Source: Actinomycetota bacterium
GTDB lineage: Bacteria; Actinomycetota; CADDZG01; WHSQ01
Assembly: GCA_009379915.1 (NCBI GenBank)
Contig: WHSV01000015.1
Span: forward strand, 1-51,327
Length of the DNA stretch: 51,327 bases
Reading direction: 5' to 3'
Position 1 is the first letter of the stretch, and every line of letters starts with the position of its first letter. Under the pieces are notes generated by a model. That model searched no databases. It had not been told where the DNA came from and worked only from the letters and a program-made list of their open reading frames with translations. This document shows positions 1 to 51,327 of this stretch, piece after piece. The position numbers and the translations under genes are program-made.

Positions 1-143
1 TAGTTAAGTTGGTTAGCTCATTTGAGCCAGTTGTGCATGAAGATTCATGTTCGGTGTAGCGGATGGCTCCGTAGGCGCGGAGGGCACAGGCTCGGCGGGT
101 GCGATAGACAGTGAATCCGCACTCAGCAGAACCAGAGGTGGTG

Positions 144-800
144 ATGGTGAGATTTCGATCCGTGCTGGGCGGGCTCGGGATAGCGGGCCTCGCCGGCGCC
201 GCGCTCTACTGGCGCAAGAACCCCTCGGCCTGTCCCTACGGGGCCCGCGTCTTCCTCGACCTACAGCGACCCATCATCACGACCCCGCGCCTGCGAGAGA
301 TCCTGGCCCCCGCACCTGGCGAGCGCCTCCTCGAGGTCGGGCCGGGGACCGGCTACTACACGATCGATGTGGCCCGGGAGCTGGAGCCCAACGGGATTCT
401 CGAGGTCATCGACATACAACCCAAGATGCTGGACCGGACCATGAATCGCGCTCACCGAGCCGGGCTCACGAACATCGTCCCGACGCCGGGCGACGCGCGC
501 ATGTTGCCCTATCCGGAGAACCACTTCGATGGCGCCTTTCTCGTAACGGTCCTGGGGGAGATCCCACTGCAGGATCAAGCGCTTGCCGAGCTTCACCGGG
601 TCGTACGGCATGACGGCCGAGTCGTGGTCGGGGAGCTCTTCGGGGATCCGCACATGGTCGGTTACTCACGGCTCATCGACCGGGCGGTGCGACTGGATCT
701 CCAGCCCGACGAGCGCATCGGAGGCCGACTTGGGTACTTCGCCCGTTTTCGTGTGAATAAGCCGGGGCGGGTTTATGCGGGACACGCCGAGAAATCTTAG
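144..800 (+). CDS. class I SAM-dependent methyltransferase, possibly membrane-anchored
   Basis: This is a class I (Rossmann-fold) S-adenosylmethionine methyltransferase. Motif I is visible as LLEVGPGTGYYTID, followed by an acidic residue after the second strand (EVIDIQPKM) and a downstream DGAFLVTVLGEIP segment, the layout of UbiE/COQ5-like enzymes. A short hydrophobic stretch near the N-terminus (VLGGLGIAGLAGAALYW) could be a membrane anchor. I chose ATG 144 because AGAGG sits five bases upstream (134-138). A GTG at 111 would lengthen the protein by 11 residues but has no ribosome site. The substrate cannot be read from the sequence. It stands alone, separated from tig by about 340 bases. 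Confidence 0.8.
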   Translation: MVRFRSVLGGLGIAGLAGAALYWRKNPSACPYGARVFLDLQRPIITTPRLREILAPAPGERLLEVGPGTGYYTIDVARELEPNGILEVIDIQPKMLDRTMNRAHRAGLTNIVPTPGDARMLPYPENHFDGAFLVTVLGEIPLQDQALAELHRVVRHDGRVVVGELFGDPHMVGYSRLIDRAVRLDLQPDERIGGRLGYFARFRVNKPGRVYAGHAEKS

Positions 801-1144
801 AAAAGGATGCGCCTGAGCCTTGCCCTCGTGAAGCCTTAGGGCGCAGACTTGCGATTAAGCTACCCTCGGTGGGCGACCCTAATGATGGTCGTCCGTCGAA
901 GCTGCACCAGGACGAGATTCCCCCGTTTGGCAGGGATGCCTCGGCTGGGGGCCAGGGGCCGTCATCCCCACTTCGTCCGCCTAGCGCGGTCTCTGGCTCC
1001 CAACCCGGGTAGCCCTGCGGGTAAACGGCCCCCAGCCCTTACCCTTCTGGTTCTGCGCGCGTTGCGTCCCTCCTTCGGGCCGCGCCGATTACCCCAAGCT
1101 CTGCGGCATTCGGCGCCGTCGAGTCAACAACTAGGATGAGGTCC
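801..1144. other. gene-free, structured region upstream of tig
   Basis: No convincing coding sequence is seen here. The stretch holds a perfect 11-base inverted repeat (GGCTGGGGGCC at 943-953 and its complement at 1027-1037) enclosing 73 bases. Inside lies a competing pairing of GGGGGCCAG with CTGGCTCCC, so two mutually exclusive folds can be drawn. TAGGAT at 1132-1137 matches a TANNNT -10 box and lies 7 bases before the chosen tig start. It does not resemble tmRNA, RNase P, SRP RNA or tRNA as far as I can tell by eye. It could be a leader, a small RNA or an old insertion. Confidence 0.5.
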
Positions 1145-2554
1145 ATGAACACATCACTCACCACGACCTCCGAACGGCTCGAAGCCAACAAAGCAAAGCT
1201 TCGGGTGGAGGTGCCCGAGGCGTCGCTCAAGCCGGCACTCGATGCCGCCTATCGGCGTTGGTCCAACGAGATCAGGGTTCCCGGCTTTCGCAAGGGCAAG
1301 GTTCCACGCCAGTTGATCGATCAGCGTGTGGGACCCGAGGCCATCCGCGAGGAGGCGCTCCGCGACGCGCTGCCCGACCTCTACGTCTCGGCCCTCGAGT
1401 CGGAGGAGCTCGAGGCGATCGCTCCGCCGGAGATCGAGGTCGTCTCCTTCGAGTCGGGCGTGCCCATCGTCTTCGAGGCGACCGTGGACCTAAGGCCGGA
1501 GGTCGTCCTGCCCGAGTACTCGGGCATAACGGTGGAGGCGCCCTCTTCAGAGCTTCGCGACGAGGACCTGAAGGACCAGCTCGACCGCCTGAGGGACCGC
1601 TTCGCCGAGCTCGAGACCATCGGTCGCGCGGCCCGCAAGGGTGACTTCGTGGTCATCGACCTCAAGGGGTACCGGGGAGAGGAGCTCGTCGAGGGCGTCA
1701 GCGCTCCGGACCTCCTCCACGAGATCGGATCCGGCCAGGGCCCCCCCAAGTTGGACGACGAGGTCGAGGGCTCGAAGCCGGGCGACATCATGAAGTTCAC
1801 CGACACCGTGGGTGAGGGGACCGGCGAACCAGCAGGAAGCGGCGCGACCTCGGACGGACCGCAGGAGACAATGGAGGTCTCGTTCACGGTGCTCGTCAAG
1901 GAGGTCAAGGCCAAGAAGCTGCCGGAGCTCGACGATGAGTTCGCCGCCAACGTCGGCGAGTTCGAAACACTCGACGAGCTCAAGGACGATCTTCGCCAGC
2001 GTCTGGGCGAATACCAACGCCAGGTGGCCGAGCAGCAGGTTCGAAACCTCGTGCTCGAGCGCTTTGTCGAGGCGGCCGAGCTCAAAGCTCCCGAACGACT
2101 TGTCGACGACGAGGTCAAGCACCGAATGGAGCACGTCGAACAAGACCTCGCCAGCGCCGGCATGACGCTCGAGCAGTACGCCGAGCAAACGGGCTCCACC
2201 GAGCTAGAGGTGCGGTCGGAGGTGCGCGAGCAGGCGGCGCAGTCGGTCAAGGCCGAGCTCCTTCTCGAGGAGGTCGTCAGAAGGGCCGACATCAAGGTCG
2301 ACGACGAAGATCTCGGACGCGAGATCGCCTACCTGTCGGCCCAGACCAACACCGAGCCGGGCGAGCTGACGAAAGAATTGGCGTCGTCTGGGCGTTTGAG
2401 AGGACTAGTCGCAGATATCATGCGCCGCAAGGCCCTCGATTACGTGGTCGAGCAGGTGAACGTGGTCGGTCTCGAGCCCCAGACCGAGACTATCGATGAC
2501 TCCGCCGAGGACGACGAGTCACACGAGCAACAGCAGGAACAAGGCGAGAATTGA
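1145..2554 (+). CDS. tig: trigger factor (ribosome-associated chaperone and peptidyl-prolyl isomerase)
   Basis: Trigger factor binds the ribosome near the exit tunnel and shields nascent chains. The N-terminal ribosome-binding loop is clear ([17 protein letters not shown], about residues 45-60). An FKBP-type PPIase insertion follows (around residues 150-260, beginning [14 protein letters not shown]), then the helical C-terminal chaperone arms. The protein is 469 residues, slightly long because of a Gly/Ser/Thr-rich insertion in the PPIase region and an acidic, Gln-rich tail. The start at ATG 1145 is preferred because GAGG lies just upstream; an in-frame ATG at 1136 is the alternative. It is followed by clpP and clpX, a common tig-clpPX arrangement that couples folding with proteolysis. 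Confidence 0.95.
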
Positions 2555-2561
2555 CACCGGT

Positions 2562-2585
2562 AGGTGGGAGACTAGTGGCCCACCT
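2562..2585 (+). terminator. hairpin between tig and clpP (attenuator or weak terminator)
   Basis: AGGTGGG at 2562-2568 pairs perfectly with CCCACCT at 2579-2585 across a 10-base loop. No T-run follows, so a true intrinsic terminator is doubtful. It may be an mRNA-stability or attenuation structure that separates tig from clpPX expression. Confidence 0.35.
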
Positions 2586-2630
2586 GATCGTTCCACCATC
2601 GAACCAAAAGCTTGGAGGCGACAAGCGCAG

Positions 2631-3329
2631 ATGAATCATTCAGAGCGCTACCAGAACTACCTCGTTCCCATGGTGGTCGAACAGACCAGCCGCGGCGAGC
2701 GAGCGTTCGACATCTACTCGAGGCTGCTGAAGGAACGCATCATCATCCTCGGCACGCCGGTCAACAGCGAGGTCGCAAACCTGATCGTGGCCCAGCTGCT
2801 TCACCTCGAGTCCGAGGATCCCGACAAGGACATCAACCTGTACATCAACTCGCCGGGTGGCGAGGTCTATGCGGGCATGGCGATGTACGACACGATGCAG
2901 TACATCAAGCCCGACGTCTCGACCATCTGCGTAGGCATGGCCATGTCCATGGGGGCAGTTCTGCTCGCAGGCGGTGCAACGGGCAAGCGCTTCGCACTGC
3001 CCAACGCAAAGATCATGATCCACCAGGGCTCCGCCGGCTTTCAGGGCACGCCCACGGACATCGATATCCAGGCCCGCGAGGTGCTTGCGCTCAAGCGCCG
3101 GATGGCCGAGATCCTGGCCCACCACACGGGGCAAACCATCGAGCAGGTCGAGACCGACATCGACAGGGACCGTTTCATGACCCCCGACGAGGCCGAGAGC
3201 TACGGCCTCATCGACGACATCATCTCGAGCCGCACAATTGCCGAGAAAAGCAGCCCCCTTGTGGAGGGTGAACCGGCTAGGCTGGTCAATGCACGGGAGC
3301 AAACCCCTCAAGAGAAGCCCGAGGGGTAA
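2631..3329 (+). CDS. clpP: ATP-dependent Clp protease proteolytic subunit ClpP
   Basis: ClpP is the serine peptidase core that degrades substrates unfolded by ClpX or ClpC. The catalytic triad is visible: Ser106 in GMAMSMGA, His131 in IMIHQG and Asp180 in DRDRFM. The strand and helix segments [11 protein letters not shown] and YGLIDDI are typical. Length is 232 residues. The reading frame is open further upstream, but homologous sequence starts near [14 protein letters not shown], so ATG 2631 is the best start; GGAGG at 2614-2618 is 12 bases away, which is rather far. clpX follows after 78 bases, so the two are probably one operon. Many Actinomycetota have two ClpP paralogues; only one is in this window. 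Confidence 0.95.
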
Positions 3330-3407
3330 TGGGAGCTGTTGCTCGGCCGCGGGTGGAAACGGGACTCATCGGGAAGCGCGCAGAGGTAGACGAAGAGGGG
3401 AGTACTG

Positions 3408-4682
<1,275 letters not shown>

Positions 4683-4818
4683 CGCCGATGGGTCTTCCGC
4701 GTCACTCACAGGGCGCGGCTTCAGGGAGATTCGAGTGTTCATTCCACAGGTTGTCGCTGGGTGGACTGTGGACTGCTTCGGGTGAGGGATCGATGGTCGG
4801 CTGCGCGGTGGAGGTGCC

Positions 4819-6450
4819 GTGAAAACTAGAGTCGTCATCCTGGCAGTCGTGGGGGTGCTCGGAGTCGCGGCCGTCGCCGTCGCCGGTGTTCTTGGTTACC
4901 AGATGTTCTTCGGGTCGTCCCAGGATGATGCGGTGGCTCTCGTTCCGGCCGACGCTGCCATCTACGGCAATATCTTCCTGGATCCCTCAATGAATCAGAA
5001 GCGGGCGATCGAGGACCTGCTCGAGAAGTTTCCGGAGGCACCCAACGCCGATGAGGCGCGCAACAAGCTCGTCGATCTTCTCGACGAGGGTCTCGCCGAG
5101 ATCGACATGAACTTCGATGACGACATCGACCCCTGGTTGGGAAACCAGGTCGCGGGCTGGGCCCAGATTCCCGAGGATCTCGGAGGAGGAGCGGGAGCTG
5201 AGACACCGCTCGAGGGGACAGAAACACCGCCCGCCGCCTTCCTGATCGCGTCCGACGATGACGAGGCGGCGATTCAATTCGTCGAGGAGGCCTCCGCCAA
5301 CAGTGACGACGAGCTCAGGGATGAGCGTTACGAGGGCGCCGACTACGTCCTCAACGAGGAGGAGAGTTCGGCGGCGGGAGTGGTCGACGGGTTCCTGGTC
5401 ATCGGAACCGAGGCTGGTTTCAAGGCGGTCGTCGACGTGTCGGGCGGGGACGACAACCTGTCGGACAGCGAGACCTTCACGGATGCGACGGACGACCTCA
5501 CCGAGGACCGTCTCGCCACCTTCTACTTCGACGGAGGCGCTTTCGCCGAGGCGCTAGAAGAAGGCGGTGCACCCCCGGGTGCATTGGAGTTCGGGAGCTT
5601 CGGAATGCTCGGTGGTTCGCTCTCTCCGACCGCGGGAGCGCTGTTCGTCCAGAGCGACAAGGTTGTATTCGAGTCGACGACCATGCCCGGCGCCGAGGAC
5701 GGTGAAGAGCTCCCCGAGATCTCCGATGGACTTCTTCCCGACGTTCCAGGTGACTCCTGGGGAGCCTTCGGCATCCCCGACCTCGGCACGACGCTCGAGG
5801 AGCTCTACGACGCCCTGCTCGAAGCCTCTCCGCAGGGGGGGACGGGGAGCCCCTTTGACTTGGACGCTCAGATCGAGGAACAGACCGGCCTGAACCTGCG
5901 CGAAGACCTGCTGTCGTGGATGGGTGACGCCGGGCTTTTCGTTTCCGGCACCGACCCCCTGGCGGTCGGCGGAGGTCTCGTCATCGAATCAACCGATCCC
6001 GCGACCTCGAGCGCCACGGTCGACCGGCTGGCCGGGCTGCTCCTACAGCAGGGCATCCCAACCGAGCCCCTGAGCGCCGGCGGCGCGGAGGGCTTCACGG
6101 TCGAGATACCGGAGCCCGGCGTGACGGAGAGAGTGGTTGTTCTTGCAGGCGACAGAGTCGTGATCGCCTACGGAGAGGACGCGGCCGTGGATGCCCTGGA
6201 GAGCTCGGACCCGTTGTCCGAGTCGGAGGCGTTCCAGACCGCCACCGAAGGACTGGGAGATGACTTCACGGCGGCGGGATACTTTGACGTGGACGCAATG
6301 CAGGAGCTGGCCGAAGCCGCGGGAGCCGGCCAGTTCCCCGAGTACGAAGAGGACGTCAAGCCGTGGTTGGACCCGTTCACCTACGTGACGTTCGGGTCGC
6401 GTGAGGACGGGGGCCGGCTGGTACAACGGTTGGTGATCGGTATCGACTGA
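4819..6450 (+). CDS. DUF3352-like secreted or membrane-anchored protein
   Basis: The function is unknown. The N-terminus has a basic start followed by a hydrophobic segment (residues about 5-30, rich in Val, Ala and Leu), suggesting a single membrane anchor or signal peptide. The remaining 500 residues are strongly acidic and should lie outside the cytoplasm. The body opens with VALVPADAAIYGNIFLDP, and its internal architecture resembles the DUF3352 family I associate with Actinomycetota. The match is by general appearance, not by a search. The start is GTG 4819 with GGTGGAGG just upstream. It ends 21 bases before valS and may be co-transcribed with it. Confidence 0.65.
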   Translation: MKTRVVILAVVGVLGVAAVAVAGVLGYQMFFGSSQDDAVALVPADAAIYGNIFLDPSMNQKRAIEDLLEKFPEAPNADEARNKLVDLLDEGLAEIDMNFDDDIDPWLGNQVAGWAQIPEDLGGGAGAETPLEGTETPPAAFLIASDDDEAAIQFVEEASANSDDELRDERYEGADYVLNEEESSAAGVVDGFLVIGTEAGFKAVVDVSGGDDNLSDSETFTDATDDLTEDRLATFYFDGGAFAEALEEGGAPPGALEFGSFGMLGGSLSPTAGALFVQSDKVVFESTTMPGAEDGEELPEISDGLLPDVPGDSWGAFGIPDLGTTLEELYDALLEASPQGGTGSPFDLDAQIEEQTGLNLREDLLSWMGDAGLFVSGTDPLAVGGGLVIESTDPATSSATVDRLAGLLLQQGIPTEPLSAGGAEGFTVEIPEPGVTERVVVLAGDRVVIAYGEDAAVDALESSDPLSESEAFQTATEGLGDDFTAAGYFDVDAMQELAEAAGAGQFPEYEEDVKPWLDPFTYVTFGSREDGGRLVQRLVIGID

Positions 6451-6471
6451 GTAAGGGTGAGAAACCGGAAC

Positions 6472-8994
6472 ATGAAAGAGATCGAGCAGAGGTGGAGGAC
6501 CTTTTGGGAGGAGCAGGGGACATACAGGTACGACCCTTCGCGCGGTCGTGACGAGACCTTCGTCGTAGACACTCCTCCTCTCACGGTAAGTGGGTCGCTT
6601 CACATCGGTCACGTCTTCTCCTTTACCCATACCGACCTCATTACCCGCTACAAGCGCATGCGCGGATTCAACATCTTCTATCCCATGGGCTGGGACGACA
6701 ACGGCCTGCCGACCGAACGGCGCGTCCAGAACGTCTACAACGTTCGCTGTGATCCCTCGCTGTCGTACGACCCCGGCCTGAAGCTCGAGTTCGGACGCGA
6801 GGGCGAGACCATCGCCGTGTCGCGCCGCAACTTCATCGAGCTGTGCGATGGGGTCGTCAAGGAGGACGAAACCAAGTTCAAAGAGGCATGGCAGCAGCTC
6901 GGACTCTCGGTCGACTGGAACCACACCTACGCCACGATCGACGAGCACTGTCGCTACGTCAGCCAGTACTCCTTCCTAGGGGTGCTCGAGAAGGGCGAGG
7001 CCGAGCTGCGCGAGGCTCCGACCATGTGGGACATCGACTTCCAGAGCGCGGTGGCCCAGGCTGAGGTCGAGGACCGTGAGCGTGACGGCGAGTTCCACAA
7101 CATTCGATTCGATCTCGAGGGGAGCGGCGAGGTCGTCGTCGCAACGACCCGGCCCGAGTTGTTGCCGGCCTGCATCGCAGTCGCGGCGCATCCCGAGGAC
7201 GAGCGCTACCGCGCTCTGATCGGGACCACGGCCATCACTCCGCTGTTCAAAGCGCCCGTCCCGATCGTCGCAGACGAGAACGCCGACCCCACGAAGGGCA
7301 CCGGCGTATTGATGATCTGCACCTTCGGCGATACAGCCGACGTCGAGAAGTGGCGCGAACTAGGCGTCCCGGCGCGGGAGGTAATCGGGCGCGACGGCCG
7401 CATCAAGAGCGCGCCCTGGGGCGAGGACCACTGGGAGTCGACCGACTCCGACTCGGCGCGCACGGCCCACGACAAGCTCGCCGGACTGTTCGTCAACCAG
7501 GCGCGGCGCGAGATCGTCGGGCTGCTGAGCGATGCGGGCGCCATCGTCGGCGAGCCGGAGAAGACCCGCCGCATGGTCAAGTTCTTCGAAAAGGGGGATA
7601 GACCCCTCGAGTTCGTCGTATCCCGGCAGTGGTTCATCAACGTGATGGACAAGAAGGACCAGCTTATCGAGCAGGGTCGCAAGATCGAGTGGCGGCCGGA
7701 TATGTTCCGTAAGCGCTACGAGGACTGGGTCGCGGGACTCAACCAGGATTGGTCGGTCGCTCGTCAGCGTTTCTTCGGCGTCCCGATTCCTGCGTGGTAT
7801 GGGATCGACGCCGACGGTGCCGTCGACTACTCGAACATCATTCTCCCGCGCAAGGAGGACCTCCCGGTCGACCCCTCGGCCGAGACGCCTCACGGCTTCA
7901 CCGAGGACCAACGCGGGGCACCCGGTGGGTTCGTCGGCGACCCGGACGTGTTCGACACGTGGGCGACGTCGTCGCTCACGCCGGTCATCACCAGTGGCTG
8001 GCCGGACGACACCGAGCGTCACCGCAATCTCTACCCCACGGACCTTCGGCCCCAGGCTCACGACATCATCAGGACGTGGGCGTTCACGACGATCACGCGC
8101 GCGTACCTCGAAGACGGCTCGATCCCCTGGCGCAACGCCGCGATCTCCGGTTGGATCCTGGACCCGGACAGAAAGAAGATGTCGAAGTCCAAGGGCAATG
8201 TGGTCGTGCCCACCCAACCTCTCGAAGAGTTTGGGGCCGATGCTGTCCGCTACTGGTCCGCCTCGGCACGTCTGGGAGTCGACACGGCTTTCGACCCCAA
8301 GGTCTTCAAGGAAGGCAAACGTCTGGTCACCAAGATGCGAAACGCCGCGAGACTCGTACAGAGCTTCGAAGGCAGTGGCGGTGAACCCACTCAGCCTCTC
8401 GACCGCGCCCTGATCGCCCGGCTCGGCGTCCTCGTCGAGAACGTCACCGAGAGCTGGGAGAACTGGGATCACGCCGGAGCTCTGGCCGCGACCGAATCCT
8501 GGTTCTGGGGCGATTTCTGCGACAACTATCTCGAGCTGTCGAAAGCACGTTCGTACGCCGGCGATCCATCGGCGATCGGAACCCTGCGCACCGCTCTCGA
8601 CGTCGTCGTCCGTCTCTTTGCCCCGATCCTTCCGTACATCACCGAGGAGATCTACAACGCCGGCCGAGACGAGCCCATTTCGGTGCACCGGGCCCCCTGG
8701 CCCTCGGCCGCGGAGCTTCCAGCGGCCGAAGACGAAGGGGCGTTCGATGCGGGGGTGGCCGTGTTGACACAGATCCGCAAAGCGAAGTCCGAGGCCAAGG
8801 TCTCCCTGCGGGTGCCGGTCGAGCGGGCGGTCGTGCGGGGCCCCAAGGAGCAGCTGGACCTGTTTGCCCTCGTGCAGGAAGAAGTGGCTTCGACCGTGAA
8901 CGTTCAGCGGTTCGAGTTCGTCAGCGACGACGAGGCCGACGGACTTGCGGTCACCGTCGAGCTCGGACAACCCGAACCCAATCCCAAACGATGA
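6472..8994 (+). CDS. valS: valyl-tRNA synthetase lacking the C-terminal coiled coil
   Basis: A class I aminoacyl-tRNA synthetase that charges tRNA-Val. The HIGH motif is HIGH at residues 44-47 within SGSLHIGHVF, and the KMSKS motif is exact at residues 569-573. The editing domain lies between them. The anticodon-binding domain follows, but the protein stops soon after (ending near VTVELGQPEPNPKR) without the coiled-coil tRNA-binding arm usual in bacterial ValRS. The N-terminal signature PPLTVSGSLHIGH also differs from the common PPPNVTG form, so it belongs to a less common ValRS subgroup. ATG 6472 is chosen; GTG 6457 is possible. Its stop overlaps the folC start by four bases. Confidence 0.9.
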   Translation: MKEIEQRWRTFWEEQGTYRYDPSRGRDETFVVDTPPLTVSGSLHIGHVFSFTHTDLITRYKRMRGFNIFYPMGWDDNGLPTERRVQNVYNVRCDPSLSYDPGLKLEFGREGETIAVSRRNFIELCDGVVKEDETKFKEAWQQLGLSVDWNHTYATIDEHCRYVSQYSFLGVLEKGEAELREAPTMWDIDFQSAVAQAEVEDRERDGEFHNIRFDLEGSGEVVVATTRPELLPACIAVAAHPEDERYRALIGTTAITPLFKAPVPIVADENADPTKGTGVLMICTFGDTADVEKWRELGVPAREVIGRDGRIKSAPWGEDHWESTDSDSARTAHDKLAGLFVNQARREIVGLLSDAGAIVGEPEKTRRMVKFFEKGDRPLEFVVSRQWFINVMDKKDQLIEQGRKIEWRPDMFRKRYEDWVAGLNQDWSVARQRFFGVPIPAWYGIDADGAVDYSNIILPRKEDLPVDPSAETPHGFTEDQRGAPGGFVGDPDVFDTWATSSLTPVITSGWPDDTERHRNLYPTDLRPQAHDIIRTWAFTTITRAYLEDGSIPWRNAAISGWILDPDRKKMSKSKGNVVVPTQPLEEFGADAVRYWSASARLGVDTAFDPKVFKEGKRLVTKMRNAARLVQSFEGSGGEPTQPLDRALIARLGVLVENVTESWENWDHAGALAATESWFWGDFCDNYLELSKARSYAGDPSAIGTLRTALDVVVRLFAPILPYITEEIYNAGRDEPISVHRAPWPSAAELPAAEDEGAFDAGVAVLTQIRKAKSEAKVSLRVPVERAVVRGPKEQLDLFALVQEEVASTVNVQRFEFVSDDEADGLAVTVELGQPEPNPKR

Positions 8995-10301
8995 CTTCCT
9001 TCGACGACGCGCAGGCTTACCTCGACGCGCTCGGAATCGACGTCATGAAGAAGATGCGCCCGAACACCGAGCGCATCGAGGCGTTGTGCGAGGCACTGGA
9101 TCACCCCGAGCGTTCGGCTCCCGCGATGCACATCACCGGCACCAACGGAAAAACTTCGACGGCCGCGATCGCAACGTCGTTGCTGGCGGCAACCGGTCTG
9201 AGCGTGGGAACCTACACGTCGCCTCACCTGCAGTCGGTGCGCGAGCGCATCGCTTTGAACGGACAGTCCGTCGGCGAGAACGAATTCGGTGAAGTGTTCG
9301 AACACATCCTGCCGTTCATCGAGCTCGTCGAGCAGCGGCTCGACGATCGATTGACGTACTTCGAGGTGCTTACGGCGATGTTCTTCCTTTGGGCCGCGGA
9401 GAGGCCGGTGGAAGCGATGGTCGTCGAGGTTGGGCTCGGGGGTCGGTGGGACGCGACGAACGTCGTGGATGCGTCGGTCGCCGTCATCACGAATGTCGGG
9501 CTCGATCACACGGGCCTCCTCGGCATGGATCGCGAGACCATCGCTCGGGAGAAGGCGGGGATCATCAAGCCCGAGGCCCAGGTCGTTACGGCAGAGCGCA
9601 CGCCGTCCGTGCTCCAGGCCATCTCCGAGGAAGCGGATAAGCAGCGAGCCACTCTGGTGGGCCTCGAGAGGGATTTCTCGGTGGCCGATAACAGGATCGC
9701 GGTAGGGGGTCGTTATCTCTCCATTTCGACATCTGTGGAGAAGTACGAAGGATTGTTTCTACCGCTCCACGGAAGTCACCAAGGAGTAAACGCGGTCGTC
9801 GCCCTCGAGGCTGGATTGCGGTTTCTCAGCAAGCCACTCGACCACGAGGTCGTGTCCCAGGGGTTCGCCGAAGCGAAGGCTCCCGGGCGACTCGAGACGG
9901 TTCGCCTTCACGGCGACGAGGCCGTTCCCGTCGTCGTCGACGTCGCGCACAACCCGGACGGAATGTCGGCACTCGTTACGAGTTTGCTCGAGGCGTTCGC
10001 GTTCGAGCGAGCGGTTTTCGTCATCGGCATCCTCGCCGACAAGGACTACAGGGGAATGTTGACCGAGCTAACGCGCATCCCCTGCTCGCTGATTGCGACG
10101 AAGCCGGGCAACGTGCGCTCGGTCGACGTGGACGAATTGGCGGGGGTTGCGAACGAACTCGGGCTCGAGTGTGTGGCGGAGCCCGACGTCGCAACGGCTA
10201 CAGACATGGCGCTCGACGAAGCCCGAACGGCGGACCTGGTGTGCATCACTGGGTCCCATTATGCAGTGGGAGAGGCCCGCGCGATCCTCGTCGGCGACTG
10301 A
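8991..10301 (+). CDS. folC: bifunctional dihydrofolate synthase/folylpolyglutamate synthase
   Basis: FolC adds glutamate to dihydropteroate and then to reduced folates, retaining them in the cell. The Mur-ligase-like P-loop is GTNGKTS beginning at Gly50, followed by YTSPHLQSVRERI, VEVGLGGRWDATN and LGMDRETIAREKAGIIK, all typical of the family. The protein has 436 residues, a normal length. Its ATG overlaps the valS stop (ATGA), which indicates translational coupling; valS-folC pairing is common in Gram-positive bacteria. No defect is visible. Confidence 0.93.
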   Translation: MTSFDDAQAYLDALGIDVMKKMRPNTERIEALCEALDHPERSAPAMHITGTNGKTSTAAIATSLLAATGLSVGTYTSPHLQSVRERIALNGQSVGENEFGEVFEHILPFIELVEQRLDDRLTYFEVLTAMFFLWAAERPVEAMVVEVGLGGRWDATNVVDASVAVITNVGLDHTGLLGMDRETIAREKAGIIKPEAQVVTAERTPSVLQAISEEADKQRATLVGLERDFSVADNRIAVGGRYLSISTSVEKYEGLFLPLHGSHQGVNAVVALEAGLRFLSKPLDHEVVSQGFAEAKAPGRLETVRLHGDEAVPVVVDVAHNPDGMSALVTSLLEAFAFERAVFVIGILADKDYRGMLTELTRIPCSLIATKPGNVRSVDVDELAGVANELGLECVAEPDVATATDMALDEARTADLVCITGSHYAVGEARAILVGD

Positions 10302-10384
10302 CTGCTCGACAGACTCGGTCGCTTTTCGTCGGAGGCGGTCGATTGAACGTCACGCGGCGTCTTGTTCCGGTGCTGGTGAGGGGC

Positions 10385-10393
10385 TGCTACCGT
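10385..10393 (+). promoter_or_regulatory. extended -10 promoter element upstream of ndk
   Basis: TGCTACCGT reads as a TGN extension followed by TACCGT, a TANNNT -10 box. A weak -35 candidate, TTGTTC at 10362-10367, is 20 bases upstream, which is longer than ideal. The predicted transcription start would be near 10400, just ahead of the ndk ribosome site. Confidence 0.35.
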
Positions 10394-10421
10394 TTCAGCC
10401 ACATTCATTCGGGAGGTAGGC

Positions 10422-10829
10422 GTGTCCGAGAATCAACAGACCTTCGTGATGGTCAAGCCCGATGGCGTCCGCCGTGGCCTCATCGGAGAGGTCATTCGTC
10501 GCATCGAGGCCAAGGGCTACACGGTTCGCGAGATGAAGCTGTTTGTCATCGACAAAGAGCTCGCCGAGGAGCACTACGGCGAACATCGCGAGAGGCCCTT
10601 CTTCACCGAACTGGTGACGTTCATCACGTCCGGCCCCGTCGTTGCCATGGTGGTCGAGGGCACCGACGCGGTCGTCGGTGCTCGTCAGATCATGGGCGCG
10701 ACGAACCCACTCGAGGCCACGACCGGATCGATTAGAGGCGACTTCGCCACCGCCATCGGCGAGAACATCGTTCACGGCTCGGATTCCCCCGAATCTGCAG
10801 ATCGCGAAATCAAACTCTTTTTCGGCTAG
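10422..10829 (+). CDS. ndk: nucleoside diphosphate kinase
   Basis: Ndk transfers the gamma phosphate between nucleoside triphosphates and diphosphates through a phosphohistidine. The N-terminal [16 protein letters not shown] block and the active-site block NIVHGSDS, with the catalytic His, are intact. The length of 135 residues is normal. The start is GTG 10422 with GGGAGG at 10411-10416. It lies between folC and mreB; the 89-base gap to mreB could hold a further promoter, but none is convincing. Confidence 0.96.
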
Positions 10830-10918
10830 TCTGCAGAGCGGACTTGACGTGACCGGGACGACGAGAACGGTGTAACAGGTCACGACCGAAGCATCTAAGA
10901 GACTTCCAGGAGTAGAAG

Positions 10919-11950
10919 ATGGACAACTTGTTCCAGGTAATCGGCCGCGACATGGCGGTCGATTTGGGCACGGCCAACACCCTGGTGTACGTGCGCGGAC
11001 GCGGGATCGTGTTGAACGAGCCCTCGGTAGTGGCGATCAACACGAAGACCGGGGCGATTCTGGCGGTCGGTTCCGAGGCCAAGCAGATGATCGGCCGGAC
11101 GCCGGCCCACATCGTCGCGATCAGGCCCTTGAAGGACGGTGTCATCGCCGATTTCGACGTCACCGAGAAGATGCTCCGTTACTTCATCCAGAAGGTTCAC
11201 CGGCGCAGCTTCCTGGCGAAACCTCGCTGCGTGGTCTGTGTGCCGTCGGGGATCACCGGAGTCGAGCAGCGCGCGGTCGAAGAGGCAACGATCTCCGCAG
11301 GTGCGCGCAGCGCGTTCATCATCGAAGAGCCGATGGCCGCCGCGATCGGCGCGGGCCTTCCGGTGCACGAACCAACCGGAAACATGATCGTCGACATCGG
11401 TGGAGGAACGACCGAGGTTGCGGTTGTCTCGCTTGGAGGAATCGTCACCAGTCAGTCGATTCGTATCGGCGGAGACGAGCTCGACGAGTCGATCATCAAC
11501 TACGTCAAGAAGGAGTACTCGCTGATGCTTGGCGAGCGCACCTCCGAAGAGATCAAGATGGCGATCGCGTCGGCGTTCCCGATGCCCGACGAGACGAATG
11601 CGGAGATACGCGGTCGCGACCTCGTCACCGGGTTGCCGAAGACCATCGTCATCTCGGCGGAAGAGATCAGGCGCGCGATCGAAGAGCCGGTCAACCAGAT
11701 CGTCGACGCGGTGAAGAACACGCTCGACAAGTGCCCCCCTGAGCTCGCGGCGGACATCATGGACAAGGGCATCGTGCTCGCGGGTGGAGGGTCGCTGCTC
11801 AAGGGTCTGGACGAGCGGCTCAAGCACGAGACCGGAATGCCCATTCACATTGCCGAAGACCCCCTTTTCGCGGTAGCCGTTGGCTCCGGGAAGTGCCTCG
11901 AGGAGTTCGAATCCCTAAAGCGCGTGCTGATCTCCTCGACCCGCCACTAG
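10919..11950 (+). CDS. mreB: rod-shape-determining actin homologue MreB
   Basis: MreB is the bacterial actin that organises lateral wall synthesis. The phosphate-1 loop [13 protein letters not shown], the phosphate-2 segment [13 protein letters not shown] and the adenosine motif [14 protein letters not shown] are all present. Length is 343 residues. AGGAG at 10908-10912 precedes the ATG by six bases. It heads the mreB-mreC-mreD-PBP2-rodA block, so the organism is probably rod-shaped with MreB-directed elongation. Together with the DivIVA-like protein at 19.6 kb this suggests both lateral and polar growth factors are present. Confidence 0.96.
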
Positions 11951-12139
11951 CCGCCTGAAGGTCGCGAAAAAGAGGCGTTTGCCAAGTATTCTCCCTGCTC
12001 AGAGAGGTCCTCGGCCCTTAACTCGGGTTTGAGGGCTACCATGTGGAAACGCAGGGCGGTCCCCAGTCGTGGGGCTCTGACAGCTCGCCCGGACCGCTCC
12101 CAAGTTTCTTGCGCTATCGCAAAGAGGTCTTGACAACCT
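11951..12139 (+). other. structured mreB-mreC intergenic leader
   Basis: This 189-base gap has no gene. It contains two small perfect hairpins: CCCCA-GTCG-TGGGG at 12061-12074, nested in an outer GGGCG/CGCCC pairing, and TTGCG-CTAT-CGCAA at 12109-12122, just before the mreC ribosome site. No T-run follows either. They may tune MreC relative to MreB. Confidence 0.35.
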
Positions 12140-13000
12140 ATGTACCGGAAAGCCGGCCGGGGCCGGGTGTTGCTGCTTGTGTTCCTGGCCCTGTCCATCA
12201 TCGTCATCACCATTGACTACCGCGCTGGTTCCGGAGGCATTCTGAAGACGGCCAGAGAGTGGTCCGTGGCCGTCGTCGCTCCGATCCAGCGTGGTTTCAC
12301 AACCGTCGTCCGCCCGGTGGGCGACTTCTTCGCGTCCATAGGCGAGCTCGGGGACCTCCGCGACGAGAACCAGCGACTCAAGGATCGAAACGAGCAACTC
12401 GCGTCCGAGAACAGCCAGGCCGATGAGACTCTCGATGAGAACCAGCGGTTGGCGGAACTCTTGGACCTCCAGGAAGCCTGGCCGGCCATGGACAACGTTC
12501 CGGCGCGCGTCTATGCGAAGGACGCGGGCAACTATGGAGAGGGTGTCTACATAGACAAGGGCAGGGCTGATGGAATTCGGCCCAACATGCCTGTGCTCGC
12601 GCCCGAAGGTCTGGTTGGAAAGACCCTCAGCGTGACCGCTCACGAGTCACTAGTTCTACTGATCGTCGACACGAACTTCGGTGCCAACGCGCGCGTCAAA
12701 GAAGAGCGCGACACCGGTCTGGTGCGAGGGCGGGGAAGCGCCGATCCGCTGACGATGATCCTGATCGGAAAGAACTCGGACGTCGAGGTCGGTGACGAGG
12801 TCACGACCTCGGGCCTCGATGAGATCTATCCTCCGGCGATTCCCGTCGGTGACGTCATCCGAGCCGAGGTTCGAGGAGGGCAGGCCTCGAAGAGCATCGA
12901 CGTCGAACCCTTCGTCGACACGAGCAAGCTCGACTACGTGATAGTCCTCCTGCCCGACGGCAAGCATGTCGGCGGGCAGTCGGTGGCGGGTGAGGACTAA
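12140..13000 (+). CDS. mreC: rod-shape-determining protein MreC
   Basis: MreC is a periplasm-facing scaffold of the elongasome. A short basic N-terminus is followed by one membrane segment (VLLLVFLALSIIVITI, about residues 10-26). A coiled coil comes next (about 70-100: DENQRLKDRNEQLASENSQ), then the beta-rich MreC domain with GLVGKTLSVTAHESLVLLI and DEVTTSGLDEIYPPAIPVG. At 286 residues it is a normal length. AAGAGG lies about 12 bases before ATG 12140, a weak site. mreD begins on the very next base after its stop. Confidence 0.93.
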   Translation: MYRKAGRGRVLLLVFLALSIIVITIDYRAGSGGILKTAREWSVAVVAPIQRGFTTVVRPVGDFFASIGELGDLRDENQRLKDRNEQLASENSQADETLDENQRLAELLDLQEAWPAMDNVPARVYAKDAGNYGEGVYIDKGRADGIRPNMPVLAPEGLVGKTLSVTAHESLVLLIVDTNFGANARVKEERDTGLVRGRGSADPLTMILIGKNSDVEVGDEVTTSGLDEIYPPAIPVGDVIRAEVRGGQASKSIDVEPFVDTSKLDYVIVLLPDGKHVGGQSVAGED

Positions 13001-13554
13001 GTGGCAGTGAGCGCCAACCGCAGAATGAGCGGATTCTCTGAACTGGGGCTGGGACGGGCCGCCTCCTTCGCCGGGATGCTGCTGCTGGCGGTGGCGATCC
13101 AATCGACCCTGCTCGCACAGGCGACGGTCCTGGGGGTCATCCCTCAGCTCGTGCTCGTACTGGTAGTGAGCCTGGCCTTCCTCGACGGGGAGCGGGTCGG
13201 CATCGTGGTCGGGTTCTTCGGCGGTCTGCTGATCGACGCGCTGCTGCCGGGGGCCGTCATGGGGCTTACGGCGCTCATCTTCACCCTCATCGGCTACGGG
13301 GTGGGGCTGCTCCGTTACATGGCCCCGCCCGACTCGGTCTGGACGCCCGTGCTAACGGTCGCGGGGGCCTCGGCGGTCGCCGAGCTGGGATACGCAACCC
13401 TGGCCATCATCATGGGTCAGCGCTGGGTGAGTCTCGAAGAGACGGTCAAGATTGCCGGGCTCGTCGTGCTCTACAACACCTTGCTAACGCCCTTCGTGTT
13501 TCCCCTCATCAAACGCGTGGCCGACAGGTTCCGCCCCGAGCGGGTGATCCGGCT

Positions 13555-13558
<4 letters not shown>
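13001..13558 (+). CDS. mreD: rod-shape-determining membrane protein MreD
   Basis: MreD is a small polytopic membrane partner of MreC. The 185 residues form about five hydrophobic segments (for example ASFAGMLLLAVAIQSTLLA and LVLVLVVSLAFLDG) with the family-typical GERVGIVVGFFGGLLIDAL stretch. GTG 13001 follows the mreC stop directly; an in-frame ATG at 13025 is an alternative. Its end overlaps the PBP2 start by four bases (GTGA). Identity rests on topology, this motif and position in the mre operon. Confidence 0.88.
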
Positions 13559-15729
<2,171 letters not shown>

Positions 15730-16902
15730 ATGGCGACCATCTTCGGAGAAGCGGTCGACCGGATCGGCGGGGAACCGATCTCCGCGCGCATGGCGCGCAA
15801 GGCCCCGATCCGCCATCTCGATCCGACGCTGTTGCTGATGACGCTGGCGCTGTCGGCCTACGGCGCGTTGATGATCTTCTCGTCGACGGCGTCGAAGCAA
15901 GAGGCGGCGGGTGGAGATCCCGCCATGTTCATGAAGCGTCAGATCGCTTACATCGTCGCCGGCGTCGTGGCCCTTCTCGTGGTGTCGTTCTTCGACTATC
16001 GCCACGTTAGAGCACTTGCACCGGTCATCTACGGGGTGACGGTCTTGGCGCTGATCCTGGTGCTTACTCCTCTTGGAGACGTGCAGAACAACGCCCGCAG
16101 CTGGTTCAACTTTGGTCTTTTTCAGATTCAGCCCTCTGAGTTCGCCAAACTGGCGCTGATCGTCGCGATGTCGGCCTGGATGGCGGAGCGCAAGGGCGAT
16201 ATGCGATGGCTCGACCTTGCTTTCTGTCTCGGAATGATGGGTGTCCTCAGCGCGCTTATTTTCGTCGAGCCCGACCTCGGCGGCACGATGGTCATCGTGG
16301 CGATCTTCTTCGTGATGCTCCTTGTCGGTGGCGCCAAGTTGCGCCACTTCATCGCTCTCGGATTGGTGGGGACGGTAGCGATCGTCGGCGCGCTTCAGAT
16401 GGACGTCATCGAGGACTATCAGATCGAACGCATCACGGCTTTCCTCGACCCGGACCCCGACGTGCGATCGGAGGGCTACAACCTGACGCAGGCCAAGATC
16501 GCAATCGCTTCGGGTGGACTGAGAGGCAAGGGCGTGGGTTCCGAGAACACGCAGACCGATCTCGACTTCGTGCCCGAGCAGCACACAGACTTCATCTTCA
16601 CGGCTGTAGGTGAACAACTCGGCTTCGTGGGAGGAGCCGCGCTTCTAGGCTTGTTTGCAATTCTGATTTGGCGTTCGTTGCGCATCGCCGCAATGGCGCG
16701 GGACACCTTCGGGACGCTCGTCGCTGCGGGGATCGCAGGGATGTGGGCGTGCCAGCTTTTTGTCAACGTAGGAATGACGATGGGCATCATGCCGATCACC
16801 GGTTTGCCCCTGCCCTTCGTCTCGTTTGGAGGATCGGGTTTGCTTATGAATTTCATGGCTGTGGGTTTGTTGCTGAACATTCACATGAGGCGGTTCCTGT
16901 AG
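15730..16902 (+). CDS. rodA: SEDS-family peptidoglycan glycosyltransferase RodA
   Basis: RodA polymerises lipid II into glycan strands and works with PBP2. The 390 residues form about ten membrane segments. SEDS landmarks include NNARSWFNFGLFQIQPSEFAK, the EPDLGGTMV loop with the functional Asp, and the C-terminal GLPLPFVSFGGSGLL motif. ATG 15730 directly follows the PBP2 stop. Its own stop overlaps the first base of the next gene's start (TAGTG). RodA is preferred over FtsW from context. Confidence 0.93.
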   Translation: MATIFGEAVDRIGGEPISARMARKAPIRHLDPTLLLMTLALSAYGALMIFSSTASKQEAAGGDPAMFMKRQIAYIVAGVVALLVVSFFDYRHVRALAPVIYGVTVLALILVLTPLGDVQNNARSWFNFGLFQIQPSEFAKLALIVAMSAWMAERKGDMRWLDLAFCLGMMGVLSALIFVEPDLGGTMVIVAIFFVMLLVGGAKLRHFIALGLVGTVAIVGALQMDVIEDYQIERITAFLDPDPDVRSEGYNLTQAKIAIASGGLRGKGVGSENTQTDLDFVPEQHTDFIFTAVGEQLGFVGGAALLGLFAILIWRSLRIAAMARDTFGTLVAAGIAGMWACQLFVNVGMTMGIMPITGLPLPFVSFGGSGLLMNFMAVGLLLNIHMRRFL

Positions 16903-18383
16903 TGGCAGAGAGAGCGCCTAGAGAGCGCGAAGCTGCGCCCGGCTTGGACTCCTACGATCCGGACCCCAAGCCAACCAAGGACGGATCCGCCGCTCGAGTG
17001 GACGGCGCAAAGAACGAAGACCGGTCTTCTCGCAAGCGCCGGTCGCGCGGGCGACGCAGGCCGAACCGGCGACGGTCGGCCAGGACTGCGCCCACCGTCG
17101 ATCGCTTCATGCTTGTGCACGATGACCCTCAGGGCATCCAGATAGCCGTGCTCGAGGAGAGCAATGGGGGACGATCGTCGCAGGACGAGAATCAGAAGGG
17201 ACGGCCCTCCCATCACATCGTCGAGCACTATGTTGCTCGCGAAGAGGACCGGTCGATCGTCGGCAACGTCTACCTCGGCCGTGTCCAGAATGTCTTGCCG
17301 GGAATGGAGGCGTCGTTCGTCGACATCAACGAGTCGCGCAACGGGGTTCTCTATGCGGGCGAAGTCGGTATCGCGGGCGATGAGGGCGACGAGGTGCCGA
17401 GAATCGAGACGGTTCTGAAGTCGGGACAGTCCATCATGGTGCAGGTCACGAAGGACCCGATGCGCGCTAAAGGCGCTCGCCTGACTGCGATGGTCTCCTT
17501 GGCGGGCCGTCACCTCGTATTGGTTCCGAAAGCGAAATCGATCGGCGTATCACGACGGTTGCCGGACTCAGAGCGCGTCCGCCTGCGCGACATCGCACAC
17601 AAAATTCGTCCCAACGATCACGGACTGATCATTCGCACCGCCGCTGAGGGAGCGAATCTCGGCGACCTCGAGCGGGACCTGAAGCGAGTGCTCGAGATGT
17701 GGGAGGAGATCAGCGCCAAGGCAGCCAAGGCAAAGGCCCCCGCGCTGCTCAACGAAGAACCCGAACTCGAGCTGAGGGTCATTCGCGATCTCTTCAACCA
17801 AGAGGTGTCTCGCTGCGTCGTCGAGGGCCGTGACCTCGAACGCAAGCTGCGAGACTACATTCGCACCACGACCCCCAGCCTCGATCACCGGCTCGAGCTC
17901 TACGAAGGCGAGTTGCCGATCTTCGAGGAGTACCGGGTGGTCGAGCAGATCCGGAAGTCCCTCGACCGCAAGGTGTGGCTCCCATCGGGCGGTCACATCG
18001 TCATCGACCGTACCGAGGCTATGACCGTCATCGACGTCAACACCGGAAAGTTCGTCGGCAAGTCGAACCTCGAGGAGACGGTGTTCAAGACGAACAAAGA
18101 GACCGCGGTCGAGGTCGCTCGTCAGCTTCGGTTGAGAGACATCGGCGGGATCATCGTCATCGACTTCATCGACATGGAGGAGACGTCGAATCGCGACGAG
18201 GTGATTCGTGTCTTCCGTCGAGAACTCGATCGAGATCGCTCGCGCACTCAGGTCTTCGATATCTCCCCTCTGGGCCTGGTCCAGATGACGCGCAAGAGCG
18301 TGTCGACCGGCATCGTCGACGCGTTCAGCGACCCATGCCCAACCTGCGAGGGCCGGGGCATCCTCATCCACGACGTCGACTGA
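16902..18383 (+). CDS. rng: ribonuclease E/G family endoribonuclease
   Basis: An RNase E/G endonuclease that processes rRNA and decays mRNA. After a 65-residue Arg-rich basic leader (RSRGRRRPNRRRSART) comes an S1-like domain (NVYLGRVQNVLPGMEASFVDI). The catalytic region follows, with metal-binding Asp378 in VIDVNTGKF and Asp421 in IVIDFIDM. The zinc-link CPTC is at residues 479-482, near the C-terminus. No long C-terminal degradosome scaffold is present. The frame is open upstream inside rodA, but GTG 16902 overlaps the rodA stop and fits coupling, with GAGG about 11 bases upstream. In related genomes this gene commonly precedes rplU-rpmA; here the two are separated by 18 kb. Confidence 0.9.
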   Translation: MAERAPREREAAPGLDSYDPDPKPTKDGSAARVDGAKNEDRSSRKRRSRGRRRPNRRRSARTAPTVDRFMLVHDDPQGIQIAVLEESNGGRSSQDENQKGRPSHHIVEHYVAREEDRSIVGNVYLGRVQNVLPGMEASFVDINESRNGVLYAGEVGIAGDEGDEVPRIETVLKSGQSIMVQVTKDPMRAKGARLTAMVSLAGRHLVLVPKAKSIGVSRRLPDSERVRLRDIAHKIRPNDHGLIIRTAAEGANLGDLERDLKRVLEMWEEISAKAAKAKAPALLNEEPELELRVIRDLFNQEVSRCVVEGRDLERKLRDYIRTTTPSLDHRLELYEGELPIFEEYRVVEQIRKSLDRKVWLPSGGHIVIDRTEAMTVIDVNTGKFVGKSNLEETVFKTNKETAVEVARQLRLRDIGGIIVIDFIDMEETSNRDEVIRVFRRELDRDRSRTQVFDISPLGLVQMTRKSVSTGIVDAFSDPCPTCEGRGILIHDVD

Positions 18384-18385
18384 GG

Positions 18386-18497
18386 GTCAAGACCGAAAAC
18401 CTTGCATCGACGGGGAGAGTGGGTGCCTGGGCACGTTGGGTGCGCCCGCTTCGGTCGAAGTCAAGGTAAAACCAGCATCGAAGGGGGAAAGCTGGTG
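18386..18497 (-). repeat. two tandem copies of the dispersed intergenic repeat
   Basis: Read on the minus strand, two cores occur 71 bases apart. One is CCTTCGATGCTGGTTTT, followed by CTTGACTTCGACC. The other is CCGTCGATGCAAGGTTTT, followed by TCTTGACC. A GAAGCGGGCG element lies between them. The 18452-18497 copy matches the copy at 20593-20638 at 38 of 46 positions by hand alignment. The array starts two bases after the rng stop and runs into the transposase remnant. Confidence 0.7.
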
Positions 18498-18499
18498 CG

Positions 18500-19078
18500 T
18501 GCTCGGCAGACTGTCCTCGCCGGCCGCGCGCACGACCTTCTGGATGGCGGATCGCAACAGCTCGTAGGTGTCTTTGACCGCGCCGGCGCCGAGTACGGGA
18601 GAAGAGTCGATGAGAGCCAAGACCTTCTTTGGAAACAGGCCCCTGTCGACCGCCTTGGCGACCGTATCCCTGAACAGGGCCTGGTCGGCGTCGTGCAGGA
18701 CGACGCGCGCCCGGAACAACGAGAACGTCGTCGCCCCGATGCCGGGGTGATCGAAGTCGAAGCCGAGCGCGGCCTTCCAGTCGAGATCGACGCGGCTGCG
18801 CCTGGCCGACTCGCGGTCCGAAGTGTCGTCCTTGGTGGCCAGCAGCAGGGCCCGCATCATCACCGACGGCGGGATCGACGGCCGCCGCGGGCAGGCGCGT
18901 ACATCTGGGCGAAGTCGTCATCGGTGATGAGCTCATGGCCGCAGCGCGCGAGCTTCTCGTAGAACGAACCCTTGGTGACGAGGTGTCCGCACATGTTTCC
19001 GGCTTCAAGGAGGCTGCCTTGAGGATCAACGCGTCCGAGCATCGTGTCCTCCGGGAGTGGAAGTCTCGTTGTTGTCAT
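18500..19078 (-). pseudogene. truncated, frameshifted transposase remnant (IS1182-like)
   Basis: Only about the first 190 residues of a transposase survive. The N-terminal part starts at 19078 (LGRVDPQGSLLEAGNMCGHL) and breaks near 18890. The continuation is in another frame (VMMRALLLATKDDTSDRESA, then DWKAALGFDFDHPG and DSSPVLGAGAVKDTYELLRS). The family assignment to IS1182-like transposases with a DUF772-type N-terminus is from recognition, not a search. The catalytic C-terminal half is absent, and after AAGEDSL the frame runs into the repeat copies. No terminal inverted repeats were found. It is a decayed insertion sequence. Confidence 0.75.
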
Positions 19079-19157
19079 TCTCCCGGTCCGCGCGATCGAT
19101 CGCGAGCCTTTCCGGCAAGTGATCGACCGATTTTCTGCTCACTCACCGAGGCTCGGC

Positions 19158-19640
19158 CTAGCCGTGCTGGGTATCGCCGGCCAGTAAACGAAGGGCGTGA
19201 GGGAGGACCTCGACGACTGCGTCGAGGCTCTCTTTCACGCCTTTGGGGCTCCCCGGCAGGTTGAGGATGAGGCAGGATCCGGCCGCCCCCGCAACCCCGC
19301 GCGACAGCGCCGCCATCGGCGTGTGCTCGAGGCCGGCCGCTCGCATCAGCTCGGACAACCCCGGCGCCGGTCGTTCGATTACCTCGGTCGTTGCCTCGGG
19401 CGTGACGTCACGGGGGCCGAACCCGGTGCCGCCCGTCGTGACGATGAGTCTCGTCCCGGCGCCTATCTGAGCGCGCAGCGCGGCGACGATCGCGGGTTGT
19501 TCGTCGGGGACGACCACCCGATCGACGATCGAGTAGTCGGACTCGGTCAATTGCCGTTCGACGAGATCGCCGGATTCGTCCTTGCGAGTACCGTGCGCCA
19601 CCCCGTCGCTAACTGTGATGACTGCAGCGCGGAGCTCCAA
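19158..19640 (-). CDS. mogA: molybdenum cofactor biosynthesis protein, MogA/MoaB family
   Basis: This family adenylylates molybdopterin ahead of molybdenum insertion. TTGGTGFGPRDVTPEAT and the substrate loop NLPGSPKG are intact, and the 160-residue length fits a single-domain MogA/MoaB. The start is ATG 19640, only three bases after the stop of the DivIVA-like gene, so the two are probably co-transcribed. The molybdenum hydroxylase cluster at 22-30 kb is an obvious customer for its product. MogA and MoaB cannot be separated by eye. Confidence 0.88.
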   Translation of the reverse strand: MELRAAVITVSDGVAHGTRKDESGDLVERQLTESDYSIVDRVVVPDEQPAIVAALRAQIGAGTRLIVTTGGTGFGPRDVTPEATTEVIERPAPGLSELMRAAGLEHTPMAALSRGVAGAAGSCLILNLPGSPKGVKESLDAVVEVLPHALRLLAGDTQHG

Positions 19641-19643
19641 GTT

Positions 19644-20396
19644 CTAGCGGCTCGACTCTTCGGCGCGGTCCTCTTCGAGGTCGATGACGTCGACCGGCTG
19701 GGTCTCCCAACCCGCAGTCTGGGTCTCGTCCTCGTCGTCATCGAGTCCGTCCTCGATTGCCGGCTCGTCGTCCACCAGTTCGACCGGTGCCGCGAAATCC
19801 GGGCCGGTGGGTGCCGTCTTCGTCGCGGATTCGACGGATGCGTCGGGCTCGAAGGATGCGACGGCCTCCTCGTCGGAGGACTCGTCTGACTCCTCGCCGA
19901 CCTCGAAGCGCTGGAGCCGCAGCGTGATCTCGAGCAGCTGCATCCGAAGGGCCCTGATCCGCTCGCGGGCTTCGACCTCTTCACTTTGGAGGGTCACGAT
20001 GCGCCGCTGGGCGTCCTCGATTATCGCCCTCGCCTGCTCCTCGGCCCCCTGGCGCATGCGCTTGACCTCGTCGGTGATGTCTTCGTTGGACCGCCGGACG
20101 TACTCGTCGGCCTCGCGCCGCTTGTCGGCGATCTCGGCGTCGACCTGCGCTCGGAGCGCGGTCACCTCCTCCTGCGCCTTGGTCGTCATCTCGTCGGCCG
20201 AGTTGCGAGCGTGCTGAAGCAGCTCACCCATCTCCTCGCCGAGGTCGACGTAGGCGCTACCCGACGCCTCGGTCAGTGCGCGTACGTGATCGGCGGTGTC
20301 GGCCAGAAAGGCTTCGACCTCCTGCTTGTCGTAACCACGAATGGCGACCGTGAACGATGCGGTTTCGATGTCTTCCGGAGTCAGTTCCGGCTGCAT
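19644..20396 (-). CDS. DivIVA-domain coiled-coil protein
   Basis: The N-terminal 45 residues carry a DivIVA-like motif (LTPEDIETASFTVAIRGYDKQEVEAFL), used by DivIVA/Wag31 proteins to bind curved membrane. A long coiled coil follows (about residues 50-170), then an acidic, low-complexity tail of about 75 residues. In Actinomycetota, proteins of this kind recruit the wall-synthesis machinery to poles or septa. A TTGACA at 20481-20486 (minus strand) is a possible -35, but no good -10 accompanies it. The tail is longer and more acidic than usual, and the gene is not beside the ftsZ cluster, so it may be a paralogue and not the main DivIVA. Confidence 0.8.
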   Translation of the reverse strand: MQPELTPEDIETASFTVAIRGYDKQEVEAFLADTADHVRALTEASGSAYVDLGEEMGELLQHARNSADEMTTKAQEEVTALRAQVDAEIADKRREADEYVRRSNEDITDEVKRMRQGAEEQARAIIEDAQRRIVTLQSEEVEARERIRALRMQLLEITLRLQRFEVGEESDESSDEEAVASFEPDASVESATKTAPTGPDFAAPVELVDDEPAIEDGLDDDEDETQTAGWETQPVDVIDLEEDRAEESSR

Positions 20397-20732
20397 ATGG
20401 CGTCCTTCCTCGTGAGTGCCACGTGCTCATACCCCATCATGCGCTTTTCTAGGACGAAGTCTCCGGTTCTTAGTTAACGATGTCAACGAATGCGAGGGAC
20501 GATATAGCGGTTCGACCATCGGCGACGCCCAGCATCGTTTTTCGTCGAACGTGCCGCGATGAGCCGGAGCGGCCCTCGCAGACCGGCCATGGCACCAACC
20601 TCCCCCTTTCGATGCCGGTCTTCGCTTGACTTCGACCGCAGCACCCCATTGTGTCAAGTCGTATCTTTCTCGCAGGATATTGCAGGGTGGACGGTCACGG
20701 TGACCGGATGCGACGAGGAACGGAGACCCTCA
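20397..20732. other. intergenic region with one dispersed repeat
   Basis: No gene is seen in these 336 bases between divergently oriented genes. The region holds the repeat copy at 20593-20638. It also has a CTTGAC/GTCAAG inverted pair (20625-20630 and 20653-20658), and a TATCTT at 20662-20667 that could be a -10 for the membrane-protein gene downstream. I see nothing else. Confidence 0.5.
20593..20638 (+). repeat. dispersed intergenic repeat, single copy
   Basis: The core TTTCGATGCCGGTCTT is followed by CTTGACTTCGACC. By hand alignment it matches the minus-strand copy at 18452-18497 at 38 of 46 positions. A degenerate GAGCGG...GGCCAT segment upstream fits the left half of the longer unit seen at 49080-49140. 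Confidence 0.7.
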
Positions 20733-21146
20733 ATGCCAGACCTGCTGTCACGCTCGAGTCTCAGCACTGCCGGAGTCCTGTTGCTGTCGATCCTGGCGAT
20801 CGAGTTCGGCGGCTACTACATGCTCAAGATCGTCAGAGGCAGAGCCCCGGTCACGGAGTTTCAACACGACTTCGCGCGCGCCGGCCATGCGCACGCCGGC
20901 GTACTGGTGACGCTCGCTCTCGTCTGCCAGTTGTTCGTCGACGCCGCCAACATGAGCGGAATCTCGGAGCAGATCGCTCGCAACGGGGTTCCCTTCGCGG
21001 CGATCCTGATGTCGGCCGGCTTCTTCTTCTCGTCGATGGGCAAGGGCGCCACGAAACCGAACGGCTTCATCGCGCTGATCTATGCCGGAACTGCTTCGCT
21101 GGCGCTTGGAGTCGCGTTCCTGGGTTACGGACTGATCACCGCGTAA
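20733..21146 (+). CDS. small conserved integral membrane protein with a HAHAG motif
   Basis: The function is unknown. The 137 residues form about four hydrophobic helices. The first is followed by a conserved-looking segment FQHDFARAGHAHAGVLVTLAL with two spaced histidines inside or next to a membrane helix, which could bind metal or haem; that is inference. GGAG seven bases before ATG 20733 supports this start over the longer frame opening at 20559. The gene converges on the coxE-like gene and the two overlap by 11 bases, so their 3' ends are shared. Confidence 0.7.
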   Translation: MPDLLSRSSLSTAGVLLLSILAIEFGGYYMLKIVRGRAPVTEFQHDFARAGHAHAGVLVTLALVCQLFVDAANMSGISEQIARNGVPFAAILMSAGFFFSSMGKGATKPNGFIALIYAGTASLALGVAFLGYGLITA

Positions 21147-22032
21147 CGCTCGCAAGGGAATCGCACAGTTCCTCCAGGCTCTTGACGTTGTGGCCCGAGA
21201 GGAAGCGGTCGACGTGGGGGAGCGCCGCCGCCATTCCCCGCGCCAGAGGCTCGTAGTCGGTCGTTCCCTTGAGCGGGTTGACCCACACCAACTCGTGGGC
21301 GATGCGATGGATGCGCGACATCTGGCTCGCTAGTAGTAACGGGTCGCCACGCTCCAGGCCGTCCGAGCAGAGCACCACGACCGCTCCCTTGAGAGCCGCC
21401 GCCTGCGAGTAGAGATCGGTCAGGGTCTTGAGGGATTCGCCTATGCGGGTACCGCCCTCCCAGTCGCGCACCCGTCGAGCGACGTCGGCCAGCGCCCGGT
21501 CGGGGTCGGTCGTTCGCAGTGAGCGTGTCACGCGCGTGAGACGCGTTCCAAAGCAGAAGACCTCGACCTTCTCCCCCGAGGACATCGCGGCGTAGCCGAA
21601 CTGCATCAAGGCGCGTGCGTAGGGGGCCATCGATCCCGAAACGTCCAACACCAGGACCAGAGGGCGAGCCACGTCGCGGCGGGACAGCCACGCGCGCTGC
21701 AACGGTTCGCCCTGCGTCCTCAGCGACGAGCGCAGCGTTCGCCTGAGATCGAAGTGGGATCCCCTGGACGTTCGGTGAAGCCGCCTCGAGCGACGGACGG
21801 GGAGCGAAACGGCGAGCTGCCGGATGAGCCGATCCGCCCGTCTGCGCTCGTCGTCGGTGAGCTGCTCGAACGACTTTGCCTTCAGCACCTCGGCCCCCGA
21901 GGCAATCAGCCGCATGATCTCTATCTGCTCGTCTGCCGCGCCTTCGGCATCCGCCCGGTCGTCGCCCAGCAGCGCGTCGTCCACCTGTAACTCGACTTCC
22001 CTCGGGCGAGTCGGGGGGACCCCGGAGAACAT
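21136..22032 (-). CDS. coxE: CoxE-like VWA domain protein
   Basis: CoxE-type proteins carry a von Willebrand factor A domain and act with a MoxR ATPase in maturing molybdenum hydroxylases. The metal-ion site is visible as LVLVLDVSGSM, then FGTRLTRVT, a Thr in GGTRIGESLKTL, and LCSDGLERGD. The first ATG in this frame is 22032, giving 298 residues. Homologous-looking sequence continues upstream in the same frame to about 22266 without any ATG, GTG or TTG, so the true gene is longer and its 5' end appears frameshifted. It is the last gene of the coxSLM-moxR-coxE direction. Confidence 0.85.
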   Translation of the reverse strand: MFSGVPPTRPREVELQVDDALLGDDRADAEGAADEQIEIMRLIASGAEVLKAKSFEQLTDDERRRADRLIRQLAVSLPVRRSRRLHRTSRGSHFDLRRTLRSSLRTQGEPLQRAWLSRRDVARPLVLVLDVSGSMAPYARALMQFGYAAMSSGEKVEVFCFGTRLTRVTRSLRTTDPDRALADVARRVRDWEGGTRIGESLKTLTDLYSQAAALKGAVVVLCSDGLERGDPLLLASQMSRIHRIAHELVWVNPLKGTTDYEPLARGMAAALPHVDRFLSGHNVKSLEELCDSLASVTR

Positions 22033-22283
22033 GCTGGACAGGTGCTCTCGCAGCTTGGACCTGAAGTAATCCTCGAATACCTGGTCGTAGACGACGACGT
22101 GGTCGGGGTGGGCAACGAGGCTCGCCCGGCCCGCCCAGTAGAGCGTGTTGCGGTCGAGCGGAGCCAGAGCTGCGGCGCTCCGGCAGAAGGTCAGAATGCG
22201 ATTCGTGCCGACCGGAAGTCCACGGCTGCGCAGTTCTCGTCCGAACCCGACGAGTAACGGAGCGGCAGAGTCATCGGAGACAT
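22033..22283 (-). other. 5' part of the coxE-like gene, out of frame with its start codon
   Basis: In the coxE frame this stretch encodes a plausible family N-terminus (LLVGFGRELRSRGLPVG, then LTFCRSAAALAPLDRN and LYWAGRASLVAHPD) but contains no start codon. The natural start would be the ATG at 22281-22283, overlapping the moxR stop as TGATG. That ATG reads MSPMTLPLRYSSG and then ends at about 22191. One extra base near 22257 would join the two frames. A sequencing error, a real mutation or frameshifting could each explain this. Confidence 0.65.
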
Positions 22284-23158
22284 CAGGCGCTGTCGTCGCC
22301 GAGCACCTCCTGCAGATGCGCGGTTACGACCTGCTGATCCTCGTGGTCCTTCACGACCGCGCCCAGCGTCTCCAGAGCCGTCTCGCTTTCGAGCTTGTCG
22401 GCTCCGAGAAAGCTGAGAGCGTTCGCCCAGTCGATGGTCTCGGCGACTCCCGGACGCTTTGCAACCTCGAGCGTTCGCAGCCGCTCGACCGCCGTGGCGA
22501 CCTCGCGCGCCAGCGATTCGCGCACTCCCGGAGCGCGCGTACGAATGATGGCGACCTCCCGCTCGAGACTCGGGTGATCGATCCAGTGGTACAGACACCT
22601 CCGCTTCAGGGCGTCATGAAGCTCGCGGGTCCGGTTCGAAGTAATCACGACGGCCGGAGGTTTGGTCGCAGCGATGCGGCCGATTTCGGGAATCGTGACC
22701 GCGAAATCGCTCAACACCTCCAGCAAGAATGCCTCGAACTCGTCGTCGGCGCGGTCGAGCTCGTCGATCAGCAGAACTGCACCGGGACCCGTTCGAATCG
22801 CATCGAGGAGGGGACGCTCGACCAGAAACGCGCCGCCGAAGAGGTCGTCGATCGGCTTGCCCTCGGCCTGTGCCGCGCGGATCGCCACCAGCTGGCGCGA
22901 GTAGTCCCAGTCATAGAGGGCCTGGTTCGAGTCGATGCCCTCGTAGCACTGCAGCCGGATGAGCTTGCGGCCCGTCATCTCCGCCAGCACCTTCGCAACC
23001 TCGGTCTTACCGACGCCGGCCTCGCCCTCCAGTAGCAGAGGCCGGTCGAGCGAGACGGCCAGATAGATGGCGACCGCCAAGCCGCGATCGGGAAGGTAGG
23101 AGTGCGCGCGCAGACTGCTCTCGAGCTCTTCTACGGACGCGAAGGGAGGGGCGCTCAC
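22283..23158 (-). CDS. coxD: MoxR-family AAA+ ATPase (CoxD-like)
   Basis: MoxR ATPases work with VWA proteins to remodel or metallate target enzymes; in CO-dehydrogenase clusters this role is CoxD. Walker A is GEAGVGKT, Walker B is LLIDELDRAD, and the sensor-1 region is AVVITSNRTRELHDALKRR. The length of 291 residues is normal. The start is GTG 23158. Its stop overlaps the ATG that should begin the coxE-like gene. Sixty-one bases separate it from coxM, and one operon is likely. Confidence 0.9.
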   Translation of the reverse strand: MSAPPFASVEELESSLRAHSYLPDRGLAVAIYLAVSLDRPLLLEGEAGVGKTEVAKVLAEMTGRKLIRLQCYEGIDSNQALYDWDYSRQLVAIRAAQAEGKPIDDLFGGAFLVERPLLDAIRTGPGAVLLIDELDRADDEFEAFLLEVLSDFAVTIPEIGRIAATKPPAVVITSNRTRELHDALKRRCLYHWIDHPSLEREVAIIRTRAPGVRESLAREVATAVERLRTLEVAKRPGVAETIDWANALSFLGADKLESETALETLGAVVKDHEDQQVVTAHLQEVLGDDSA

Positions 23159-23219
23159 GCTTGCAGGCTAAATCGTCTAGCCGCAAACCGGTGCGCACCC
23201 CTCCCCGGGGCCGGGTTCA

Positions 23220-24044
23220 CTACCGCCCCATGGCCTCCTGCAGCGCCCTGCGCGTCAGCACCCTTGCTAGGTCACGCCGGTAGTCGGCACTTCCAAAGGG
23301 ATCACTTGGTGGCGATGTGTTCTGCGCGGCCTCCTGTGCTGCCGTCGCGGCGTCGCTGCCGGACGTAAGGGCCTGTTCCACCCCGGACGCCCGCAACGGG
23401 ACCTCGCCCATGTTCGTGAGCGCGACGGACGCGCCCCCGTTGCTCTGGACGGCGGCCACGCCGACGATCGCCCAGTCCTGAGCACGGTGGTGGAACTTCT
23501 GATACGACCAGCCACCGGTGAGTTTCGGGACCCGGATCTCGGTCAGGAGCTCGGTTGGACCGAGGGCCGTCTCGAACAAGCCGGTGAAGAACTCGTTCGC
23601 GCCCACGGTGCGCTCACCCGATGACGAGCGCAACACCATCTGCGCGTCGAGTGCAAGCATCACCGTGGGGAGGTCCGACGCAGGATCTCCGTGAGCCAGC
23701 GACCCTCCGATGGTTCCGAAGTGACGCACCTGGAGATCGCCGATTTCTCCTGCCGTGTGGGCGACTATGGCGCAGTGCTGCTCGAGCACGTCGGATCCCT
23801 CGACATCCTCGTGACGTGTGAGAGCACCAATGGCGAGGGCATCTCCGTCATCGCGGACGTAGCTCATGTCGTTCAGACGACCGATGTCGATCAGCATCGA
23901 GGGAGTTGCAAGCCTCAACTTCATCAGGGGCAGCAGCGAGTGCCCGCCCGCCAGGAGCTTGGCCTCGTCGCCGTGTTGCTCGAGAAGCTGAAGCGCGTGG
24001 TCGCCGGACTCGGCGACGTCGTAGTCGAACTCCGCCGGAATCAT
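23220..24044 (-). CDS. coxM: molybdenum hydroxylase medium (FAD) subunit, CoxM-like
   Basis: This is the FAD-binding subunit, passing electrons from the iron-sulfur subunit to an acceptor. Flavin-binding motifs are AGGHSLLPLMKLRLATP near residues 32-48 and TIGGSLAHGDPASDLP near 110. Length is 274 residues. ATG 24044 has GGGAGG six bases upstream and overlaps the coxL stop (ATGA), so the two are translationally coupled. A longer upstream frame to 24152 lies inside coxL and is rejected. Confidence 0.9.
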   Translation of the reverse strand: MIPAEFDYDVAESGDHALQLLEQHGDEAKLLAGGHSLLPLMKLRLATPSMLIDIGRLNDMSYVRDDGDALAIGALTRHEDVEGSDVLEQHCAIVAHTAGEIGDLQVRHFGTIGGSLAHGDPASDLPTVMLALDAQMVLRSSSGERTVGANEFFTGLFETALGPTELLTEIRVPKLTGGWSYQKFHHRAQDWAIVGVAAVQSNGGASVALTNMGEVPLRASGVEQALTSGSDAATAAQEAAQNTSPPSDPFGSADYRRDLARVLTRRALQEAMGR

Positions 24045-26491
24045 GTTCCACCTCCCGGTGCGTCGGCGGATCCAGTTCCGCTGCCCGCTCCCGTAGTTTC
24101 GGCTCCGCGGGCATCGACGGTCGAGCCTCCCGCGTTCTTGATCGCCGCCCACACTCGTTCGGGCGACACCGGCATGTCGATGTGATCGATGCCCAGAGGC
24201 GCCAGTGCATCGATGGTGGCGTTGACGACCGCGGGCGGAGAGGCGATGGTTCCGGCCTCGCCGATTCCCTTTACGCCGAGCGGGTTGGTGGTCGACGGCG
24301 TTTCGGTTCTGTCGATCTCGAAGGTCGGAAGCTCGGCGGCGGAGGGCACGCGGTAGTTCGACATCGACGATGTCATCAGCACACCGTTCTCGTCGTAGAC
24401 GGCCTCCTCGTACATCGCTTCGGCGATGCCCTGGGCGATACCGCCGTGTACCTGACCCTCGATGATGGTCGGATTGATCGCCTTACCGCAGTCGTCGACC
24501 GCTACGTACTTGACGATGTTCGTCATTCCCGTCTCGGTGTCGACCTCGACTGCGCAGAGATGGGCTCCCGACGGGAACGTGAAGTTCGGCGGGTCGAAGA
24601 CGTGTGTTTCCTCGAGACCGGGTTCCGTTCCCTCCGGCAGGTTGTGAGCCGTCCAAGCCGAGAACGCGATCTCGGGGATGGTCTTTGATTTGTCCGGGGC
24701 TCCCTTGACCGAGAAGGTCCCACCCGAGTACTCGAGGTCCTCCTCGGACACCTCGAGCTCGTGCGCGGCGATCGTCCTGGCCTTCGTAACGACCTTCTCG
24801 GCCGCGTAGTGCAGGGCGACACCTCCTACCGACAGGCTGCGGCTCCCGTAGCTGTCCATGCCGAGCGGGCTGATCGCCGTGTCGCCGTGCAGGACCTCGA
24901 TATCCTCGAAGTCGACGCCGAGCTCGTCTGCGACGATTTGCGACCACGCGGTCACATGGCCCTGACCGTGAGGCGACGTTCCCGTTATGACGGTTACCTT
25001 TCCCGTCGGGTGACATCGGATCGTTGCAGCCTCCCAGCCCCCGGCCACGTAGCGCAGTGATGCCAGCACCTGGCTTGGAGCGAGGCCGCACATCTCGATG
25101 TAGGTCGACACTCCGATGCCGAGCTGTTTGGTATCACCCGCTTCTCTGCGACGTTGCTGCTCGGCGCGGAGATCGTCGTAGCCGAACATGTCCAACGCCT
25201 TGTCGAGACTCGCGTCGTAGTTGCCCGAGTCGAAGCTCAGGCCGGTGACTACCTCGCGCGCTTCGTCGAACGGTGCGAGGAAGTTGAGACGCCGGATCTC
25301 GACCGGGTCCTTGCCCACCCTGCGAGCAAGCGCATCCATGATTCGTTCGACCGCGTAGGTCGCCTCGGGCCGACCCGCGCCGCGGTAAGCGTCCGTGGGG
25401 GTCTTGTTCGTGAACACTCCCGTGCAGGTGAACGAATAAGCCTGCGCGTCGTAGACACCGTGATAGAGGAAGGCGCCCAGAATCGGGATGCCCGGCGTCA
25501 CGAGTTGCAGGTATGCACCCATGTCCGCGAGAAGGTTGGCCCGGACCCCGGCGATCTTGCCGTTCTCGTCGGCCGCGACCTCCATGTCCTGAATGACGTC
25601 GCGCCCGTGGATGGTCGCGAGGTAGCCCTCTGAGCGAGTCTCGATCCACTTGAGTGGCACACCAAGTTTGCGTCCGAGCGCGAGACAGGTCGCCTCTTCC
25701 GCATAGACGTTCAACTTCGAGCCAAAGCCTCCACCGACGTCGGGTGCAACGACCCGCAGCTTCTGCTCCGGCAGACCCAGGGTGAGCGCAAGAGTCACCT
25801 TGAGGATGTGCGGAATCTGTGTCGCCGAATAGAGCGTGTACTCGCCTTGCGCGGGATTCGGCTGACATATGACGCCGCGCGGCTCGATCGCGTTCGGGAT
25901 GAGTCTCGGGTGGTAGTAGCGTTCCTTGACCACGACGGCCGCATCGTTGAAGACCTGCTCGACCTCACCCACGTCCAGGTTCCACACGTACGACGAGTTG
26001 TTCTCGAATTCGTCGTGAACCTTCGTTGCGCCGTCGGCGAGAGCCGCCTCCATGTCGACGACAACGTCCAGCGGCTCGTAGTCGACGTCGACGGTCTCGG
26101 CGGCATCTAGGGCCTGGGGGCGCGTTTCCGCGACGACCACGGCCACGGCGTCTCCGGCAAAGCGTGCCTTGTCCTGAGCGATCGGCCAGTGCTTGGGGGT
26201 CTTGATGTCCTCCGTCACGGGCCATGCGCAGGGCAGGCCGTCGGCCCACTCGTCCGCGAGGTCGGCTCCGCTATAGACGGCTCTTACCCCGGGCATCGAC
26301 GCCGCACGAGAGGTGTCGACAGAGTTGATGGTCGCGTGGGCGAACGGGCTCCGCACGAAGCTCACCCACAACATGCCGGGAATGGACATGTCGTCGATGA
26401 AACGAGCGGCTCCGGTGAGTAGTTCCGGATCCTCTTTGCGGAGGATGCCTCCACCGACGAACTTCTGCGCCTGATCGGCTACCTGTGCCAT
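24041..26491 (-). CDS. coxL: molybdenum hydroxylase large subunit, form II CoxL-like
   Basis: The catalytic subunit of a xanthine-oxidase-family enzyme, binding the molybdopterin cofactor. The active-site loop is AYRGAGR at residues 368-374, the form II signature; true aerobic CO dehydrogenases (form I) have AYXCSFR with the cysteine that binds copper. The catalytic Glu lies in the C-terminal KGIGEAGT segment. The length of 816 residues is normal. ATG 26491 is preferred, since the GAGGGGG site abuts the alternative GTG 26497. The gene order S-L-M differs from the M-S-L order of classic cox operons. CO oxidation is not supported; the substrate is unknown, possibly an aldehyde or N-heterocycle. 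Confidence 0.92.
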   Translation of the reverse strand: MAQVADQAQKFVGGGILRKEDPELLTGAARFIDDMSIPGMLWVSFVRSPFAHATINSVDTSRAASMPGVRAVYSGADLADEWADGLPCAWPVTEDIKTPKHWPIAQDKARFAGDAVAVVVAETRPQALDAAETVDVDYEPLDVVVDMEAALADGATKVHDEFENNSSYVWNLDVGEVEQVFNDAAVVVKERYYHPRLIPNAIEPRGVICQPNPAQGEYTLYSATQIPHILKVTLALTLGLPEQKLRVVAPDVGGGFGSKLNVYAEEATCLALGRKLGVPLKWIETRSEGYLATIHGRDVIQDMEVAADENGKIAGVRANLLADMGAYLQLVTPGIPILGAFLYHGVYDAQAYSFTCTGVFTNKTPTDAYRGAGRPEATYAVERIMDALARRVGKDPVEIRRLNFLAPFDEAREVVTGLSFDSGNYDASLDKALDMFGYDDLRAEQQRRREAGDTKQLGIGVSTYIEMCGLAPSQVLASLRYVAGGWEAATIRCHPTGKVTVITGTSPHGQGHVTAWSQIVADELGVDFEDIEVLHGDTAISPLGMDSYGSRSLSVGGVALHYAAEKVVTKARTIAAHELEVSEEDLEYSGGTFSVKGAPDKSKTIPEIAFSAWTAHNLPEGTEPGLEETHVFDPPNFTFPSGAHLCAVEVDTETGMTNIVKYVAVDDCGKAINPTIIEGQVHGGIAQGIAEAMYEEAVYDENGVLMTSSMSNYRVPSAAELPTFEIDRTETPSTTNPLGVKGIGEAGTIASPPAVVNATIDALAPLGIDHIDMPVSPERVWAAIKNAGGSTVDARGAETTGAGSGTGSADAPGGGT

Positions 26492-26502
26492 GCTCACCCC
26501 CT

Positions 26503-26982
26503 CTAAGTGCTCGCGGGCGAACGCATCTCACCCGCGGCCTGCTGAACTGATTTGACGATGTTCTGATAGCCGGTGCAGCGACACAGGTTGCCCTCGAGGC
26601 CCATGCGAATGTCCTCGTCGCTCATGGCGTCGTTGTTGGCGATGAGGTCGACACTGGCCATGATCATGCCGGGGGTGCAGTAGCCGCATTGAAGTCCGTG
26701 GCTCTCATGAAACGCCTTCTGGAGAGGATGCATCTCGCCGTTGCTTGCCAGTCCCTCGATGGTGGTGACCTCGGCCCCGTCGGCCTGAACCGCGAGCAGC
26801 GTGCACGACTTGGCAGACTTACCGTTCACCAGGATCGTGCATGCTCCGCACGTCGAGGTATCACAACCAACGTTGGTGCCGGTCAGTGCGAGCTGCTCGC
26901 GCAAGAAATAGACGAGAAGCTGCCTGGGCTCGACCATCGCGTCGTGCTTGACCCCGTTAACGGTCAGCGAGATTCGTCTCAA
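26503..26982 (-). CDS. coxS: molybdenum hydroxylase small (2Fe-2S) subunit, CoxS-like
   Basis: This subunit carries two [2Fe-2S] clusters. The plant-type ferredoxin cluster is in [21 protein letters not shown]. The C-terminal four-helix cluster is in QCGYCTPGM and NLCRCTGYQ. The length of 159 residues is typical. The start is TTG 26982: AAAGGAGGTGG lies six bases upstream, and the residues before it are not family-like. It heads the minus-strand operon; coxL begins 11 bases after its stop. It faces xdhC across a 196-base divergent region. Confidence 0.92.
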
Positions 26983-27118
26983 GGGCCACCTCCTTTCCGA
27001 GGTCCATCGAAAGAAGGCGCGACGACAAGGCCACCCGGGGATATTCCGAACCCAATGCCGTCGAGACTCAAATCCCACCCCCCGATTAGGACCGACTCCG
27101 GCGATAATGAACACATTC

Positions 27119-27147
27119 AACGTAGCACTACGCTGCGTCTTGGTCAG
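27119..27147 (-). promoter_or_regulatory. candidate coxS promoter with overlapping palindrome
   Basis: On the minus strand, CTGACC (27142-27147) and TACGTT (27119-27124) are separated by 17 bases, and a TGC extension precedes the -10. A palindrome, CGTAG-CA-CTACG at 27121-27132, overlaps the -10, a position where a repressor would block transcription. The leader to the TTG start would be about 130 bases. This is a reading by eye. Confidence 0.4.
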
Positions 27148-27178
27148 AAGGAATTTCGAGTGGGGGAACGGGAATGCA

Positions 27179-28318
27179 ATGAATCTGAGTGAAACAGTAG
27201 AGGTCCTTGCCGCGGTCGCCGATCTCGAGCAGCGCGGCCGGCCCATGGCTCTTGCCACCATCGTCTCCGTCACGGGCTCTACCTACCGTCGGCCCGGAGC
27301 ACGTCTACTGGTTCCGGACGAAGGCGACCCAATAGGCAATCTGTCGGGTGGCTGTCTCGAGGGCCAGGTCACCGAGATCGGTCGCGATGTGATGAAGTCG
27401 GGCGAAAGCCGCCTCGAGTTCTACGATCTCACGGCCGACGACGAGGTCGTCTGGGGGTGGGGTCTCGGGTGCAACGGCGCGATCGAGGTCTTCATCGAGC
27501 CCGCCGCCAACGCGGCTGCCACCGCCGCGGTCCTTCGTGAGGCTCTCGAGGAAGAGCGGACCCTCGCGATCGTGACCCTGCTGTCCTCCTCGGTTCCGGG
27601 CGTCGACCGGGGTGCACGCATCGTCGTCTATCCGAGTGGGGAGGTCAGCGGTTCACTCGGAAACGATGGCTTGACGAATAGCGCCGCAGATGAGGCGTCG
27701 CGCTCTCTCGCCGACGGGATCACGAGTGCCGTCGAGCTCGGTACGCCAAGAGGTCAGGCGAGGGTGTTCGTCGAGGTTCTGCGACCCCCGCTCCGTCTCG
27801 TCGTGTGCGGAGCCGGTCACGACGCCATTCCGCTTGTCCGGGCGGGCGCTCAGCTCGGCTGGCGAGTCGACGTGGTCGACGACAGGGCCTCGTTCCTCGA
27901 CGCCGAACGTTTCCCGGGTGCTCGCTCGTTCATCGAGTGTGAGCCGGGCGAGGTAGCGGACCGGGCGAATGTCGATGAGCGCAGCTTCTTAGTGGTAATG
28001 AGCCACAACTATCTGCGGGACCGGGACTACCTGCGCTCGCTACTGCCGAGCGAGGCCGCGTACATCGGCATGCTCGGCCCCCATGCGCGCCTCGAGCGCC
28101 TGCTGGGTGACCTGGCCACAGATGGCTTTACTCCGACGAGCGAACAACTGGAGCGCACCTACGGACCGGCCGGCCTCGATCTCGGTGGAGAAGGTCCCGA
28201 GGAGATCGCCGCGTCGATCGTGGCCGAGATCCTCGCCGTGAGCGGTGGTCGGGGAGCGGGTTTCCTCCGCCGGCGGTCCGGACCCATCCACGAACGTCCA
28301 CAGCCGACGACGGCCTAA
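27179..28318 (+). CDS. xdhC: XdhC/CoxI-family molybdenum cofactor insertion protein
   Basis: XdhC-type proteins bind molybdopterin cofactor, promote its sulfuration and insert it into xanthine-oxidase-family enzymes. The N-terminal XdhC/CoxI domain shows [20 protein letters not shown] and [12 protein letters not shown]. The C-terminal Rossmann domain shows [16 protein letters not shown], then [13 protein letters not shown] and [16 protein letters not shown]. Length is 379 residues from ATG 27179; the frame is open further upstream, but that part lies in the divergent promoter region. It begins a plus-strand operon of accessory genes (coxG, mocA-like, HAD). Confidence 0.9.
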
Positions 28319-28328
28319 GGAGAGTGAC

Positions 28329-28964
28329 ATGGAGATCACCAACAGCTTCGAGGTGCCCGCGCCGACCGAGAAGGTGTGGAGCTACATGCTCGACGTCACC
28401 AAGGTCGTCGTATGCATGCCGGGGGCTTCGCTGACCGAGACCATTGACGACACCCATTGGAAGGGCAAGTTGACGATGAAGCTGGGTCCGGTGTCACTCA
28501 ATTTCGCGGGCAAGGTCGAGATGGCGGAGCGCGACGACGAAGCTCATCGCGTGGTGCTCAAGGCATCCGGGATGGAGCAGCGGGGCAAGGGGGCCGCTTC
28601 GGCGACCGTCACCTCGAAGCTCGAGTCGATGGACGAAGGTGGCACGCGCGTCGACGTGGTGCAGGACATCAAGGTCTCGGGTCAGGCGGCGCAGTTCAGC
28701 CGGGGAATGATGCAGGACGTCTCGGCCAAGCTGACCAAGCAATTCGCCGAATGCCTGAAGACCAACATCAGCGTGGAGGAGGCGGAAGCGGCCGCAATCG
28801 TGCCGGAGGCCGCAGATGCAAACCCCGACGCGGTTGAACCAAGAGCCCCGGTTCCGCAGCGAATGGAGGCCAAGCCGGTTTCGGGTCTCAGACTGGCGTT
28901 CGGTGCCCTCGGATCCGCCATCGCCCGTTTCTTCAAGCGACTGTTCGGTCGCAAGATCGAGTGA
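28329..28964 (+). CDS. coxG: CoxG-like SRPBCC-fold protein
   Basis: CoxG proteins have an SRPBCC (START-like) fold; in carboxydotrophs CoxG anchors CO dehydrogenase to the membrane. Residues 1-145 show the family pattern: FEVPAPTEKVWSYMLDV, the CMPGASLTE loop, and WKGKLTMKLGPVSLNFAGKV. A flexible Ala/Pro/Glu linker (about 150-185) leads to a C-terminal amphipathic helix (IARFFKRLFGRK) likely to sit on the membrane. AAGGAGAG precedes ATG 28329. The stop overlaps the next start (GTGA). Confidence 0.88.
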   Translation: MEITNSFEVPAPTEKVWSYMLDVTKVVVCMPGASLTETIDDTHWKGKLTMKLGPVSLNFAGKVEMAERDDEAHRVVLKASGMEQRGKGAASATVTSKLESMDEGGTRVDVVQDIKVSGQAAQFSRGMMQDVSAKLTKQFAECLKTNISVEEAEAAAIVPEAADANPDAVEPRAPVPQRMEAKPVSGLRLAFGALGSAIARFFKRLFGRKIE

Positions 28965-29545
28965 TCGTTGGGGTCGTGCTCGCGGCAGGCACCTCGGAGC
29001 GCTTGGGCCGGCCGAAGCAACTGCTCGAACTCGAGGGGAAGCCGCTGTTGCAGCACGCGGTCGACCGCGCGGCCGCATACTTCGACGAGGTCGTGGTCGT
29101 CCTGGGACATGAGGCGGAGGCGATCGAGGCGGCGCTGCGGCTTCCGTCCAATGCACGCACGGTTCTGAACGAGAGGTTCGCGGAGGGACATCATGGCTCG
29201 GTGCGCGTCGGATTCGCGACCGCGTCGAGGGAGGGCGCCGACGTGGCGCTGCTGCTCGGCGATCAGCCATACCTCGGTGACGACCTCATCGCTCGTACCG
29301 TCGAGTGGTTTCGTGACTCCGCCGCCGATGTGGTGCGACCTCGGCACGGCGAGGCGCCCGGACACCCGGTGCTGGTGCGTGCGGACACGGCCGCCCTGCT
29401 AGCCTCCGGCGAGGACGAACAGCTCGGGCCGGCGTTGCGGGGACCGCAGGTCGAGTGGGTCGACGGGGGCCCCGAGGCACCGGCCGACGTCGACACCTGG
29501 GAGAACTACGAGGCCCTGGTCAATAAAGGGACCGCACGTGGCTAG
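28961..29545 (+). CDS. MocA-like molybdenum cofactor nucleotidyltransferase
   Basis: The N-terminal nucleotide-binding motif LAAGTSERLGRPKQLL is that of MobA/MocA/IspD-type transferases. The following LEGKPLLQHAVDRA and LLLGDQPYL fit MocA, which makes molybdopterin cytosine dinucleotide, the cofactor form used by CoxL-type enzymes. The length of 194 residues is close to the family norm. It overlaps coxG by four bases and the HAD gene by eight. Assignment to cytidylyl rather than guanylyl transfer is by context. Confidence 0.85.
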   Translation: MIVGVVLAAGTSERLGRPKQLLELEGKPLLQHAVDRAAAYFDEVVVVLGHEAEAIEAALRLPSNARTVLNERFAEGHHGSVRVGFATASREGADVALLLGDQPYLGDDLIARTVEWFRDSAADVVRPRHGEAPGHPVLVRADTAALLASGEDEQLGPALRGPQVEWVDGGPEAPADVDTWENYEALVNKGTARG

Positions 29546-30206
29546 GCCGAAGACCGTTGCTTTGGACATGATCGGTACCACGTTCTCGCTCGACCGGCTG
29601 GGTCGGGAGCTGGCCGAGCGCGGGGCGTCCGCCGAGGCGCTGCCGCTACTGTTCGCCCAGACGCTGCGCGACTACTTCGCTTCCTCTTACGCGGGGTCGT
29701 ACGTCCCCCTGCGAGACGCACTCGGGTCATCGCTGCACCGGCTGTTCGCCTCGCGCGACCTGCCCATCGGTGATGATGAGGCGGATGCCGTGCTCGCGGC
29801 TCTAACCGAGCTCGATCCCACGCCCGGTGCGGCCGAAGCGCTGCGACTCCTCGACGAGGCGGGCGTAAAGGTGATCGCGTTGACCAACGGAGGAACCAGT
29901 CTCATGGAGGCATTGCTTGGCCGAGCGGGCTTGACCGATCTGGTCGAGCGCATCGTCTCGTGCGACGACCTCGGCATCAGCAAGCCGCACCCCGCGGTCT
30001 ACGAGGCGGCGCGCGAGGTCTCCGACGGAGAGCTGTGGATGGTGGCGTCTCACGCATGGGACATCATGGGGGCCGCGCACGCGGGGTTGCGCACGGCGTG
30101 GATCTCGGCCTTCGAGACCGAGTACCCGTCCATCTTCCGGGCCCCCGACGTGGTGGCGCCCGATCTGGAGACCGCCGCTCGGGCCATCATCGACCACCCG
30201 GACTGA
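29538..30206 (+). CDS. HAD-superfamily hydrolase, haloacid dehalogenase-like
   Basis: The HAD motifs are recognisable: nucleophile Asp in VALDMIGTTF, Thr in ALTNGGTS, Lys in GISKPHP, and an acidic region in SHAWDIMGAAHAG. The residue two after the nucleophile is Ile, not Asp; this is seen in (S)-2-haloacid dehalogenases, while phosphatases of this superfamily keep the second Asp. So dehalogenase-like chemistry is more likely than phosphate hydrolysis, but substrate is unknown. It is 222 residues, GTG start, coupled to the mocA-like gene. Confidence 0.8.
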   Translation: MARPKTVALDMIGTTFSLDRLGRELAERGASAEALPLLFAQTLRDYFASSYAGSYVPLRDALGSSLHRLFASRDLPIGDDEADAVLAALTELDPTPGAAEALRLLDEAGVKVIALTNGGTSLMEALLGRAGLTDLVERIVSCDDLGISKPHPAVYEAAREVSDGELWMVASHAWDIMGAAHAGLRTAWISAFETEYPSIFRAPDVVAPDLETAARAIIDHPD

Positions 30207-30276
30207 GTCGTCGGGGCCGGTGTCGGCCGATCAGCGGCGCAAGCGAATGCGACGAATCACCATAGAGAGGAGAGAC

Positions 30277-31097
30277 ATGAGTGCGCGCAACGGATTTCAG
30301 CCCGGCGTTCCCTGCTGGGTCGCCACCGTCCACCAGAGCCGGAGAAGGCGATGCACTTCTACGCCGAGCTCTTCGGCTGGGAGGCAGAGGACGTGATGCC
30401 GCCCGGCTCCCCGAGCCGGTACTTCATATGCAGGCTGCGCGGCCGCGATGTCGCGGCCGTCGGCTCGGCGCCGCCTGGGGGAACGACGCCGGTGGCCGTG
30501 TGGAACACCCACATCTGGGTCGAGAGCGCCGACGACACCGTCGCGCGGGCCATCGATGCCGGCGGGAGTGTGATCACGCGGCCGTTCGACCTCGCCGACG
30601 CCGCACGGATGGCGGTCCTCGCCGATCCGGCCGGAGCCGTGTTCTGCGTGTGGCAGCCGCTCGAACACCGGGGAGCGCAGCTGGTCAACGAACCGGGAGC
30701 GTGGTCCATGAGCGATGTCAACACATCCGACCTGGAGGGCTCCAAGACCTTCTACGGCGCGGTGTTCGGCTGGGGAACCGAGATATTCGATCTCGGCGAC
30801 TTCGAATACACCATGTGGCTGGTTCCCGGCTACGAGGGGGGCGAACCCGAGCAACCCGTGCCCCGCGAGATGGTCGGCGGGATGATGCCGCTGAGCGGCG
30901 AGCAGCGTCCCGGGGACGGGCCCCACTGGGGCGTCGACTTCTGAGTCGACGATGTCGACACGGCCGCAGGCAAGGCCGTGGAGCTCGGCGGCAAGATCAT
31001 CGTGGCACCGATCGACAGCCCGATCGGCAGGAACGCCGTCCTCGCCGATCCGCAGGACGCCGCCTTCTCGGTCAGCAAGGTGGCCGCCCCGGGCTAG
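30277..31097 (+). pseudogene. VOC/glyoxalase-family protein, broken in two places
   Basis: A two-domain VOC (glyoxalase/bleomycin-resistance) protein of about 270 residues. ATG 30277 has a good GAGAGGAGAG site and reads a family-like N-terminus (NGFQPGVPCWVATVHQ). The frame then shifts before EPEKAMHFYAELFGWE, which continues from about 30336. The second domain (SKTFYGAVFGWG) is interrupted by TGA at 30942-30944. The same frame then resumes family-like sequence (VDDVDTAAGKAVELGGK, then NAVLADPQDAAFSVS) to TAG at 31097. Two independent lesions point to a decaying gene, unless the assembly is faulty. It is apparently unrelated to its neighbours. Confidence 0.8.
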
Positions 31098-31256
31098 AGC
31101 TGGGACGGGAAGTGGGTTCGCCGCGAACCAAACCCAGGACAACGATGCCGAATCGAGCGAAACGCTGAGTCACGTCACCGATCCGAGTGAAGCGAGGGGT
31201 GACGGTGACAACTCCTGGGGCGTGGGATGCTGAGTTCTGGAGACATGGGGGAGTCC

Positions 31257-32708
31257 ATGGACGTAGCCGAGCTCGTTGACGAACTCACCATCATCTGCGG
31301 GGCCGACGGGGTCGTGTCGGATGCGGCCGCTCGCCGTACGTACGAATCCGACGGGCTGCTGCAGTACAAGGTGCAGCCCGGAGCCGTCGTGCTTCCGACC
31401 ACGACCGAGCAGGTCAGCCGGGTCGTCGCTTTGTGCTACCGCCACGAGATCCCCTGGGTCGCGCGCGGGTCGGGGACCGGCCTCTCGGGTGGAGCGCTGC
31501 CCGTGTCCGACGGCGTCCTGATAGTCCTGTCTCGCATGCGGCGGATCCTCGAGGTCGATCTGGTCAACCAGCGCGTCGTGCTCGAACCGGGAGTCACCAA
31601 CAAAGAGATCTCGCTGGCGGTGGCGCCTGCACACTTCTACCCACCGGACCCCTCGAGCCAGATCGTGTGCTCGATCGGCGGGAACATCGCCGAGAACTCC
31701 GGAGGCCTTCACTGCTTCAAGTACGGCTTCACCACCAACTACGTGACCGGACTCGAGATCGTGCTGCCGGACGGCCGGGTGGTGGAGCTCGGCGGCAAGG
31801 AGATGGACGCTCCCGGCTACGACCTCATTGGTGCGTTCGTGGGCTCGGAGGGAACGCTCGGTATCGCCACGCGCATCACGCTGCGCATCGTGCCCCTACC
31901 TCAGACGGTCAGAACCCTGATCGCGTACTTCGAGGGCGTGGGGCCGGCCGGGCAGACCGTGTCCGACATCGTCGCCGACGGTGCCCTCCCGGGGGCGATC
32001 GAGATGATGGACAACGCCGCGATAGGAGCCTGCGAGGAAGCAACCCACGTAGGTCTTCCGGTCGACGCCGGAGCCGCGCTGATCGTGGAGCTGGATGGGC
32101 CCGAGGCCGAATGTGAGGCTCGGTTTTCGGGGGTGGTCGACATCTGCGAGCGCAACGGGGCGACGGACGTTCGAGTGGCCGCCGACGAAGCCGAGAGGGA
32201 GCTCATCTGGAAGGCGCGCAAGGCCGCCTTCGCTGCTATGGGCCGTCTCGCCCCCAACTACTACGTCCAGGATGGAGTCATACCGCGCACGCGTCTCGGC
32301 GAAGTGCTCGAACGCATCGCTTCTCTGGGGCGTGAGTACGACCTCGTAGTGGCGAACGTCTTCCATGCGGGTGACGGCAACCTGCACCCACTCGTCTGCT
32401 ACGACGGATCGGTGCCGGGCGAGGCCAAGCGTGCCGAGGAGTGCGCGGGGCTCATTCTCCAGGCATGTCTCGACGCGGGTGGTTCGATTACGGGAGAGCA
32501 CGGCGTCGGCATCGACAAGAAGCGCTTCATGACGGGCATGTTCTCGGACGACGATCTCGCCGTTTTCCAGAGACTGCGCTGCTCCTTCGATCCCGAGCAA
32601 CGGGCGAATCCCGGGAAGGTCATGCCGACCCCGCGTCTCTGCGGAGAGATCCCCGGTCCCTATCGTCAGCACCCGCTCGAGGCGGCAGGGATCGCGGAGC
32701 GCGTGTGA
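31257..32708 (+). CDS. glcD: FAD-linked oxidase, glycolate oxidase subunit GlcD-like
   Basis: GlcD is the flavin subunit of glycolate oxidase, oxidising glycolate or a related 2-hydroxy acid. The PCMH-type FAD domain is clear (WVARGSGTGLSGGALP, then GGNIAENSGGLHCFKYG and FVGSEGTLGIATRITLRI). The C-terminal FAD-oxidase domain has VFHAGDGNLHPLV and GEHGVGIDKKRFM. From ATG 31257 it is 483 residues, and alternatives at 31227 and 31245 are possible. Its stop overlaps the glcE start. D-lactate dehydrogenase of the same family is the main alternative. Confidence 0.88.
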   Translation: MDVAELVDELTIICGADGVVSDAAARRTYESDGLLQYKVQPGAVVLPTTTEQVSRVVALCYRHEIPWVARGSGTGLSGGALPVSDGVLIVLSRMRRILEVDLVNQRVVLEPGVTNKEISLAVAPAHFYPPDPSSQIVCSIGGNIAENSGGLHCFKYGFTTNYVTGLEIVLPDGRVVELGGKEMDAPGYDLIGAFVGSEGTLGIATRITLRIVPLPQTVRTLIAYFEGVGPAGQTVSDIVADGALPGAIEMMDNAAIGACEEATHVGLPVDAGAALIVELDGPEAECEARFSGVVDICERNGATDVRVAADEAERELIWKARKAAFAAMGRLAPNYYVQDGVIPRTRLGEVLERIASLGREYDLVVANVFHAGDGNLHPLVCYDGSVPGEAKRAEECAGLILQACLDAGGSITGEHGVGIDKKRFMTGMFSDDDLAVFQRLRCSFDPEQRANPGKVMPTPRLCGEIPGPYRQHPLEAAGIAERV

Positions 32709-33859
32709 TGGCCAAGACGGAGGTAAGGACCGAGACGCCGGCCACTCCCAACGAAGCGGCGGAGCTGCTGCGAACCATCGCGGCCGATAAAACGCCTCTT
32801 CGAGCGCGCGGCGGCGGCACGAAGTTCGGGTGGGGGGCCGAATGCGAGCCGGGAGCCATCATCTCGACGGAGTCGCTCGGCGAGGTCAAGGAACACAACG
32901 CGGCGGACATGACGGCGGTCCTGGGTGCGGGCACCCCTCTGGCCGTCGCCCAGAAGGCCTTCGCCGAATCCGGCCAGATGCTTGCGCTTGATCCGCCGCT
33001 CGTCGGTGACGCAGCGACGATCGGGGGCATCATCGCCGCGAACGATTCCGGGCCTCTCAGGCACCGGTACAAAGCGCCGCGCGACCTGGTCCTCGGAATG
33101 ACGGTGGCTCTCAGCGACGGCACGGTGGCGCGCAGCGGCAGTAAGGTCATCAAGAACGTGGCCGGTTACGACATCGGCAAGCTGTTCGCGGGCTCCTTCG
33201 GAACGCTTGGATTGATCGTCGAGGTCATCGTGAGGCTGCATCCGCTTCCGCGACGTACGGTGACCCTGGTGGGGGAGAGCGACGACCCGAAGGTTCTTCA
33301 GGCGGGCTCGCTCGACCTCGGCCATGCTCCGCTCGAGGTCGAGGCATTGGACGTCTCCTGGTTCGACGGGTCCGGCCGTGTGCTGGCCCGCTTCGGCGGA
33401 GTGGCCCCCGAGGGGCAGTCGGCGACCGGGCGAGCATTGCTGGAGACGGCGGGGCTCGACGTGACCGAAACGGCCGACGACGCCGCTCTGTGGACGGAAC
33501 AGCGGGACGCGCAGCGAGCCGGCGCCGACGAGCTGTCGGTGAAGGTCTCGGGCCTGCCCGGCGATCTCTTCGAGATTGTCGCCGTGACCAAACGCCTCGG
33601 AGGGTCCCTCGTAGGACGAGCCGGCCTCGGGCTCTACTGGCTGAGGGCTCCTTCGACGACCCATATGGACGAACTGCGACGAGAGCTTGGCGCGGTGGCT
33701 CGTCACTGCGTGCTTCTGGATGCTCCGGCTGGCGTCCGAGCCGAGGCGGACGTCTGGGGCGAGCCGGACCCGGGGATGCTCCGGTTGATGCGAGCGATCA
33801 AGTCACGTTTCGATCCTGCCGGTGTCTGCGCACCCGGCCTCCACACGGGTGGGATCTAG
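32708..33859 (+). CDS. glcE: glycolate oxidase FAD-binding subunit GlcE-like
   Basis: A second, shorter PCMH-type flavoprotein of 383 residues. FAD-binding landmarks are LRARGGGTKFGWG, ATIGGIIAANDSGPLRHRYK and IKNVAGYDIGKLFAGSFGTLGL, the last a hallmark of GlcE. ATG 32708 overlaps the glcD stop by one base (TGATG). The upstream part of the open frame lies inside glcD and is not used. It is followed after three bases by glcF. Confidence 0.88.
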   Translation: MAKTEVRTETPATPNEAAELLRTIAADKTPLRARGGGTKFGWGAECEPGAIISTESLGEVKEHNAADMTAVLGAGTPLAVAQKAFAESGQMLALDPPLVGDAATIGGIIAANDSGPLRHRYKAPRDLVLGMTVALSDGTVARSGSKVIKNVAGYDIGKLFAGSFGTLGLIVEVIVRLHPLPRRTVTLVGESDDPKVLQAGSLDLGHAPLEVEALDVSWFDGSGRVLARFGGVAPEGQSATGRALLETAGLDVTETADDAALWTEQRDAQRAGADELSVKVSGLPGDLFEIVAVTKRLGGSLVGRAGLGLYWLRAPSTTHMDELRRELGAVARHCVLLDAPAGVRAEADVWGEPDPGMLRLMRAIKSRFDPAGVCAPGLHTGGI

Positions 33860-33862
33860 ACG

Positions 33863-35191
33863 GTGAAGATCGAGCCTCGGGATCGAGCCTTCGATGCGCA
33901 CAACCCGCCCGATCTCGACCTCATCGATGACTGTGTGCACTGCGGCTTCTGCCTGCCCACCTGTCCGACCTACGTGCTGTGGGGCGAGGAGATGGATTCT
34001 CCGCGCGGTCGCATCGTCCTCATGCGCGCCGGACTCGAAGAGGGCAGTGAGTTCACCGACTCGATGGCGACGCATTTCGACAGGTGTCTCGGCTGCATGG
34101 CCTGCGTCACCGCCTGTCCCTCCGGCGTTCAGTACGACCGGTTGATCGAGCAGACCCGGCCGCAGGTCGAGCGCCGGCACGACCGAAGTCGCTCCGAAAG
34201 ACTCGGACGGCGAACCGCCTTCGCCCTGTTCGCGCATCCCGGACGGCTGCGCGCGCTGGCGCCGATGCTCGCGGTGTCGCGGCGCATCGGACTCGACCGC
34301 GCGGTCGCCAACGGGCCCATCGGGCGGCGCTGGCCGCGACTGCAGGCCCTCGCCTCCCTCGCTCCCGAAGTGCGGCTTCGATCGGGTGGATCGAAGCCCG
34401 ACGAGTTCACCGCGGGCCGAGGTGAGGTGCGAGGTCGAGTCGGCCTGCTTCAGGGCTGCGTTCAGCGAGCCTTCTTCGGCGACGTCAACCGTTCGACTGC
34501 AAGGGTCCTGTCGGCCGAGGGCTACGACGTCGTCGCGCCGTCATCGGTTCGGTGCTGCGGTGCGCTCATGCTGCACACCGGCTACGAGGAGGAGGCGAAG
34601 AAGCTGGCGCGGCGCGCCATCGAGGCGTTCGAGGACTGCGATCTCATCGTCACGAACGCAGCGGGTTGTGGCTCGGCGATGAAGGATTACGTCCATCTCT
34701 TCGAGGATGACCCGGTGTGGGCCGAGCGAGCGCAGGCTCTTTCGGAGCGCACGCGCGACATCATGGAGCTGCTCGGCTCGGTCGACCAGCGACGCACCCG
34801 TCACCCGATCGAGATTCGACTCGCCTATCACGACGCCTGCCACCTCGCTCATGCCCAGGGTGTCAGGGCACAGCCCCGCGACCTGTTGTCGTCCATCCCC
34901 GGGATAGAGCTGATCGAGCCGAAGGAGTGGGAGATTTGCTGTGGCTCGGCCGGGATCTACAACCTGCTCGAGCCCGAGGCGGCGCGACAGCTGGGCGAGC
35001 GCAAGGCCGACAACCTCCTCGCCACCGGGGCCGAGGCCATCGCGGCGGGAAATCCGGGGTGCTCCCTTCAGATCGCCGGTCACCTGCGTGCCAGGAGGAG
35101 AGAGCTGCCGATCTACCATCCCATCCAGCTTCTCGACGCCTCGATTTCCGGGACCGAGCGGCCGAAAAGAACTAGAGGCTGGTCATTGTGA
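33863..35191 (+). CDS. glcF: glycolate oxidase iron-sulfur subunit GlcF-like
   Basis: GlcF passes electrons from the flavin subunits to the quinone pool. Two 4Fe-4S motifs are complete (CVHCGFCLPTCP and CLGCMACVTACP in the first 90 residues). Two CCG-type heterodisulfide-reductase-like domains follow (RCCGALMLHTGYEEE and ICCGSAGIYNLLEPE). The length of 442 residues fits. The start is GTG 33863. Three tightly spaced genes glcD-glcE-glcF make a full glycolate-oxidase module; no malate synthase is in the window. Confidence 0.9.
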   Translation: MKIEPRDRAFDAHNPPDLDLIDDCVHCGFCLPTCPTYVLWGEEMDSPRGRIVLMRAGLEEGSEFTDSMATHFDRCLGCMACVTACPSGVQYDRLIEQTRPQVERRHDRSRSERLGRRTAFALFAHPGRLRALAPMLAVSRRIGLDRAVANGPIGRRWPRLQALASLAPEVRLRSGGSKPDEFTAGRGEVRGRVGLLQGCVQRAFFGDVNRSTARVLSAEGYDVVAPSSVRCCGALMLHTGYEEEAKKLARRAIEAFEDCDLIVTNAAGCGSAMKDYVHLFEDDPVWAERAQALSERTRDIMELLGSVDQRRTRHPIEIRLAYHDACHLAHAQGVRAQPRDLLSSIPGIELIEPKEWEICCGSAGIYNLLEPEAARQLGERKADNLLATGAEAIAAGNPGCSLQIAGHLRARRRELPIYHPIQLLDASISGTERPKRTRGWSL

Positions 35192-35270
35192 GCTACCCAT
35201 TGGTAACCCGTCAGGCCGATCTTTAGTGGGACGAATTGAGTCTGAAGGCAATCGGGTCGATAAGGATTTG

Positions 35271-36401
35271 ATGCGAGTTCTCATTGTCGACGACAACGTC
35301 CATGTGCGTGGTGGATTGCGCCAGCTCCTGGACTTCCAAGAGCACATCCAGGTCGTGGGGGAGTGCGCGGACGGGCGCGAGGCCGTGACCGAGGTCGAGC
35401 GACTGACCCCTGATGTAGTCGTCATGGACATGCGCATGCCGGAGATGACGGGGGCCGAAGCAACCGCCGTAATCAAGCAAGATCACCCCGACGTCAAGGT
35501 TCTCGCCCTGACGGCCTTCGGCGAGATGGAACTCGTCAGCGAAATGGTCAAAGCGGGCGCCGACGGCTACCTCCTCAAGGGAGGCAGCGCCGACGAGCTT
35601 CTTCGTTCACTCGACGCCGTCCATGCGGGCGAAGCCGCTCTCGGCCGTGAGGTCACGCGCGGTGTGATGCACAACCTCGCCCAGCTATACCGCGAAGAGC
35701 AGGAGCGCGCACGCTCTTTAGCGGACCTCGACCGCATGAAGACCGAGTTCGTCTCGGTCGTGTCGCACGAGCTGCGCACCCCGCTGACGACGATCAGTGG
35801 AGGGGTCACGACACTGCAGTACAAGTGGGATGACCTCGACGAGACGACGAAGCTCGAGCTTCTCGCGTCCATGTCCAATCAATGCGACCGGCTGTCGTTG
35901 ATGATCGACAAGATCCTGACCGTCAGCGGAATCCAGCGCGGGGGCCTCGGTCTCCAGCCCACCGACTTCACGCTCAACACGGTGGCGCGCGAGGCCGTGG
36001 CGCTGCTCGACCACAAGACCGATCCCGGCCGGGTGAGCATCACGGAATCCGACGTCCAGGTCTCCGGCGATCAGGACCGCATTCGCGAGGTCGCCGTCTC
36101 GCTGATCGACAACGCCCTCTCCTTCACTCAGGGACGAGTCGACGTCGAGGTCTCGAGCGGGGTCCGCAAGGCGCGCCTCACCGTGCGAGATCAAGGTCCC
36201 GGTCTCGACGCCGAGACGCTAGACGCGCTGCTGAACAAGCCGTTCACGCAGGGAGATTCGTCATCGACTCGACGAGTCGGGGGCCTCGGACTCTCGCTGT
36301 TCATCGCTCGCCAGGTACTAGAGGCCTCCGGCGGTCGCCTCGACGTCGAGACGAGCCCCGAGGCGGGCTCGACCTTCACGATGGTCCTCCCCAGGGCTTA
36401 G
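35271..36401 (+). CDS. response regulator-histidine kinase fusion (REC-HisKA-HATPase)
   Basis: A single 376-residue soluble protein with a receiver domain first (phospho-acceptor Asp53 in VVVMDMRMPEMTG, Lys/Thr switch in ALTAFGE and GYLLKG). A short linker leads to a HisKA domain with phospho-His166 in SHELRTPLTT. The HATPase domain follows, with N box in SLIDNALSF, G1 in RDQGPGLD and G2 in VGGLGLSLFIARQ. There is no membrane segment or sensor domain, so it likely takes phosphate or a signal on REC and adjusts its kinase. TAAGGA precedes ATG 35271. No partner regulator is adjacent. Confidence 0.88.
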   Translation: MRVLIVDDNVHVRGGLRQLLDFQEHIQVVGECADGREAVTEVERLTPDVVVMDMRMPEMTGAEATAVIKQDHPDVKVLALTAFGEMELVSEMVKAGADGYLLKGGSADELLRSLDAVHAGEAALGREVTRGVMHNLAQLYREEQERARSLADLDRMKTEFVSVVSHELRTPLTTISGGVTTLQYKWDDLDETTKLELLASMSNQCDRLSLMIDKILTVSGIQRGGLGLQPTDFTLNTVAREAVALLDHKTDPGRVSITESDVQVSGDQDRIREVAVSLIDNALSFTQGRVDVEVSSGVRKARLTVRDQGPGLDAETLDALLNKPFTQGDSSSTRRVGGLGLSLFIARQVLEASGGRLDVETSPEAGSTFTMVLPRA

Positions 36402-36415
36402 CCCGCTCGGCCCTC

Positions 36416-36451
36416 TGGTATCCTTTTTCGGCCCCACGTTTCGTGGCGGCC
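36416..36451 (+). promoter_or_regulatory. rplU promoter -10 and leader hairpin
   Basis: TGGTATCCT at 36416-36424 reads as an extended -10 with TANNNT. No clear -35 is seen. About six bases later a strong hairpin forms: GGCC and CCACG (36430-36438) pair with CGTGG and GGCC (36442-36451), with one bulged C and a TTT loop. Its position between start site and ribosome site suggests a regulatory leader for the ribosomal-protein operon. Confidence 0.5.
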
Positions 36452-36468
36452 ATCTACCAAGGAGACGC

Positions 36469-36777
36469 ATGTACGCAGTAATCCGCGCGGGCGGCAAACA
36501 GTACAAAGTCGCCAAGGGCGATGTGATCGAAATAGAGAAGCTGAAGGACTCCAACGACAAGGTCGAGTTCACGCCGCTCGTGGTCGTCGACGACAAGGGC
36601 AAGTCGACCGCCGGCAAGTCGGCTCTGTCGAAGGCCAAGGTGACGGCGAAGGTCGTCGGCGCCTCCAAGGGTCCGAAGGTCGAGGTGTCCAAGCACCGCA
36701 ACAAGACCGGATTCCGCCGCAACACCGGGCATCGCCAGCACTACACGACCGTCGAGATTTCCGACATCAAGCTTTAG
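36469..36777 (+). CDS. rplU: 50S ribosomal protein bL21
   Basis: bL21 binds 23S rRNA in the large subunit. The N-terminus MYAVIRAGGKQYKVAKGD is characteristic, as is the C-terminal RRNTGHRQHYTTVEI segment. The length of 102 residues is normal. AAGGAGA lies just before ATG 36469. rpmA follows after 30 bases. Confidence 0.97.
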   Translation: MYAVIRAGGKQYKVAKGDVIEIEKLKDSNDKVEFTPLVVVDDKGKSTAGKSALSKAKVTAKVVGASKGPKVEVSKHRNKTGFRRNTGHRQHYTTVEISDIKL

Positions 36778-36807
36778 GCTAGAAACCTCTCTACAAAGGA
36801 AGCAGAA

Positions 36808-37059
36808 ATGGCTCACAAGAAGGGCGCATCGTCCTCGAGGAACGGGCGGGACTCCGAGAGCAAGAGGCTCGGGATCAAGATCTACGGCGGCGAGCTCACC
36901 GGCCCGGGTCAGATCATCGTCCGCCAGCGCGGTACGAAGGTGCATCCCGGTCTGAACGTCAAGCGTGGCGGTGACGACACGCTATTCGCCACGGCGGAAG
37001 GATCCGTCAAGTTCCACCGCATGCGCGGCCGCAAGGTCGTCAGCGTCGTCACCGAGTAG
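36808..37059 (+). CDS. rpmA: 50S ribosomal protein bL27
   Basis: bL27 sits near the peptidyl-transferase centre. [19 protein letters not shown] is typical and starts directly with the mature-type N-terminus, without the cleaved extension found in Firmicutes. It is 83 residues. AAAGGAAG precedes ATG 36808. A strong terminator lies just downstream. Confidence 0.97.
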
Positions 37060-37082
37060 CGTCGCGGCTCAATAGCGTTCCA

Positions 37083-37107
37083 GGGGACCCCGACGGGTCC
37101 CCTTTTT
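37083..37107 (+). terminator. intrinsic terminator after rpmA
   Basis: GGGGACCC (37083-37090) pairs perfectly with GGGTCCCC (37095-37102) around a CGAC tetraloop and is followed by five Ts. It is the clearest Rho-independent terminator in the window and separates rplU-rpmA from obgE, although partial readthrough is usual at this junction. Confidence 0.88.
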
Positions 37108-37122
37108 GATAGGCAGGTAGTC

Positions 37123-38403
37123 GTGAGATTCGTCGACGAGGTCAAGATCAACGTGCGCGCGGGGGCGGGGGGCAACGGCGCGTCCGCCTTCCACCACGAA
37201 CCGTTCAAGCCCAAGGGCGGACCAGACGGAGGGGACGGCGGCGACGGGGGAAGCGTGATCATGCGGGCCGACACCTCGGTTGGAACGTTGCTCGAGCTCA
37301 GAGACAATCCCCACATCAAGGGCCCGCGAGGAGGCCACGGCGAGGGCAAACGCAAACACGGGGCGCGCGGCAAGGATAGGGTCATTCAAGTCCCCCCGGG
37401 CACTGTGATCTACGACGCCGAGGGCACCCTTATCGCGGACCTAGCGAATCCCGGCGACGAACTCGTGGCCGCTCGGGGGGGACGCGGGGGCCGGGGCAAC
37501 GCCCGGTTCGCCACAGCCACGCGACGGGCTCCGACTTTCGCCGAGCGTGGTGAGCCCGGCGAAGAGAGCTGGCTGCGATTGGAACTGCGTCTTCTGGCCG
37601 ACGTGGGGTTGGTTGGGTTCCCCAATGCCGGTAAGTCGACGCTCGTGTCTCGCATCTCTGCGGCTCGGCCGAAGATCGCCGACTATCCCTTTACCACTCT
37701 GGTGCCCAACCTCGGCGTGGTCGGGCTCGGAGACGACTCTTTCGTGGTCGCCGACATCCCGGGACTGGTGTCCGGAGCGAGCGAGGGCAAAGGACTCGGT
37801 CACCGGTTTCTCCGTCACGTCCGTCGAGCCGCGCTGCTCGTGTTTCTGGTGGACCTCGCGGCCATGGACAGAGATCCACTCGATGACGTCGACGTTCTTC
37901 GAGCCGAGCTAGAGGCCTTCGATCCCGAGCTCGCATCCCGGCCCTCGTTGGTCGTTCTGTCAAAGGTCGACGCCGGCCAGGCCAGACTCGACGATGCAGT
38001 CGCCCGGTATCCCGATGCGCTTCCGATCTCGGCGGTCAGCGGCGAGGGCCTCGACGAGCTCAAGCGTCGTCTGGCTGCGGGCGTCGAACGCTCGCGCGAG
38101 CAGGTGAAGCCGTCCGTGGGCTACGTCCGTCATATCGTGCGCGATGACCCGCTGAGCGTGCGGCGGCACAACGAATCGTGGATCGTGACGAGCCGCAGGG
38201 CCGAGCGCGCGGTGACCATCACGAACATGGAGAACGAGGAGTCCGTCGAGCGCCTTCAAAAGAAGCTGATCTCGATGGGGGTCGAGCAGGCCCTCGAGCG
38301 CGCAGGGGCCAAACCCGGCGACGACGTGGTCATCGGAGGCGTCTCGTTCACGTTCGAGCCGGAGAGCTCACTCGGGGAGGGCGATGGCGCGCGCCAGCCT
38401 TAG
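37123..38403 (+). CDS. obgE: Obg-family GTPase (CgtA/ObgE)
   Basis: An essential GTPase for 50S assembly and stress response. The glycine-rich Obg domain comes first (NVRAGAGGNGASAFHHE and PDGGDGGDGGS). The G domain follows, with G1 GFPNAGKST, G3 DIPGLVSGAS and G4 VVLSKVDAG. A C-terminal OCT domain (about residues 330-415) is present. The length of 426 residues is normal for Gram-positive forms with OCT. The start is GTG 37123. Its last 20 bases overlap proB. Confidence 0.95.
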   Translation: MRFVDEVKINVRAGAGGNGASAFHHEPFKPKGGPDGGDGGDGGSVIMRADTSVGTLLELRDNPHIKGPRGGHGEGKRKHGARGKDRVIQVPPGTVIYDAEGTLIADLANPGDELVAARGGRGGRGNARFATATRRAPTFAERGEPGEESWLRLELRLLADVGLVGFPNAGKSTLVSRISAARPKIADYPFTTLVPNLGVVGLGDDSFVVADIPGLVSGASEGKGLGHRFLRHVRRAALLVFLVDLAAMDRDPLDDVDVLRAELEAFDPELASRPSLVVLSKVDAGQARLDDAVARYPDALPISAVSGEGLDELKRRLAAGVERSREQVKPSVGYVRHIVRDDPLSVRRHNESWIVTSRRAERAVTITNMENEESVERLQKKLISMGVEQALERAGAKPGDDVVIGGVSFTFEPESSLGEGDGARQP

Positions 38404-39493
38404 TTCCGGCGATCGAATGATCGTGAAGATCGGAACGTCCTCCCTCGTGGGCTCCGGGGGCGAGCCCGACGAGAAGCGGTTGGCGTTGCTCTGCGACGAA
38501 GTGGCTCATCTCCGCGCCGCCGGAATACATCCGATCGTCGTCTCATCGGGTGCCATCGCCGCCGGGCTTCAGCCTCTCGGACTCAGCACCCGTCCGGCCG
38601 ACATCCCCGGATTGCAGGCTGCGGCAGCGGTGGGCCAGGGCCGGCTGCATCGCATCTACTCGCGTCTGTTCGCACAACGCCGGATCACGGCGGCGCAGTT
38701 GCTGCTCACCCGCTACGACTTCACCAACCGCCAGCACTACATCAACGCGCGCAACACGATCGATCGATTGCTGTCTCTGGACGTGTTGCCGGTCGTCAAC
38801 GAGAACGACACGGTCGCGGTCGACGAGATTCGCTTCGGAGACAACGACAGGCTGGCGGCGCTGGTGGCGAATCTGACGGGAGCTGCGCTACTCGTGCTTC
38901 TGACCGACGCGCCCGGCGTCTACTCCGCCGATCCGAGGAGGGTTCCCAGCGCCGAGTTGCTGGACGAGGTCGAGCGCATCACTCCCGAACTCGAGCGCGG
39001 TGCTGGTGGTAGGGGATCCCAGCTCGCGACCGGCGGCATGGCATCGAAGCTCGCCGCCGCATGGGTGTCGACGTTCTCCGGAGTGCCCGCGGTGGTGGCA
39101 TCTTCGACCGAGCCCGGCGTCCTGCGCCGGGTGGCTTCCGGCGAGTCGCTCGGCACGTACTTCCACGCCCGCCGAAAGCGAGTGTCCGCCCGGCGTCTGT
39201 GGATCGCCTTCGCTCAACCCCCTCTTGGGACCGTCGTAGTGGATCAGGGAGCCCGTCGCGCCATCGTCGAGGGCAAACGAAGTCTTCTGCCCGCGGGCGT
39301 GGTCCGGGTAACGGGCACCTTCGAGGCCGGGGCCACCGTCGACGTGATGACGGCGGACAATCAACTTGTCGCGCGCGGCGCGGTACGCTACGCATCCTCC
39401 GAGCTCGAGGACGCAAAGGGGCGGCCTGCCTCCGAGTTCGCCGGTCGTGAGGTGATCCACAGGGATCAACTCGTGGTGTTGGATGAGGAGTAA
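38384..39493 (+). CDS. proB: glutamate 5-kinase with C-terminal PUA domain
   Basis: ProB phosphorylates glutamate in the first step of proline synthesis. The kinase core shows VKIGTSSLVGSGG, PIVVSSGAIAAGL and NENDTVAVDEIRFGDNDRLAA. The C-terminal PUA domain begins near residue 280 (GTVVVDQGARRAI). Length is 369 residues. GGGGAGG just upstream supports ATG 38384 although it lies inside obgE; an ATG at 38417 is the alternative. proA follows directly. Confidence 0.95.
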   Translation: MARASLSSGDRMIVKIGTSSLVGSGGEPDEKRLALLCDEVAHLRAAGIHPIVVSSGAIAAGLQPLGLSTRPADIPGLQAAAAVGQGRLHRIYSRLFAQRRITAAQLLLTRYDFTNRQHYINARNTIDRLLSLDVLPVVNENDTVAVDEIRFGDNDRLAALVANLTGAALLVLLTDAPGVYSADPRRVPSAELLDEVERITPELERGAGGRGSQLATGGMASKLAAAWVSTFSGVPAVVASSTEPGVLRRVASGESLGTYFHARRKRVSARRLWIAFAQPPLGTVVVDQGARRAIVEGKRSLLPAGVVRVTGTFEAGATVDVMTADNQLVARGAVRYASSELEDAKGRPASEFAGREVIHRDQLVVLDEE

Positions 39494-39496
39494 CCG

Positions 39497-40747
39497 ATGG
39501 CCGAGACGGTGACCGAAATCTGTAGGCGAGCGGCTGCCTGCGCTCCCGAGCTTGCCGGGCTGGACGGGGCTACCAAAGACGCCGGGCTGCAGGCGATGGC
39601 CGAGGCGCTCCGGGACGCCGCGGGCGATCTTACGATTGCGAACAAAGAGGATGTTGCGACCGCCGAGGCCCAGGGGACGTCGCAGACGCTGCTCGATCGA
39701 CTGACTCTGACCTCGTCCCGCCTCGAGGGTATGGCCTCGGGGCTCCGCGCCGTCGCGGCTCAGAACGATCCGGTCGGCGAGGTCGTCGGCGCGTGGCGAC
39801 GACCCAACGGACTGACCATCGAAGAGGTGCGCGCTCCCCTGGGCGTCGTCGCCGTCATCTACGAGGCCCGGCCCAACGTCACCAGCGACGTCGCCGGACT
39901 CTGCCTCAAATCCGGAAACGCGTCGGTCTTGCGCGGCTCATCCATCGCGCTGAACTCGAACATGGCGATCGTCGAGGTTCTGCGTGGAGCGCTCGATTCC
40001 GCCGGCATTCCCGTCGACGCGGTTCAACTCGTGCCGGACGCGTCCCGTACCTCGGCTGTGGACCTGATGACGGCCAAGGGTCTCGTGGATCTTCTGGTGC
40101 CGCGTGGGGGAGCGGCGCTGATCAAGTCCATTGAGGACAACGCGACCGTGCCGTACATCATCGACGGAGACGGCAACTGCCACATCTACGTCGATGAGTT
40201 CGCCGATGAAGCGATGGCCACCTCTATCGTCGTCAACGCGAAGACGCAGAGGCCGAGCGTCTGCAACGCTCTCGAGACCTTGGTGGTGCACGAGTCGAAG
40301 GCGGCCGTGTGGTTGCCCGGCCTGCTCGACGAGCTCGCCGCCGCCGGGGTCGAGATTCGAGGCGACGAACGCGTCGGGGAGGCATGGCCGAGGGCGACCG
40401 CGGCAACCGATGAGGACTGGGCCACCGAGTACCTCGACCTCGTGCTCGCCGTAAGGGTCGTCGGGAGCTTCGACGAAGCGGTGGCGCACATCAACCGCTA
40501 CGGAACCGCAAACGCCGAGGGCATCGTCACGCGGGATCTCACGGTCGCCCGTCGATTCGCCACCGAGATCGACGCCGGCTCGATCTTCGTCAACGCGTCC
40601 ACGCGCTTTTCCGACGGCGGCGAATTCGGCTACGGGGCGGAGATCGGAATCTCGACCCAGAAGCTGCACGCGCGGGGCCCGATGGGCCTTCGTGCCCTCA
40701 CCTCGACCAAATACGTGGTTTGGGGCGAGGGCCAGATCCGCTCCTAG
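39497..40747 (+). CDS. proA: gamma-glutamyl phosphate reductase
   Basis: ProA reduces glutamyl phosphate to glutamate semialdehyde for proline. The aldehyde-dehydrogenase-like fold shows GVVAVIYEARPNVTSDVAGLC without a break, the catalytic Cys in NAKTQRPSVCNALETL, and the C-terminal EFGYGAEIGISTQKLHARGP. It is 416 residues. GAGGAG precedes ATG 39497. A 240-base gap follows. Confidence 0.95.
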   Translation: MAETVTEICRRAAACAPELAGLDGATKDAGLQAMAEALRDAAGDLTIANKEDVATAEAQGTSQTLLDRLTLTSSRLEGMASGLRAVAAQNDPVGEVVGAWRRPNGLTIEEVRAPLGVVAVIYEARPNVTSDVAGLCLKSGNASVLRGSSIALNSNMAIVEVLRGALDSAGIPVDAVQLVPDASRTSAVDLMTAKGLVDLLVPRGGAALIKSIEDNATVPYIIDGDGNCHIYVDEFADEAMATSIVVNAKTQRPSVCNALETLVVHESKAAVWLPGLLDELAAAGVEIRGDERVGEAWPRATAATDEDWATEYLDLVLAVRVVGSFDEAVAHINRYGTANAEGIVTRDLTVARRFATEIDAGSIFVNASTRFSDGGEFGYGAEIGISTQKLHARGPMGLRALTSTKYVVWGEGQIRS

Positions 40748-40909
40748 GAACCGTCCCACTAGTTCCCAGATTTGTTCACATTGGCGACCGAAGCGCGTCA
40801 TACGCCATCAATCTTTCTTTCCTAACCTGCTCGGCAGAGTCCCCGGCAATGAGGACTACAGGAAGAGAGGGGTCCTGTCCCCCAGGCCCCCCTTCCAAGG
40901 ACGCGTGTG

Positions 40910-40940
40910 GCGTGGGGGGCCATCCCTGGGCCCCCCACGC
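40910..40940. terminator. very strong GC hairpin between proA and ppk
   Basis: A perfect 12-bp stem, GCGTGGGGGGCC (40910-40921) with GGCCCCCCACGC (40929-40940), closes a 7-base loop. No T-run follows on either strand, so it is either a terminator of the GC-hairpin-only kind or an mRNA structural element. It stands 35 bases ahead of the presumed ppk promoter and would insulate ppk from the proBA transcript. Confidence 0.5.
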
Positions 40941-40974
40941 AGCCATTCCGGTGGGGAACCGACGGGGGAACGCG

Positions 40975-40980
40975 TATCCT
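40975..40980 (+). promoter_or_regulatory. -10 box suggesting a leaderless ppk transcript
   Basis: TATCCT fits TANNNT and ends eight bases before ATG 40989. No ribosome-binding site is visible between them. This spacing is that of leaderless transcripts common in Actinomycetota. No good -35 is present. Confidence 0.4.
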
Positions 40981-40988
40981 GAACACGC

Positions 40989-43052
40989 ATGAGTGAGCAG
41001 AGCTTCTTGCCCGAGGACCGTTACATCAACCGAGAGCTCGGGTGGGTTGATTTCAACGCGCGCGTGCTGGCACTGGCAGAGGATCCCGAACAGCCACTTC
41101 TCGAGCGTGTGAAGTTCCTCGCGATCTTCGCCGGCAACCTGGACGAGTTCTACATGGTCCGTGTGGCGGGGCTCAAACGGCAAGTCGAGGCCGGGCTGTC
41201 CAGCCGGAGCTCTGATGGGATGACCCCGCGTGAGCAACTCGCGGCCATCGCCGAGAGGGTCGAGCCGCTGGTGCACCGCCACGACCGCCTTTTTCTCGAC
41301 GAGATCTTGCCGGCTCTGGGAAAAGAGGAAATCGACATTCTCCGCTGGTCGGATCTCGAGGATGCACAGCGTGGCGAGATCAACGAGGTCTTCCGGGACC
41401 AGATCTTTCCGGTTCTCACTCCGCTTGCGGTCGACCCAGGACATCCCTTTCCCTATATCTCGAATCTCTCGCTGAACCTGGCCGTGATGATCAACGAACC
41501 CGAAAGCGACCGCAGCCACTTCGCACGGGTCAAGGTCCCTCCGCTACTCCCTCGCTTTATCGAGCTGTCCAAGGGCCAGGTCTTCGTGCCGATCGAGGAC
41601 GTGATCGCGGCGAACCTCGACCAGCTCTTCGCCGGAATGAACGTGGTCGAGCACTTCTACTTCAGGGTCACGCGCAACGCCGACCTCGAGGTAAACGACG
41701 ACGGCGCCGAGGACCTGCTGCTCGCGCTCGAGGAGGAGCTTCGCAAGCGCCGGTTCAGCCCGGCGGTGCGGCTGGAGATCGAAGAGAGCATGCCCGACCA
41801 CGTGCTCGACCTTCTTCGTCGAGAGCTCGAGGTAGGCGAGGAGGATGTCCACAAGCTTGCCGGTCCGCTCGATCTCACCGGACTCTGGGACCTCTACGGC
41901 ATCGAAAGACCCGAGCTCAAGTACCCCGCCTTTCATCCGACCACCAGCCCCGATCTGCAGTTGGCGGACGGAGGTGTCGCGGAGATATTCGAGGTGCTCA
42001 GACGGAGGGACATCCTGCTGCACCATCCCTACGACTCTTTTGCGACGAGCGTCGAGGCTCTCGTCGAGCAAGCCGCCGACGATCCCGATGTGCTGGCGAT
42101 CAAGCAGACGCTCTATCGCACATCGGGCGACAGCCCCATCGTCAACGCGCTGATCGATGCCGCACAGTCGGGCAAGCAGGTCGTCGTCCTCGTGGAGATC
42201 AAGGCGCGCTTCGACGAGCGCGCCAACATAAACTGGGCGCGCGCTTTGGAGCAGGCGGGATGCCACGTGGTCTACGGCCTCGTTGGCCTGAAAACCCACG
42301 CCAAGCTGTGTCTCATCGTCCGGCAGGAGAAGAACAAGTTGCGGCGCTATGTCCACGTGGGAACCGGGAACTACAATCCCAAGACCGCGCGCATCTACGA
42401 AGACCTGGGGCTGTTGACGGCCGACCCCGAGATCGGCGCGGAGGTCAGCCACCTCTTCAACTTCCTCACCGGATACTCGCGACACACCCAGTACAAGTGG
42501 ATCCTGGCGGCGCCCTATGGGTTGCGCGAACAGATCATCTCGTTGATCGAGCGCGAAGCCGAGCTACACACTTCCGAACGACCCGGTTACATCGCTATGA
42601 AGCTGAACAGCCTGGTGGACGAAGCCGTGATCGACGCGCTCTACGTGGCCTCACAGGCCGGCGTGAAGGTCGACTTGATGATCCGAGGAATCTGTTCACT
42701 CAGGCCCGGCGTTCCGGACCTCAGTGAGAACATACGGGCCCGCAGCATCCTCGGCCGCTTCCTGGAGCATTCGCGCATCTTCCAGTTCGGTAATGCGGGT
42801 CAAGACGAGTTCCTCATCGGCAGCGCCGACATGATGCAGCGCAACCTCGATCGGCGCGTGGAGGCCGTCGTCAGCGTCAGAGACAAGAGGCTCAAGGACC
42901 GGCTCAAGGAGGTTCTGAGGCTCTCCTTCGCGGACAACAGTTCGGCGTGGGAGCTCGACGGTGACGACCGCTGGTTGAAGCTTCAGCCCACAGACGATGA
43001 GGTGATCAACCTGCAGGAAGTGCTGATGCGCGGCGCGGTCCAGAATGCGTGA
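40989..43052 (+). CDS. ppk1: polyphosphate kinase 1
   Basis: PPK1 reversibly makes polyphosphate from ATP through a phosphohistidine. The N-terminal ppk domains begin with [16 protein letters not shown] and [20 protein letters not shown]. The catalytic His is about residue 437 in [12 protein letters not shown], followed by [20 protein letters not shown] and, later, [13 protein letters not shown] with the second conserved region. It is 687 residues, normal. ppk overlaps the CYTH-CHAD gene by eight bases, which ties both to polyphosphate. The start may be leaderless. Confidence 0.95.
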
Positions 43053-44547
43053 GGCCGAGCAAAAGCTCGCGGTCCACGGTCCCTTCGAACTTCCCGACCT
43101 CAGTCAGCTAGAGGACGTCGGCTCGGTTGCGGAGGCTTCGCAGCAGCGCCTGCGGGCCACCTACTACGACACCGAGGATCTGCGCCTCGCTCGCAGCGGC
43201 ATCACTTTGCGCTATAGGTCGGGCGAGGACACCGGGCCGATCTGGACGGTCAAGCTGCCCGTCGATGGCGCCGTGTACACGCGTGACGAAATAAGTGTCG
43301 AGGGGTCAGGGTCGTCGGTGCCGCGCGAGGCCTCCGATCTGGTAACGGCCTTCGTTCGCTCCGAGAATCTGGCCCCCGTTACGCGCATCCACACGCGACG
43401 CAAGCGCCTGAACCTTCTGAACGGATCGGGAGACGTCCGGACGGAGGTCGTCGACGACGAGGTGTCGGTGGTCGAGGGCAGCCGAGTTGTGGCCCGCTTT
43501 CGAGAGTTGGAGGTGGAGGACAAGGGCGCGGGGCCAGAGGCTGTCGAAAGAGTTGCAGCCGTTCTCGAGGGAGCCGGGGCCGTAACGGGCGACTCGACCC
43601 CCAAGGCGATCAGGGCTCTCGGCGCTCGTGCGAACGCGCCTCCCGACGTCGTCCCTCCAAAGAAGATCGGCCCCCACGAGCCCGCGGGTCGGGCCGCTGT
43701 GGGGAGCCTTGCGAGTGGCACGTTCAGAATGGTCGCAAACGATCCCGGCACCCGTCTCGGCTCCGAGGAGGCCGTACACCAGATGCGCGTCGCCGCGCGC
43801 CGGATGCGGAGCGATCTCAGGACCTTCGGCCCCTTGGTGGACGAGAACTGGGCGCAGTCCCTTGTCACCGAGCTGAAGTGGATCGCCGACCGGCTCGGAG
43901 AGGTGCGAGACCTCGACGTGATGCAGGCGCGGCTGCGCAAGGCCGGTGGTGGCATGGAGGAGGCCCTCGATTCGCTGTTCGCGTCGATGGACGCCAAGCA
44001 CGATGTCGCCCGGGAGCATCTCTTGGAGGGCTTGCGGTCCAATCGATTTGTGTCCCTTCTGGACCGGCTGGTCGAGGCAACCCAAAACCCGGTGCTCACG
44101 GATACGGCTGCGGAGCAGACCTGTTCGGAGGCCCTGCCTCCGCTTGTCAAGGAGGCCTGGCGCAAACTCGCTCGGCGCGCTCGTTCGCTACGTCCCGGCG
44201 ATCCCGACGATGACTTTCACCGGGTTCGAATACTTGCAAAGAGGGCGCGCTATGCGGGTGAAGCAGTTGCGCCTTCGCTCGGAAGGAAGGTGGGGAAGAA
44301 GGCGCGCACCTTCGCAGCGAGGTGTGCCGACGTTCAGGATGCTCTCGGCACGCTTCAGGATGCCGTGGTTTCCGCCGGCATGGTTCGACATCTCGCCGAG
44401 GATCATCAGAAAGACGGGCCCTTCAACCTCGCGCTGGGCAGGTTGCTGGAACGCCAAGAGCACACGACGCGGGAGGCCAAGCAGAGCTTCCCCAAAGTTT
44501 GGGCATCGCTGGACAAGCCGAAGAACCTCACATGGCTAGAGAACTAG
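43045..44547 (+). CDS. CYTH-CHAD domain protein
   Basis: The first ~200 residues are a CYTH domain (triphosphate tunnel fold), with the ExExK motif as E3-A-E5-Q-K7 and later charged tunnel residues ([22 protein letters not shown]). The rest is a CHAD helical domain (about 220-495) with [21 protein letters not shown] and [22 protein letters not shown] domains bind polyphosphate; CYTH domains often hydrolyse triphosphate or polyphosphate. Translational overlap with ppk1 strongly suggests a role in polyphosphate binding, granule organisation or breakdown. The length of 500 residues is usual for this fusion. Confidence 0.9.
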
Positions 44548-44554
44548 ATCTCCG

Positions 44555-45478
44555 GTGACGCCAGACAGTCACGTCATCGAAGCCGCCGGCGGAGTGGTTT
44601 GGCGGACCAAGGGGAACGAGTATCCGAACGACGTCGAGGTCGCGATCGTCCACCGACCCCAATACGACGACTGGAGCATCCCCAAGGGCAAGTGCGCGCG
44701 CGGCGAACCACTGGTCGAATGCGCCATACGAGAGGTCTTCGAGGAGACCGGCTATCGGGTCCGCATGGGTCGCTTCCTGGGCGAGGCGCACTACATGAAG
44801 GTCTCGGCGGGTGAGGAGCGTCCGAAGGTCGTCTACTACTGGGCGCTGCGCGCGGACGGTGGTTTGTTCACTCCCACGCAGGAGGTCGATGGTCTGCGGT
44901 GGCTAGCCATCGACGACGCCCGCGCGATGCTCACCCGTGCGACGGACAAGGAGATCCTCGGCCGCTTCGCCGAGGGCCCGATCTTCACCTCCACGGTGCT
45001 GCTCGTTCGCCATGCGAGCGCAGGGAGCCGCTCGGATTGGGAGGAAGACGACCGGCTGCGGCCACTCGATTCGAAGGGTTGGGAACAGGCCGAGCAGTTG
45101 GTGCGCCTCCTGTCGCGCTTCGGCGTCGGCAGGATCATCTCGGCCGATTTCGTGCGCTGCATCCAGACGGTCGAGCCCCTGAGCGAGGCGATCGGCGTTC
45201 CGATCGAGGAGGAGCCCCTGACGAGTGAGCTCGGCTACCCCGGTAACGAGGCGACGGCGCTTGATTTCTTTCGCTCGGTGGGTACCCCCGAGGGTGCCGT
45301 GGTCATCTCGAGCCAGGGGGGCGTCGTCCCGGATCTGCTCGAGCGGCTTGCGAAAGAGGACGACTACGACTTACCGCAGGACATAGAGGCCAAGAAGGGC
45401 AGTACCTGGTCTCTCAGCTTCGAAGGCCCCCGTCTGGTGGCGGCGGAATACTTTCCCCCGCCGGAAGTCGGTCCCTGA
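44555..45478 (+). CDS. Nudix hydrolase-histidine phosphatase fusion (MutT1-like)
   Basis: The N-terminal half is a Nudix hydrolase with a perfect box (Gly45 to Tyr67: G-x5-E-x7-REVFEETGY). The C-terminal half is a histidine-phosphatase domain beginning VRHASAG with catalytic His153, SixA-like in the RHA form. The same fusion occurs in mycobacterial MutT1, which sanitises 8-oxo-GTP and hydrolyses diadenosine polyphosphates. Length is 307 residues. It follows CYTH-CHAD by seven bases, making a ppk1-CHAD-Nudix operon. The true substrate could equally be a polyphosphate-linked nucleotide. Confidence 0.85.
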   Translation: MTPDSHVIEAAGGVVWRTKGNEYPNDVEVAIVHRPQYDDWSIPKGKCARGEPLVECAIREVFEETGYRVRMGRFLGEAHYMKVSAGEERPKVVYYWALRADGGLFTPTQEVDGLRWLAIDDARAMLTRATDKEILGRFAEGPIFTSTVLLVRHASAGSRSDWEEDDRLRPLDSKGWEQAEQLVRLLSRFGVGRIISADFVRCIQTVEPLSEAIGVPIEEEPLTSELGYPGNEATALDFFRSVGTPEGAVVISSQGGVVPDLLERLAKEDDYDLPQDIEAKKGSTWSLSFEGPRLVAAEYFPPPEVGP

Positions 45479-45510
45479 GGGCCGCCCCGCGGTTCGCTCA
45501 GATGGGTACC

Positions 45511-45545
45511 GCCGGAACAAACCGGGCATCGAAGGGGGGATGGGT
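45511..45545 (-). repeat. dispersed intergenic repeat, minus-strand copy
   Basis: Read on the minus strand: CCCCCCTTCGATGCCCGGTTT, i.e. the family core with one extra C. It lies 30 bases after the MutT1-like stop. Confidence 0.6.
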
Positions 45546-45620
45546 CGGGCCTTCTCACACGTCTTGGCCCTGAGTCCCGCCAATCGGTTGCGAAAGCCAG
45601 AAGGTGCGTGATTACCACCG

Positions 45621-45679
45621 GAAGCGGGCGGTTCGAACCGCCACATCCCACGAACCTCCCTTCGACGCTGGTTTTTTGG
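45621..45679 (+). repeat. dispersed intergenic repeat, plus-strand copy with palindrome
   Basis: The left element GAAGCGGGCGGTTC (45621 on) and the core CCCTTCGACGCTGGTTTTTT (to about 45676) are laid out as in the copy at 49080-49140. The left element contains a perfect 16-base palindrome, GGCGGTTCGAACCGCC at 45627-45642. Confidence 0.6.
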
Positions 45680-45787
45680 TTTTCCCCGCTCCGTTTCGGC
45701 TTCAGCCTCCCTCTGATTGGCCGATGAACCTGTTGCAAGAGTTGCTATCCGTTTCTTTCTGTCCCGTTTCGGGTTGACTAGAGGGCT

Positions 45788-46390
45788 GTGAAGCGTCTTG
45801 GCGTCATGGGAGGCACATTTGATCCCCCTCACCAGGGGCATCTCCTCGCGGCATCCGAGGTCCTGCACCACCTGGACCTCGAGCGCGTCATGTTCGTTCC
45901 CGCCGGCGACCCGTGGCAGAAGCACACGGTCGCCCCGGCCGAGGACCGTTTTCTCATGACGGTTCTGGCGACGGAGTCACATGCTCGCTTCGAGGTCTCG
46001 CGCGTCGAGATCGACCGGAGCGGCCCCACCTACACCGCCGACACCATGGAGACCCTCCACGACTTCTACGGCGGAGAGGTCGAGCTCACCTTCATTGCCG
46101 GGGCAGACACGGTTATCGGCATGGGCACGTGGGAGAAGCTCGATCGTCTGTCGCAGCTCGCGGAGGTGGCCGCGGTCTCGCGGGCGCGGATCGATCTCGC
46201 CGACATCGATCCCGGACCCGGGTGGCCGAAGATCCACGTGGTCGAGATGCCGGAGGTGGCGATTTCGTCGACCGAGATCCGCGAGCGCGTGCGCAAGAGC
46301 CTGCCCATCGCTTACCTCGTACCGCCAGCCGTCGCGGCCTACATAGCCGAGCACGGGCTCTATCAGGGCGAGAGGAACTCCGATGGCTGA
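45788..46390 (+). CDS. nadD: nicotinate-nucleotide adenylyltransferase
   Basis: NadD adenylylates nicotinate mononucleotide in NAD synthesis. The nucleotidyltransferase motif GGTFDPPHQGHL is near the N-terminus and the ISSTEIRERVR motif near the C-terminus. The length of 200 residues is normal. The start is GTG 45788. Its end overlaps the LytR-like gene by eight bases; nadD-lytR-rsfS is a common actinobacterial order. Confidence 0.94.
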   Translation: MKRLGVMGGTFDPPHQGHLLAASEVLHHLDLERVMFVPAGDPWQKHTVAPAEDRFLMTVLATESHARFEVSRVEIDRSGPTYTADTMETLHDFYGGEVELTFIAGADTVIGMGTWEKLDRLSQLAEVAAVSRARIDLADIDPGPGWPKIHVVEMPEVAISSTEIRERVRKSLPIAYLVPPAVAAYIAEHGLYQGERNSDG

Positions 46391-47711
46391 GGGCCGAGGC
46401 CGGCACAGCGCGGGCCGCAAGCCCCGGCGCAAGAGCCCCATTCCAACCTCCCCGCAAGGTCGTCGGAGCGCCGGCCCCCGAAGGTCGGCTCTGTCTCGGC
46501 GTCGCAGGACCTTCCGCAAGCGCTCTTTTGCCGGCGGAGGTGCCGTCATGATCGCCGTGGCCGCGGTGCTCGTGGTCGTGGGGGTCATCGCCGGGACGAA
46601 TGTAGTGGGGGATCGTGGGGGAGACGACGCCGGCGACCGGGGCCGCTCGGTGGCCGGCGACTCCAGCGATCGGACGACCTACTTGGTGGTTGGCACAGAG
46701 ACATCGAGCAGCGGAATCGAGGTGAGCTGGATGACGCTCATCGGAGTCGATGCCGCAGCGTCCAGCGCGTCGATCGCCTACCTTCCGGCGCATACGGCAT
46801 ACGAGGTTCCGGGGCAAGGGCTCCAGGGCATCGGCGAGGCCCTCGGCACCGGTGGAATCTCGCTCATCTCGGTGAGCGTCGAGAACATGCTCGGCGTCCC
46901 CATCGACCACTTCATCGAACTGCCCGCCACCGATGCGGAGGCCCTCTTCGAGCAAACCGGTGACCTGACCGTCAATGTCCCGCAAGAGGTGCGTGTATCC
47001 GCCGGAGCCGACACCGCCCAGGTTCTCTTCGACGTCGGCGAGCAGGTTCTTCCCCCTCGTTTCCAGACCGATCTTCTCTACGAGGTCGGACTTGACGGCG
47101 ACGAGACCGAACTTGGCTCGCGCCATCTCGCCTTCTGGCAGGCCTTCGTCGAGACTCATTCCGCGGACCCCCAAGCTCTGAAATCCGCAGTGGCGGCCTC
47201 GTCGGGAGCGCTCGATTCCTCCGATTCGTCCTCCGCCGAGCAGGCCTCCTTCTTCACCGATCTCGTTTCGCTTTCGCCGGAGGAGGTAACCATCTCGTCT
47301 CTGCCGGTCGAGGAGGAGGTCACGGGCGAAACGGAGCTGTACTCGATCAGCGATGCCGACATCCGCTCGTTCGTCGGGGAGACCTTCGGCGAGGTACCGA
47401 ACGCGGGCGACGAGGTCAGGGTCCAGATCCTGAACGGAAACGGCCGGCCGGGCATGGCCCAGGCCGTTGCCGAGAGGCTGGTCGGCAAGGGTTACAGGGT
47501 CGTTCTCTCGGGCAATGCGAACGAGCTGTACGAGGAGACCCGCCTCGTGATCTACGAATCGACGCCCGAGGCCGAGGCGGCGGGGGAGCGAGCCGGCGAG
47601 CTGCTCGGAGTCGGGGACTTACAAGTCTCCGTGCAGCAGCAGGGTATCGTGGACCTCACGATCGTCGTTGGGAAGGATTTCATTGACGCAGCTGAAACAG
47701 AAGGCGACTGA
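46383..47711 (+). CDS. LCP/LytR-like membrane protein with degenerate catalytic motifs
   Basis: A basic cytoplasmic tail of about 50 residues and one membrane segment (VMIAVAAVLVVVGVIAG) lead to an extracytoplasmic LCP-like domain, then a LytR C-terminal domain (VQILNGNGRPGMAQAVAERL, about residues 340-430). Active LCP enzymes attach wall polymers and keep a DS(I/M) and PRDT-type Asp/Arg set. Here the matching positions read SWMTLIGVD and LPAHTAYEVPGQG, lacking the Arg and Asp. It is probably catalytically inactive and structural, or highly diverged. Position nadD-(this)-rsfS fits the usual LytR slot. Length is 442 residues. Confidence 0.75.
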   Translation: MAEGRGRHSAGRKPRRKSPIPTSPQGRRSAGPRRSALSRRRRTFRKRSFAGGGAVMIAVAAVLVVVGVIAGTNVVGDRGGDDAGDRGRSVAGDSSDRTTYLVVGTETSSSGIEVSWMTLIGVDAAASSASIAYLPAHTAYEVPGQGLQGIGEALGTGGISLISVSVENMLGVPIDHFIELPATDAEALFEQTGDLTVNVPQEVRVSAGADTAQVLFDVGEQVLPPRFQTDLLYEVGLDGDETELGSRHLAFWQAFVETHSADPQALKSAVAASSGALDSSDSSSAEQASFFTDLVSLSPEEVTISSLPVEEEVTGETELYSISDADIRSFVGETFGEVPNAGDEVRVQILNGNGRPGMAQAVAERLVGKGYRVVLSGNANELYEETRLVIYESTPEAEAAGERAGELLGVGDLQVSVQQQGIVDLTIVVGKDFIDAAETEGD

Positions 47712-48105
47712 GGCCCCCGAGCATCTCGAGGCCGCCGTCGCAGCGGCCGCCGACAAGAAGGCCGAGCGCATCGTCGTCCTGGACGTCTCCCAGACCCTGG
47801 CAATCACCGACCACTTCCTGATCTGCAGCGCAAACTCCGAGCGTCAAGTCCATACCATCGCCGACAACGTCGAGCGTCGCCTGCGCGAGGAATGGGACGT
47901 CAAGCCACTGCGTCGTGAGGGCCACAGGGAGTCCCGGTGGGTGATTCTCGATTACGTGGACTTCCTCGTGCACGTGTTCCACCACGAGGAGCGCGACTAC
48001 TACGACCTCGAGCGCCTATGGGCGGACGCTCCGGTGCTCGAGTTGCACCACAGAGAGGATGGATCAGACAGCGATGAGCCAGCAGCCACGGCGGAGGCGC
48101 CGTAG
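47683..48105 (+). CDS. rsfS: ribosomal silencing factor RsfS
   Basis: RsfS binds uL14 and blocks 30S-50S joining in starvation. Family features are IVVLDVSQTLAITDHFLICSA, the RLREEWDVKPLRREGHRES region and WVILDYVDFLVHVFHHEERDYYDLERLW. TTG 47683 is chosen with GGAAGGA six bases upstream, giving 140 residues; it overlaps the preceding gene by 29 bases. TTG 47668 is a less likely start. A short acidic tail follows the domain. Confidence 0.92.
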   Translation: MTQLKQKATEAPEHLEAAVAAAADKKAERIVVLDVSQTLAITDHFLICSANSERQVHTIADNVERRLREEWDVKPLRREGHRESRWVILDYVDFLVHVFHHEERDYYDLERLWADAPVLELHHREDGSDSDEPAATAEAP

Positions 48106-48658
48106 AAGGCGAGGCCGGGGCGGACAGGGCAAGAGGCCCCAGCAACAGCAAGAGCCCGCTTCGCACTCGCGGCGCGATTCCTCACAGCAGCAACCGAAAG
48201 CGGAAGGCAGTTCTCGGCGGCGGCGCCGCAGAGGGCGCGGCCGATCGCGCGGCGGCGGCGAGCGCTCGGCTACTCCCGCGAAGTCATCGGAGGAGATCGT
48301 CCGTGCGCCCAACCGCAAGAGGCCGGACACCCTCATGCTGCCGCCGGATGACCGCAAGCTCGAGGACATAATCGGCTCGCTTCAGTCCGAGATGGGCGTC
48401 CCGCAGAATCCTCAGGAGTACCGATTGACCGTCAAGGTCGCCGAGGAGCGGGACGGCAACCATCGCACCAAGTCGTCCGAGAAGAACGGAAACGGAGAGA
48501 CGAACGGCAAGCCCAAGCGCGAGAAGGCGCCGGCACCGCCGCGCGTGGGGGGAGAGGGGCCCACCGCAGACCGTGAGCCGGCCCCGTCCCGAAAACGACG
48601 GTCCCGTCGCCGCAGGCGAGGGGGCCGGAGAGGTGGAGGTGAGGGGTCGAAGGCCTGA
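48059..48658 (+). CDS. Arg-rich low-complexity basic protein
   Basis: The function is unknown. The 199 residues have three arginine blocks: RRRRRRRRGRGG near residue 11, RRRRRRGRGRSRGGG near 53, and RKRRSRRRRRGGRRGGG at the C-terminus. They are separated by a Gln-rich stretch and a more ordered centre (LMLPPDDRKLEDIIGSLQSEMGVP, split by charged residues). RGG/RRG blocks suggest RNA or ribosome binding. It overlaps rsfS by 47 bases and may be coupled to it; an ATG at 48074 is an alternative start. The central segment makes a real gene plausible despite low complexity. Confidence 0.6.
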   Translation: MDQTAMSQQPRRRRRRRRGRGGQGKRPQQQQEPASHSRRDSSQQQPKAEGSSRRRRRRGRGRSRGGGERSATPAKSSEEIVRAPNRKRPDTLMLPPDDRKLEDIIGSLQSEMGVPQNPQEYRLTVKVAEERDGNHRTKSSEKNGNGETNGKPKREKAPAPPRVGGEGPTADREPAPSRKRRSRRRRRGGRRGGGEGSKA

Positions 48659-49287
48659 CGCGCGGGGCCGACGGGCTTATCTTCACTCCTGGACCCGCAG
48701 GTATCGCCCCATGCACCCCTATTGGTCCAAGAGTTGCAAGCCTCGGCTTTTCGTGACCACCGGATGTCGCATGGAGCACTATCCAGGGTCGCAAAAAAAC
48801 TCGACCCCTGCCCCAGTGCCTCGAGAGCGGGCAGCACCCCCGAACAGACTCAGATTCGCCCCTTCGATGCTCGGTTGGTTTCGCCCGCACTAGAGCCGGC
48901 AAGAGCGGCAGCGCCCGCCGACGTAGACACTCAAAAAATGCCAAGGAATCCGGTTGCGGGCTCTGGTGAAGGGCGATCAGGGCACGTTTGTGGCCTCACG
49001 ACCGCCTGGCGGGACTGAGACCAAAGAGGTGGCCCAACAACGAGTCTCAGGGAGGACTTCGGCCCCCGGGATCCGCCAGAAGCGGGCAGTTCCGGCCATC
49101 CATCCCCCAACTCACCGCTCCCCTTCGGTGCCGGTTTTGATCTTGACTCAAAGCTAGTGCCCCGAGAGCGGGCAGCGTTCGCCGACACAGTCAGCAAGTC
49201 CCGCTCCTAAGAGCCGGTTTGGTTCTTGCTCCATACGAAACCCCTCAATTGCGACACCGAATGCCTGTGCCCTTTTAAGGTGACCGG
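48659..49287. other. 629-base gene-free region with a repeat cluster
   Basis: No credible gene is seen. Most of the region from about 48730 to 49235 is built from degenerate copies of the dispersed repeat. AAGGTGA at 49275-49281 is the ribosome site of the ABC transporter gene. No clear promoter is seen. Confidence 0.5.
48815..49232 (+). repeat. cluster of dispersed-repeat copies
   Basis: At least three copies in the same orientation: cores CCCCTTCGATGCTCGGTT (48861 region), CCCCTTCGGTGCCGGTTTT (49121 region, followed by TCTTGACTC) and a more diverged GAGCCGGTTTGGTTCTTG (49211 region). A 21-base element starting AGTGCC and containing GAGAGCGGGCAGC occurs at 48815-48835 and 49156-49176 with one mismatch. 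A related AGAGCGGCAGCG lies near 48902. Spacing between the last two cores is about 83 bases. Confidence 0.65.
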
Positions 49288-50211
49288 ATGGCCGAGAGCA
49301 AGATCGTCGTCGAGAGGCTCCGCAAGAACTTCGGGTCGACCCTTGCGGTCGATGACCTGAACTTCGCGGTCCGGGCCGGCTCCGTGACCGGCTTCCTCGG
49401 CCCCAACGGAGCGGGAAAGACGACCACGCTGAGGATTCTGCTCGGGCTGGTCTCGGCGACGGCGGGTCGAGCGACCATCGACGGCCAGGACTACAGAACT
49501 CTCGATCACCCCACTCGCAAGGTCGGAGCCGTGCTCGAGGGAGCGAACTTCCACCCCGGTCGAAGCGCTCGTAACCATCTCAGAGTCGTCGCGAGCGCGG
49601 GCCGGCTCGACCGCAACCGCATTGGTGAGTTGTTGGAGTTGGTCGGACTCACGGCCTTCGCGGACAAGCGGGTGGGCGGTTACTCGCTCGGAATGAGGCA
49701 GCGGCTCGGCATCGCTGCCTCCTTGCTCGGAGATCCCGAGGTGCTGATCCTGGACGAGCCTGCGAACGGACTCGACCCGGAGGGGATCCGCTGGCTGCGA
49801 AAGTTCCTGCGCTCTCTCGCCGCCGAGGGCCGGACGGTGCTCGTGTCGAGCCATGTCCTCTCCGAGATGTCGCAGACCGTCGACGACGTGATCGTCATCG
49901 GAAGGGGCAGGCTCATCGCGCATGCGCCGCTCGAGGAGCTAACCGGCAGCTCGACCGGTGCCGTCCGGGTCCGTACGCCAGATGCAGATCGACTCGAAGC
50001 CTTGTTGTGGGCTGTGGGAAAGACGCCACAACGAATCGACCCCCAACTACTGCTCGTAACCGATGCGACAAGCGCGGAGATCGGAGAATTGTCGGCGCGC
50101 GAGAACATCGTGTTACACGAGCTCGTGAGTGAGGCTCTCAGTCTCGAGGACGTCTTCCTCCAGATGACTGCTTCTGCCGAACTTGCCCCGCACGGTCCGG
50201 AGGCTTCCTGA
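49288..50211 (+). CDS. ABC transporter ATP-binding protein
   Basis: The ATPase of an ABC-2-type exporter. Walker A is GPNGAGKTT, the signature is YSLGMRQRLGIA (a LSGGQ variant), Walker B is VLILDEPANGLDPEG, and the H-loop is VLVSSHVLSEM. It ends with a ~90-residue C-terminal extension typical of drug or bacitracin-type transport ATPases. The length is 307 residues. AAGGTGA precedes ATG 49288 by six bases. Its stop overlaps the permease start (TGATG). The cargo is unknown. Confidence 0.93.
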   Translation: MAESKIVVERLRKNFGSTLAVDDLNFAVRAGSVTGFLGPNGAGKTTTLRILLGLVSATAGRATIDGQDYRTLDHPTRKVGAVLEGANFHPGRSARNHLRVVASAGRLDRNRIGELLELVGLTAFADKRVGGYSLGMRQRLGIAASLLGDPEVLILDEPANGLDPEGIRWLRKFLRSLAAEGRTVLVSSHVLSEMSQTVDDVIVIGRGRLIAHAPLEELTGSSTGAVRVRTPDADRLEALLWAVGKTPQRIDPQLLLVTDATSAEIGELSARENIVLHELVSEALSLEDVFLQMTASAELAPHGPEAS

Positions 50212-50954
50212 TGCACATCGTGTGGACCGAGTTGCTCAAGCTTCGCACCACGCGCCTGTGGTGGGGGATCACAGTCTCTCTTCTCGGCCTCTCCGCGTTG
50301 GGCGCGATCCTGACTCTTGTGTTTGCGGGCGACGAACCGGGGTTCGCGTTGAGCGACGAAACCGGGCAACGCAGCCTCTTCGGCTCTGCAGGTTTCAATG
50401 CGACCTTCGCGCTCGTCTTCGGCATCATCGGGATGGCCGGGGAGTACAAGCAGGGCACCATCACGCCGACCTTTCTAGCCGCTCCCCAACGGTGGCACGT
50501 CGTGGTTGCCAAGGCGCTTGCGTTCGCGATCGGAGGCTTCCTTCTTGGATTGAGCTCCTCACTGCTCGTCGCCGGGATCGCGTACTTGGGTCTCGCGATC
50601 AAAGACATCGACGTCGTCATGCCGGCGAGTGAGATCTTGGAGATAGTGGGCGGACAAACCGCTACGTCTGCGTTCTACGGGGTTCTCGGCGTGGCGGTCG
50701 GCGCGGTGATTCCCAATCAGATAGCCGCTCTGATCGGCGCTCTCGTAGAGCAGTTGATCGCCGAACCGCTGCTCTTCAATTTCTTCCCAGAGCAGGCACG
50801 TTTTCTCGTCGGAGGTGCGGGCTCCATCCTGGCGGGAGCACCGAACGTCGGTGCCACGCTCTCGCTGTGGGCGGCCGCGGCCGTCCTGGCCGCTTGGTGT
50901 GCTGCGCTGTTGTCTCTGGGGAGCCTGATTACCGAACGCAAGGACATCACCTGA
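50211..50954 (+). CDS. ABC-2-type transporter permease
   Basis: A 247-residue membrane protein with about six hydrophobic segments, coupled to the ATPase gene by TGATG overlap. The N-terminus (WTELLKLRTTRLWWGITVSLLGLSALG, split across the first helix) and the EYKQGTITPTFLAAPQRW loop resemble ABC-2 permeases that export drugs or lipids. The specific cargo cannot be told. Confidence 0.85.
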   Translation: MHIVWTELLKLRTTRLWWGITVSLLGLSALGAILTLVFAGDEPGFALSDETGQRSLFGSAGFNATFALVFGIIGMAGEYKQGTITPTFLAAPQRWHVVVAKALAFAIGGFLLGLSSSLLVAGIAYLGLAIKDIDVVMPASEILEIVGGQTATSAFYGVLGVAVGAVIPNQIAALIGALVEQLIAEPLLFNFFPEQARFLVGGAGSILAGAPNVGATLSLWAAAAVLAAWCAALLSLGSLITERKDIT

Positions 50955-51041
50955 CGGAACGTTGCCCAGGCATCGTTTCCGAAAACGGAACGTGGCCCAG
51001 CAAAGTGTTCCTGGCGAGCCATTCAGCGGGCAACGTTACGG
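50955..51041. repeat. three copies of a ~15-base element, one inverted
   Basis: CGGAACGTTGCCCAG (50955-50969) and CGGAACGTGGCCCAG (50986-51000) are direct copies 31 bases apart with one mismatch. GGGCAACGTTACGG (51028-51041) is an inverted, slightly diverged copy. They start right after the permease stop, in the 300-base gap before tRNA-Ala. The rest of that gap holds nothing else I recognise besides the tRNA promoter. Confidence 0.5.
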
Positions 51042-51230
51042 ATTCGAGCCAAGGGCTGGGCCCCGTTGGTGCGGTTTCGAGCACGGACCAACCGTGAGCG
51101 TCAGGACCGGAGCTTCTTCGGCGATTTGGCCCCGCTCTCAACGAAGCTATTCCTCCTAAGTCCGCCGCGCTCGCTTACTCATGGGCAGATTGATAGACGG
51201 AGTTCTCTGATCGGAACTGAAGACGGCCTC

Positions 51231-51239
51231 TGCTAGCAT
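51231..51239 (+). promoter_or_regulatory. extended -10 of tRNA-Ala
   Basis: TGCTAGCAT reads as TGN plus TAGCAT (TANNNT). The predicted start is near 51246, eight bases before the tRNA. The -35 region is weak. Confidence 0.45.
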
Positions 51240-51253
51240 CGATGTTCCCCTTG

Positions 51254-51326
51254 GGGCCCGTAGCTCACTTGGTAGAGTGCCGCCATGGCATGGCGGAGGT
51301 AACCGGTTCGATCCCGGTCGGGTCCA
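51254..51326 (+). tRNA. tRNA-Ala (anticodon GGC)
   Basis: A 73-base cloverleaf folds fully by hand. The acceptor stem is 7 bp and includes the G3-U70 wobble, the alanine identity element. The D arm is AGCTC...GAGT, the anticodon stem CCGCC/GGCGG closes loop ATGGCAT with anticodon GGC, and the T arm is ACCGG-TTCGATC-CCGGT. The discriminator is A at 51326. The window ends one base later, so it cannot be told whether CCA is encoded. Confidence 0.95.
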
Positions 51327-51327
51327 C

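Follow-up and report, generated by a model that had tools for sequence, protein, structure and literature searches.

The gap at positions 48659–49287 of the window, by which we mean the whole analyzed stretch of 51,327 nucleotides, consists of two worn repeat elements, one A-type and one B-type, which belong to one repeat family and are fused to each other. We consider it likely that both are decayed representatives of a lineage-specific family of interspersed elements which are small, modular, and non-coding. A comparison of the gap, to which as a whole no strand is assigned, with its own genome (3.39 Mb in 158 contigs, 95% complete) yielded 19 matches including the gap itself. The 18 other places match separate parts of the gap, namely gap positions 21–147 (A), gap positions 322–376 (B), and in addition longer stretches. 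Related copies are therefore present elsewhere in the genome, as the initial annotation had supposed, and the odd gap is explained as part of a genome-wide repeat family.

The gap of 629 bases is bounded by the stop codon of the open reading frame 48059–48658 (plus strand), whose arginine-rich product is matched by neither Pfam nor NCBIfam, and by the start at 49288 of an ABC transporter ATPase gene (49288–50211, plus strand), whose nearest named relatives are found in Acidimicrobiaceae MAGs (57–60% identity). The claim that this is the longest gene-free stretch of the window (64% G+C) is plausible: longer gaps of 938, 882, and 1234 bases are listed by our gene caller, a crude one which also missed the open reading frame 48059–48658, and each of them contains most of one open reading frame of 310–442 amino acids with a good codon score. 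Inside the gap one open reading frame (48722–49018) was tested; it has no Pfam match and a coding role was dropped.

Two stretches of 21 bases (48815–48835 and 49156–49176) form a direct repeat with a single mismatch. This repeat, already noticed in the initial annotation, is real, since the best pair of 21-mers in each of 200 dinucleotide-preserving shuffles of the gap had at least four mismatches. The 14-base motif CGAGAGCGGGCAGC in the center of the repeat is, however, not enriched in the window (four matches with up to two mismatches vs. 2.29 expected). The window alone can therefore not reveal the nature of the repeat.

The A core (48679–48805, plus strand) begins 20 bases after the stop codon of the upstream open reading frame and contains two imperfect hairpins with conserved loops, the copies in the window being AGGTATCGCCCCATGCACCCC and ATGTCGCATG. 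With the arm profile no left arm of the A element was detected in the gap. Its right arm is a clear arm unit at 48815–48892 on the minus strand with the core GCATCGAAGGGG, and this unit includes the first of the two 21-base copies. The B core (48968–49036, minus strand) contains an imperfect palindrome of about 55 bp at 48980–49034 and is followed by the clear arm unit of the B element (49063–49147, minus strand; core AAAACCGGCACCGAAGGGG at 49120–49138). The other 21-base copy (minus strand) corresponds by its position to the tail block of a worn arm unit at 49150–49245. We scored these units with a profile built from 50 arm units outside the window and with 300 shuffles for each unit. The two clear units reached 17.5 bits (48815–48892) and 25.3 bits (49063–49147), in both cases above all 300 shuffles. 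The supposed third unit at 49150–49245 reached 2.3 bits, a score attained by 1 of its 300 shuffles, and thus is without profile support, and a supposed fourth unit at 48893–48975 gave no match to the arm profile. Of the several same-direction copies initially proposed for the gap, two minus-strand units could accordingly be confirmed and two could not.

The arm is repeated many times in the genome. A 17-base arm-core pattern with up to three mismatches gave 119 matches compared to 12 when the pattern was read backwards, and a 19-base arm pattern gave 116 (65 + 51) compared to 1 + 1 in the reversed control, while a spaced pattern of 47 bases was too strict and matched neither in this genome nor in 23 others. 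The arm unit is about 78 bp long. A profile built from 54 matches was run on 58 pieces of the genome (203 kb) and returned 139 rows at E ≤ 10 and 110 at 11 bits or more; these pieces, the window excepted, were chosen because they hold matches, so that the counts are no census. At this score of at least 11 bits the arm units form 53 clusters. Their orientation is one-sided: 17 neighboring units are both on the plus strand and 13 both on the minus strand, and among the 27 opposed adjacent pairs 26 point inward (+−) and only one outward (−+). Neighbors of the same direction are spaced 70–92 bases apart with the exception of four spacings of 47, 52, 162, and 239 bases, the last one being that of the gap studied here. 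Up to three arm units are found on each side of cores of the types A, B, F, and G, and some clusters are without an arm or without a core.

The cores fall into a small number of types. Single-link blastn placed 45 of the 53 cluster centers in four groups of 19, 13, 7, and 6, which correspond to B, F, A, and G. The largest of these is loose, and the core profiles find on the same pieces 14 B, 13 F, and 6 G cores and, including fragments, 12 A cores, of which seven in the genome are full-length. Our list of 57 clusters includes arm-only and core-only ones and omits lone arm matches below 20 bits. At one locus (L122:700–890) a gene remnant, which from its residues we take to be isoaspartyl-peptidase-like, ends where a partial A core begins.

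In a plain alignment of the F hairpin the covariation was lower than in shuffles and we therefore carried out a flip test. In 3 of the 10 copies compared (of 13 F cores) the first hairpin of the core is inverted while its surroundings stay in place; these are the copies at L112:797–930, L093:1652–1785, and L107:1078–1210, compared with seven others. All 21 cross-group pairs aligned better by more than two points when flipped, in contrast to none of the 24 within-group pairs, with two ties. This points to an inversion of the hairpin in the DNA itself, within a single set of copies which may go back to one event. One could go further and suppose an undescribed class of DNA elements in which exchangeable hairpin cores between shared, tandemly growing, inward-pointing arms are moved or rearranged via extruded single-stranded hairpin DNA by an enzyme other than a RAYT. 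In that case the flip of the F core would be a trace left by the processing of hairpins. We regard such a mechanism as rather unlikely.

Homology between copies extends over whole elements. Among the matches listed, the closest G pair is 83% identical over 477 bp, the closest F pairs 78% over 386 bp and 77% over 392 bp, and the closest A pair 79% over 206 bp; other pairs are looser, many at 60–75%. These pairs align through both arms and lie at different loci (the copies of the second F pair are 4 kb apart on one contig), which argues for a spread of arm–core–arm and not of a lone unit. We also compared 85 arm units of at least 20 bits with each other. Units of the same direction within one cluster have an identity of 0.668 (26 pairs), units taken from clusters with a different core 0.561 (2996 pairs), and units from other clusters with the same core a slightly higher 0.600 (515 pairs). 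The greater similarity within a cluster fits tandem duplication inside the arms. Opposite arms of one cluster, by contrast, are with 0.557 (32 pairs) no better than unrelated arms. The proposal that complementarity is maintained between left and right arms therefore failed, and this result speaks against a single selected stem built from both arms. It also speaks against the MITE-like reading, since the arms differ in this from terminal inverted repeats whose similarity is maintained. We read by eye the ends of homology of four pairs and recognized neither a common terminus nor a duplication; even between the closest copies the identity is no higher than 77–83%. Shared arms with exchangeable cores offer a natural test of recombination among small non-coding elements.

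Taken by their build these sequences would be old non-autonomous MITE/BOX-like elements, probably small non-coding mobile DNA. A full element comprises tandem arm units, one hairpin core, and inverted arm units on the other side. Elements would have spread as units, transposed in trans in a MITE-like manner. The number of arms would then have been altered by tandem duplication, and copies would have persisted mainly just behind gene ends because there they do least harm. Among the copies and the relatives' loci compared we saw no transposition event, no target-site duplication, and no empty site. An autonomous partner was not identified in a search of the genome for PF01797, the Y1 transposase of the REP type (RAYT): there was no match, with the proviso that the assembly may lack 5% of the genome. 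The same search, the only one for a transposase family that was run genome-wide, found PF01797 in 5 of 14 named genomes used as control. REPs borne by a RAYT were rejected on this ground.

Among the other genomes searched the family was not found. The A model, used with stricter filters, gave no match in 60 other genomes, and a 32-base pattern of the B core none in 395 other genomes of the phylum; in its own genome the latter has 7 matches, about half of the 14 B copies found by profile. The comparison set contains 24 genomes of the same class, none of which is another member of the genus. In 15 genomes of the same family the arm pattern gave 2–11 matches each (control 0–4), altogether 86 compared to 15 in the reversed control. 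This is far below the number in the genome studied here, yet it exceeds the control, and we conclude that the background of the arm pattern lies above that control. We also looked at the relatives' loci. The rsfS gene had no match in 3 of 16 family genomes, and in all 12 relatives' loci examined it occurs together with a relative of the arginine-rich gene. At these loci blastn gave no match to the gap, and the flanks examined did not include the ABC gene, so that there is no clean empty site. An origin from a phage or plasmid was rejected on grounds of similarity: phage and plasmid collections gave no blastn match at E 1e-5, and a 20-base A-loop pattern was not matched exactly in viral contigs.

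Could the gap instead be an RNA? The initial annotation had offered a structured transcript as one explanation. As a whole the gap is no more stably folded than shuffled sequence (z 0.04; 11 of 20 shuffles reach the same stability), and a transcript structured over its full length is not supported. Local hairpins in the A and B cores are, on the other hand, plausible from folding predictions: six of the seven full-length A copies were folded singly and gave z scores of −2.23 (the copy in the window), −3.13, −3.68, −2.66, −1.74, and 0.36. For the B hairpin of the window the value was −2.18. One could take the A core for a structured non-coding RNA which is restricted to this lineage and only incidentally repeated, with its two loops CCAUGC and GCAUGG able to pair. 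The loops are strongly conserved in seven copies, and the named pairs form in 82.1% of the cells of the A alignment compared to 30–46% when slid by 1–3 columns. The covariation is, however, not above that of shuffles (310 of 500 were at least as high for the cells paired), RNAalifold draws another fold than the named pairs, one of the six copies folded has a positive z score, and neither the other genomes searched with the A model nor Rfam at gathering score provided a match. Moreover A is located within the same arms as other, unlike cores, and we judge this explanation very improbable. The sole Rfam match at gathering score in the whole window is a tRNA gene at its end (51254–51326). Hardly credible is the idea, likewise raised initially, that the gap is a local array which seeded the other copies. 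It does hold two clear units of the same direction. Yet with the full profile these are a middling and a weak member of the family, ranking 39th (49063–49147, 36.7 bits) and 86th (48815–48892, 21.7 bits) of the 139 rows, the best having 64.9 bits; both lay in the sequence searched and one of them also in the profile itself. They stem from two different elements which are fused, and other clusters hold more units, for example 3 + 2 on contig C8.

More serious, while still unlikely in our view, is the explanation that these are domesticated 3′-end elements, i.e., that selection keeps the clusters as bidirectional structured transcript ends or as stabilizers of mRNA. Such a role has been hypothesized for REPs and suggested for SPRITE. 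The elements are indeed mostly found just behind genes. The median distance from a cluster to the facing gene end is 28 bases for 3′ ends (n = 55) and 115 bases for 5′ ends (n = 51; p 0.007), and when overlaps of more than 20 bases (2 and 9) are dropped the medians are 28 (n = 53) and 141.5 (n = 42; p 4e-6). The gene calls behind this test are crude, and the gap studied here entered it with a wrong left distance because of the missed open reading frame. The 14 of 49 clusters that lie between convergent genes (both neighbors called) and the folding of the cores, with five of the six A copies at z ≤ −1.74 in addition to the B hairpin, also favor selected 3′ ends. Of the remaining clusters 23 lie between tandem genes, whereas 12 lie, according to the same crude calls, between divergent genes. 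The arms keep no mutual complementarity, and a simple scan found no site resembling an intrinsic terminator in the gap or in 45440–45800, the two regions scanned, with shuffles also averaging less than one such site. Avoidance of promoters would yield the same positions without any function. We prefer the interpretation as small mobile elements, for which a present function is probably absent or incidental; any role in 3′-end stability or partial termination would be secondary.

The literature searched contains no description of this repeat family, while the broad kind to which it belongs is a fairly ordinary one. Nearest in build are the BOX repeats. According to PMC3049150 these are composite modular intergenic repeats of Streptococcus pneumoniae and S. 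suis with one module in variable tandem number; in S. suis there are two sets of end modules, boxAC and boxEF, and both enclose boxB modules of one kind. They are clustered, inserted into one another, and restricted to lineages, and the authors read them as parasitic, non-autonomous mobile elements. As in BOX, distinct modules form a composite here and one of them varies in tandem number. Unlike in BOX, the variable module stands on both sides and points inward, and it is the hairpin core in the middle that can be exchanged. The likeness is one of build, and no terminal repeats or target duplications are shown here. With REPINs, i.e., REPs with a RAYT (PMC3116915), the family has in common many extragenic copies and inverted pairs around a spacer, as seen in the inward-pointing pairs. 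It differs in the unit of about 78 bp, which often is in tandem, in opposite arms which judged by their identity are not kept complementary, and in the lack of a detected Y1 transposase; a RAYT and arms that pair with each other are the defining traits of REPINs. With MITEs (PMC10969869) it shares the small size, the intergenic position, the many copies, and palindromic parts, and the elements are short, dispersed, homologous copies without a coding gene; neither a defined terminal inverted repeat nor a target duplication nor a parent transposon was identified for them. By build the family is thus closest to BOX and partly REPIN-like, and we file it under small non-autonomous interspersed elements, as neither REPIN nor BOX. 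It would be a further case of BOX-like modularity, here in a G+C-rich bacterium without detectable REP transposase.

The window contains three further clusters. Two tandem arm units on the plus strand (18388–18527) follow the stop codon of an RNase E/G gene (18383) and run into a fragment of an IS1182-type transposase, which at 18387–18863 corresponds to profile positions 57–169 of 488. An F core hairpin with one inverted arm unit is found at 20511–20639 (no strand assigned). We considered these two clusters as the two ends of one transposon and dropped the idea, as MoCF-type and DivIVA-type genes lie between them; these genes stand beside the fragment of the IS1182-type transposase. The third cluster (45504–45683, no strand assigned) is composed of a plus-strand arm, a B core, and a minus-strand arm. 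It lies between a NUDIX/His-phosphatase gene and a cytidylyltransferase-like gene, presumably nadD.

Repeats of this kind may break an assembly and conceal further copies, and where such clusters are encountered, annotating them as genes, arrays, or RNAs would be a mistake. In this genome clusters are located at or near the ends of the contigs C16, C17, C26, C80, and C85, and the ends of C16 and C26 have 111 identical bases in common.
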